From NCBI GenBank assembly GCA_030429445.1, contig JAUIFG010000010.1, positions 1-39,449 of the forward strand: a DNA stretch of 39,449 bases, read 5' to 3'. The position numbers and the translations under genes were made by a program. Within the stretch, counting starts at the first letter, position 1, and each line of letters opens with the position of its first letter. This document shows, piece by piece, positions 1 through 39,449 of the stretch. A model generated the notes under the pieces. It did not search any database and was not told where the DNA came from. It saw only the letters and a program-made list of their open reading frames with translations. This DNA is from a bacterium (GTDB lineage: Bacteria > Patescibacteriota > Saccharimonadia > Saccharimonadales > Saccharimonadaceae).

Positions 1-93
1 AGTTACCTTTCTTGTACGTTATGCAGTGATGAACGACAAGAATTATTAGCTAATGCATGTACTTCATCCAGTAGAGAATTATTTCGCTACTAA
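1..93 (+). CDS. possible C-terminal end of an upstream gene (partial)
   Basis: Frame 1 is open from the window edge for 30 codons and ends at TAA 91-93, while the other two forward frames hit stops within 50 nt. The residues include CTLC and a short Leu/Glu helix, but nothing recognisable as a family. An open run of 30 codons is not significant alone, so this is tentative. Confidence 0.3.
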   Translation, partial: SYLSCTLCSDERQELLANACTSSSRELFRY

Positions 94-147
94 CAGTTAT
101 TCTAACATAATTTTATTTCATTAGCAATACCGTTTTATTACCATCTA

Positions 148-263
148 TGCTACACTGATGGTAGCTAGTTATTCTAAACTTTCTTTATATACCGTAGTGT
201 AGCTACTCATTATACAAGGAAACGAGGTATCTCGCTCCAGTAAACAAATGAAAGGTAACACTC
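148..263 (+). promoter_or_regulatory. probable promoter and ~100-nt structured 5' UTR of the RRM gene
   Basis: TGCTACACT at 148-156 matches the extended -10 used elsewhere in the window (TGC-TAYACT), so transcription would start near 163 and leave about 100 nt of untranslated leader. GCTACACT (149-156) and AGTGTAGC (196-203) are complementary, and an 11-bp direct repeat AGTTATTCTAA occurs at 95-105 and 167-177. No clear -35 is visible. Long structured leaders are common for bacterial RRM and cold-shock proteins, but regulation here is inference. Confidence 0.4.
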
Positions 264-557
264 ATGAGCACAACAAAAATTTTTGTAGGTAAACTATCCT
301 ACGATACAACAGACCAAGGACTCAATGATTTCTTTGCACCATACGGCGAAGTAACCAGCGCAGTCGTCATTATAGATCGTGCAACCAACAAATCAAAAGG
401 TTTTGGGTTTGTTGAAATGTCAGATTTAAAGTCAGCCCAAAAGGCAATTGCAGAATTGAACGACAAAGAACTTGACGGACGAACAGTTGTCGTCAACGCA
501 GCAAAACCTCGCGAAAATAAACCGCGAAATCAAGCCGGTTTCCGACGAAGCTGGTAA
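264..557 (+). CDS. RRM-domain RNA-binding protein
   Basis: A single RNA recognition motif covers almost the whole 97-residue protein. RNP-2 (IFVGKL, residues 6-11) and RNP-1 (KGFGFVEM, about 45-52) are both intact, including the aromatic residues that stack on RNA bases. The short tail is basic (KPRENKPRN...RRSW), as in the cyanobacterial Rbp and other bacterial single-RRM proteins. It is expected to be a cytoplasmic single-stranded-RNA binder or chaperone. It has a long leader and is followed after 22 nt by a small gene on the same strand, so the two are probably co-transcribed. ATG 264 is chosen because it starts right at the domain edge; GAAAGG lies upstream. The family assignment is secure, the RNA targets unknown. 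Confidence 0.93.
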   Translation: MSTTKIFVGKLSYDTTDQGLNDFFAPYGEVTSAVVIIDRATNKSKGFGFVEMSDLKSAQKAIAELNDKELDGRTVVVNAAKPRENKPRNQAGFRRSW

Positions 558-579
558 CTAACAAAGGAAGGAGTGACAC

Positions 580-822
580 ATGGCAAATGCTCAATCCAGA
601 CAAGCATTTATCAAATCCGAGAAGGGTGTCGCACTACGAGCTGAACTAGAAGCAATGGTCAAAAGTCGCAAATATAATACTCGACTCTATAGTTTGACAA
701 GCGATCCAAAGGGTGTCCATTTCATTGAAAAACACATGACGTATATGAGTTCATATCTGACAATGGATCACATGCAGTACGTATCAAATCTTAGACTTAT
801 GACAAAGATAACTAAAAAATAA
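580..822 (+). CDS. small hypothetical protein, partner of the RRM gene
   Basis: This 80-residue protein follows the RRM gene after 22 nt and is preceded by a strong Shine-Dalgarno (AAGGAAGGAGTG), so it is very likely the second gene of a two-gene operon. It is basic and mostly helical, with no signal peptide or membrane segment. Two stretches (residues 14-30 and 45-75) are rich in Met, Tyr and Lys. I recognise no family. Translation by SD while many neighbours look leaderless fits an internal operon gene. Confidence 0.75.
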   Translation: MANAQSRQAFIKSEKGVALRAELEAMVKSRKYNTRLYSLTSDPKGVHFIEKHMTYMSSYLTMDHMQYVSNLRLMTKITKK

Positions 823-880
823 TCAACGATAGTTTCATTATATACAATAAGCCCTTATCGCCCACCCTTAACGTATCACT

Positions 881-1504
881 CTATTCTGTATAGTCAAGTC
901 TAATAAAGCAGTCTGTTCTGCTAGAACTACTGTATTCGAGAATCATCCCCGAAGGGCAAGTAATGCCTGGCGGATAAATAGTACCTAGGCGAACATCATT
1001 ATTAGCTACATATCCCAAAAAAGGCCCCGTAACACCGCCGTATGTATACTTAGCGGAATTAGCAGGTGGAGTGCCTACCGTCGAAAGTTGGCTGAGAAGG
1101 TAGGTGCCGGTTGATTCGGCAACCCTGTAGATACTAGAGGAGCTAACAACGAAACAATACCCCGACCCAGAAGCCTGCGGAAAGCCCGTACCTAGACAAT
1201 ATCTGTGATCAGCGCTAGTGCCAGGCCCGCCACTCGTTGTTTGATTAGACGCTGCCGGTAGAGGGTAACTACCATTAGCCGCCCTGTAGATCTCAAACAG
1301 TTTATGCCATTGTTTGAGTTCACTAGTGATGGCAGATACTTGGGCTCTTTGTTGAATGCCAGTGTAGGCGACAGTGACAATAGCTGCAAGAATACCAATG
1401 ACAACAACGACAATGAGGAGTTCGACGATGGTGAAGCCTCTTGGTGATGAGGAATGTCTAGATAGTTTTGATAGTTTTGATAGTTTCAAAATTCGCCCAA
1501 CCAT
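881..1504 (-). CDS. type IV prepilin-like protein (copy 1)
   Basis: The 207-residue protein has a type III signal sequence: a basic leader, then the prepilin peptidase motif RGFTIVELLIVVVVIGILAAIV (about residues 22-44), where cleavage occurs between Gly and Phe and the fifth mature residue is Glu. The hydrophobic helix continues into the amphipathic segment seen in PilA/PilE and pseudopilins. The globular part carries four cysteines (YCLG, YCFV, TCPSG, DCFI) likely forming two disulfides, as in the paralogue at 7544-8158. The leader holds a KLS tandem repeat absent from the paralogue. No pilus assembly ATPase or PilC lies nearby. It may contribute to surface pili used for host contact and DNA uptake, as inferred for Saccharibacteria. 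The start matches a leaderless promoter. Confidence 0.9.
   Translation of the reverse strand: MVGRILKLSKLSKLSRHSSSPRGFTIVELLIVVVVIGILAAIVTVAYTGIQQRAQVSAITSELKQWHKLFEIYRAANGSYPLPAASNQTTSGGPGTSADHRYCLGTGFPQASGSGYCFVVSSSSIYRVAESTGTYLLSQLSTVGTPPANSAKYTYGGVTGPFLGYVANNDVRLGTIYPPGITCPSGMILEYSSSSRTDCFIRLDYTE
1461..1487 (-). repeat. 9-bp tandem repeat inside the prepilin leader peptide
   Basis: Three copies of a 9-bp unit (plus-strand GATAGTTTT, the last ending in C) encode repeats of Lys-Leu-Ser in the positively charged leader of the prepilin. The paralogous prepilin has only one such unit, so copy number has changed since duplication, probably by slippage. Confidence 0.8.
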
Positions 1505-1511
1505 TGGGTAT

Positions 1512-1541
1512 AGTTTAGCATGAGGGGGATGTGATTTGCAA
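1512..1541 (-). promoter_or_regulatory. leaderless promoter of prepilin copy 1
   Basis: On the minus strand TTGCAA (-35, 1536-1541), an 18-nt spacer and TGC-TAAACT (extended -10, 1512-1517) are followed after 7 nt by the ATG at 1504. The transcript should begin at or next to the start codon. Confidence 0.6.
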
Positions 1542-1612
1542 TTTGATGAACTCTTGCAATTTTATATTTTTTGGAATAAAATACGTACAAAGTCAAGGAT
1601 GGTGAATGCATT

Positions 1613-2644
1613 ATGGAGAATCTACCAATCAACAATGATAATACCCAAGACGAAAAAGCCAAGAAAAAATTGGCATACTGCAAAAATGTAGACAACCTCG
1701 AGAAAGCATCTGTCTACGGCAAACACTACCATCCCGTACCCGATGGTTCACGATTTCATCCACGCTCTGATATCGACTGGGGCAACCCCGAATATGAAAT
1801 GATTGAAAACGATGAGCGCTGGATCCTTCCGTCAAACATCCCCATTGGCAACCATGAATGGTATCAATCACAATCCACTGATGAACAAATACGGATCGGC
1901 AAACTCTACATTTCAAACGTTATCCTTACCGGCGCACAGTTCGAAAACCTCCTCATCAAAGGTATCTTGACAGAGAATATGGAAAAATCAGTATCAGACC
2001 CAGACAGTATTTATCCTTTGCTCGAAGCTGGCGAAGAAGTAAATCATAAGATAATGTTTCGAGAACTCATACGTCATATGGGTGTCGAAACAAAGGGCGC
2101 ACCTGCATGGTTCCGTCGCTTCGTCCCGCTACTCGCTACAACTATACCGAATAAAATACCTGCTGGCTTTTGGACATTTGTATATGCAGGCGAAGAACCA
2201 ATCGATCAGCTCCAAAAAACGCTACGCGACCAAGGAGCAAACCTACATCCACTTTTGACAACTGTTATGGACATTCATATTGCCGAAGAAGCTCGCCACA
2301 TCACTTATGCGAAAAAACGACAAGAGAAATACCTTGAACCTGGTTCAATGAACACCCTACAGCGTATGGGCTACAAGGCCCTATTTCCCGTTATGATGCG
2401 AGTTGCCGCGAATGTTATTTTACGCCCCAGCAGGGAGGTCCTAAAGGAGATGGGGATACCCAAAGAAGTATCGAAAGAAATGTTCTGGGACTCACAAAGT
2501 GGTAAGGAATCTCTTAGCAACCTATTTCCCGATACCCGAAAGTTTGCCGACAAAAACAAATTACGCGAAGGCAAGATTTTCAACTTTATTTGGAAACGCT
2601 TGGGCCTCAACGAAAACTTGCCTGTCGACACTGATATATCTTAA
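1613..2644 (+). CDS. AurF-like diiron oxygenase
   Basis: The 343-residue protein carries the ligand set of the diiron family of p-aminobenzoate N-oxygenase AurF: E111, E142-x-x-H145, E194/E195, and H222-x3-E226-x2-H229. The spacing resembles AurF (E-ExxH-E-HxxxExxH). Members oxidise amines or related substrates with O2 in the cytoplasm, and many act in specialised metabolism. Here no biosynthetic genes are adjacent, so the substrate is unknown; it could also be a fatty-acyl or detoxifying oxygenase. The N-terminal 90 residues are polar and lineage-specific. ATG 1613 lies 12 nt after AAGGA. An O2-using diiron enzyme is unusual for a reduced, mainly fermentative lineage and suggests acquisition. 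Confidence 0.75.
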   Translation: MENLPINNDNTQDEKAKKKLAYCKNVDNLEKASVYGKHYHPVPDGSRFHPRSDIDWGNPEYEMIENDERWILPSNIPIGNHEWYQSQSTDEQIRIGKLYISNVILTGAQFENLLIKGILTENMEKSVSDPDSIYPLLEAGEEVNHKIMFRELIRHMGVETKGAPAWFRRFVPLLATTIPNKIPAGFWTFVYAGEEPIDQLQKTLRDQGANLHPLLTTVMDIHIAEEARHITYAKKRQEKYLEPGSMNTLQRMGYKALFPVMMRVAANVILRPSREVLKEMGIPKEVSKEMFWDSQSGKESLSNLFPDTRKFADKNKLREGKIFNFIWKRLGLNENLPVDTDIS

Positions 2645-2650
2645 TCACCT

Positions 2651-2663
2651 GGTATACTATACC
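2651..2663 (+). promoter_or_regulatory. palindromic -10 promoter upstream of the small zinc protein
   Basis: GGTATACTATACC is a perfect palindrome around a central C and contains an extended -10 (TGG-TATACT). It lies about 45 nt before the GTG start at 2707, so a short leader with an SD is expected. The symmetry could serve a repressor. Confidence 0.45.
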
Positions 2664-2706
2664 TAGTCGTTAACACAAAGTTAGCACCGATCATTAGGAG
2701 AGAGTC

Positions 2707-2847
2707 GTGGAAATCAGCGCAGCATGTCAAGATTGCCATTGGTTCGCTAACAATAGTCCAGATTTTACCGCACGGGCTAGTGCCAAGCACGTAGAAATCT
2801 ACAAGCACCGTGTCCTATTGAAAGTTTACGAAAACCCGCAAGAATAA
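2707..2847 (+). CDS. 46-residue putative zinc-finger protein
   Basis: A short reading frame starts at GTG 2707, 7 nt after TAGGAG, and ends at TAA 2845-2847. It encodes 46 residues with C7-x2-C10-H11 followed by H28 and H34, a pattern compatible with one zinc site. The rest is a short helix (about residues 20-42) rich in Lys, Val and Leu. It lies between a palindromic promoter and the membrane-protein gene at 2899 on the same strand. The function is unknown; a small nucleic-acid-binding or adaptor role would be a guess. Confidence 0.6.
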   Translation: MEISAACQDCHWFANNSPDFTARASAKHVEIYKHRVLLKVYENPQE

Positions 2848-2898
2848 AATCTGCGGATTTGTAGGTGAAATTTAAAAATCGTAGAATAGGACAAATAC

Positions 2899-3189
2899 AT
2901 GAGTAACTCAACAAAATATTGGTTCAAGCGTAGACGATACGGTTATGGCTGGGTTCCTGTCACATGGCAAGGCTGGCTAACCGTTGCTGGATTTATTGGA
3001 GCACTCTTGGGGGCTGCGTACATCGTCAAAGATGCACCGGACGATGAGATTACCAGAGAAGTTGGCCTATTCTTTTTGATTGTCGCGGTTGCAATTTTCG
3101 GTCTACTCGGTATCTGCAAAGCAAAAGCCCCCAAGGCAAAATGGAGATGGGGCAAACAAGAAACTGACAACCCCGACGAAGATTGGTGA
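2899..3189 (+). CDS. small two-helix membrane protein
   Basis: The 96-residue protein begins with a basic aromatic N-terminus (YWFKRRRYGYGWVPVTWQGW), then two hydrophobic segments at about residues 24-44 and 55-75, and a charged C-terminus with Trp. The WFKRRRYGxGWxPxxWxGW signature recurs in small uncharacterised membrane proteins of Patescibacteria and other bacteria (from memory). It is likely an inner-membrane protein of unknown role. A Rho-independent terminator follows directly. Confidence 0.8.
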   Translation: MSNSTKYWFKRRRYGYGWVPVTWQGWLTVAGFIGALLGAAYIVKDAPDDEITREVGLFFLIVAVAIFGLLGICKAKAPKAKWRWGKQETDNPDEDW

Positions 3190-3225
3190 TCGACCAACTC
3201 CGCACATCGACGCGTCCGAGCAGAG

Positions 3226-3252
3226 CTCCGCGGCAGATGTCGCGGAGTTTTC
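3226..3252 (+). terminator. Rho-independent terminator
   Basis: CTCCGCG (3226-3232), an 8-nt loop and CGCGGAG (3241-3247) form a GC-rich stem followed by TTTTCTGTTT. It ends the transcript of the preceding membrane protein. Confidence 0.85.
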
Positions 3253-3262
3253 TGTTTGGATT

Positions 3263-3277
3263 TGATATGATGAACAT
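3263..3277 (+). promoter_or_regulatory. leaderless promoter of the DUF348/3D gene
   Basis: TGA-TATGAT (extended -10, ending at 3271) stands 6 nt before ATG 3278, and no Shine-Dalgarno is present. The mRNA is predicted to start at the start codon. Confidence 0.5.
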
Positions 3278-4138
3278 ATGAAAAGCAAAAGCAGAAAAAA
3301 ACGTATACATAAAAAGCACGCAATTATTCTGACTAGCATATTATTAGCTCTCGCAGTTGTCTCGTTGTTAGCATGGATACTCGGCACTATAAATAGCGAT
3401 CAAGCCGCAAATTTAGGTCGATTAGTCACATTTTATGACCGAGGCAAAGAACGCGTCATCTTGACCCATGCCAAAACGGTACGCGACGCCCTAAAAGATG
3501 CAGACATATCCGTCATTCCACAAGACAAAGTAGAGCCAGCAATAGGTAGCTCTTTGCTTTCATCGGATTCTGCAATTGTTATTTACCGATCACGACCAGT
3601 GCTTGTTATTGACGGAGCCTTGCGTCAACGAGTTGTAACTGCGGCAGCAGCTCCGCGTGAAATCGCCAAAGTTGCAGGCCTAGATAAACTCAGTAATCAA
3701 GACAAAACAACATTTACAACAGGTGACTTTGTTACTGACGGTGCTAGTACAGTACTAACGATTAAACGAAAAGCCATCAAGCCCGGCAAGGTAGTGTACG
3801 TGCCAAAAGCAAATGCACTCACTAGGACAAAAGGCGCTCAGTATTACACAGACAAAGACGGGGTGGTGCACCGTGAAACGTATTATGATTTGCCGATGAA
3901 CATCGTCATCACAACCTGCGGAGCGGGTAATAGCTATTCTATCCGCAAAATTGATGGCGCAAAAGTCGACAAGGATGGATACATACTAGTAGCCGCAAAC
4001 TACGGCATCTATCCTCGCTGTTCAATCGTCGAAACAAGCATGGGCCCTGGCAAGGTCTACGATACGGGTGGTTTTGCATTACGCTACCCACACGGCTTTG
4101 ACCTCGCAACCGACTGGACAAATTACGACGGAAGATGA
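3278..4138 (+). CDS. secreted DUF348 / 3D-domain cell-wall protein (YabE/RpfB-like)
   Basis: The 286-residue protein has a very basic N-terminus and one membrane anchor or signal helix (about 15-37), followed by two DUF348-type ubiquitin-like repeats (about 50-90 and 95-145) and a G5-like stretch (150-175). The C-terminal 80 residues resemble the 3D domain of YabE/YuiC and MltA-type lytic enzymes, with the DTGG motif and a terminal FDLATDW. The first 3D aspartate appears to be Asn (VAAN). Relatives remodel peptidoglycan or act as resuscitation-promoting factors outside the membrane. It stands alone between a terminator and a convergent gene. It could act on the cell's own wall or on a host's wall. 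Confidence 0.8.
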   Translation: MKSKSRKKRIHKKHAIILTSILLALAVVSLLAWILGTINSDQAANLGRLVTFYDRGKERVILTHAKTVRDALKDADISVIPQDKVEPAIGSSLLSSDSAIVIYRSRPVLVIDGALRQRVVTAAAAPREIAKVAGLDKLSNQDKTTFTTGDFVTDGASTVLTIKRKAIKPGKVVYVPKANALTRTKGAQYYTDKDGVVHRETYYDLPMNIVITTCGAGNSYSIRKIDGAKVDKDGYILVAANYGIYPRCSIVETSMGPGKVYDTGGFALRYPHGFDLATDWTNYDGR

Positions 4139-4152
4139 ACACATACAAATAA

Positions 4153-4200
4153 AAATCCCCACCCAGAATCGCCTTTGGTTAAGACGTCTGGATGGGGATT
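4153..4200. terminator. bidirectional terminator between convergent genes
   Basis: AATCCCCA-CCCAGA and TCTGG-ATGGGGATT form a long stem with A-rich sequence on the left and T residues on both outer sides. It sits between the stop codons of the 3278 gene (plus) and the PE-PPE gene (minus). Confidence 0.8.
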
Positions 4201-4217
4201 GTTCAGAAGGTGAGGTT

Positions 4218-5558
4218 CTACTCTTCGCTCCCGCTGTTACTGCTGGAGCTGGAATCCGAATCCGAATCAGAGTCGCTATTAGAAGATGAATTGTCATCAC
4301 CCGAGTCGCTAGCCTGGCTATCTGATTCGGATGATGATTCACCAAAGCGTTGCTTTGGCTCCTCATTATCATCCTCGTCGTCAGCTTTGATATCAACATC
4401 GATATCGATATCTTCAGCGACATCTTCATTATCCAGCACGGATTCTTCCTCGTCGTCAGTTATCGCATCTGTTGATGACTGACCCTCGGTTTCTTCTTGC
4501 TGAACATCGGGTTCCGGGATCTCCGTCTCGACAACGTCATCCTGATCGTAACCATACACTGGCTCCAATCCTTCAGACTGCTCAACTGAATCTTCCTTTT
4601 CCGGAGTTGAGATAACTGACTGAACCTGTTGCTCTACAAAATCATCTTCAGACGATTCATTCGGTTCGTCCATCGCAATTGTTGCCCGCGCACTCGGAGC
4701 GTCCTGCTGAGGTGCTTCTTCCACCTGTACTTCTACGGGTGAGGCCTGCACCTCATACATTGACCGATCATATGCCCGATTAATACTTGCCCTGAATGGA
4801 CCCTCTAGTGCATCAGCGATGAAACCAAGACCGATGTTCCGCCAGCCCTGAAGAATCGGTAGATTCTCTGTAGGAACAAGGATGTAGGTCGTCTGGCCAT
4901 CCTGATAGATCAGATTATCATAGCTATTGACATCTACATCCCCGTAACCTAACCGGTGGGCAAGTGCGAGTCCGGAAAATGCATTGGCGATTGCCAATAT
5001 ATTGAACGGATTATTCGGGAAATCCGAGAACAAATCGTACTCCACCGAAATATTCGTAGTTGGATACGGATTTTCAAAGTTATTTATCTTGAAAATCCCA
5101 TTCAAACCATGTTGCGGATTACCGATGAGCACGTAGGATTCTGGCACTACCGCTTCGGGCATTCTGCCTTCAGCTCGTGCAATCATCAACTCGGTCGCAA
5201 CGCTCGCGCCCTGGCTAAAGCCAAAGACGACAACGGGCTCTGTAGCCTGCTGCAAGTCTGCGTTGAGCGCTTGCACACCTTTCGGTGCTGACGAGGGTGA
5301 AAGTGAGGCCGGATAGTTCACTGCCCTGCAGACAAACTCTCCTTTACACATTTCACCCCGAAGTGCCATTTGCACCGGAGTACTTTGGACGAAAGGAATG
5401 CGAGTTCCCTCAAGGGTGAGTACCTCCGTTGCCGGAACAACATCGTGGCTCGCAGTGGACACCGGCGTGACCTCTGGAACCGAAAGCGGAACAACTGCGA
5501 CAAGCGCTAGCGCCAAGGCCGCAGGAAGCATTCTCCCAGCAATCTGAAGAGACCTCAT
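4218..5558 (-). CDS. secreted PE-PPE-domain serine hydrolase with acidic tail
   Basis: Residues 1-36 form a signal peptide. Residues about 48-268 match the PE-PPE domain, an alpha/beta hydrolase best known from mycobacterial PE/PPE proteins: an N-terminal GT-x-IP, nucleophile elbow GFSQG (S115), VLIGNPQHGLNGIF, the typical EYDxFxDFPxxPFNxLAxANAxxGLALAH block (Asp175/Asp179 and His201 are triad candidates) and VPTENLPIL. Mycobacterial members are esterases acting on acyl chains and, in some cases, trehalose mycolate precursors. Residues 270-446 are a low-complexity tail of Asp, Glu and Ser ending in an SD repeat, probably disordered. A hairpin lies in its 5' UTR. The catalytic domain is secure; action on host lipids is inference, and transfer from an actinobacterium is likely. 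Confidence 0.88.
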   Translation of the reverse strand: MRSLQIAGRMLPAALALALVAVVPLSVPEVTPVSTASHDVVPATEVLTLEGTRIPFVQSTPVQMALRGEMCKGEFVCRAVNYPASLSPSSAPKGVQALNADLQQATEPVVVFGFSQGASVATELMIARAEGRMPEAVVPESYVLIGNPQHGLNGIFKINNFENPYPTTNISVEYDLFSDFPNNPFNILAIANAFSGLALAHRLGYGDVDVNSYDNLIYQDGQTTYILVPTENLPILQGWRNIGLGFIADALEGPFRASINRAYDRSMYEVQASPVEVQVEEAPQQDAPSARATIAMDEPNESSEDDFVEQQVQSVISTPEKEDSVEQSEGLEPVYGYDQDDVVETEIPEPDVQQEETEGQSSTDAITDDEEESVLDNEDVAEDIDIDVDIKADDEDDNEEPKQRFGESSSESDSQASDSGDDNSSSNSDSDSDSDSSSSSNSGSEE

Positions 5559-5573
5559 ATTACCTAACCTTCT

Positions 5574-5619
5574 GAATTGTAGTTTCCTGTCCTTCCAGGA
5601 CAGGGGTGGTGCAATTCAA
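5574..5619 (-). promoter_or_regulatory. nested stem-loop in the 5' UTR of the PE-PPE hydrolase gene
   Basis: CCTGTCC (5586-5592), loop TTCCA and GGACAGG (5598-5604) form a perfect 7-bp stem, flanked by a second complementary pair TGAATTG (5574-5580) and CAATTCA (5613-5619). It lies between the predicted minus-strand start site and the ATG at 5558, where it could affect translation or stability. Confidence 0.55.
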
Positions 5620-5653
5620 CAATCACATTTTCGTAATTGTCAGAATTATATAT

Positions 5654-5662
5654 ATTATAGCA
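5654..5662 (-). promoter_or_regulatory. minus-strand extended -10 for the PE-PPE gene
   Basis: Read on the minus strand, TGC-TATAAT occurs at 5662-5654, placing the start of transcription near 5647 and giving a leader of about 89 nt. The surrounding 5620-5740 region is very AT-rich and also drives the divergent receiver gene. Confidence 0.55.
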
Positions 5663-5724
5663 TTAATTAATAATTACGTCAATTCTATCCCATATTAATT
5701 TATATATACATTAAAACTATGTAC

Positions 5725-5733
5725 TGCTATAAT
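5725..5733 (+). promoter_or_regulatory. extended -10 of the receiver-domain gene
   Basis: TGC-TATAAT (TATAAT at 5728-5733) lies 11 nt before ATG 5745, so the leader would be only a few nucleotides. No SD is seen. Confidence 0.55.
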
Positions 5734-5744
5734 AATCATTAACT

Positions 5745-6119
5745 ATGGCAAACTTACTTTTAGCCGATGACGATCCCGCCCTTCAAACGATGTATACTAC
5801 TGCATTGCAAAGTTTCGGACATACCGTCGTTGTTGCTAGTAATGGAGAAGAGGCACTAGCCCTCGTTGAACAGAATCCTATCGATCTTATCTTGCTCGAT
5901 GTCAACATGCCAGTAATGGATGGTTTTGGATTTCTCGAGGCTTTTGATCGCAAAAAACACCCTAACGTAAAGATTATCATCCTTACCAACTCAACCGATG
6001 TCTCCCTGATAAACAAGGCAATGCAACTCGGTACAACAAACTACATTGACAAAGCCAGCATTACTCCCGGAACGATGAATCAGATCGTCGCCAGCGTACT
6101 AGATAGCCCGGCATCTTAA
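5745..6119 (+). CDS. stand-alone response regulator receiver protein (CheY-like)
   Basis: The 124 residues are a single receiver domain: acidic pocket D8-D10, phospho-acceptor D52 in LLDVNMP, switch Thr81 and conserved Lys103. There is no output domain, so it would signal by protein contact as CheY or Spo0F do. No kinase is adjacent; the kinases at 26677-28842 are far away in this window. It lies between the divergent PE-PPE hydrolase and the acyl-CoA dehydrogenase gene. Pilus-linked single-domain receivers (PilG/PilH type) are one possibility given the prepilins nearby, but this is speculation. Confidence 0.92.
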   Translation: MANLLLADDDPALQTMYTTALQSFGHTVVVASNGEEALALVEQNPIDLILLDVNMPVMDGFGFLEAFDRKKHPNVKIIILTNSTDVSLINKAMQLGTTNYIDKASITPGTMNQIVASVLDSPAS

Positions 6120-6131
6120 TTTATGTAGGGC

Positions 6132-6149
6132 ACTGATAGATCTGTCAGT
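6132..6149. promoter_or_regulatory. 18-bp palindrome upstream of the acyl-CoA dehydrogenase
   Basis: ACTGATAGATCTGTCAGT is symmetric apart from one wobble pair and lies 82 nt before ATG 6231. It has the size and symmetry of a dimeric repressor operator such as TetR or FadR types use. It could instead help end the receiver-gene transcript, although only a broken T-run (CATTGCATTTTTT) follows it. Confidence 0.4.
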
Positions 6150-6230
6150 CATTGCATTTTTTGCATAAATATGTCAAAATAAAGCCAACTTCGATTATCG
6201 AGGCACCTTGACAAAACGACAGGAGCAATC

Positions 6231-7442
6231 ATGACATTCTCTTTGGAATTACCCGAAGAAGTGGTTACCATTCGCGATTGGGTTCACGAGTTCTCCACCA
6301 AGGTGATACGTCCAGTGGCCGCCGAGTGGGACGAACGCGAAGAGACACCGTGGCCCTTGATTCAAGAGGCTGCAAAGATAGGCCTATACACACCCGAACT
6401 GTTCGCTCAAATGTTCTTTGAACAGAGCGGGCTTGGTATGCCAGCGATTTATGAGGAACTGTTCTGGGGCGATGCCGGAATCGGTCTCGCTATCATGGGG
6501 ACTGGCCTCGCTGCAGCAGCACTTGCCGCAAACGGCACGGGCGAACAGCTCGGTGAGTGGCTATTCCCGATGTTCGGCACACCTGACAATCCGCGCCTCG
6601 GCGCGTTTTGCTCATCCGAACCGGGCGCAGGCTCTGATGTCGGCGCAGTGCGCACCCGTGCACAATACGACGAGTCGTCTGACGAATGGGTCATCAATGG
6701 CGTCAAGACATGGGCTACTAACGGAGGCATTGCCGACGTCCACATTGTAGGCGCGTCAGTGTATCCAGATTTGGGCACTCGTGGTCAGGCAATGTTCATC
6801 GTGCCACCAAACACCCCAGGTCTGTCACAGGGACAAAAGTTCAAAAAGCATGGAATCCGTGCGTCACACACCGCAGAAGTGGTGCTCGACAACGTGCGGC
6901 TGCCTAGCACTCTCATCCTCGGTGGAATGGAGAAATTTGAGGAACGAATCGCACGAGTCCGCGAGGGCAAACACGCATCAGGGCAAGCTGCAATGGCAAC
7001 CTTTGAACGTACCCGCCCCATAGTAGGTGCAATGGCACTCGGTGTTGCACGCGCAGCTTACGAGTACGCACTGGAATACGCCGGTCAACGCGAGCAATTT
7101 GGTCGCAAGATTGGTGATTTCCAAGCCATCGCTTTTAAACTCGCCGATATGAAAATGCGCATCGATGCATCACGCTTGCTCGTATGGCGAGCTTCGTGGA
7201 TGCAACGTAACAACGTAAAGTTCACATCCGCAGAAGGTTCGATGGCAAAATTGTACGCCAGCGAAACTGCAGTACATGTCACCGATGAGGCTATTCAAAT
7301 ACTTGGAGGTAATGGCTATACAAGAGATTATCCTGTCGAGCGCTGGCACCGCGACGCCAAGATCTTTACGATCTTTGAAGGCACGAGTGAAATCCAGCGA
7401 CTGGTCATCGGACGAACTCTCACTGGATTGCCGATTCGCTAA
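6231..7442 (+). CDS. acyl-CoA dehydrogenase (orphan)
   Basis: This full-length 403-residue FAD enzyme has the N-terminal helical domain, the FAD/substrate motif SEPGAGSD (about 129-136), the VKTWATNG strand, the second signature [22 protein letters not shown], and the catalytic Glu383 in FEGTSEIQR. The family introduces a trans-2,3 double bond into acyl-CoA and passes electrons to ETF. No ETF, hydratase, thiolase or acyl-CoA ligase gene is present in the window, and Saccharibacteria generally lack beta-oxidation. The coding sequence is visibly richer in G+C than its neighbours (for example 6541-6720), which suggests recent transfer. CAGGAGC supplies an SD 5 nt before the ATG, and a strong terminator follows. 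The enzyme class is certain, the substrate is not. Confidence 0.95.
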
Positions 7443-7470
7443 TCCAAACGATCACAAAGAGGAGTCCACA

Positions 7471-7518
7471 AAAGCGACAAACAGGTAGGCGTTATGCTAT
7501 CTGTTTGTCGCTTTTTTC
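7471..7518 (+). terminator. strong Rho-independent terminator
   Basis: AAAGCGACAAACAG (7471-7484) pairs perfectly with CTGTTTGTCGCTTT (7501-7514), followed by a T run. It ends the acyl-CoA dehydrogenase transcript and, in reverse, may serve the convergent prepilin gene. Confidence 0.93.
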
Positions 7519-7543
7519 ATGAACAAAATTAAATCAAAAACAA

Positions 7544-8158
7544 CTACTCGGTATAGTCCAATGCGATATAACAATAGTGACGATTTGGATCAGTGCCCGT
7601 ACCGCCTACCATGCCCGATGGACAAGTTGTATAGGCAGGATAGAGGCTATACAAACGAACATCAGTTGCACTGTAATATCGCAAGAAAGGCCCAACAACG
7701 TTAACTTGACTGTACTTGGCAGAATTAGTTGGCGGAGTGCCAACTGTCGAAAGCTGATTGAGGAGATAGGTGCCTGTTGATTCGGCAGCTTGATATGGGG
7801 GATTGGTGGTCGCATAGCAATAGGGGTTGCCGCTATACGTTGGGAAACCCGTACCCAGACAATACACATTCAATGCATTCGCACCAGGCCCACCACTCGT
7901 TGTAAGGTTAGATGCTGCCGGTGCAGGGTAGCTACCGTTAGTTGCTCTGTAGACTTCAAAGAGTTTGTGCCAAGCCTTTAGTTCACTGGTAATTGCAGAT
8001 ACTTGGGCTCGTTGTTGGATGCCTGTATAGGCAACCGTGACGATGGCTGCCAAAATACCAATCACGACCACGACTATCAACAATTCAACGATAGTAAAGC
8101 CCCTTGATGATGAGTCATGTTTGTTTTGTTTTGATAGTTTCAAGAGATGCCCAATCAT
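7544..8158 (-). CDS. type IV prepilin-like protein (copy 2)
   Basis: The 204-residue paralogue of the prepilin at 881-1504 has the same processing motif (RGFTIVELLIVVVVIGILAAIV) and a nearly identical first 70 mature residues, plus the same four cysteines and final LDYTE. The central loops differ (for example VYCLGTGFPTYSGNPYC against RYCLGTGFPQASGSGYC). The shared N-terminal helix lets both enter one filament, while the divergent head could vary surface properties. The gene is alone, with a promoter matching that of copy 1 in architecture. It may be a major and minor pilin pair or a gene pair under diversifying selection. Confidence 0.9.
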   Translation of the reverse strand: MIGHLLKLSKQNKHDSSSRGFTIVELLIVVVVIGILAAIVTVAYTGIQQRAQVSAITSELKAWHKLFEVYRATNGSYPAPAASNLTTSGGPGANALNVYCLGTGFPTYSGNPYCYATTNPPYQAAESTGTYLLNQLSTVGTPPTNSAKYSQVNVVGPFLRYYSATDVRLYSLYPAYTTCPSGMVGGTGTDPNRHYCYIALDYTE

Positions 8159-8164
8159 AGCTCA

Positions 8165-8194
8165 ATCTTAGCATAAGGGCAATGTACTACACAA
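8165..8194 (-). promoter_or_regulatory. leaderless promoter of prepilin copy 2
   Basis: On the minus strand TTGTGT (8189-8194), an 18-nt spacer and TGC-TAAGAT (8165-8170) precede ATG 8158 by 6 nt. The layout is the same as for prepilin copy 1, including the 18-nt spacer. Confidence 0.55.
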
Positions 8195-8219
8195 ACGGAG
8201 TTGTTAAAGACAGACATCA

Positions 8220-8248
8220 TTGACTTTTATAAAATATAATGTTATAAT
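8220..8248 (+). promoter_or_regulatory. sigma70-type promoter
   Basis: TTGACT (8220-8225), 17 nt, TATAAT (8243-8248). Transcription would begin near 8255 and give a leader of about 30 nt for the gene at 8288. Confidence 0.75.
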
Positions 8249-8287
8249 TGAAGTAGTAGACAACTAGCGAACCTGATCAATGTAGCC

Positions 8288-8518
8288 ATGAGTAAATTTG
8301 AAAAAAGTACAAACTCTGAGCAAATCAAACTAAAAAGTCGACATATCCGGGAAATGGGTGCACTTTTTGCCAAATTTCTTGATAGGTATCCAGAGATTGA
8401 CCCAAACTTTGCCGATGACACAACAAAAGATCAAGAATTGGCATGGAATGAATTCAACAAAGATATGCGTATAACTCAACAGATTGAATTGTACGAATCT
8501 ATCATTGAACAAGAATAA
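8288..8518 (+). CDS. small hypothetical protein
   Basis: This is a 76-residue soluble, helical protein with a basic N-terminal third and an acidic C-terminus (ELYESIIEQE). No family, signal peptide or membrane segment is recognised. A good promoter lies upstream, but there is no convincing SD before ATG 8288. It is a single-gene unit placed just before the ribosomal stalk operon. Confidence 0.65.
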   Translation: MSKFEKSTNSEQIKLKSRHIREMGALFAKFLDRYPEIDPNFADDTTKDQELAWNEFNKDMRITQQIELYESIIEQE

Positions 8519-8537
8519 GCAATTTTTCTAGAAATAG

Positions 8538-8565
8538 TTGACTTTTCACTTCCATTTGTTATACT
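8538..8565 (+). promoter_or_regulatory. promoter of the rplJ-rplL operon
   Basis: TTGACT (8538-8543), a 16-nt spacer and TGT-TATACT (8560-8565) form a good extended promoter. Transcription would start near 8572, just before the L10 leader, leaving about 370 nt before rplJ. Confidence 0.75.
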
Positions 8566-8579
8566 TTCTACAGCATTAC

Positions 8580-8668
8580 ACCAAAGACCGTAGCTGTTCG
8601 AAAGAGCTTAATCCGCTACCGAGGCGTGATCAAATAGATTTTGATTATTTCCACCACGAGTCTTTGGT
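8580..8668 (+). ncRNA. ribosomal protein L10 leader
   Basis: The sequence shows the conserved L10 leader layout: outer helix ACCAAAGAC (8580-8588) with GTCTTTGGT (8660-8668) and the internal CGTAG...CTACCGAGGCG core. In other bacteria the L10-(L12)4 complex binds this RNA and represses its own operon. It stands directly upstream of rplJ-rplL, as expected. Confidence 0.85.
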
Positions 8669-8709
8669 AACTGCGAGAATCCAAGACTCGTTTTTTATTT
8701 CTCGTAGTT
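8657..8709 (+). terminator. attenuator terminator overlapping the L10 leader
   Basis: CGAGTCTTTGG (8657-8667) pairs with CCAAGACTCG (8681-8690), followed by TTTTTT. Its 5' arm is the same segment that closes the L10-binding helix, so the two folds exclude each other. A third option pairs AACTGCGAGAA (8669-8679) with TTCTCGTAGTT (8699-8709), which would bury the U-run in a loop. Transcription attenuation by L10-L12 is the likely mechanism. Confidence 0.75.
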
Positions 8710-8944
8710 ATCACAGTAAGTGTATGCGAACTTTGACAATTCGGATCGAATCAACCAAGCGTATCGCGCCAGCCTACTTCTGACAGAGTCAGAACTCTGC
8801 CAGCGCTTTAGGCGCACTGCTTCGTTAACGGCTCTAGTACTCACTTCGCTGTACTTCTATGTACAGCTTGTTCCGTGCTTCGCCGTTGCCTCGCATTACG
8901 TCCTAATACGTTCGGTTGTCACAAAATTTAACCAAGGAGTTTCA
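8710..8944 (+). promoter_or_regulatory. long leader segment between attenuator and rplJ
   Basis: About 235 nt separate the attenuator from rplJ. It holds several short complementary pairs (for example CTGACAGAGTCAG near 8781 and GTACTTCTATGTAC near 8851) and no convincing small gene. AAGGAG at 8934-8939 is the rplJ ribosome-binding site. The reading frame stays open upstream of rplJ, but without a start supported by an SD. Confidence 0.5.
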
Positions 8945-9469
8945 ATGGCGATTACTAAATCAAAAAAGAACGAATTGGTTGCTGAAGTTTCAGACTTGCT
9001 TGCCTCATCAAAGCTCACTGTCTTTGCACAATGCAACGGACTATCTGTTGCAAACATGCAAGATCTTCGCCGACAGGCGAGGGAAGCTGGCGTTGTCATC
9101 AAGGTGGTCAAAAACCGTCTGGTTCGCGTCGCAATGAGCCAAAACGATACGTACAAAAACACTGACACATCGCTCCTCACCGGCCAACTACTGTACGCAG
9201 TCAGCGCTGATGATGAAGTGGCTCCAGCAAAAGTACTCGACACATTTGCAAAGACCAATCCGGCCCTTGTATTTGTCGGTGCCTTTGGCATGGAAGGTGA
9301 AGTAATGGACGCAACTGCCGTCGCCGCTCTGGCAAAACTGCCATCAAAGGGCGAACTTGTCGGCCAAGTGGTATCTATGCTGCTGTCACCAGTCAACGAT
9401 GTTACAAACGCATTGAGCGGAAACCTTCATGCCCTCCTAGATGGCGTAGAAGCAAAAGCCACAGCGTAA
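8945..9469 (+). CDS. rplJ: 50S ribosomal protein L10
   Basis: The 174-residue protein has the usual L10 layout: an N-terminal globular domain that binds 23S rRNA near L11 (MAITKSKKNELVAEVSDLL...VKNRLVRVA) and a C-terminal helix that carries L7/L12 dimers (about 140-170). ATG 8945 is preferred because AAGGAG is 5 nt upstream and the product then begins like other L10 proteins; upstream in-frame starts would add some 75 residues from the leader. It is co-transcribed with rplL after a 71-nt gap and is probably autoregulated by the leader. Confidence 0.95.
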   Translation: MAITKSKKNELVAEVSDLLASSKLTVFAQCNGLSVANMQDLRRQAREAGVVIKVVKNRLVRVAMSQNDTYKNTDTSLLTGQLLYAVSADDEVAPAKVLDTFAKTNPALVFVGAFGMEGEVMDATAVAALAKLPSKGELVGQVVSMLLSPVNDVTNALSGNLHALLDGVEAKATA

Positions 9470-9540
9470 CTTCAAGCAACCAACGCTTAGTAAGCTAGGT
9501 TACTAGCAAACTAATAAACTAAATCCTGAAAGGATATTAC

Positions 9541-9921
9541 ATGGCTGACGTAAAGAAACTTGCAGAAGAGCTAACAAAGCTTACTGTACTAGAAGTAAAC
9601 GAATTAAAAACTGTACTAAAAGATGAATACGGTATCGAACCAGCTGCTGCAGCTGCCGTTGCCGTTGCAGGCCCAGCTGCTGATGCTAGTGCTGGTGCTG
9701 AAGATGAAAAGAGCGAATTCACTGTGAAACTAGCTGACGCTGGCGCACAAAAAGTCGCCGTCATCAAAGCCGTAAAGGAAATCACCGGACTTGGTCTAGG
9801 TGAAGCGAAAGCAATCGTTGATGGCGCACCAATGGCCGTCAAAGAAAAAGTCTCAAAAGACGAAGCAGAAAACGCAAAGAAACTTCTGGAAGAAGCTGGC
9901 GCAACTGTCGAATTGGTTTAA
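9541..9921 (+). CDS. rplL: 50S ribosomal protein L7/L12
   Basis: The 126-residue stalk protein is complete: an N-terminal dimerisation helix pair (1-33), an Ala/Gly-rich hinge (34-53) and a C-terminal domain with the conserved [27 protein letters not shown] that recruits translational GTPases. GAAAGGA gives an SD 6 nt from the ATG. A strong terminator 33 nt after the stop closes the operon. Confidence 0.98.
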
Positions 9922-9954
9922 TACCAATCCTTCAATCGATCCGAAAAGTCATAC

Positions 9955-9984
9955 AAAAACCGCCCCAATTTGGGGCGGTTTTTA
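9955..9984 (+). terminator. Rho-independent terminator of rplJL
   Basis: AAAAACCGCCCCAA and TTTGGGGCGGTTTTT form a perfect GC-rich hairpin with terminal T-run; the A-run makes it usable in both directions, serving the small minus-strand gene that ends at 9986. Confidence 0.95.
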
Positions 9985-9985
9985 G

Positions 9986-10141
9986 TTACTGCATTGTCCC
10001 AGAACCATACGTACCTGGTTCTTTAGGGGGTCGTTGATCCTGTTCCATCTGTTTCGATGACGATTCGGGATCTTTTGCACCAAATAAGCGATTCTTTAGA
10101 CTGCGGAAAAAGCGAAATATGATAGATTGGTTCGTAAACAT
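9986..10141 (-). CDS. 51-residue hypothetical protein
   Basis: The frame from ATG 10141 encodes 51 residues. An amphipathic basic helix (about residues 5-22, IIFRFFRSLKNRLFG) is followed by a polar Ser/Gln/Pro-rich tail ending GTYGSGTMQ. A longer frame from an upstream start at 10246 exists, but a leaderless promoter (TGG-TATACT then 6 nt) points exactly at 10141. It ends within 2 nt of the shared terminator. The helix could be a membrane-binding or RNA-binding element. No family is recognised. Confidence 0.5.
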   Translation of the reverse strand: MFTNQSIIFRFFRSLKNRLFGAKDPESSSKQMEQDQRPPKEPGTYGSGTMQ

Positions 10142-10515
10142 AAGCCGAGTATACCACAGCGTTTTTTGCAATACTACAGACAGCCGCGTAGATAATCTAT
10201 TGCTTACAAAGATAGTCGAAACCCGCCACATGGACGGGCCGACCAAAGCTATAAAGTTTTGTGCAATGTTCCTTTATTTAATTTTCAGACAGAAGAGTCA
10301 ACCATTCCTGCATTTTTGACATTTTGACAATCATGAAATCTAGCCAGTCAATTACATTTGTCTTGCGCAAAAAAAGAGTTTATTCCGTCGTTTCTACAAC
10401 GAAAATTATTTTTTTACTGTTAAATTTGTGGACAACTTTACTTTGATTTGACATGCTACGAGTCACCTGTTATATATAGGTGCAATATAACCAAAAACAG
10501 ACAAGGAATGCGAGA
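10142..10515. promoter_or_regulatory. divergent intergenic region with promoters on both strands
   Basis: Minus strand: TGG-TATACT (10148-10153) 6 nt before ATG 10141. Plus strand: TTGACA (10448-10453), 17 nt, TATATA (10471-10476) for the gene at 10516. CACCT...AGGTG (10464-10482) forms an inverted repeat around that -10 and could be an operator. TTGACA-like words also appear near 10315-10330. The middle part (10160-10440) is AT-rich with no supported gene. Confidence 0.55.
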
Positions 10516-11031
10516 ATGTCTGATTTACCAGAAAAACAAGTAAAAAGACTAACATCACTTATACAGGAAGCGGAAACAAACCTAGCAGCTGCCAAGGAGC
10601 TTCTAATTAGTATTATCGGAGATGATGGAGTTGCGATTACTCCAAAATCAGGCCAAGAAGACGTCACGGGCAAAGTTGTCGAGGGCGTATTTGACGGCCA
10701 AGTCATGATTGGACCTGATGGCAAAAATTACCCGGTACCAGCAAACTACGCCAGCAAATCAAAATTGCTAGAAGGTGATGTCCTGAAGTTGACCATTGCC
10801 GATGATGGTAGCTTTATTTACAAGCAGATTGGGCCAATTGAGCGCAAACAGGTTGTTGGCACCCTAGTCCAGCACGATGGTGCATACTACGTTGAAGCGG
10901 GCGGCAAGGAATATCGAATCCTCCTAGCGAGTGTCACTTTCTTTCATGTTAAAGAAGGTGATCAAGTCACCATTATCGTTCCGGTCGATAATCCAGATGC
11001 CACTTGGGCAGCAGTTGAAGCTCCCCTCTAG
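10516..11031 (+). CDS. conserved hypothetical protein with coiled coil and beta-barrel-like domain
   Basis: The 171-residue soluble protein starts with a helix (about 5-35) and continues with two regions rich in beta strands separated by Gly (VVEGVFDGQVMIGPDGKNYPVP, then LLEGDVLKLTIADDGSFIYKQI, then EGDQVTIIVPVDNPDATW). The repeated EGD-x-(V/L)-x-(L/I)-x-I pattern suggests OB- or TRAM-like small barrels, but I cannot name a family. ATG 10516 is chosen over an in-frame start 36 nt earlier because AAGGA precedes it and the strong promoter would begin transcription between them. It meets the metalloprotease gene tail to tail, with the stop codons overlapping by 4 nt. Confidence 0.75.
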   Translation: MSDLPEKQVKRLTSLIQEAETNLAAAKELLISIIGDDGVAITPKSGQEDVTGKVVEGVFDGQVMIGPDGKNYPVPANYASKSKLLEGDVLKLTIADDGSFIYKQIGPIERKQVVGTLVQHDGAYYVEAGGKEYRILLASVTFFHVKEGDQVTIIVPVDNPDATWAAVEAPL

Positions 11032-12272
11032 GATTCTTCTTGCTTCGAAATATCTGTATAGAGAATACCTCTGTCGGACTGATACTCTATCCTAACACTA
11101 TATGTATTGATTTTAATTGTCTGAGTTGAGCTTTCTTGGTTCGAAAAATGAATATATCCAAGAGATAATGTTGCTACATCATTGTCATTAACCAAAGAGA
11201 CATGGACTCTTGATTCTTTTTGCTCGAACAACAGCCTGTCGTAAAACATTTCTCGCACACCAAGCCCCTCCTGTCTGACTACTATTTTTAAGGGTTCGCT
11301 GAATTTAAGTGATGAAAAGTTCCTACTTTTATCAGAATTTGGTACGAGTGTCTCCTTCTGATCAATAGGATAATGAGTATCAGGTTTTAGCTTGAGCGCT
11401 CTTTCAGGCCATTGTAGATACCAGGCTTGATATGCATCTGGCTCAATCTGATTCGTATGTTGACCCATGAGATTGTTTTGCCCATCATATTCTCTGTATG
11501 CACCCAGCTTTATAGAGCTAATAATGCTTGATAAATCAATCACGCCATTATTATTGCTAGGAAGATTTTGGTATGACGAGTGCTCCAACTTACTCATATG
11601 TCCGAGTTTATAAAGATGGCCCGCTTCGTGCGCAATGACATCGGCAAGCGTATCCTTGTATTCATCTTTGGTCTCAAAATCTTTGGGCTTTACATCTTCG
11701 TGAACATCAAATACATCCGCGAAGTCACCCGAGGCAAGTCCGTGGCCACCCTGACATTGCTTTACATCCGTAACACTAACAACATAATTATAATCGCGAA
11801 GATTCATCTCGTCTTTGGCGATGAACGAACCAAGTTTTTCAATATCTTTACTGGCACACTCTGGATTAAGTTGATTAAACCTCTCATTTGCACTTTGCGA
11901 TGCCAGCATTGGCACCATCGTTACATCAACCAAACCACCAGTACCCCTTGCAAGAATACTATCCGCATCAGCCGATGCTATTGCTAGTTGATCCAGCGAC
12001 AGTCCATCACCATATCCAATAACGGCTATTTTTCCAAAACGATCAGAAATGCAGTCAAGGGCAAGGCCGAGCTCATCGCCTGCTGCTTTTTCGTTATTGC
12101 TAATATCACAAGAAGAAACTTTTTCACTATTATCTACGAGCGCCATAGACGCAAAAACCGTTACCAATAACGTACAATATGACCCGACCGCTCGAGCATA
12201 CATCGCCTTTTTTTCGGAGACAGAGTAGTGATTCGCAAATCTGGACATGCGTCCTTTTTGACGTTCCTGCAT
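11028..12272 (-). CDS. secreted or membrane-anchored zinc metalloprotease (metzincin-like)
   Basis: The 414-residue protein has an N-terminal hydrophobic segment (about 29-46) as signal or anchor. The zinc site is H215-E216-A-G-H219-L-Y-K-L-G-H225, and a downstream NLMG (Met269) fits the Met-turn. The canonical metzincin glycine three residues after the second His is Lys here, with Gly two positions later. Several cysteines in the pro-part (C55, C74, C139, C173) could form disulfides. Residues 300-414 look like an all-beta C-terminal domain. Secreted proteases of this type digest extracellular or host proteins. ATG 12272 follows TATAAT by 5 nt (leaderless); ATG 12248 with AAGGA is the alternative. 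Confidence 0.85.
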   Translation of the reverse strand: MQERQKGRMSRFANHYSVSEKKAMYARAVGSYCTLLVTVFASMALVDNSEKVSSCDISNNEKAAGDELGLALDCISDRFGKIAVIGYGDGLSLDQLAIASADADSILARGTGGLVDVTMVPMLASQSANERFNQLNPECASKDIEKLGSFIAKDEMNLRDYNYVVSVTDVKQCQGGHGLASGDFADVFDVHEDVKPKDFETKDEYKDTLADVIAHEAGHLYKLGHMSKLEHSSYQNLPSNNNGVIDLSSIISSIKLGAYREYDGQNNLMGQHTNQIEPDAYQAWYLQWPERALKLKPDTHYPIDQKETLVPNSDKSRNFSSLKFSEPLKIVVRQEGLGVREMFYDRLLFEQKESRVHVSLVNDNDVATLSLGYIHFSNQESSTQTIKINTYSVRIEYQSDRGILYTDISKQEES

Positions 12273-12389
12273 TATTAATTATAATAACATATTTTATATA
12301 AAAATACAATACTGCTCAATCTCCGCAACAGTCTTTCCACTTGTAATCCACATCTATAAAATACAACGCTCTTACATCAAAAAACATCG

Positions 12390-12401
12390 TACAATAGAAA
12401 C
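12390..12401 (+). promoter_or_regulatory. leaderless promoter of dnaX
   Basis: TACAAT (12390-12395) ends 6 nt before ATG 12402, with no SD. The -35 is weak. Confidence 0.4.
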
Positions 12402-13850
12402 ATGGTAAAAGAAGGGGAGAAAGCCGGCACTCATACGGCGTTGTATCGTAAATACCGTCCGCATTCGCTTGATGAGATTGTCAGCCAAAGCCATGCAACG
12501 GACATCTTACGACGCAGTCTTGAACAAGGCAAGATTTCTCATGCCTACTTGTTGACTGGACCAAAAGGCGTCGGCAAAACATCAATTGCACGGATCCTTG
12601 CGCACAACATCAACCAATTGCCCTACAACAGCGATGAGCAACACCTTGATATTATCGAGATTGACGCCGCTAGTAATAATGGGATTGACGACGTCCGTGA
12701 ACTACGCGACCGTGCCGGATTAGCGCCAATTTCAGCACCCCGAAAAATTTATATTATTGACGAAGTTCACATGCTATCAAAGCCTGCGTTTAACGCTCTT
12801 CTCAAAACTCTCGAGGAACCACCGGCGCATGTTGTGTTTATACTGGCGACAACCGATTTACATAAAGTACCGGCTACAATTATCAGTCGCACACAACACT
12901 TTGCATTTCATGCAATTAGCCGTAATGACTTAGCGACACATTTGAAAAAAATCGCCAAAGGTGAGGGTATCAAAGTGTCCGATGAAGCCCTTGATATGAT
13001 TGCAACAAGGGGTGATGGTAGCTTCCGTAACGCTATCAGCCTACTGGATCAAATGTCTGGCTACGCAAACGAAGATGACGGAATTACAAGCAAACTAGTT
13101 GAATCAACCCTGGGTCTTGCGCCGACTGACGCTATTAATGCACTCCTCGATGCCGTTGCAAAAAATGATGTTGCTACCATTATCAGCACACTCGATACAC
13201 TAGAAAGTGAAGGAATCCAGGCCGACATACTAACCGACCAGCTCATTGAAGCTATCCGTGACACGCTGATGGAGCACTCTCAATCGGTTGAACTGCTTGA
13301 TTCATTGCTAGAAATATCTCGTTCGTCACAGCCACAAATCAAACTCTTAACATCCCTCGTTAAAGCAACTAAGCCAAAGGCTGTCGTCACAAAATCAGCG
13401 GTTGTCACCAAACAGCACCCAACCGTCATCGAAGCTCCAGTAATTATTGTCGATAAAAATGACATGCCGACTGAAGAAGCCAAAAAGCCAAAACCTGAAA
13501 AAAAGAAAGAAAGACCAGTTTCAGAGCAGCCATTCGATTGGGATAAACTCATTGAACACATGAGGCAAGACCAAGTTGCTCTGTATAGCGTTTTGAAAAA
13601 ATGCAGCTATGACTTCACGGGCAACACGCTTACACTCTATACTGGCCGCAAATTCAACAAAGTCAAACTGGATGAACCAAGGTACCGATCAATTCTCAGT
13701 AGCACACTGTCAAACCTCGGCCAACCTGATCTAGAAATCATTACACACGCCACCGCTAAACCACCGTCAGACGAAAAATTAGCCAAGGTGGCTGCAATGA
13801 TGGGCGGTGGAGAAGAAGTCACACTAGATGAATCGGAAGATGGCTCATGA
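12402..13850 (+). CDS. dnaX: DNA polymerase III subunit gamma/tau
   Basis: The 482-residue clamp-loader ATPase shows RKYRP, Walker A GPKGVGKTS (53-61), the SNNGIDDVREL segment, Walker B DEVH (120-123), sensor 1 (ILATTD) and the SRTQHFAFH arginine-finger region. The usual four-cysteine zinc module between Walker A and the DAASxxxxDDxRE motif is absent: the loop NQLPYNSDEQ has no Cys. Residues 330-385 form a Lys/Glu/Pro linker, and a C-terminal domain of about 95 residues may contact the polymerase. It loads the sliding clamp during replication. The stop codon overlaps the dnaB start (ATGA), so the two are translationally coupled. Confidence 0.95.
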   Translation: MVKEGEKAGTHTALYRKYRPHSLDEIVSQSHATDILRRSLEQGKISHAYLLTGPKGVGKTSIARILAHNINQLPYNSDEQHLDIIEIDAASNNGIDDVRELRDRAGLAPISAPRKIYIIDEVHMLSKPAFNALLKTLEEPPAHVVFILATTDLHKVPATIISRTQHFAFHAISRNDLATHLKKIAKGEGIKVSDEALDMIATRGDGSFRNAISLLDQMSGYANEDDGITSKLVESTLGLAPTDAINALLDAVAKNDVATIISTLDTLESEGIQADILTDQLIEAIRDTLMEHSQSVELLDSLLEISRSSQPQIKLLTSLVKATKPKAVVTKSAVVTKQHPTVIEAPVIIVDKNDMPTEEAKKPKPEKKKERPVSEQPFDWDKLIEHMRQDQVALYSVLKKCSYDFTGNTLTLYTGRKFNKVKLDEPRYRSILSSTLSNLGQPDLEIITHATAKPPSDEKLAKVAAMMGGGEEVTLDESEDGS

Positions 13851-15199
13851 GTGCACAAAAATCTATAGACGCAAAACTACCCCCTCAGAATATCGATGCC
13901 GAGATGAGCCTCCTCGGGGCAATTTTGATTGATGAAGACGTTTTATCTGACGTAACCGAAGAGGTACTTGCGCGAGATTTTTACGACAAACGTCACGTCG
14001 CAATTTACGAGGCAATGTTAAAACTGTTCGAACATCACAAACCAGTTGACCTACTAACACTCACTGATGAGTTGAAAAAAAAGAAAAAACTCGATGATAT
14101 CGGTGGCTCTGCTTATCTGACAGAATTAACAAATTATGTGCCTACTGCTGCCCATGCTGGATCATATGCTGAAATCGTTTCCCACAAAGCCATCCGACGT
14201 CGCCTTATAAAAGCCAGTGGTGATATATCTGAACTAGGCTACAACGAAGATAGAAGTGTCCAGGAACTACTTGAGCGTGCCGAAGCTGAGTTATTTGCCG
14301 TCAGCGATCAAAACGTCAAACAAGATCTCACGAGCCTCGAGACAATTATGTTAGAAAACTTTGACCGACTCGAGGAACTTCACAAAAACAAAGGTCAATT
14401 GCGTGGCATGAAAACAGGCTATCGTGACCTAGACAACATGACGGCCGGACTGCAACGAAGTGACTTGATGATCTTAGCAGCGCGACCTGCTATGGGTAAA
14501 ACGACTCTTGTCACGAACCTGGCATACAACGTGGCAACTCTCAACAAACAATCAGTGCTATTCTTTAGCCTCGAGATGAGCAAAGAACAACTCATTGATC
14601 GCATGCTTGCCGACGTTGCCGGCGTCGATGCTTGGAAAATCCGTACCGGCAATCTCAGCGATGAAGATTTTGCAAAACTATCAGAAGCATCCGGAGAGAT
14701 GGCTGAAGCACCATTGTATATTGACGATACGCCCGGACTTACTGTTCTGGAAATGCGCACCAAGGCGAGGCGAGCAGCCCATAACGCACCGCTTGGCCTA
14801 GTAATCGTCGACTACCTGCAGCTCATGCAGGCAAACGTAGCGCGTAGCGATGGTAACCGAGTACAAGAGGTGAGCGAAATTAGTCGTGGTCTCAAGTTAT
14901 TGGCACGTGAATTAGACGTCCCCGTCATTGCACTGAGCCAGCTATCACGAAGCGTTGAATCTCGATCACCACAAATCCCGATGTTGTCAGACCTGCGAGA
15001 ATCCGGTTCTATCGAGCAAGATGCCGACATGGTGACATTTATTTATCGACCAGGTTATTACAATCCTGATGATCCCGAACTAACTAATATCACCGAACTA
15101 CACATCGCCAAGCATCGTAACGGACCAACTGGCAAAGTTGAACTATACTTCCACCCAGAACGCTTGCGCTTCATGTCACTCGACAAGCGACACGATTAA
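13847..15199 (+). CDS. dnaB: replicative DNA helicase
   Basis: The 450-residue protein has the DnaB N-terminal domain (PPQNIDAEMSLLGAILID..., 10-110), a linker, and the RecA-like helicase core. Walker A is AARPAMGKTT (about 207-216), Walker B is LVIVDYLQLM, and the LSQLSRSVESR motif and the arginine finger near the C-terminus are in place (DLRESGSIEQDAD). No intein or insertion is present. It unwinds the replication fork as a hexamer. It begins inside the last codon of dnaX; pairing of dnaX and dnaB in one operon links two replisome parts. Confidence 0.97.
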   Translation: MSAQKSIDAKLPPQNIDAEMSLLGAILIDEDVLSDVTEEVLARDFYDKRHVAIYEAMLKLFEHHKPVDLLTLTDELKKKKKLDDIGGSAYLTELTNYVPTAAHAGSYAEIVSHKAIRRRLIKASGDISELGYNEDRSVQELLERAEAELFAVSDQNVKQDLTSLETIMLENFDRLEELHKNKGQLRGMKTGYRDLDNMTAGLQRSDLMILAARPAMGKTTLVTNLAYNVATLNKQSVLFFSLEMSKEQLIDRMLADVAGVDAWKIRTGNLSDEDFAKLSEASGEMAEAPLYIDDTPGLTVLEMRTKARRAAHNAPLGLVIVDYLQLMQANVARSDGNRVQEVSEISRGLKLLARELDVPVIALSQLSRSVESRSPQIPMLSDLRESGSIEQDADMVTFIYRPGYYNPDDPELTNITELHIAKHRNGPTGKVELYFHPERLRFMSLDKRHD

Positions 15200-15208
15200 T
15201 AGAGCTCG

Positions 15209-15224
15209 TGCTATACTACAATAA
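15209..15224 (+). promoter_or_regulatory. leaderless promoter, TGC-TATACT
   Basis: TGC-TATACT (TATACT at 15212-15217) is 7 nt before ATG 15225, in the 25-nt gap after dnaB. The same nonamer with the same distance is found before 22821 and 38909. Confidence 0.55.
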
Positions 15225-16664
15225 ATGGCAAAGATGCTTTTTACGAAATTTTTAACGTATCGCTTTCGATACCAAATAGGGTATTCATTGGTTGTCCTGA
15301 TTTTTATCGCATTGCTTGTCGTTGCGGGACTTTTTGTACCCGGTGGTTTGAGCACAGATGAACAAACGCAATTCATCCATACTGCGTCTATAGATTTGCA
15401 AGATGTTGAAACAATATCTATTCCAAATATGCCTTTCTTTGTCATGCAACGCATTAGCATGGAATATTTTGGCCCAACTGAATTAGCATTTAAATTACCA
15501 TCACTCGTTGCGGCATTCTTTGCTGGTATTGGTGCAGTCTTTTTACTGCGTCGTTGGTTTCGACCAAACATAGCTCTCCTCGCAACAATCATCATGGTTA
15601 CAACCGGCCAATTCTTATTCATTGCACAAACAGGAACAGGTGCAATTACCTATATTCTATGGCCAATTTGGCTGCTCCTCGCTGCAACAATGATTACGTC
15701 TTCGGCGCACTATAAACGATTTTGGAAGTTATTATTTTTCATTATATTACCGCTCAGTCTATATACACCTCTCGGTATTTATTTGGCTTTCGCAATCTGT
15801 AGCGCGGGCCTCTTGCATCCACATGTTCGTTATGTATTAAAACAAATGCCGCCCCCACACCTCACACTGCTATCTTTAATTAGCGTATCAATTATCACGC
15901 CTCTTGTTTATCTTGTATTCATTCATCCACCCCTCCTACTAACACTCCTAGGCGTTCCCGCCACTTGGCCGCCAGATGTCTGGATAAATCTACAGATACT
16001 ATCACAGCAATACTTTAACTTCATTTCGCCCCAAAGCGGTGCGCTCATAACACCAGTCCTCGGTCTTGGTTCGATTGTACTTATCCTACTCGGCATATGG
16101 CAGCAATTTACTATCCGATATACCGCACGCAGCTATACGCTCGTTGCCTGGATTCTTTTACTGGTACCAGTCCTCGTTATCAATCCAGAGTTCGCAAGTA
16201 TTGCATTTGTACCTCTATTACTATTACTCGCTAGCGGTCTTAGCTATTTGTTACGATTTTGGTACGGGATGTTCCCTCTCAACCCCTATGCAAGATTTGT
16301 CGGCATCATACCTCTCACGATTCTTGTCGGTGGACTCGTAATATCGGGTCTCGGTCGCTACTTTGACGGCTATCGATACGACCCGATTACCGCATCGAGT
16401 TTTAGTCATGACATCAGCCTCTACAATGAACATATCGATAGCAAAAACGTCAGTAAGCTTGTCGTAACCGTAAGTGAACGACCTTTCTACTTAGCACTCG
16501 TCCGCTATGACGACACACCTCCACTGATTCTGAGTGTCGTTCCATCAAGCGGTACATTCGCAGCGACACGTGCGGCGCACAAAAAAATCGATCTGACTCC
16601 AACAAAAATCATCACCACAGCCACCAGCGAAGATGCAGATCGGTTCTATATCTACAAAAAATAG
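15225..16664 (+). CDS. GT-C family integral membrane glycosyltransferase
   Basis: The 479-residue protein has about 10-11 hydrophobic helices. The first extracytoplasmic loop carries the Asp-Glu pair (D45-E46 in GLSTDEQ) typical of PMT_2/ArnT-like polyprenyl-phosphate sugar transferases, followed by the NMPFFVMQRISMEYFGPTELAFKLPSLVAAFF pattern of this superfamily. The last 90 residues form a soluble extracytoplasmic part. It probably transfers sugars from a lipid carrier to a surface polymer or protein. It sits in a replication and translation block, and its own promoter suggests independent expression. Confidence 0.78.
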   Translation: MAKMLFTKFLTYRFRYQIGYSLVVLIFIALLVVAGLFVPGGLSTDEQTQFIHTASIDLQDVETISIPNMPFFVMQRISMEYFGPTELAFKLPSLVAAFFAGIGAVFLLRRWFRPNIALLATIIMVTTGQFLFIAQTGTGAITYILWPIWLLLAATMITSSAHYKRFWKLLFFIILPLSLYTPLGIYLAFAICSAGLLHPHVRYVLKQMPPPHLTLLSLISVSIITPLVYLVFIHPPLLLTLLGVPATWPPDVWINLQILSQQYFNFISPQSGALITPVLGLGSIVLILLGIWQQFTIRYTARSYTLVAWILLLVPVLVINPEFASIAFVPLLLLLASGLSYLLRFWYGMFPLNPYARFVGIIPLTILVGGLVISGLGRYFDGYRYDPITASSFSHDISLYNEHIDSKNVSKLVVTVSERPFYLALVRYDDTPPLILSVVPSSGTFAATRAAHKKIDLTPTKIITTATSEDADRFYIYKK

Positions 16665-16683
16665 GTTATACTAGCAATAACCT
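16663..16683 (+). promoter_or_regulatory. inverted repeat around the -10 of ybaB
   Basis: AGGTTAT (16663-16669) and ATAACCT (16677-16683) flank TATACT (16667-16672). A dimeric regulator bound here would block the promoter; alternatively the hairpin ends the upstream transcript, though no T-run follows. Confidence 0.45.
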
Positions 16684-16697
16684 AAGAGGAGGCAAAT

Positions 16698-17000
16698 ATG
16701 GCTTTTGACCAGATGAAAATGTTAAATGAATTGAGAAAAGCTCAAAAAGATTTAAAGAAACAAAAAGTTGTTGTAGTCGCTGGTGGTGACGATGATAATC
16801 CGGCCGTTGAAATGACTATCAACGGAGAGCTCAAGGTAGAAAAAGTAAAAATCGACCCTCAACAGGTTGACTTGAATGACATCGAAGAACTAGAGAGCAA
16901 CATTGAAGTCGCCTTTCGAGATGGCATGACAAAAGCGCAGGAAATCGCCGCAGAGAAGATGAAACCACTAATGGGTGGTCTCGGCAATCTCGGAATGTAA
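16698..17000 (+). CDS. YbaB/EbfC family nucleoid-associated protein
   Basis: The 100-residue protein has the family fold: an N-terminal helix (MKMLNELRKAQKDLKKQ), a three-stranded sheet (VEMTINGELKVEKVKIDP) and a C-terminal helix ending in the usual Met/Gly-rich tail (KPLMGGLGNLGM). YbaB dimers bind DNA and are commonly encoded between dnaX and recR, exactly the context here. GAGGAGG is a strong SD. The stop is immediately followed by the recR start. Confidence 0.95.
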   Translation: MAFDQMKMLNELRKAQKDLKKQKVVVVAGGDDDNPAVEMTINGELKVEKVKIDPQQVDLNDIEELESNIEVAFRDGMTKAQEIAAEKMKPLMGGLGNLGM

Positions 17001-17615
17001 ATGAACCACCTGTTACCAAAGGCACTGATTGATGTCATTGATGAGCTTGGCCAATTACCAGGAGTTGGCGCACGCACTGCTGAACGTTATGCGTACTACC
17101 TGTTGCGAGCCAAACCAACCGTCTCATCAAAACTAGCCAATAGCCTAGAAGGGCTCCATGCAAATGTTAAATCATGCCCCACAACATTTGCATTAATAGA
17201 CTCATCTCTCGAGATATCACCCCTTTATAGTGACCCTTCTCGTGATAAAACAACGATCGCAGTCGTCGAAGAGCCTCTGGATATTGTAGCCATAGAGCGT
17301 ACGGGGCAATACCGAGGCACGTATCATGTCCTCGGTGGAGCAATTAGTCCGATAGACGGCATCGGACCAGAGAAGCTACATATTGCTGAATTAATCGATC
17401 GAATCAAAAATGATAAAGTAACAGAACTCATCATCGCAACCAACGCTAGCGTTGAAGGTGAATCAACTGCACTGTTTTTGCAACGCCACATCCACGAAGC
17501 CAATATCAACATCAAAATGTCCCGCCTTGCCAGAGGTTTACCTGTTGGCGTTGACCTAGAATACGCCGATCAGATCACACTCGGACATGCCCTCGAGGGT
17601 CGCAAAGAACTCTAG
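17001..17615 (+). CDS. recR: recombination mediator RecR (zinc cysteines lost)
   Basis: The 204-residue protein has the helix-hairpin-helix (LGQLPGVGARTAERYAYYLL), the TOPRIM domain (IAVVEEPLDIVAIE, later VTELIIATNASVEGESTALFL) and the Walker-B-like C-terminal segment (RLARGLPVGVDLEYAD). In E. coli RecR a C4 zinc finger lies between these. Here only C59 remains and the other three positions appear as Thr, Ser73 and Tyr76 within SCPTT...SPLYSDPSRD, so the site cannot bind zinc normally. RecR loads RecA at gaps with RecO/RecF. The start follows the ybaB stop directly. Confidence 0.95.
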   Translation: MNHLLPKALIDVIDELGQLPGVGARTAERYAYYLLRAKPTVSSKLANSLEGLHANVKSCPTTFALIDSSLEISPLYSDPSRDKTTIAVVEEPLDIVAIERTGQYRGTYHVLGGAISPIDGIGPEKLHIAELIDRIKNDKVTELIIATNASVEGESTALFLQRHIHEANINIKMSRLARGLPVGVDLEYADQITLGHALEGRKEL

Positions 17616-17647
17616 CTACATTTAGGCTACCTTATCTGTTTTACCTC

Positions 17648-17663
17648 TGATACAATAGAGCTA
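17648..17663 (+). promoter_or_regulatory. leaderless promoter of the DHH gene
   Basis: TGA-TACAAT (17651-17656) stands 7 nt before ATG 17664, with no SD. Confidence 0.45.
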
Positions 17664-18656
17664 ATGTACGAAACAGCAACCAATCTCATAGATGATGCCC
17701 AGAAAATCATCATCATTCAAGCTGAAAACCCCGACGGCGATAGTATTGGCAGTTCTGTTGCGCTAGAAGAAGTATTGGGTAATCTTGGTAAAAAAGTTAT
17801 TATGTACTGTCCTGTTGATGTACCCAAATACCTGCGATACATCAAGGGCTGGGATAGAATCGTTTCAGACTTTGATACTAGTGCTGACTTAGCTATTATT
17901 GTTGATACTGCAGCCGATGTGCTACTCGGCAAAGTACTAGAGACACCTGGCGTTCGTCACTATCTCGAATCGCACCCCGTACTAGTCATCGATCATCACA
18001 CCACAGAATCAAACCTATCATTCGAGCATACCATCATATCTGAAGAAGCCGTTGCAACTAGCCAGGTTATCTACAAACTTGCAAGCAAGAACAATTGGAA
18101 AATTAATCAGCAAGCAGCTGAAAATATGCTTGTTGCAATCATGAGTGATACGTTGGGGCTGACGACACAGAATGTTGATGCGGATGTATTTACAACATGC
18201 GCAAAACTTGTAGAGCTAGGCGCCAGCAATGCCCAAATTGAGGAACGTCGGCGTGAATTCATGAAAAAAGCACCAGAGATTCTTGCCTACAAAGGCGAGT
18301 TAATTGGTCGTATAGAATATTTCTTGAACGGTAAACTAGCGCTCGTGCATATACCGTGGGCCGACATACAAAAATACAGTGATCAGTACAACCCAAGTGT
18401 ACTAGTACTCGACGAGATGCGTCTCGTCGAAGGAGTTGAGGTTGGCGTTGCAATAAAAACATATCCCGACGGAAAACTAACGGGCAAACTACGCAGTAAT
18501 CTACCCGTATCAGAGACAGTCGCTGGATATTTTGGTGGTGGCGGTCACAAATACGCAGCCGGATTCCGCACATACGAAGAATATGACAAAATAGTAGGTG
18601 AATTAATCGAGGCAACAGACAAGGCACTAAAGGAACATGGCAGTCAAACTACATAA
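17664..18656 (+). CDS. DHH-family phosphoesterase, NrnA-like
   Basis: The 330-residue protein has the DHH domain (NPDGDSIGS 22-30, IIVDTA 78-83, DHHTT 110-114, SDT 161-163) and the C-terminal DHHA1 domain with the substrate loop FGGGGHKYAAGF. NrnA proteins degrade nanoRNA and cyclic-dinucleotide products, and some remove the 3' phosphate of pAp. In most NrnA proteins motif I is H-x-(N/R)-P-D-x-D; here the first His is Ala20 (QAENPDGD), so one metal ligand is missing or replaced. Its end overlaps the cysS start by 20 nt, so the two genes are coupled. Confidence 0.88.
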   Translation: MYETATNLIDDAQKIIIIQAENPDGDSIGSSVALEEVLGNLGKKVIMYCPVDVPKYLRYIKGWDRIVSDFDTSADLAIIVDTAADVLLGKVLETPGVRHYLESHPVLVIDHHTTESNLSFEHTIISEEAVATSQVIYKLASKNNWKINQQAAENMLVAIMSDTLGLTTQNVDADVFTTCAKLVELGASNAQIEERRREFMKKAPEILAYKGELIGRIEYFLNGKLALVHIPWADIQKYSDQYNPSVLVLDEMRLVEGVEVGVAIKTYPDGKLTGKLRSNLPVSETVAGYFGGGGHKYAAGFRTYEEYDKIVGELIEATDKALKEHGSQTT

Positions 18657-20004
18657 CACGTTGACGCAAAACGTTGATGAACTAAAACCGCTGAATGATA
18701 ACAGGATCAGTTTGTACGTCTGTGGTCTCACTGTTTATAGCCAACCACACATTGGTAATTGGGTGAGTTACATCTACTGGGACGTTCTTGTGCGCACCTT
18801 ACGAGCGAGTAATTACCAAGTAAATCATGTACAAAACATCACAGACGTTGGTCACCTGACTAATGACGAAGATACTGGTGAAGATAAAATGCAAAAGAGT
18901 GCCTTGCGCGAAGGCATGACCGCACGACAAGTTGCTGATAAATACACCGCAATCGCTGATGATGAAGCCTATAACCGGCTAGGCTTGGTTCGTCCCGATC
19001 ACATGCCACGAGCGACCGACTATATCGAACAACAAAAAGCATTCGTCGAAGAGTTACATTCAAAAGGTTTCACATACGTCATCAATGACGGAATTTATTT
19101 TGACACCAGCAAAGTAGAGAACTACGGCAAACTAGCACGCCTAGACATTGATGGCCTAAAATTCGGCGCGCGCGTAGCCAACACCGGCAAAAAGAACCCG
19201 ACTGATTTTGCCGTTTGGAAGTTTAGTAACCCTGATGAAAAACGAGATATGGAGTGGGACAGCCCTGTAGTAAATGATAGAAAGGGATTTCCTGGCTGGC
19301 ACTTAGAATGTAGCGTCATGGCACGCGAACTGCTAGGCGACCAGATCGATATCCATACAGGAGGCATTGATCATATTCCCGTACATCACACAAACGAAAT
19401 TGCACAAACTGAAGCTATTACGAACAAGCGATTCAGCAATATTTGGATGCACGCAAACCATATCAAAGTCGACGGAACAAAAATGAGCAAAAGTCTTGGT
19501 AACATCTACACACTACAGGACATTATTAATAAAGGCTACGAACTCGATGCATTTAAACTACTAGTCCTCAGTAAAAACTACCGTACGGAAGGAAACTTTA
19601 CTTGGGATATCCTAGAATCTGCACAGAATCGATTGAATAATTGGCGGGCTATCGGCGATCTGCGATGGCAAGGTGCGGGCGATGGTGAACAAACAAGCCA
19701 ACTACTCGAACATCTGCAAAATGACCTAGACACGCCATCGGCTATGGCAAGAATTGATGAACTAATGGGGTGTGAAAAACCTACTGCACTCAATAAGCTA
19801 TTGAATGAAATCCGCGACCTATTTGGAATCACATTACATCGAGATGATATAGACGATGAACAAAAATCACTTATCAAAGAACGTGAAACTGCACGTAAAA
19901 ACAAAGATTGGGCAAAATCAGACGAACTACGTAGTCAATTAGCCGATCAAGGCATAATCATCCGCGATACGGATGAAAAAACAATCTGGGAACGAAGAAA
20001 CTAA
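18637..20004 (+). CDS. cysS: cysteinyl-tRNA synthetase
   Basis: The 455-residue class I synthetase shows YVCGLTVY (zinc Cys29), the HIGH-like signature PHIGNWVSY, the second zinc Cys in HLECSVM, the HHTNE ligands, and KMSKS (near 287-291). The anticodon-binding end is short and finishes in the DELRxxLxxxGIxIxDT motif of CysS. It charges tRNA-Cys in the cytoplasm. AAGGA precedes the ATG inside the DHH gene. The next gene is convergent, separated by 24 nt, with AAGAATC/GATTCTT complementarity that could end both transcripts. Confidence 0.97.
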   Translation: MAVKLHNTLTQNVDELKPLNDNRISLYVCGLTVYSQPHIGNWVSYIYWDVLVRTLRASNYQVNHVQNITDVGHLTNDEDTGEDKMQKSALREGMTARQVADKYTAIADDEAYNRLGLVRPDHMPRATDYIEQQKAFVEELHSKGFTYVINDGIYFDTSKVENYGKLARLDIDGLKFGARVANTGKKNPTDFAVWKFSNPDEKRDMEWDSPVVNDRKGFPGWHLECSVMARELLGDQIDIHTGGIDHIPVHHTNEIAQTEAITNKRFSNIWMHANHIKVDGTKMSKSLGNIYTLQDIINKGYELDAFKLLVLSKNYRTEGNFTWDILESAQNRLNNWRAIGDLRWQGAGDGEQTSQLLEHLQNDLDTPSAMARIDELMGCEKPTALNKLLNEIRDLFGITLHRDDIDDEQKSLIKERETARKNKDWAKSDELRSQLADQGIIIRDTDEKTIWERRN

Positions 20005-20028
20005 AGAATCCTGGAAGCTGAACTTAGC

Positions 20029-21171
20029 CTACGATTCTTCTTGAACTTTTTTGATGAGCTTGTGAAAGGGATGCCGACTTTCCTTGCGACGTTTTTTAGC
20101 ATGCGCCGCATAATCCTCTAGCAACACTTTGATACTACCGGCAATTGGGATCGAGATAATACCACCAGCGATGCCAAACAGATACACACCGATTGTCACG
20201 GACGCTAGAATCGCAAGTGCAGACAACTCAACAGTCTTTGATTGAACGGTTGGTGATATAAAATTGTTTTCAATCTGCTGATACACAACAAAATACACCG
20301 CAAAGGTGATTGCAGCACCAATGTCGTTAAATGCCAACAATACACTGATGAGCACTCCAGCGATTGTTGCACCAAACATTGGAATGAATGTCAGTATAAA
20401 AACAATGGCAGCTGCTGGTAATGCCAAGTTTGACGGAACCGCGAACACTAGACTGAGCACGAACACTGTGATGGCAGCAAAAAAGGCTGCAAGTGCCGCT
20501 ATAACGAACTGACCTGTTACGAATCCAGTGACAACGTTATGCATCTTTGTCACCAAATCACGATGATGTTGCATTTTTTCTTCATTATTGTACGCACCCC
20601 AAACAATCTCTTGCCAACGCGGCGCTTCAATGAGCATAAAGAAGGTGAGAACTATCACCAAAAAAGCCGCAACAACAAAACCGAGTAGTGAACCAACACT
20701 AGAAACGATATTTGCACCTACATTCGAGGCCCAGTTTGTCGCCCAGTCTGCCGCATTATGTCGTACCGTGTCATAGGCTTGGTTCATCTGACCTTCTAGG
20801 CCATAGTGCGATGCAAGACTCGATAAGCCATGCCACTGTTCCTGCGCTCGGTCAACAAAAGAAGGAATAGACGCAGCAACCCTTGCAGATTGCTCGATGA
20901 CTGGTGGCACAACAAGAAACGTAAACATCCCTAGAAATGCCAATACAAGAAAGTATGCAATCGATGTGCCTGCGGCACGACTTTTGCCGGGCATTATAGA
21001 GGCGAGTCGACTAACCGGTCCGTTCAATACAAGCGCCAAAAAGAAAGCAGTACCGATGATAATCAAGGCTTGTAAAGCGCTTACAACAAGAGCTGAAACA
21101 ACAACAAATGCGACAACGACCAGCCAAAAACGAACGAATGTCTTTGTCTCGATCTCAATCTTTACCTTCAT
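20029..21171 (-). CDS. AI-2E family transporter (PF01594-type permease)
   Basis: The 380-residue protein has about 8 hydrophobic helices with a larger soluble loop (about residues 110-160) and the signature region FIPMFGATIAGVLIS...YQQIENNFISPTVQSKTVELSALAILASVTIG. The family includes TqsA/YdiK, putative exporters of small molecules, and Na+/H+ antiporters; the AI-2 name should not be taken as its function. TATACT lies 7 nt before ATG 21171 on the minus strand, so it is probably leaderless and separate from the gene at 21205. Confidence 0.92.
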   Translation of the reverse strand: MKVKIEIETKTFVRFWLVVVAFVVVSALVVSALQALIIIGTAFFLALVLNGPVSRLASIMPGKSRAAGTSIAYFLVLAFLGMFTFLVVPPVIEQSARVAASIPSFVDRAQEQWHGLSSLASHYGLEGQMNQAYDTVRHNAADWATNWASNVGANIVSSVGSLLGFVVAAFLVIVLTFFMLIEAPRWQEIVWGAYNNEEKMQHHRDLVTKMHNVVTGFVTGQFVIAALAAFFAAITVFVLSLVFAVPSNLALPAAAIVFILTFIPMFGATIAGVLISVLLAFNDIGAAITFAVYFVVYQQIENNFISPTVQSKTVELSALAILASVTIGVYLFGIAGGIISIPIAGSIKVLLEDYAAHAKKRRKESRHPFHKLIKKVQEES

Positions 21172-21204
21172 TACCCCTAGTATAACCGAATAGTCTGTTG
21201 GTGA

Positions 21205-21501
21205 CTAGCTTACGCTTTGAAATAGTCTCGCCTTTGACTGCTTACCCCAGCCAAACCCATAGCCATAAATAGCTATCATAGCCACTAAATAGACTGATAG
21301 AACTATGCATTTTGATAAAACAGGAGAGCTAAACAAAAGTATAATTCCGGCAACAAGCCCGATTCCAGCAGTAACAATACTACCGTGCGCAAAGTACATT
21401 GAGCGCTTGACTCCGTTCAATGCTAACAGTACCGCACCAGCTATCAAAACGAGAGATAAAACCATTGCAGAAATGTGAAAAGCAATCAAAATTATATTCA
21501 T
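21205..21501 (-). CDS. small three-helix membrane protein
   Basis: The 98-residue protein has hydrophobic segments at about 4-28, 38-58 and 63-85, a GxKxSMYFAHGS loop between helices one and two, and a short basic tail. No family is recognised. The ATG at 21501 lies 6 nt after TGT-TATGAT on the minus strand, and that -10 overlaps a perfect 18-bp palindrome, so the gene is probably leaderless and controlled by a repressor. Confidence 0.65.
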   Translation of the reverse strand: MNIILIAFHISAMVLSLVLIAGAVLLALNGVKRSMYFAHGSIVTAGIGLVAGIILLFSSPVLSKCIVLSVYLVAMIAIYGYGFGWGKQSKARLFQSVS

Positions 21502-21507
21502 AATTCC

Positions 21508-21527
21508 ATCATAACAAATTTGTTATG
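21508..21527 (-). promoter_or_regulatory. promoter with perfect 18-bp palindrome
   Basis: CATAACAAATTTGTTATG (21510-21527) is fully symmetric and overlaps the minus-strand -10 TATGAT (21508-21513) of the small membrane-protein gene. It lies 25 nt after the tgt stop but lacks a following T-run, so an operator is more likely than a terminator. Confidence 0.6.
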
Positions 21528-21552
21528 TTTGATGAAATAATAATCAAACGAG

Positions 21553-22758
21553 TCATTGCCTGGCGTCATAGTTAGTCAAAAACTCTCGTTTGAATTCGTA
21601 AAACGAGCCATCCGCAATACTATCCCGGATATCATCGACTAATCGAACAATGAATCGTTCGTTGTGTATGGTGGCAAGCGTCTTGCTAAGTAATTCACCC
21701 GACTGAAACAAGTGATGCAAATACGCCGACGTATAGTTTTGACAAGTATAACAATCACAATCTGCGTCAAATGAAGTATAGTCACGCGTATATTCTGCAC
21801 GAGTAATATTCACTCGGCCATGACGGGTGTATAGTGCACCGTTTCGAGCAACACGAGCGGGCGACACACAGTCAAACGTGTCTGCGCCATTTTCGATGCA
21901 AGTAAATATATCACTCGGCTCACTGATACCCAGCATGTGACGAGGCTTACTATCAGGCAACTCCTCGCACATCCAGCGAACAATATCACCAATAGCATCC
22001 TTACGTAGTGCGCCACCCAGCCCATACCCGTCAAAGTCCATTTCACCCAAAAATTTTGCACTCTTACGTCGTAAATCTTCGTGATCGGCACCCTGAACAA
22101 CACCAAATAATGCCTGCGGAGGGCGATGTGATCGTTCAGCATTCAGCCGTTGATGTTCCGCCAAGCTACGTACCGCCCAAGGATGTGTTCGTTTATCAAG
22201 CGACTCGACTTGATAATAATAATCGTGATGCAATGTCGTTAGCTCATCGAAGGCAAACGTAATATCAGCACCGATGCCATGCTGAATCTGCATTGACAAT
22301 TCGGGTGTAAACACATGCATGCTACCGTCCAAGTGCGACTTAAAGCGAACACTATCATCATCAACCCAAGCGAGTTTATCTTTTTTGCGTGTCACATTGG
22401 TCGCGCTATCGCCAGTCATATCAATAACTTTTTTAAATCCAACACCCAGTGACATCACCTGAAATCCACCGCTATCACTAAATGTCGGACCACTCCAGTT
22501 CATAAATGCATGAATACCACCAGCGCCATCGATTACATCATGGCCAGGACGCAAATATAAATGATAGGCATTGACCAACATTGCCTGCGCACCCGTATTT
22601 TTTAATTGGTCTGGCGTAAGCCCCTTCATGGCAGCCCGCGTGCCAACAGGAATAAAAGCCGGGGTCCGAATTGTTCCGTGAGGCGTTGTCATCGTACCAG
22701 TTCGTGCTAATGAACCACTCAAACGATGATGGACCGTAAAACGTAATGGCTCTGTCAT
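21553..22758 (-). CDS. tgt: tRNA-guanine transglycosylase
   Basis: The 401-residue TIM-barrel enzyme has the catalytic DSGGFQVMSL (general acid/base Asp), the nucleophile region FDCVSPARVARNG, the base-recognition strand DGYGLGGALRKD and the zinc site CDCYTC...H. Bacterial TGT exchanges the wobble guanine of GUN tRNAs for preQ1. No queuosine biosynthesis gene is nearby, so the base may be salvaged. On the minus strand TGG-TACCCT lies 7 nt before the ATG, another likely leaderless start. It is divergent from the hypothetical gene at 22821. Confidence 0.96.
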   Translation of the reverse strand: MTEPLRFTVHHRLSGSLARTGTMTTPHGTIRTPAFIPVGTRAAMKGLTPDQLKNTGAQAMLVNAYHLYLRPGHDVIDGAGGIHAFMNWSGPTFSDSGGFQVMSLGVGFKKVIDMTGDSATNVTRKKDKLAWVDDDSVRFKSHLDGSMHVFTPELSMQIQHGIGADITFAFDELTTLHHDYYYQVESLDKRTHPWAVRSLAEHQRLNAERSHRPPQALFGVVQGADHEDLRRKSAKFLGEMDFDGYGLGGALRKDAIGDIVRWMCEELPDSKPRHMLGISEPSDIFTCIENGADTFDCVSPARVARNGALYTRHGRVNITRAEYTRDYTSFDADCDCYTCQNYTSAYLHHLFQSGELLSKTLATIHNERFIVRLVDDIRDSIADGSFYEFKREFLTNYDARQ

Positions 22759-22805
22759 CTACTCGAGGGTACCACAGGCAGCTATTCACACTCAACAACC
22801 AAAAA

Positions 22806-22820
22806 TGCTATACTCTAATC
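22806..22820 (+). promoter_or_regulatory. leaderless promoter, TGC-TATACT
   Basis: TTCACA (22785-22790), 18 nt, then TGC-TATACT (TATACT 22809-22814) and 6 nt to ATG 22821. This fixes the start of the gene and excludes an earlier in-frame ATG within the tgt start region. Confidence 0.6.
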
Positions 22821-24059
22821 ATGACTGGACCAGAAAAATCTCCAGGAAATGATGTGCCGGATGATTTTTCAAACATGTTCCCAGAAGACTCGTTATTACA
22901 AAATCCCTTTAATGAGGCTATCCATGACGCCCTGCAGTTGCAACACGAATTAAACTCCATAGATGATGCATCCGACCGAGCAATAAGTCGTGAAGATAGA
23001 ACAAAAGAGCTCAATGCTAAACATGAACAATTAAGCGGTTTACCTCTTACGATAGTAGGCAGGGTGTACGAATATGGATTCGGACCAGCCGCACAAGGCA
23101 CATTTGAAAAATTTACTCGTGAAGTAGAAATCAATAATTCCGACATGCTGCATGACGACGAACAGATAGTAAAGACAGATCGCTACAGTTTGAGTGACGA
23201 TGAACACTCAGATACTTCGTATACAACAATTACGTATGGTGGTTTCGTCACCGTAGAAAAGGCAGAGGATAGCCCGAATAGATTCCTAGACGTACGCCTT
23301 GCCGCAATAACGCGAGCAGTACTGGCAAAGGCTGCTGGCTATGGCCTCGTCCTTCAGGTAACTCAACTCGAGGTTCCCTTGGATGAAACAGTTGATGTCA
23401 AACCCAGCGTCGATGTTGAATTCACCAACCCCTTCAGACTTGAAACCTATCTTGATTATTACGTTCCAGATTTGATGGATGCTGTTCATCAGGCATTCGA
23501 ACGCAATGAGGATGATGAACCACGAGACCTAAATGATATATTGCATGAATTAGCATCTATTGACCTCAAAGAAATTGCCCCTATCTTATTCGACAAGGCA
23601 GGGGAGTTAACGAAACGACTACTCATACAATACATAGACAGATTACTTGAGGTAACCGAAAACGAAGCCGAGCGAACAAGCATTCACTACACCATCAGTT
23701 CCGAATCAGAGAGAATCGTCAACACAAAAGACGGACCCATTCTTCAACCTCCCAAAAAATCAAAATTTGATGGACTTATCGGCGGATTACAATTCTGGCC
23801 TTCCGACACTCTTGATAAATACGGCAGTCAAGAATCTTTTGCACTCATAGTATTCATGGGAGTAGAGGGCTCTGCCGGCATGCGTCAAAATGTATACCGT
23901 CTCGATGACACCCTCACGGTCACGCCAGCAAAACGTGTCAAAATACCAAAAGTAGATTCAAAACAATGGAAAGAACGACTCATTCAGCCCATGCTAGCAT
24001 CAAGCAAAACTGAAAATGAAGTAAGTTTTGATCTCGCCGAAGATGATGAAGATAACTAA
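22821..24059 (+). CDS. large acidic hypothetical protein
   Basis: This 412-residue soluble protein has no signal peptide or membrane segment and is strongly acidic, especially at residues 100-130 and at the end (DLAEDDEDN). A Glu/Asp/Lys-rich helical region at about 30-65 is followed by mixed alpha/beta sequence. I recognise no family. Its promoter is of the same leaderless type as the other lineage-specific genes at 24690, 32541, 34363 and 37738, which are also acidic and of unknown function. The start at 22821 removes 25 residues that an upstream ATG would add. Confidence 0.7.
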   Translation: MTGPEKSPGNDVPDDFSNMFPEDSLLQNPFNEAIHDALQLQHELNSIDDASDRAISREDRTKELNAKHEQLSGLPLTIVGRVYEYGFGPAAQGTFEKFTREVEINNSDMLHDDEQIVKTDRYSLSDDEHSDTSYTTITYGGFVTVEKAEDSPNRFLDVRLAAITRAVLAKAAGYGLVLQVTQLEVPLDETVDVKPSVDVEFTNPFRLETYLDYYVPDLMDAVHQAFERNEDDEPRDLNDILHELASIDLKEIAPILFDKAGELTKRLLIQYIDRLLEVTENEAERTSIHYTISSESERIVNTKDGPILQPPKKSKFDGLIGGLQFWPSDTLDKYGSQESFALIVFMGVEGSAGMRQNVYRLDDTLTVTPAKRVKIPKVDSKQWKERLIQPMLASSKTENEVSFDLAEDDEDN

Positions 24060-24338
24060 TCAGTTGTAAAATCAACAAATCATATTGCGCTACAAAAAAC
24101 ATAAGCGCATAATAATAGCTAGTCATGTGAGTACTGGCGGGAGTACTATCACCGTCTTTCCACCCACAGGCTTTTTAACAATCTCGTTGATACACACACC
24201 GATACTACGTATCAGGCGTCCCTATTGACGAACATCGCTATAGTGGCATTATGCAAATCTTGCGGTAGATTTGTTAGCCAGTATAGTTCCCCATTAAATC
24301 CGCGCTTTTTAACAAAATATCCGAAGGGGGAATAGGAC
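24060..24338. other. 279-nt intergenic region with short repeats
   Basis: No gene is supported. GAGTACT is repeated at 24130-24136 and 24141-24147 (11-bp period), and CTTTTTAACA occurs near 24171 and 24304. TATAGT near 24239 is a possible -10. AAGGGGGAATAGG at the right end is the SD of the next gene. Confidence 0.4.
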
Positions 24339-24584
24339 ATGACAAAAACTTTTAACACACCGGTTACCATTTTACGCATGGGCTTTGGTCGCAATCTCTG
24401 CGCCATACCACGCCGAATGGAATGGAATGGCGGAGCAATCGACTTTGTTGATAGCGGTCTGCGAACAACCATTCGTCGGGGTAGCAATATATCACAAATA
24501 TTTGCACTCAGTGACGGCGTACAGACGTTTCATCTACGCAGCGATAATCGCGGCGGTAGCTGGACGTTAATCGGCATCAACTAA
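24339..24584 (+). CDS. small basic hypothetical protein
   Basis: The 81-residue protein is basic and predicted mostly beta, with Arg-rich stretches (PRRMEWNG, LRTTIRRGSN) and no membrane segment. An SD (AAGGGGG) precedes the ATG by about 10 nt, and a strong terminator starts 14 nt after the stop, so this is a well-defined single-gene unit. The family is not recognised. Confidence 0.65.
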   Translation: MTKTFNTPVTILRMGFGRNLCAIPRRMEWNGGAIDFVDSGLRTTIRRGSNISQIFALSDGVQTFHLRSDNRGGSWTLIGIN

Positions 24585-24597
24585 AACAAAAGGGGAG

Positions 24598-24641
24598 CGG
24601 GCAATTGAGGTTGGATTTTTCCAGTTTCAATTGCCCGTTTT
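24598..24641 (+). terminator. Rho-independent terminator
   Basis: CGGGCAATTGA (24598-24608) pairs with TCAATTGCCCG (24627-24637), with further TGGA/TCCA pairing inside, followed by TTTTG. Confidence 0.88.
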
Positions 24642-24653
24642 GTCGTTGGTAAG

Positions 24654-24682
24654 TTGACTATAAAAGATATTTATTGTAATAA
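24654..24682 (+). promoter_or_regulatory. sigma70 promoter fixing a leaderless start
   Basis: TTGACT (24654-24659), 17 nt, TAATAA (24677-24682), then 7 nt to ATG 24690. A TTG-initiated longer frame would have to start inside the -35 box, so 24690 is the start. Confidence 0.65.
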
Positions 24683-24689
24683 TATATTC

Positions 24690-25502
24690 ATGAGGGATCC
24701 AGAGACCTTTATTCCGTCATACAATCCCAGTAGTCTTCCGCCCCGAGAAGCATGGAAAGAACCCAGCAAATGGCTTGGTTTTGTTCATCCTGACGACAGA
24801 ATTGAACTACCAACTGATGATAGGGACTTTGTCCAAGTGGACAACGCATTTGACCGAGTAATGGACTTGTTCCGCGATACATACAAGTGGGAATTTAATC
24901 CCAACGACTTTCGTACTATTCCCGACTTGCATCATTACTATTACTACAGCAGTGAGTGGCAAAAATGGTCGGCAGAGTTAGAGGCGTCAGAAGATCCACT
25001 TGAACATGAAAACGCAAAAAATGTCATTGATTTTCGTAGTAATGCAACCAACATTGGCCTAATGTTGCGGGGTATCCATAACACTCTCCACCATGTAACG
25101 AAAAAACCTCAAAAACCGGCCCTAGAACACATTACTGAATACATGACTCATTACAAACTGGCGCACCAGGCCTTTTCAAAAATAACGACTGCAGCAGAAA
25201 AAGTTTTAGAGTCAAACGATATTATTGCTATGCGCGAAAGCACAATCACTACCAACCCAGACCTGATTGGTGGCGAAGGGGTCGTGGATACTGTTGGTCA
25301 AGAAATTCTCGGCGATAAATTAAACCGTCGATATAGCTACCTACATCAATCCTTACTTGAATTCACGAAAAGACAACGCAATGGGATGATCATGCCGGAC
25401 GGTGAAAAAATTCACATCGACACATCTACGCCCCTTGAAACAATTGTTGCTCTTGGAAAAAGGGCAAGGAAATTCATTGCAATAGATCACCGCCCCCGTT
25501 AG
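24690..25502 (+). CDS. hypothetical protein
   Basis: This 270-residue soluble protein is largely helical after residue 50, with a Tyr run (HHYYYYSSEW, about 88-97) and a central His-rich segment (IHNTLHHVTKK). There is no signal peptide, membrane segment or known motif. It has its own leaderless promoter and ends 37 nt before the HxlR regulator gene. Its function is unknown. Confidence 0.7.
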   Translation: MRDPETFIPSYNPSSLPPREAWKEPSKWLGFVHPDDRIELPTDDRDFVQVDNAFDRVMDLFRDTYKWEFNPNDFRTIPDLHHYYYYSSEWQKWSAELEASEDPLEHENAKNVIDFRSNATNIGLMLRGIHNTLHHVTKKPQKPALEHITEYMTHYKLAHQAFSKITTAAEKVLESNDIIAMRESTITTNPDLIGGEGVVDTVGQEILGDKLNRRYSYLHQSLLEFTKRQRNGMIMPDGEKIHIDTSTPLETIVALGKRARKFIAIDHRPR

Positions 25503-25505
25503 AAA

Positions 25506-25533
25506 TTGTAAAAAAGATTGTTACAGGTATAAT
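25506..25533 (+). promoter_or_regulatory. promoter of the HxlR-type regulator
   Basis: TTGTAA (25506-25511), 16 nt, TATAAT (25528-25533), then 6 nt to ATG 25540; no SD, so leaderless. Confidence 0.65.
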
Positions 25534-25539
25534 AGTGCT

Positions 25540-25866
25540 ATGAAAACCATGTCTGAGACAGTAGGATGTGTCGATAGCGCAACAGAAATCTTGGGCAACA
25601 AGTGGACTCCCTTGCTATTGCGTTACTTCTTGAATGAAAAAACAGTTAGATTCTGTCAGTTACAAGAATTTGTCGGTGGAATCAATCCGCGCACACTCTG
25701 TGCACGACTAGAACAGCTCGAAGACAAGGGAATTATAACCAAACAGTCAATCGGTGATGGTAATCGTTGTGCGTACCAATTAACCCAAAAAGGTCGCGAT
25801 CTTATGCCCGTATTACAATCCATGCAATCTTGGAGTGGTAAATACCCAAGTTTAAATAATACTTAA
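25540..25866 (+). CDS. HxlR-family winged-helix transcriptional regulator
   Basis: The 108-residue protein matches HxlR: the N-terminal Cys10 in GCVDSATEILGNKWTPLLLRYFL, the recognition helix region in GGINPRTLCARLEQLEDKGII and the wing (RCAYQLTQKGRDL). The family senses redox or electrophile stress through that N-terminal Cys and binds DNA as a dimer. It lies immediately upstream of the two-component locus but with its own promoter; whether it controls neighbours is unknown. Confidence 0.93.
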   Translation: MKTMSETVGCVDSATEILGNKWTPLLLRYFLNEKTVRFCQLQEFVGGINPRTLCARLEQLEDKGIITKQSIGDGNRCAYQLTQKGRDLMPVLQSMQSWSGKYPSLNNT

Positions 25867-25867
25867 A

Positions 25868-25899
25868 ATTAAGTTATTTCTAAGAAAAATATGTATAAT
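25868..25899 (+). promoter_or_regulatory. TTAAG-N7-TAAG direct repeat with -10, upstream of the response regulator
   Basis: ATTAAG-TTATT-TCTAAG (25868-25884) is a direct repeat with an 11-bp period, followed after 9 nt by TG-n-TATAAT (25894-25899). The layout fits an OmpR-family activator site next to the -10 in place of a -35. Confidence 0.6.
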
Positions 25900-25919
25900 A
25901 CATGAGTAAGTAGAATATC

Positions 25920-26594
25920 ATGAGAATACTAGTCGTAGAAGATGAGCATAAAATTGCTCGAGCAATTGCTCGAGCTCTTGAACAGGAAAGCTATGCTGTT
26001 GATGTTGCATACGACGGAGACGAAGGTTACGCCATGGCAACAACCGAACCGTATAGTCTTGCTATCATTGATAGATTAATTCCCGGTGAATACGACGGCC
26101 TCGCCATCGTAAAAGCAATGCGTGATGCAAAAATCCATACTCCTGTGCTTATCTTGACCGCGCTTGGTACAACCGCCGACAAAACAAAAGGTCTTGATAG
26201 TGGCGCCGATGACTATATGGTCAAACCTTTTGCCTTGTCCGAATTATTGGCACGAGTACGCGCATTGTTGCGTCGCCCCCCCACTCAAACAGGCACTATT
26301 CTCTCGATAGATGATTTAGAATTAGATACCATTACATATACTGTCACTCGTGCGGGACAAGAGATTCATTTGACTAGCAAGGAGTTTGCTCTATTGGAAT
26401 TTCTTTTGCGCAATCAAAATAGACCTTCCAGCAAAGAAAACATCGTCTCTCACGTGTGGGACTACGACGCCGATGTGCTGCTTAATACTGTTGAGGTTTA
26501 TATTAAGTACCTACGAGCAAAAATAGACGAACCCTTCGACAAGCCACTCATTAAGACTGTGCGCGGCTTTGGCTACAAGATTGAAGCATCTTAA
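25920..26594 (+). CDS. OmpR/PhoB-family response regulator
   Basis: The 224-residue protein has a receiver domain (acidic pocket E7-D8-E9, phospho-acceptor D51 in IIDRLIPG, Thr79/80 and Lys102 in MVKPF) and a C-terminal winged-helix domain (about 125-222: LTSKEFALLEFLLRNQ, recognition helix VEVYIKYLRAKID, wing IKTVRGFGYKI). It binds tandem direct repeats as a head-to-tail dimer. The two kinases that follow are its probable partners. A TTAAG-N7-TAAG repeat at its own promoter suggests autoregulation. Confidence 0.96.
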   Translation: MRILVVEDEHKIARAIARALEQESYAVDVAYDGDEGYAMATTEPYSLAIIDRLIPGEYDGLAIVKAMRDAKIHTPVLILTALGTTADKTKGLDSGADDYMVKPFALSELLARVRALLRRPPTQTGTILSIDDLELDTITYTVTRAGQEIHLTSKEFALLEFLLRNQNRPSSKENIVSHVWDYDADVLLNTVEVYIKYLRAKIDEPFDKPLIKTVRGFGYKIEAS

Positions 26595-26617
26595 GCTATT
26601 TATAAGCTACCTATACT
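26590..26617 (+). promoter_or_regulatory. TTAAG-N7-TAAG direct repeat with -10, upstream of histidine kinase 1
   Basis: CTTAAG-CTATT-TATAAG (26590-26606), overlapping the response regulator stop codon, shares the TTAAG-N7-TAAG core of the 25868 site at identical spacing. TATACT follows at 26612-26617, a gap of only 5 nt. Confidence 0.5.
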
Positions 26618-26676
26618 ATCCTCAATTTATGCTAAATACTCACACTTTCAAAACTAGGATGCTGACTTTTTAAATA

Positions 26677-27693
26677 ATGTTCCGCCTCGCACTCTTTAAA
26701 CTGACTATTTGGTACCTGCTCATACTCATGGGTATTAGCTTTATATTTAGTGTAGCTATCTATAATGTTGCCACGAATGAGGTGTGTGATCGCCTACTTG
26801 ATCTGAAAATTCAAGCCAACAACCTTGATGTAGATGGATACAAATATCCACACCTTCGAGATTCATTAACTAATTTCGAGCAGAATCAGTGCGACGCTGC
26901 CAGTATTCGTATTTTCACAACACTCATAAATATCAATACTCTCATTCTTGCTAGCGGTGGCATCATAAGCTACATAATGGCTCAACGTTCCCTGCGCCGA
27001 ATCAAAAATATCCATGAGGCTCAAGTTCGCTTTACTGGTGATGCCAGTCATGAACTACGCACGCCATTGACGACAATACGAACAGAGCTTGAAGTAGCCA
27101 TGCGTGATAAGAAAATGAGCAAGACTGATATGAGAAGACTGCTAGCTAGTAACCTTGAAGAAATCAATAAATTGACTTCGCTATCCGAATCATTAATTAT
27201 GCTATCAAAATTAGAACATGCTGATTTACCCATACAGTCCATTAAACTTGACATAGTTACATCAGAAATAATTCAAAAATACGATAAAAATGCAGAACGC
27301 ATCAAATATATCCCGCCTAAAAAACGTATCTATATCAAAGGTAACCTAGCAAGTATCGAACGTTTGGTCACAATACTTGTGAATAACGCCCTCAACTATA
27401 GTTCCAAGGGATCTACAATAGCCATAAAACTACGTTCGATAGATAAACGAGTGTTATTTACCATTGCTAATTCCGGCTACGGCATTGAAGCCGATAAACT
27501 GCCATACGTGTTTAACCGTTTTTATCGAGCCGATGATTCACGCTCGAGCAAAGGCTCTGGTCTCGGACTTGCCCTCGCCAAAGAGATTGTAAATTTCCAC
27601 CGTGGTAAACTTTCAGTAAAAAGTGAACGCAACGGACAGACGGTATTCGATTTTGAGCTTCCTTTATACAAAGTAAAAGCTGTAAAAAAATAA
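26677..27693 (+). CDS. sensor histidine kinase 1
   Basis: The 338-residue kinase has two membrane helices (about 8-31 and 82-103) with a short extracytoplasmic loop of about 50 residues, a HisKA dimerisation domain with H125 in DASHELRTPL, and an HATPase domain with N box (LVNNALNYS), G1-like NSGYGI (the usual Asp is Asn), F box (NRFYRAD) and G2 (GSGLGLALAKE). It would phosphorylate the response regulator encoded 82 nt upstream. The start matches kinase 2, which begins with the same MFR...KLT pattern. Confidence 0.95.
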   Translation: MFRLALFKLTIWYLLILMGISFIFSVAIYNVATNEVCDRLLDLKIQANNLDVDGYKYPHLRDSLTNFEQNQCDAASIRIFTTLININTLILASGGIISYIMAQRSLRRIKNIHEAQVRFTGDASHELRTPLTTIRTELEVAMRDKKMSKTDMRRLLASNLEEINKLTSLSESLIMLSKLEHADLPIQSIKLDIVTSEIIQKYDKNAERIKYIPPKKRIYIKGNLASIERLVTILVNNALNYSSKGSTIAIKLRSIDKRVLFTIANSGYGIEADKLPYVFNRFYRADDSRSSKGSGLGLALAKEIVNFHRGKLSVKSERNGQTVFDFELPLYKVKAVKK

Positions 27694-27737
27694 TCAAGTG
27701 AAAAATGTTAATTGCAACTTCAGGACCTTGTTGTTAT

Positions 27738-27770
27738 TTTAAGGTTTATTTAAGATAATTACTATACGAT
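27738..27770 (+). promoter_or_regulatory. perfect TTTAAG-N5-TTTAAG direct repeat upstream of histidine kinase 2
   Basis: TTTAAG (27738-27743), GTTTA, TTTAAG (27749-27754) is identical to the pneumococcal CiaR box in word and spacing. A -10-like TATACG/TACGAT begins 8-10 nt later. Transcription from here would leave a leader of about 65 nt, ending in the SD AGAGGAAA before ATG 27838. Confidence 0.65.
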
Positions 27771-27837
27771 CAGCTAGACAATTTACAATTAAGTATACCT
27801 TTGTTTTTATTAATACGTCCTCAGAGGAAAAATAGTT

Positions 27838-28842
27838 ATGTTTCGAACAGCATCATACAAACTAACTGGAGCATTTCTAGCGATAATTATGTCTATTACG
27901 TTGACTATCAGCGTAATGTCCTACATTTCCGCATCAAGCAAAGCAAACTTTTTATATTTTACATATCTACCCCGTTTACAAAAAAGTATTCCAGTAGACG
28001 AAAAGGTGATTAACTCAACCGCATTCTCAAAGATCATGGAAGAGCAATACAACTTATCTCTGAGTAACCTCCTAACATCTATCGTATTCTTTAATGCACT
28101 AATCTTATTTGGAGGAGGTGCATTATTCTTTGTACTCTCTCGCTTGATCCTAGGAAGGATAGAAAAAATTTACGCCGCGCGCTCTCAGTTCGCCAGCAAT
28201 ACCAGTCACGCTCTTCGTACACCACTTGCAAATATACAACTTGAGACAGAAGTGACTCTCAATAATTCAAGTCTGTCGATGCGTAATCTGCGCGATCAGC
28301 TATACAGAAATCTTGATGAAATCGAAAGGTTAAAGTCATTATCATCATCACTCTTAAAACTGAGCGCGATGGACTCGAGCGGTCTTGAATTTAAACGCAT
28401 AGACCTGTCAGAAACTGTAAAAGAAACCGTAAAAAGATACGAGGTTAATGAAAAAAACCGAGTCATAATCAAGAATATACCCTCAAAACCACTCTCGATC
28501 AAAGGAAATGATTCGAGTATAGATGAGTTAACGGCAATATTCATCAATAACGCACTTAAATACGGCTTCAAGGATAAGCCCGTAGAGATTGAGCTCAGGC
28601 GAAAAAGCATTAAACGAGCAACGCTCTCAATCGTTAGCATGGGTAAACCTATCCCTCGAGATAAATTAAAATATATATTTGAGCGTTTCTATAGAGTAGA
28701 AGATGCCTATGGAGGTGAAAATGCCGGGCTTGGTCTCGCACTTGCCAAAGAACTTGCCTCTGTCCACAAAGCAAAAATAAAAGTATCAAGTAATGATAAC
28801 GGGAGAACCGAGTTCAAAATTGATTTTCCATTGTGCAAATAA
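27838..28842 (+). CDS. sensor histidine kinase 2, degenerate active site
   Basis: This 334-residue paralogue of kinase 1 has the same layout: membrane helices at about 10-31 and 78-101, HisKA with H124 and an HATPase domain. The acidic residue after the phospho-His is Ala125 (TSHALRTPL instead of SHELRTPL), and the G1 box DxGxG is replaced by SMGKPI, while the N box (FINNALKYG) and G2 (NAGLGLALAKE) survive. The missing Glu is important for autophosphorylation and phosphatase activity in HisKA proteins, so it may be a pseudokinase or a modulator of kinase 1. It is an intact frame with an SD and its own operator, not a decaying pseudogene. Confidence 0.9.
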   Translation: MFRTASYKLTGAFLAIIMSITLTISVMSYISASSKANFLYFTYLPRLQKSIPVDEKVINSTAFSKIMEEQYNLSLSNLLTSIVFFNALILFGGGALFFVLSRLILGRIEKIYAARSQFASNTSHALRTPLANIQLETEVTLNNSSLSMRNLRDQLYRNLDEIERLKSLSSSLLKLSAMDSSGLEFKRIDLSETVKETVKRYEVNEKNRVIIKNIPSKPLSIKGNDSSIDELTAIFINNALKYGFKDKPVEIELRRKSIKRATLSIVSMGKPIPRDKLKYIFERFYRVEDAYGGENAGLGLALAKELASVHKAKIKVSSNDNGRTEFKIDFPLCK

Positions 28843-28932
28843 AAAAATTAAGTGAACTCCAAATTAACTGATTCGTCTATTAGTGTCCAGCAGATTGTCT
28901 TTTTATTCTTTAATTTAAATTTTTGCAAAAAA

Positions 28933-28969
28933 ACATGCTAAATCTAAACATATTTTAAGTTTAGCATGT
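28933..28969. repeat. 10-bp inverted repeat
   Basis: ACATGCTAAA (28933-28942) and TTTAGCATGT (28960-28969) are perfectly complementary around a 17-nt AT-rich loop, between kinase 2 and the first Gre-like gene. There is no plus-strand T-run, but an A-run precedes it. It could be an operator for the Gre-like operon, a partial terminator for kinase 2, or both. Confidence 0.55.
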
Positions 28970-29029
28970 CATTATAGGCATATGTCGGCAGTTAATTAGT
29001 CGACGCAAGGAAGGGAGGTCATCCACACA

Positions 29030-29506
29030 ATGAATGTAACTTTAACAGAAAAGACGACTGTTTATCTCAGCAAGAGAGGTCGCAAGGAATTCAAAAAAGC
29101 TGCCAACAAGCTAGGTAAGGAGCGCAAAAAAATTATAGCCAGTCTCCACGATCTCGATAAAGTAAACAACCATGACAATCGCTATGATAAAATTGAACGC
29201 CTAGCTCAATTGGATGCCATAGAGACACAACTAGATGAAAAGCGTGAGATATTACGTCTAGCAAAGCCTTTGCCAACGAAACAACCAAACCACAGCGTTG
29301 CAATTGGCTCAGAAGTCGAGCTCATCGATAGAACTGGCGACCATTTCATTTATAAGCTCGTTGATGGTGTTGAAGCCGACCCAAGTCGGGGTCGAGTAAG
29401 TATAAAAAGTCCTCTTGGTAGAGTTCTTATGGGCAAAAAACCCTTTGAGACTTTTCAGTGGCCAGGTCTTCACAAGCGAAAGATGCAACTTTTGAGAATC
29501 TCTTAA
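29030..29506 (+). CDS. GreA/GreB-like transcription factor 1 (coiled coil plus C-terminal domain)
   Basis: The 158-residue protein begins with YLSKRGRKEFKKAANKLGKERKKI, like the first helix of the Gre coiled coil. It ends in a Gre-type FKBP-like domain (VAIGSEVELIDRTGDHFIYKLVDGVEADP...ISPLGR-type motif, GKKPFETF). Gre factors insert the coiled coil into the RNA polymerase secondary channel, and two acidic tip residues stimulate transcript cleavage. Here the usual tip DLSENAEY is replaced by DKVNNHDNRYDK, so cleavage activity is doubtful and it may compete with Gre or act like Rnk/Gfh. GGGAGGT serves as SD. A second Gre-like gene follows after 69 nt. Confidence 0.82.
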   Translation: MNVTLTEKTTVYLSKRGRKEFKKAANKLGKERKKIIASLHDLDKVNNHDNRYDKIERLAQLDAIETQLDEKREILRLAKPLPTKQPNHSVAIGSEVELIDRTGDHFIYKLVDGVEADPSRGRVSIKSPLGRVLMGKKPFETFQWPGLHKRKMQLLRIS

Positions 29507-29575
29507 TGGGGGCACGGACACCCGGGAACGATCATGAAGCAAATGCTTTTATATGAGAGAGGGAGGAGGTATCCA

Positions 29576-29875
29576 ATGGATAATGTAGAACCAACTGTTA
29601 GATCTATGCATCCAGACAAAACGATTACTGAGTTCATGACGAGAAGAAATATTGGCAATAGATTGAGGGTGGCCTCAGGATCGGTGGTCGAACTCATCAA
29701 TAGACACGGACAACATTTTGTTTATCGTCTGATTGATGGCATCGAAGCCGACCCAAGCAAGGGGCTCGTGGGCACAATTAGCCCCCTAGGTAAGCGCCTA
29801 ATTGGAAAAAGAGCGTTGGATGTGATCTCCTGGAATGGGATGAGTAGGCAAATGCAGCTCCTGCGTGTCGAATAA
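29576..29875 (+). CDS. Gre-like protein 2 (C-terminal domain only)
   Basis: The 99-residue protein has only the Gre C-terminal domain (ASGSVVELINRHGQHFVYRLIDGIEADPSKG...ISPLGKRLIGKRALDVI...MQLLRVE), closely similar to the end of the preceding protein. Instead of a coiled coil it has about 35 polar residues. That domain binds the rim helices of RNA polymerase, so the protein could dock without reaching the active site. The start at 29576 is set by GGGAGGAGG 7 nt upstream. A terminator follows. It probably arose by duplication of the neighbour with loss of the coiled coil. Confidence 0.8.
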   Translation: MDNVEPTVRSMHPDKTITEFMTRRNIGNRLRVASGSVVELINRHGQHFVYRLIDGIEADPSKGLVGTISPLGKRLIGKRALDVISWNGMSRQMQLLRVE

Positions 29876-29896
29876 GATCTGAGATCACTTCAACTA

Positions 29897-29934
29897 AAAA
29901 ATGCCCCACTCTCTACAGATGTGGAGGCATTTTA
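29897..29934 (+). terminator. Rho-independent terminator of the Gre-like operon
   Basis: AAAATGCCCCAC and GTGGAGGCATTTT pair with one bulged A; T-rich sequence follows. Confidence 0.8.
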
Positions 29935-29938
29935 TATC

Positions 29939-29954
29939 TGCTATAATGTTACTA
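29939..29954 (+). promoter_or_regulatory. leaderless promoter, TGC-TATAAT
   Basis: TGC-TATAAT (TATAAT 29942-29947) lies 7 nt before ATG 29955, directly after the terminator. It selects 29955 over in-frame starts located in the terminator. Confidence 0.6.
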
Positions 29955-32495
29955 ATGCTTTATTACAACAAATCCGTCGATGCAACACTCAAGGATTTAG
30001 ACTCTAGTGAAAATGGCCTATCTGGAGTTGAAGCCGAAGAGCGCCTAAGAGTCCACGGACGAAATGCAATTACCGTCAAGGGTGAGCCTTTTTGGAAAAA
30101 GGTAATCGAACCGTTTGCCAACGTATTCATGTTGGTGCTCTTTGTTGCGGCAGTCATTAGTCTCTTTCAGCATGAAATACTCGACTCTGCCATTATCATA
30201 ATCATAATGATAATCAGTGCATCCATTTATTACGTTCAACGTTTTTCAACCGAACGAATCATGCGCTCGCTGTCAAAACATCAAACGCAAAGTGTTGAGG
30301 TATTGCGCAATGGCAATCCTATAGAAGTTGATAGTCAGGAGTTGGTGCCAGGCGATGTTATTATTCTCAATGAAGGAGAGAAGATTCCTGCCGATGCACG
30401 ACTCATCGCAAGTGATAATGTTCGATCAGATGAATCAATGCTCACAGGAGAGTCACAACCAATTAATAAACAAACGGACACACTCCACGGCGAAAAACAG
30501 ACATACGAATGTACGAATCTCTTGTTTCAAGGAGCATTCATTGTAGCAGGAACGGCACACGCTGTCGTCACAAATACCGGCAATGCAACGCAATTTGGCC
30601 AACTAGCTGCGCTCGCTACACGCCCCTCGGGTACAAGTCCAATTCAAGGAAAAATTGACAAACTCATTACACAAATCATCACTGTCATCGCAGGAATTGC
30701 CGCAACCGCCTTTGGATTAGCGCTCCTTCGTGGCATGGAAATAACCGAAGCAATCCGTTTCGTCATCGCCCTATCGGTTAGTGCTGTACCAGAGGGACTT
30801 CCGATTGCAATCGCAGTCGTCTTGGTACTTGGAGTACGACGTATGGCAGCACGAAAAGCGCTGGTAAGATCTATGCGTGCAATTGAAACAATTGGTGCAA
30901 TCACAACTATTGCAACAGACAAAACTGGCACGCTCACTCAAAATAAGTTAACCGTTGGCAAAGTATGGCAACCCGACTTTAGCAACCATCCGATCGACGA
31001 ATATATTCAAAAATCCGTGAACGGCAGTGCTCAAAAATCTCACGACCCCCTCGACACAGCGCTATTGGACTATATTTCAAAAAAGAAAATGTCCGCGCTC
31101 AAACATAAAGTCGTCGCTACATTACCGTTCGATCAATCGGTCAGCATGAGTGGAAATATCTGGGATCACGGTGCAACGCTTACCCTTGACGTAAAAGGAG
31201 CTCCCGAACATATACTCCAGCGTAGTAACCTTACATCTAACGAACACGAAAAAGCACAACACATGTTGCACGAAATGACAGGACAGGGTTACCGCGTAAT
31301 CGCACTTGCAACGACAACCATCGGTAAAAAAATAAAGAAGTTTAGTGATATACCAAAAGGTCAAAAGTTTGAATTTATAGGTTTTGTTGCCGTATCGGAT
31401 GTGCTGCGACCCGAAGCAAAGCGAGCCATCAGTGCGGCGCTACGTGCTGGTGTAACCGTACGCATGGTAACCGGCGACCATGTTGAAACCGCCTATCACA
31501 TTGCGCGTGAACTTGGCATGGTGCAAACGCGCAACCAAGTCTTTGATGCACGTCATATGAACGTTATGAATGATGACGAACTCGATCAGGCTATCAGTGA
31601 TGTTCGTGTCTTTGCGCGTGTAATTCCCGAACATAAATATCGAATTCTTGAGCTATTAAAAAGACATAACATAACTGCGATGACTGGCGATGGTGTTAAC
31701 GACGTTCCCGCGCTTAGTGATGCGCACGTAGGGCTAGCAATGGGGAGTGGAAGTCAAATTGCAAAAGATGCCGGTGACATAATATTACTCGATGATAATT
31801 TTAAATCCGTCATTGATGCGATGCGTGAAGGTCGTACTATTATTAGCAACATTCGTCGAATGCTCTACTACCTCCTCTCCACTAGCTCCGGAGAAGTCTT
31901 GACGATGATTGGCTCACTGGTCGTAGGACTACCCCTTCCAATTCTTCCTGTACAAATTTTGTGGGTGAATCTTGTCACTGATACTGCCATGGTTATCCCA
32001 CTCGGCCTCGAACCAGGTGAAAAAAATGTCATGAAGCTAAAACCAAAACGACCAAAATCACCCATATTAAACAAATATATTATAACTCGAATGATAATGG
32101 TTGCTTTTAGCATGGCGGCCACCGTCCTTGTAATGTTCGACTTTTATATTGATACCCACGGAGAGGAATACGCTAGAACAGTTGCTTTTAGCGCGCTTGT
32201 CGTAATGCAGTGGTCTAATGCATTTAATGCACGAAGTGATTATCAGTCACTCTTTACCCGTCTTCGTACTTGGAATGGACCTTTCTATGTTGGTCTCGGC
32301 ATCGCCGTTACCTTGCAGATTCTGGTTCTTTCTGGACCACTAAGTGATATCCTACACATCACACCTGTCGCTATTTCGGATATTCTGATCACCGGATTTA
32401 TTGCATTTATTATTCCGATTATTCTTGTGGAGATTCATAAACTCATTGGCCGTCAACTATTCAAAAAGGTTCGCACTTCACATTTGGTTAACTAA
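29955..32495 (+). CDS. P-type Ca2+-type (P2A) cation-transporting ATPase
   Basis: The 846-residue pump has the N-terminal cation ATPase domain, TGES in the actuator domain, M4 AVPEGLP, phosphorylation site DKTGTLTQN, nucleotide loop KGAPE, VTGDH, hinge TGDGVNDVPAL and about ten membrane helices. M5 (STSSGEVL) keeps the Glu and M6 (VNLVTDTAMVIPLG) the Asn and Asp that form the calcium sites of SERCA-type pumps. It most likely exports Ca2+ (or Mn2+) across the cytoplasmic membrane. The start choice rests on the leaderless promoter. It is flanked by a terminator on the left and a promoter-bearing hairpin on the right. Confidence 0.95.
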   Translation: MLYYNKSVDATLKDLDSSENGLSGVEAEERLRVHGRNAITVKGEPFWKKVIEPFANVFMLVLFVAAVISLFQHEILDSAIIIIIMIISASIYYVQRFSTERIMRSLSKHQTQSVEVLRNGNPIEVDSQELVPGDVIILNEGEKIPADARLIASDNVRSDESMLTGESQPINKQTDTLHGEKQTYECTNLLFQGAFIVAGTAHAVVTNTGNATQFGQLAALATRPSGTSPIQGKIDKLITQIITVIAGIAATAFGLALLRGMEITEAIRFVIALSVSAVPEGLPIAIAVVLVLGVRRMAARKALVRSMRAIETIGAITTIATDKTGTLTQNKLTVGKVWQPDFSNHPIDEYIQKSVNGSAQKSHDPLDTALLDYISKKKMSALKHKVVATLPFDQSVSMSGNIWDHGATLTLDVKGAPEHILQRSNLTSNEHEKAQHMLHEMTGQGYRVIALATTTIGKKIKKFSDIPKGQKFEFIGFVAVSDVLRPEAKRAISAALRAGVTVRMVTGDHVETAYHIARELGMVQTRNQVFDARHMNVMNDDELDQAISDVRVFARVIPEHKYRILELLKRHNITAMTGDGVNDVPALSDAHVGLAMGSGSQIAKDAGDIILLDDNFKSVIDAMREGRTIISNIRRMLYYLLSTSSGEVLTMIGSLVVGLPLPILPVQILWVNLVTDTAMVIPLGLEPGEKNVMKLKPKRPKSPILNKYIITRMIMVAFSMAATVLVMFDFYIDTHGEEYARTVAFSALVVMQWSNAFNARSDYQSLFTRLRTWNGPFYVGLGIAVTLQILVLSGPLSDILHITPVAISDILITGFIAFIIPIILVEIHKLIGRQLFKKVRTSHLVN

Positions 32496-32497
32496 TT

Positions 32498-32533
32498 CCA
32501 TCTGTTGCTCAGTCGCAATAGATGGATTATAGT
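32498..32533 (+). promoter_or_regulatory. hairpin overlapping the promoter of the next gene
   Basis: CCATCTGTTGC (32498-32508) pairs with GCAATAGATGG (32515-32525) including one G-U pair. The same stretch holds TTGCTC (-35, 32505-32510), 17 nt, TATAGT (-10, 32528-32533), 7 nt before ATG 32541. It may end the ATPase transcript as well as start the next. Confidence 0.5.
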
Positions 32534-32540
32534 AATTATT

Positions 32541-33314
32541 ATGTCAGAGATCATCCATAATGGAGGTGACCAAACGGGGGATGACTCTAATGATGTCGAT
32601 GAAATTTTCAAAAATCTCGAACAATCAAACCTACTAGGACCTCTCCATGAAAAAGAAAGACTTTTTAATAACGCACGCGAAGCACTCCTTTTACAGTTTG
32701 AAGCGCTCGCAATCGGTGAGGGTGGTCAATCGCTGGATGATGCACTAGAAATTTATAATGCGCTATTAGATGATACATGCGCGCGGTTCCATGAACTCGT
32801 TTCATTCTCATTTGACTACATAGGCAAAGAGCAATTTGTTCCCTACTTTGCACATAGGTTTATCGAGGATGAAAAGTTTCGATATGATCGGATGTTAATG
32901 GCAATACAGTCAGATGATGCCAACGAAATCACTCTAGAATTAATTACCTATGAAGACGCCGAGACATTGGCCGAAGTCTACAAACAGGCAAAATTAGAAC
33001 AAGATGACCCTGACACCTATGCCCAAAATACCACCGACGACGAATACCTGTCGCCAGAAGAATTATTCGAATGGGTTGAATCTCAATATTATGAGTCTGT
33101 ATCCAACGCGTTTTATGAACTAGAGGAGTTTCTCCCAAAGAATATTCACGACACCGCAAAACAACTACTGCTCAAATTGGCACAAGAAAAAGAAGAGAAG
33201 GATTTGCAACGACGAAAAAAGATCGCTGATTTCTTGACCCATGTCGTGGCCAGCGTCGTTGGAACCGGACTCACCATTGGCGCATCGCGACTTGTAAAAA
33301 AATTCAAACATTGA
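32541..33314 (+). CDS. acidic hypothetical protein with C-terminal hydrophobic tail
   Basis: The 257-residue protein is strongly acidic and helical through residue 210, then has a Lys/Glu-rich coiled segment (KLAQEKEEKDLQRRKKIADFL) and a C-terminal hydrophobic stretch (HVVASVVGTGLTIGASRLV) followed by KKFKH. This is the form of a tail-anchored protein with a cytoplasmic domain. No family is recognised. The leaderless start at 32541 drops 12 residues of a possible longer frame. Confidence 0.68.
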   Translation: MSEIIHNGGDQTGDDSNDVDEIFKNLEQSNLLGPLHEKERLFNNAREALLLQFEALAIGEGGQSLDDALEIYNALLDDTCARFHELVSFSFDYIGKEQFVPYFAHRFIEDEKFRYDRMLMAIQSDDANEITLELITYEDAETLAEVYKQAKLEQDDPDTYAQNTTDDEYLSPEELFEWVESQYYESVSNAFYELEEFLPKNIHDTAKQLLLKLAQEKEEKDLQRRKKIADFLTHVVASVVGTGLTIGASRLVKKFKH

Positions 33315-33344
33315 GCCCCATTCTCGCAATAAATACCCCGTCAG

Positions 33345-33382
33345 TGTATAATCGCATGCACTACCTATCAAAAGGAGGATCC
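33345..33382 (+). promoter_or_regulatory. promoter and strong SD of the gene at 33383
   Basis: TG-T-TATAAT (TATAAT 33347-33352) would start transcription near 33359, and AAAGGAGG 5 nt before ATG 33383 sets the start. An earlier in-frame ATG at 33356 would lack a ribosome-binding site. Confidence 0.6.
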
Positions 33383-33874
33383 ATGGAGAAAAGAGAAATA
33401 GGTTGCGACAAGAAGTGTTCCTTACGAAAAACATTCAATTTGGTTCAAGATGCTGTAAAAGATTACGACGTAGAAAAAAACCCAACCGCACGAGTTAGAT
33501 TAAACGACATCCTTTGCTATCTAGATATGGCCGAGGGGCTGGATACGGACGATTGCAAGGGAATGCGAGAAAACCCTCAAACAAATCAGTCATTCTGCCC
33601 GAATGCCGACCTTTTAAATGCGGCTATCAATATGGTTACTCAAAATTCTCATGCGTTACAACCGGACGGTAATGATTCGCACCTAGTGGACGATCTCGTT
33701 AGACAAGCAGAGGTCAATGGAACGACGCAAGCGACTGCGCAATATTTCGGTGGTCAAAAAATGGAGCAGTTGAAAAAACAAAGACCAGACATTCCTCTGG
33801 CTCGCCCAGCGAACACCCATCCAGCAAAAACGCCCCCAGATGAAGATGACCATTCTGTTGGACAATACCTCTAG
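33383..33874 (+). CDS. hypothetical protein
   Basis: The 163-residue soluble protein has an N-terminal Cys pair (C8 and C12 in GCDKKCSL) and more Cys in CYLD, DDCKG and FCPNA, which could bind a metal. The C-terminus from about 125 is Pro/Lys/Asp-rich and probably disordered. It is one of the few genes in this part with a strong SD rather than a leaderless start. Its function is unknown. Confidence 0.65.
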   Translation: MEKREIGCDKKCSLRKTFNLVQDAVKDYDVEKNPTARVRLNDILCYLDMAEGLDTDDCKGMRENPQTNQSFCPNADLLNAAINMVTQNSHALQPDGNDSHLVDDLVRQAEVNGTTQATAQYFGGQKMEQLKKQRPDIPLARPANTHPAKTPPDEDDHSVGQYL

Positions 33875-33894
33875 TTGATAATTTCAATAGTTTA

Positions 33895-33940
33895 CCGAGC
33901 GCTCTATCCAATTCAATAGAAAAAGCGCTCGGGTTAGTTT
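33895..33940 (+). terminator. Rho-independent terminator
   Basis: CCGAGCGCT (33895-33903) and AGCGCTCGG (33924-33932) form a 9-bp stem with a long loop, followed by TTAGTTTT; located 20 nt after the stop at 33874 and before the convergent gene's stop at 33955. Confidence 0.8.
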
Positions 33941-33954
33941 TGGTACATGAGAGA

Positions 33955-34230
33955 CTATAATGACGAATCACCGCCGCTTAGTTGGGTGTTATTCCGACGT
34001 CGATGTCGTGCACTTACGATACGACATCCAGCCATCGCAATGATTATTGATGCCACATATGCTAAACCTGCACGGGCACCGTCTATACCACTCATCGCCG
34101 CAGCAACACCAATCGGAGCTGGCAAAAGAAGTGGCCATAGAAATACCCCTGGTTGACGCCATAAAAGCAAGAGAACGATAATCACACCAACCATCCACAA
34201 CACTAGCCAAAGCCACAGGCTGCCGTTCAT
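33955..34230 (-). CDS. small membrane protein
   Basis: The 91-residue protein has a hydrophobic helix (about 4-23), a WRQPGVFLWPLLLP stretch, and a second long hydrophobic region (about 35-70), ending in a basic and polar tail (SARHRRRNNTQ). A TTG start 12 nt further upstream is possible, but ATG 34230 is simpler. No family is recognised. It is likely an inner-membrane protein. Confidence 0.55.
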   Translation of the reverse strand: MNGSLWLWLVLWMVGVIIVLLLLWRQPGVFLWPLLLPAPIGVAAAMSGIDGARAGLAYVASIIIAMAGCRIVSARHRRRNNTQLSGGDSSL

Positions 34231-34324
34231 GATGCCATCCAATCTCTCAAGTCCTTGACAAACAGCGATACTGTCGTCATTACCTCAATTTATCCACATT
34301 CTTTATAATATTGCAACCTAGACA

Positions 34325-34353
34325 TTGCAATATACCTTATTTTATGTTAAAAT
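34325..34353 (+). promoter_or_regulatory. promoter of the gene at 34363
   Basis: TTGCAA (34325-34330), 17 nt, TG-T-TAAAAT (34348-34353), then 9 nt to ATG 34363; almost leaderless. Confidence 0.6.
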
Positions 34354-34362
34354 ATTTGCATT

Positions 34363-35469
34363 ATGAAAGAGCCGTCCGAAGAGTCAATCAGAGACTTCCT
34401 AGACAACCACAAAGATGATCTGAATCCAGATAATCTGCCAGCACGGCTCCAAGAACATGAGGAATTTGCAGAATTAGTACAGTTTTTTGACGAACTCTGG
34501 AGCGATTTATTCGATTATGTTGAAGCTCTGAAGCACGTAGAAGACGAGGACGACGTTTCGAACATCGTCCAAGAAGTCGCAAAGTTGATAGTTGTACTTA
34601 CTGACGTTTACCAAGAAATCACTCAAGAAATGCTCGATAGCAGAACTAGAGACGACGATACCGCAGACTGGGTAGAATTAATGGAGCTACGCGAAAAAAA
34701 TGCCGAAGAAAGATTCAATCGGATGTCTGGGGTAGACATTTATGAAGCGATCGATAAGGCCGCACTCTGGTCACTAGCGGATTTGCACAAGGATTATAGG
34801 TATGCGGATGATCAACCTGACAACTTGCTCACAACAACATTTAGCAACTCACTAGAAAAAACTATACATAACGTTTTGTTTTATTTCCCTCTAGGCGAAC
34901 TCTCTCAAAAAATACTCAAAGAAGCAGTAGCCAAGGAACGTGAATACGAAAAAAACAGCCCTCTTTCACTGACGAATAACGAAATAGCAACAAAGCTCAA
35001 TGACATCTACATGAAGGACGAGAGTATCAGACAGCCAGACGCACTACAGCAAGCCATCAACGACCATGACGTAACGACAAGGTATATGCTCGACGCTATC
35101 ACCGAGCATATACAAGAAAGGACGGCATCACTGGAAAAAGTTCATGCGACGATTGACGCCTGGACGGATAAGTTAACGGCTTTGGCTGCCGCAATAATGA
35201 AAGATAGGGATATCGAGAATCCAAGAGATGTCTTTGCCGACATTCTCTGTCAGGGCAACTTATATCAATACGGCAAGATGGCCCACCTAAATCCTAAGTC
35301 TCGAATAGAACTCATGAGCCCCTTGCTAGAATCAATGATTATAGACATGTTCACTCAATACGATGAAAGTGATCCCTACATGACATTCCACTCAATGTCA
35401 CCAAAAGATGCTTGCCAACTGCTCAAAGCCCATTTGTGTAGCAATATTGCTTTACTTGATAAAAAATAA
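34363..35469 (+). CDS. acidic helical hypothetical protein
   Basis: The 368-residue soluble protein is acidic, predicted helical throughout and without Cys-rich or membrane segments except for scattered single Cys. Coiled-coil potential is visible around 60-110 and 195-260. I recognise no family. Promoter type, composition and location group it with the hypothetical proteins at 32541 and 37738. Confidence 0.7.
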   Translation: MKEPSEESIRDFLDNHKDDLNPDNLPARLQEHEEFAELVQFFDELWSDLFDYVEALKHVEDEDDVSNIVQEVAKLIVVLTDVYQEITQEMLDSRTRDDDTADWVELMELREKNAEERFNRMSGVDIYEAIDKAALWSLADLHKDYRYADDQPDNLLTTTFSNSLEKTIHNVLFYFPLGELSQKILKEAVAKEREYEKNSPLSLTNNEIATKLNDIYMKDESIRQPDALQQAINDHDVTTRYMLDAITEHIQERTASLEKVHATIDAWTDKLTALAAAIMKDRDIENPRDVFADILCQGNLYQYGKMAHLNPKSRIELMSPLLESMIIDMFTQYDESDPYMTFHSMSPKDACQLLKAHLCSNIALLDKK

Positions 35470-35515
35470 AAGAAGCCACCAGTAACACTAAACCCTCACT
35501 AAAAGGATGTAGTCC

Positions 35516-35728
35516 TTACTTGTGAAATAGCTTGCCGGGTCGTAGTTTGCCCGCTCGATACAGGTAGAGTAATTCAAGGATGCCGACTGTGTTGACAACC
35601 GCAAGTACTACAAACCATATCGTGTCTGCTCGTCGTGCAGCATGCCAAAGCGCCAGCCCCTTCCAAAGAACTGACCAGATAGCTACTGGTACAAGCAAAG
35701 GCAAAACCCATTCTGGATATTCAACCAT
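35516..35728 (-). CDS. DUF5652-like small membrane protein
   Basis: The 70-residue protein has two hydrophobic helices (about 7-25 and 36-56) with the WxxLWKGLALWHAARR...WFVVLAVVNTVGILELLYLYR pattern seen in DUF5652 proteins of Patescibacteria and other bacteria. It is an inner-membrane protein of unknown role. It follows the gene at 35792-36424 on the minus strand, with a terminator hairpin between them. Confidence 0.75.
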   Translation of the reverse strand: MVEYPEWVLPLLVPVAIWSVLWKGLALWHAARRADTIWFVVLAVVNTVGILELLYLYRAGKLRPGKLFHK

Positions 35729-35758
35729 GCAAACAGTATATCATAGTCATAAGCAATA

Positions 35759-35790
35759 AAGCCCCGTAATTTTTTGTTACGAGGCTTTTT
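35759..35790. terminator. bidirectional terminator hairpin
   Basis: AAGCCCCGTAA and TTACGAGGCTT form a stem with A-rich and T-rich flanks; it lies directly after the minus-strand stop at 35792. Confidence 0.8.
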
Positions 35791-35791
35791 T

Positions 35792-36424
35792 TCAGGATTT
35801 TACCTGAGGTTTTTTGCGTTTGGTGGATAGCCAATGTAGTAAATTGGCTGCACCGTTTTTCCTGATATGCGGAATGGCCTCAAGCCAAAAACCACGCCAG
35901 TTCGGCACATCAACACCGTGACTAACGGCAATTGCCTGACGGATATCCTGAAGAGACATACCTACTGGTAACCCAACGTCAGCGTATTTTGCTCTGCACA
36001 ACCGTAAATAACGCCAGTTCTCTCGTAACGTTGCTCGGCGACGACGAACAAAGACTAAACGATCAAACTCGTACTCATGGATTATCATGGGACTCTCCGG
36101 CTGGGATTGAACCCAGAATGAAAAATTGATTTGCTGAAGACACTCGGCCTTTGATGCATGCGACTCACATTCGCCATTTTTAAAATACCTAACAACATCC
36201 TTCATTGGGTACGGCTCGATCGCATTGGGATCAACCTCAATGGCAACAGCACAAACCAATCGTTGAGACATCACTACATCAACTTGTATTGGATTCTGCT
36301 TGGAGGAAACTAATTGTTCCCTGGAACGATTATGGACACTATCGACACCCTCGCTTCCTTGCCGAGACTCCCGTTGCCTGTTCATAAGTCGAACGGTATA
36401 GACAGCCGACCAAAATCCAAACAT
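35792..36424 (-). CDS. hypothetical protein
   Basis: The 210-residue protein starts at ATG 36424, supported by AAAGG 8 nt upstream; a GTG at 36433 would add three residues. The N-terminus is slightly hydrophobic (MFGFWSAVYTVRL), and the rest is soluble and basic, with an Arg-rich stretch (RRRRATLRENWRYLRLCRAKYADVG, about 130-155) and a basic C-terminus. No family is recognised. AGTTAC-N6-GTAACT (36449-36466) upstream may be an operator. Confidence 0.65.
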   Translation of the reverse strand: MFGFWSAVYTVRLMNRQRESRQGSEGVDSVHNRSREQLVSSKQNPIQVDVVMSQRLVCAVAIEVDPNAIEPYPMKDVVRYFKNGECESHASKAECLQQINFSFWVQSQPESPMIIHEYEFDRLVFVRRRRATLRENWRYLRLCRAKYADVGLPVGMSLQDIRQAIAVSHGVDVPNWRGFWLEAIPHIRKNGAANLLHWLSTKRKKPQVKS

Positions 36425-36448
36425 ATCACACACCTTTCTGAATGTTCT

Positions 36449-36466
36449 AGTTACACATAAGTAACT
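36449..36466. promoter_or_regulatory. inverted repeat AGTTAC-N6-GTAACT
   Basis: A 6-bp perfect inverted repeat lies 25 nt upstream of the minus-strand ATG 36424. The word ATAAGTAACT inside it also occurs in the spacer of the minus-strand promoter at 38829-38857. Confidence 0.4.
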
Positions 36467-36569
36467 CTAGTGACATAGTGCCATAAACAGAGTTAGTACC
36501 AAAGCATAAGCAAACATAACCACTCGATGTGGCATCCTGCACTCAATACATAAGCCTAATAAACTTTAA

Positions 36570-36598
36570 TCGACAAAATGTCCATTGCATGGTAGAAT
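36570..36598 (+). promoter_or_regulatory. promoter of the SPFH-like gene
   Basis: TCGACA (36570-36575), 17 nt, TGG-TAGAAT (36593-36598). Transcription would start near 36605, giving a 56-nt leader ending in AGGAGGTGA. Confidence 0.65.
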
Positions 36599-36660
36599 GT
36601 TCACAAATCTGACGTACATGGAGTCGTTAGAAATCGCACCTTGATAGGAGGTGAATAAAA

Positions 36661-37632
36661 ATGCTTAACGGATTGCTTGATGGAGTTCCACTGCTCGGAG
36701 ATGGCGGCCTACTTGGAGGTATTTCCAAGGTTACCGCCGCAGGCGCATTCATCCTTACGGTCTGGGCACTCTTCGTGTTACGGCAAAAACCGGGGTACGC
36801 AGGCGTTCTGCTCAGCTGGAACAAGCCCCTGTCTACCAAGGTGCACAGGTGTGACGAGTGTGTCCGCAACTGTGATCACGGCAAACGAATCGCATTCGCA
36901 CGTGTCTGGGTCAAAACTGGACGACCAGAACCCAGAGACTGGAAGCGAAAAATCGTACACTACCAAAAATGTCGCAAAGGCTGTAAGTGTGAACATGAGA
37001 TGGCAAGAATTATCTGGCCACAAATCACACCAAAGCTGCCCTGGCGCAAAGCGCATCAAATTCCAACACTGTTGCGCACGGATGAGCTCGACCCAATTCC
37101 GGTCGATATTGTCGACCCAAAAACTGGCGAGGTATCGCAACGCCTGTTTCACTGCGTTGTTGACTGGAGAGTCTGCACTAACCGAAGAAGGGACGCTCCT
37201 TATTGGGCTGATCATGAGCTCAATGTCATAGATTTGACGAAAACTGTCGTCGAAGAAATTACGACGGCAACTCGATATGCCGAACTAAACCACCGTATCA
37301 CTCGTCTCAGTCAAGAGCCGGGACCAGCGGATGGTTCAGATCGAAACAACCGAAAGTCAATCAGCAACCTTGTCAAAAAGGAATGTGCCAAAAAACTGTT
37401 CAAGAATTACGGCGCAATCATCATTGATTTTCGTTTTGGTGATAACGCACGAACTCCACAACAGGTTTTGGCAGATGCAATCAGTGGATCAAATGGAAAA
37501 AGCGACCTGACCGTAAAGGCTATTGCCGCTTCCGACGTGCTTGACAGCAGTAATGTTAGCAAGCAACCGGACGCTCCAGATGAACCAGATACGCCTGGCA
37601 CTCCCGCAAGCATTCCACAACCTCCACAATAG
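36661..37632 (+). CDS. SPFH/band-7-like membrane protein with a six-cysteine insert
   Basis: The 323-residue protein has a Gly/Leu-rich N-terminus and one membrane helix (about 23-41). A band-7-like beta segment (RQKPGYAGVLLSWNKPLS) is interrupted by an insert with C64-x2-C67-x3-C71 and C104-x3-C108-x-C110, and it then resumes (LRTDELDPIPVDIVD...FHCVVDWRVCTN). The following helix and end (VVEEITTATRYAELNH...NLVKKECAKKLFKNYGAIIIDFRFGD) match the SPFH helical region with its terminal 'YGi.i..v' strand. The tail is Pro/Asp-rich. SPFH proteins form oligomeric membrane scaffolds. It carries the strongest SD in the window (AGGAGGTGA). Confidence 0.65.
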   Translation: MLNGLLDGVPLLGDGGLLGGISKVTAAGAFILTVWALFVLRQKPGYAGVLLSWNKPLSTKVHRCDECVRNCDHGKRIAFARVWVKTGRPEPRDWKRKIVHYQKCRKGCKCEHEMARIIWPQITPKLPWRKAHQIPTLLRTDELDPIPVDIVDPKTGEVSQRLFHCVVDWRVCTNRRRDAPYWADHELNVIDLTKTVVEEITTATRYAELNHRITRLSQEPGPADGSDRNNRKSISNLVKKECAKKLFKNYGAIIIDFRFGDNARTPQQVLADAISGSNGKSDLTVKAIAASDVLDSSNVSKQPDAPDEPDTPGTPASIPQPPQ

Positions 37633-37676
37633 GTCTATCCTGTCGATTGTATATCGTCTCAGGGTAGGCCTATTTT
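37630..37676 (+). terminator. Rho-independent terminator of the SPFH-like gene
   Basis: TAGGTCTATCCTG (37630-37642) pairs with CAGGGTAGGCCTA (37660-37672) using two G-U pairs, followed by TTTTAACTTTT. The stop codon TAG is the start of the stem. Confidence 0.8.
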
Positions 37677-37720
37677 AACTTTTAACACGCAAACGCTCGT
37701 TAGACAGCTCTAGCAATCGG

Positions 37721-37737
37721 TGTTATATTCATTGCAA
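37721..37737 (+). promoter_or_regulatory. leaderless promoter of the gene at 37738
   Basis: TG-T-TATATT (TATATT 37724-37729) is 8 nt before ATG 37738; a TTG start at 37720 would lie upstream of this -10. Confidence 0.5.
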
Positions 37738-38454
37738 ATGGACCATCCAGAAAAAATTCCCGAATCACAAAACGGTCAAGCATTCCCTATGAATGATATA
37801 ACCGAAAAGCGTTTGTACGAAAAGGTTGATAGTTGGTTCACAAAGGTTAAGGAATACGACAGAAAACAATTCATTGCACACATCAATCTTTATGGACGCC
37901 ATCCTAGTAGCATGATGAGTGATTCAGAAAAAACACACAGAAGCGCAATGGAACTCTGTAAAAAATGGGATCTCGTGGAACATGAAAAATATCGCATGAC
38001 GACTTTTGGCTATCAAGCCTGTCAATCATTTACCAATGAAACCAGATTAATACCACCTACTACCGTCGACTTTAGTGAACAACTTGGACTGATAGGGTTA
38101 GAGCAGCAAAATGCCGCGCGGAAGTTCGGGCAAAGGGCGTGGGCGTCAATGAGGGGTGATGCGGTAAACAACGGACATAAAAATGTACACCAAACACTCT
38201 CTAGACTCAGCCAGCATATTCAAACTGCTTTTAATATTTATGACGACATAGACATCGAGCACATCGAAACAGGTATATCCCTTCCGTATCTGCTATCAGT
38301 GAGCTCTCGGCTGGTAGGTTATAGTAGTGGCGTAAATGACTTTAATGGAATGATTGAGCTCAACGAAAAGAGCGTAGACCAACTTTCGTTCTCAAAATAC
38401 TTTATTAAAAATATTAGTTTAGCTATAGAACCCCCATACGAGCCAAAAAAGTAA
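37738..38454 (+). CDS. hypothetical protein
   Basis: This 238-residue soluble protein has a polar N-terminus (about 1-20), a central basic region (EKTHRSAMELCKKWDLVEHEKYRMTTFGYQ, about 63-92) that resembles a winged-helix end, and a helical C-terminal half. No specific family is recognised. A small DNA-binding fold in the first 100 residues is possible but unproven. A long hairpin sits directly after the stop. Confidence 0.65.
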   Translation: MDHPEKIPESQNGQAFPMNDITEKRLYEKVDSWFTKVKEYDRKQFIAHINLYGRHPSSMMSDSEKTHRSAMELCKKWDLVEHEKYRMTTFGYQACQSFTNETRLIPPTTVDFSEQLGLIGLEQQNAARKFGQRAWASMRGDAVNNGHKNVHQTLSRLSQHIQTAFNIYDDIDIEHIETGISLPYLLSVSSRLVGYSSGVNDFNGMIELNEKSVDQLSFSKYFIKNISLAIEPPYEPKK

Positions 38455-38484
38455 AACACCCATACCTAAGTCGGTATGGGTGTT
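38455..38484. terminator. 12-bp perfect hairpin between convergent genes
   Basis: AACACCCATACC (38455-38466) pairs with GGTATGGGTGTT (38473-38484) around a 6-nt loop. Read on the minus strand it is followed by TTTTACTTTTTT, so it is a good terminator for the minus gene; on plus it lacks a T-run. Confidence 0.85.
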
Positions 38485-38773
38485 ATGGGTCGAGGCGCTG
38501 GTCAAAAGGCTTGTTCAGACTCCTTGTGTAGGCAATCTTCCTCGCAATAGCTGGAGCTAGGTCCCTTGCAACTGCAAAGAAAGTCCGATCTGCACACTCT
38601 TGGTTGTGTACATGTTCAAGGGTGCACGTATGCTTATCAAGTGATTCCTGCTGAATGGCATACAGCTTCTCATCGCGACTTACAAGATTGCATCGAATGC
38701 AAGTACTGACATCGATGAAGGGATCTTTCACCGTCGTCCACTTATGAAAGCCGACTCTGCACCTGAGTGACAT
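38483..38773 (-). CDS. small zinc-ribbon-like protein
   Basis: The 96-residue protein starts with CRVGFHKW and has C5, H10, C25 and C28 (CIRC), a layout typical of small zinc ribbons; further Cys/His occur in KHTCTLEHVHNQEC. The rest is helical and basic. The start at 38773 is set by AAGGAGGTGAAC 4 nt upstream, excluding an in-frame start at 38803. It is driven by the most consensus-like promoter in the window with an inverted repeat just downstream, so it is probably strongly expressed and repressible. Its function is unknown. Confidence 0.7.
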   Translation of the reverse strand: MSLRCRVGFHKWTTVKDPFIDVSTCIRCNLVSRDEKLYAIQQESLDKHTCTLEHVHNQECADRTFFAVARDLAPAIARKIAYTRSLNKPFDQRLDP

Positions 38774-38801
38774 TTTGTTCACCTCCTTACTCGAAAGGGC
38801 C

Positions 38802-38818
38802 ATGTAGTCAAACTACAT
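38802..38818. promoter_or_regulatory. inverted repeat ATGTAGT-N3-ACTACAT at the start site
   Basis: A perfect 7-bp inverted repeat lies just downstream of the predicted minus-strand start site (about 38822), the usual place of a repressor operator; it could also form a small 5' hairpin. Confidence 0.55.
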
Positions 38819-38828
38819 TGTAATATTT

Positions 38829-38857
38829 ATTATACACCTAGTTACTTATTTTGTCAA
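38829..38857 (-). promoter_or_regulatory. consensus sigma70 promoter
   Basis: On the minus strand TTGACA (38852-38857), a 17-nt spacer and TG-TATAAT (38829-38834) match the sigma70 consensus at every core position. Confidence 0.85.
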
Positions 38858-38893
38858 GTGTAGGTAGCCTCCGGTTTGTCGATTCAACCTACG

Positions 38894-38908
38894 TGCTATA
38901 CTAAGTAT
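38894..38908 (+). promoter_or_regulatory. leaderless promoter, TGC-TATACT
   Basis: TGC-TATACT (TATACT 38897-38902) is 6 nt before ATG 38909, same word and distance as at 22806. Confidence 0.6.
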
Positions 38909-39211
38909 ATGAAAGCAATTTGGAACAATACAGTTATTGCGGAAGCTTCAAAAGAGGACCTTATCCGCATAGAGGGAAATTGGTATTTCCCGCCAGACAG
39001 TATCAAACGTGAATATTACACAGACAGTGATCACCACACGACATGCCACTGGAAAGGCGAGTCTAGCTATTATGATGTTACTGTTGATGATAAAAAGAAC
39101 GACTTTGGCGCATGGTATTATCCAACACCGATGGATGGCTCTATCGACCGAGTTGGTAAAGATTTTACCAACTATGTTGCCTTTTGGAACGGCATAGAAG
39201 TCACGGAATAA
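38909..39211 (+). CDS. DUF427 family protein
   Basis: The 100-residue protein covers one DUF427 domain: KAIWNNTVIAEA, the GNWYFPPDSIKREYY strand, the TTCHWKGESSYYDVTVD core (with conserved Thr/Cys/His-x-Lys-Gly), AWYYPTP and the final DYVAFW-like FTNYVAFWNGIEV. The family is a small beta-rich cytoplasmic domain of unknown biochemistry, widespread in Actinobacteria and Cyanobacteria. The start is set by the leaderless promoter; an earlier in-frame start (38876) would precede the -10. Confidence 0.92.
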   Translation: MKAIWNNTVIAEASKEDLIRIEGNWYFPPDSIKREYYTDSDHHTTCHWKGESSYYDVTVDDKKNDFGAWYYPTPMDGSIDRVGKDFTNYVAFWNGIEVTE

Positions 39212-39449
39212 TTAATTGTTATAGTCGCGTAAATCAACCTCTGTTGGGGTGATTTTGAATACAATGAACTTGTCACCATCTGTACGCATAACAGGAGGAA
39301 GCTTGTTACCCTCGTCATAGTCACGAGGCACAACGATGGTATCAATAACTTCATTGATAACAGCCCTGTCTATTTCCGGCTCGGCTACACCCCGTAGTTG
39401 CAACGTCCTCAGCGCAGACTCGTCTGTTACGGTGAGGGCGACTTCCTTG
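39212..39449 (-). CDS. C-terminal part of a PPOX-like (pyridoxamine 5'-phosphate oxidase-fold) protein
   Basis: The minus-strand frame is open from the window edge for 78 codons and ends at 39212, touching the stop of the DUF427 gene. The residues include TLQLRGVAE, LPPVMRTDGDKFIVFKITPTEVDLRDYN, a pattern like the C-terminal half of split-barrel flavin-binding PPOX proteins (RG-x-A ... PP ... g-x-x-vf-x-i-x-P-x-x-v-x-w-x-d-f). The N-terminal part lies outside the window, so flavin- or F420-binding cannot be judged. Confidence 0.6.
   Translation of the reverse strand, partial: KEVALTVTDESALRTLQLRGVAEPEIDRAVINEVIDTIVVPRDYDEGNKLPPVMRTDGDKFIVFKITPTEVDLRDYNN

Follow-up and report, generated by a model that had tools for sequence, protein, structure and literature searches.

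A gene on the minus strand of a saccharibacterial chromosome encodes what is, judged from its sequence, very probably a secreted serine esterase of the PE-PPE type; the enzyme family is a known one, but it was not expected in this lineage and setting. The best reading, which we hold with moderate confidence, is that it is the enzyme of an epibiont associated with mycolata (mycolic-acid bacteria) and hydrolyses acyl esters in the envelope of the host. The gene lies in a stretch of 39,449 nucleotides, referred to here as the window (G000:C2:1-39449), which belongs to a genome, G000, of 825 kb in 13 contigs and 97% complete.

The open reading frame occupies 4218..5558, exactly as originally predicted, and encodes 446 amino acids. 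It begins with an ATG at 5558, preceded by AGAAGG, and stops at 4218; no other start codon lies upstream of this ATG before an in-frame stop 60 bases upstream. The features of the gene given below are likewise on the minus strand. A putative signal peptide in residues 1-36 (5451..5558), ending at a presumed cleavage site, was placed with a hydropathy profile, in which residues 11-25 form a hydrophobic core of mean hydropathy 2.5. The PE-PPE domain match covers residues 89-264 (4767..5294; Pfam and the AlphaFold2 model). Against the Pfam profile PF08237 the protein scored 115.8 bits, with a cut-off of 21, and an E-value of 2.7e-33, and profile positions 28-228 were covered. In an hmmscan search of Pfam, PE-PPE was the sole match above cut-off and neither a PE nor a PPE N-terminal module was found; the Cutinase profile PF01083 gave 25.2 bits in that search and 27.1 in another, against a cut-off of 25.9. 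A sequence search against solved structures returned just low-complexity noise from the tail of the protein.

The predicted catalytic residues can be equated with those of the mycobacterial esterase PE16/Rv1430, for which the triad is Ser199, Asp276 and His302 (PMC3037379) and Ser199 has been examined by mutation (PMC3562317). Ser115, equivalent to Ser199, lies in the GFSQG nucleophile elbow (residues 113-117, 5208..5222), and this serine is invariant in the three alignments A1, A2 and A3. Asp175 (5034..5036), equivalent to Asp276, lies within EYDLFSDFP (173-181) and is nearly invariant in A1 and invariant in A2 and A3, while His201 (4956..4958), equivalent to His302, ends the motif LAH (199-201) and is invariant in all three. 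An alignment of 18 relatives shows no variation at Ser115 or His201 and almost none at Asp175, and the distance of 26 residues between Asp175 and His201 equals that between Asp276 and His302 of Rv1430. The motif VPTENLPIL is present too. The putative signal peptide, the elbow and the EYDxFxDFP, LAH and VPTENLPIL block on which the original prediction was built were all recovered; the Pfam comparison that it proposed supports the family assignment, and the triad is intact.

Beyond the domain, residues 266-446 (4221..4763) form a C-terminal tail of 181 residues that is rich in Asp, Glu and Ser (34% D+E and 18% S). It contains neither an LPxTG motif nor a transmembrane stretch, and probably serves as a spacer, flexible and highly charged, or as a segment that interacts with a surface.

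An AlphaFold2 model of residues 37-290, built from a 17-row alignment, has a pLDDT of 87.3 and a pTM of 0.83, and is an alpha/beta hydrolase. Its best structural neighbours in VIA-align include Rv3802c of M. tuberculosis (Z 12.8), MSMEG_6394 (Z 12.0) and LysB of phage D29 (3hc7; Z 11.9, rmsd 4.0 over 157 residues). Fungal acetyl xylan esterases and a cutinase-like enzyme reach Z values of up to 12.8 and are tied with the mycobacterial and phage neighbours, as rows no more than 1 Z apart count as tied. Foldseek by itself gave weaker matches, with the fungal ones leading. The model indicates a serine alpha/beta-hydrolase fold with cutinase-type neighbours at Z 12-13, and it says nothing on the substrate. 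The modelled fold and serine hydrolase chemistry would be common to the window protein, the mycolylarabinogalactan esterase LysB and the cutinase-like Rv3802c, but identity to the latter two in the structural alignment is only 17-20%, and the best Pfam match of the window protein is PF08237.

In the window the gene is surrounded by typical chromosomal genes of saccharibacteria (dnaX, dnaB, cysS, tgt and ribosomal proteins). An orthologue with 71% identity occurs in a separately assembled Candidatus Saccharibacteria record, in conserved surroundings that include, in both, a DUF348 protein, AurF, an acyl-CoA dehydrogenase and pilin-like genes. Because of these neighbours and this orthologue, a chance reading frame, contamination and misbinning were ruled out. 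In the second record a further, shorter PE-PPE gene adjoins the orthologue, and G000 itself encodes a second PE-PPE protein on contig C9 (596 amino acids, E 4e-24), which also has an acidic tail.

Two of the conserved neighbours are possible functional partners of the esterase. An acyl-CoA dehydrogenase gene (6231..7442, plus strand; PF00441, E 7e-53) lies upstream of and divergent to it and is conserved next to the esterase at locus L025, and a gene for an AurF-like diiron oxygenase (1613..2644, plus strand; PF11583, E 1.6e-60) is conserved nearby at the same locus. Among 295 genomes of the order, the oxygenase was found in three (G000, G008 and G009), all of this genus; strong matches to the dehydrogenase occurred in the same three only, with weak ones (E about 2e-8) in two others. 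These three genomes also carry PE-PPE and GH183 genes. The GC content of the dehydrogenase gene is 54%, against 44% for the window, and such a gene is unusual in a cell in which a ketoacyl synthase was not detected. Elsewhere in the window, 11028-12272 (minus strand) encodes a putative secreted metallopeptidase with an HEAGHLYKLGH motif and a Reprolysin match below cut-off. Pseudopilin-like genes with an N-methylation motif are repeated around the esterase (881-1504 and 7544-8158, both on the minus strand, and L025:10428-13751); their C-terminal parts are divergent, and they are possibly a variable set of adhesins.

Matches to PF08237 are present in nine of ten species of the genus, with up to four in each. 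Surveys that covered 393 genomes at the level of the order and 380 across the phylum gave strong, near-full-length matches in this genus only. Elsewhere in the family, isolated genomes from other genera (L009, L027 and L039) have weak matches that extend over the domain, and about 80 genomes of other Saccharimonadales genera have weak matches, mostly to the first third of the profile, which are widespread in one genus, g2, of the same family. The g2 protein that was inspected (L010:304-1962) is a Cutinase domain fused to VWA and matches only the first ~70 profile positions, and for this reason weak matches of that kind were left out of the count of PE-PPE enzymes. Other large saccharibacterial proteins make up a second family, which combines a PE-PPE/cutinase-like part with a Pro/Ala-rich tail (L020, L022, L012, L026 and L029; also genera g54 and g75), and the same RNA-methyltransferase-like gene adjoins several of these loci.

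Outside the Patescibacteria, relatives were sought with tblastn in collections of phages and plasmids, which hold no actinobacterial chromosomes and in which the phage records are biased to those of M. smegmatis. All 31 phage relatives are from mycobacteriophages, and the three plasmid relatives are all from mycolata (Mycolicibacterium, Mycobacterium and Tsukamurella). A second saccharibacterial PE-PPE member gave the same picture when used as the query. This agrees with the original prediction, in which the domain was described as found mainly in mycobacteria and related mycolic-acid bacteria. The best phage family match is phrog_9390 (residues 40-312, E 1.7e-25). Its members in phages Nibb, SirPhilip and Jolie2 resemble the window protein in having a signal-peptide-like start, a PE-PPE domain and a charged C-terminal tail, at about 25-36% identity, but they are encoded by phages, their tails are shorter and less acidic, and RefSeq names them 'DNA binding protein'. 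That name looks wrong for the PE-PPE-like phage proteins at L050, L051 and L053, which GenBank calls hydrolase, esterase or PE/PPE.

Trees of 36 and 32 domain rows were calculated with IQ-TREE, with sparse actinobacterial sampling. A long branch carries the window protein and its orthologue, which lie about 2.8 changes per site away from the closest mycolata row and within a set of 12 rows that contains other saccharibacterial copies and four viral ones (support 95/93). At least one viral lineage of this set has a mycobacteriophage relative. A single saccharibacterial clade is rejected by the AU test (p-AU 0.0124), with long branches as a caveat. The copies from saccharibacteria branch deeply, vary widely and are interspersed with those from mycolata and phages, and so no recent donor is visible. 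A recent transfer is likewise unsupported: the GC content of the gene (50%, against 44% for the window) is only modestly raised, and the branch is long. The suggestion that the bacterium took the gene from its host remains plausible, although on these rather sparse actinobacterial rows the tree shows neither a recent donor nor a short branch. The sequences are best described as one PE-PPE family common to mycolata, their phages and this genus, among which exchange would have been old or repeated, with phages as possible carriers.

The genome appears to encode D-arabinan-degrading enzymes in addition to the esterase. Two tandem genes of the DUF4185/GH183 family lie on another contig (G000:C10:29097-31293, also L088:6795-9309; E 1e-49 and 9e-54), and one of them appears to have a lipoprotein-type start (VGCG). 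DUF4185 corresponds to GH183, for which endo-D-arabinanase activity has been shown with mycobacterial and Dysgonomonas enzymes (PMC10115798). Phage relatives of the two genes were found in 23 records, from Gordonia, Rhodococcus and Mycobacterium phages and one labelled just 'Bacteriophage', with a best identity of 39.5% (Rhodococcus phage NiceHouse); plasmid relatives come from Rhodococcus, Tsukamurella and Nocardia, plus one from Tateyamaria. DUF4185 was above cut-off in three of five genomes of this genus, compared to four of 388 others in the sample of the order (Fisher p 3e-5), and is missing from some members of the genus that have PE-PPE. GH172 was found in four congeners and not in the G000 genome.

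The nearest described parallel is Candidatus Mycosynbacter amalyticus, a predatory saccharibacterial parasite of mycolata that carries GH183 and GH172 (PMC10115798) and for which 27 mycolata host species are cited (PMC12592800). Both bacteria are saccharibacteria whose enzymes include families directed at the envelope of mycolata, and GH183 is common to both. However, GH183 and GH172 cut arabinofuranoside, whereas PE-PPE would cut an acyl ester, and a genome that we infer to be that of M. amalyticus (G126) has one GH183, one GH172 frame of 628 amino acids and no PE-PPE match. The PE-PPE family is therefore not needed for parasitism of mycolata.

That the target of the esterase is the envelope of a mycolata host is, on the sequence data, likely. 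The two GH183-family genes in the same genome strengthen such a role, and the combination of a mycolata-type esterase with wall-sugar-cutting enzymes suggests a bacterium that feeds on or breaks into mycolic-acid bacteria. In the mechanism that we favour, a serine hydrolase of the PE-PPE/cutinase superfamily would be exported by the Sec pathway and would act extracellularly on acyl chains that are ester-linked in the envelope of an actinobacterial host with mycolic acids, with Ser115, His201 and Asp175 carrying out the hydrolysis, as the conserved triad and the fold model indicate. Candidate substrates would be trehalose mycolates, mycolyl-arabinogalactan and other acyl glycolipids. The GH183-family enzymes may cooperate by cutting the D-arabinan beneath the acyl layer, and the opened mycomembrane could then allow attachment, uptake of DNA or nutrients, or lysis. 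The proposal that the enzyme attacks mycolate or other envelope lipids is strengthened as to the host, but not as to mycolate, since PE16/Rv1430, a member that has been tested biochemically, hydrolyses C4-C8 esters with a preference for C6 and does not hydrolyse Tween-20 or cutin (PMC3562317). We regard the mycolate ester itself as a somewhat doubtful main substrate.

Released fatty acids might also supply the cell. No ketoacyl synthase was found in G000, while one was present in all 14 control genomes, from which it would follow that the acyl chains of the cell come from outside. This result bears on the idea that the protein is a Chp2-like acyltransferase, which would build acylated glycolipids on the surface of the epibiont itself, perhaps using lipids of the host. 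Chp2 of M. tuberculosis is reported to carry out transesterification of acyltrehaloses (PMC4183827), and the NCBIfam acyltransferase PE model NF041570 does match the esterase weakly (28.5 bits, E 7e-7), but the score is far under the equivalog cut-off of 580, and with no ketoacyl synthase found in its genome the cell would lack its own synthesis of fatty acids or polyketides as a source for this pathway. We consider the acyltransferase improbable. There was also no match in the G000 genome to PF00756, the antigen-85 mycolyltransferase family.

A broader possibility, which we think unlikely though less so than the acyltransferase, is a secreted esterase or lipase of general function, belonging to the cutinase superfamily, which would scavenge acyl esters of short to medium chain length or environmental polyesters and have no special tie to mycolata. 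The C6 preference of PE16/Rv1430 would fit such an enzyme, as would the presence among the fold matches of acetyl xylan esterases and fungal cutinases, which are unrelated to mycolates. Because another genus of the family abounds in weak matches of the cutinase-plus-VWA type, which occur in many other Saccharimonadales genomes too, an esterase of cutinase-type fold is by itself no pointer to mycolata. The sequence family, however, is confined in the collections searched to mycolata, their phages and this genus, and the genome also has GH183-family genes, which point towards the envelope of mycolata. The phage relatives raise the further idea of an entry or superinfection factor exchanged with phages of mycolata, with a phage-like role in opening or altering the host surface rather than in feeding. 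The match to phrog_9390 and the grouping of viral proteins near the window protein in the 12-row set agree with it, yet the gene sits among chromosomal housekeeping genes, those parts of the window that were read showed no sign of a prophage, the orthologue and its neighbourhood are kept in another species, and the chemistry overlaps with that of the envelope esterase. This explanation seems to us highly improbable.

Returning to the envelope esterase, the window protein agrees with the mycobacterial PE-PPE esterases (PE16/Rv1430) in its PF08237 domain, GxSxG elbow, Ser/Asp/His triad and Asp-His spacing. It differs from them in having no N-terminal PE or PPE module detected by Pfam, in its putative Sec-type signal peptide and long acidic Ser/Asp tail, and in coming from a bacterium whose genome yielded no ketoacyl synthase. 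The open-access literature that was searched contains no paper that joins PE-PPE with Saccharibacteria or Patescibacteria, and of the reports on M. amalyticus, which is said to parasitise many mycolata (PMC12592800), one names D-arabinan-degrading enzymes (PMC10115798), but no enzyme with which a saccharibacterium would attack the acyl layer is described in them. As a tentative proposal, held a little short of even confidence, this one genus may possess a set for dismantling the mycolata envelope, in which several secreted PE-PPE esterases would act on the acyl layer, GH183-family D-arabinanases on the arabinan, and the linked, genus-specific AurF-like oxygenase and acyl-CoA dehydrogenase would process the released lipid; more than one exchange with mycolata or their phages would have brought in the PE-PPE genes.

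For the question of how Patescibacteria breach the envelope of their hosts, a secreted PE-PPE esterase is a concrete candidate that can be assayed. The expansion of PE-PPE in one uncultured genus, together with the GH183-family genes, leads to a prediction of its host range. Activity on mycolate esters, if the enzyme has it, would also make it a tool from nature for use against mycomembranes.
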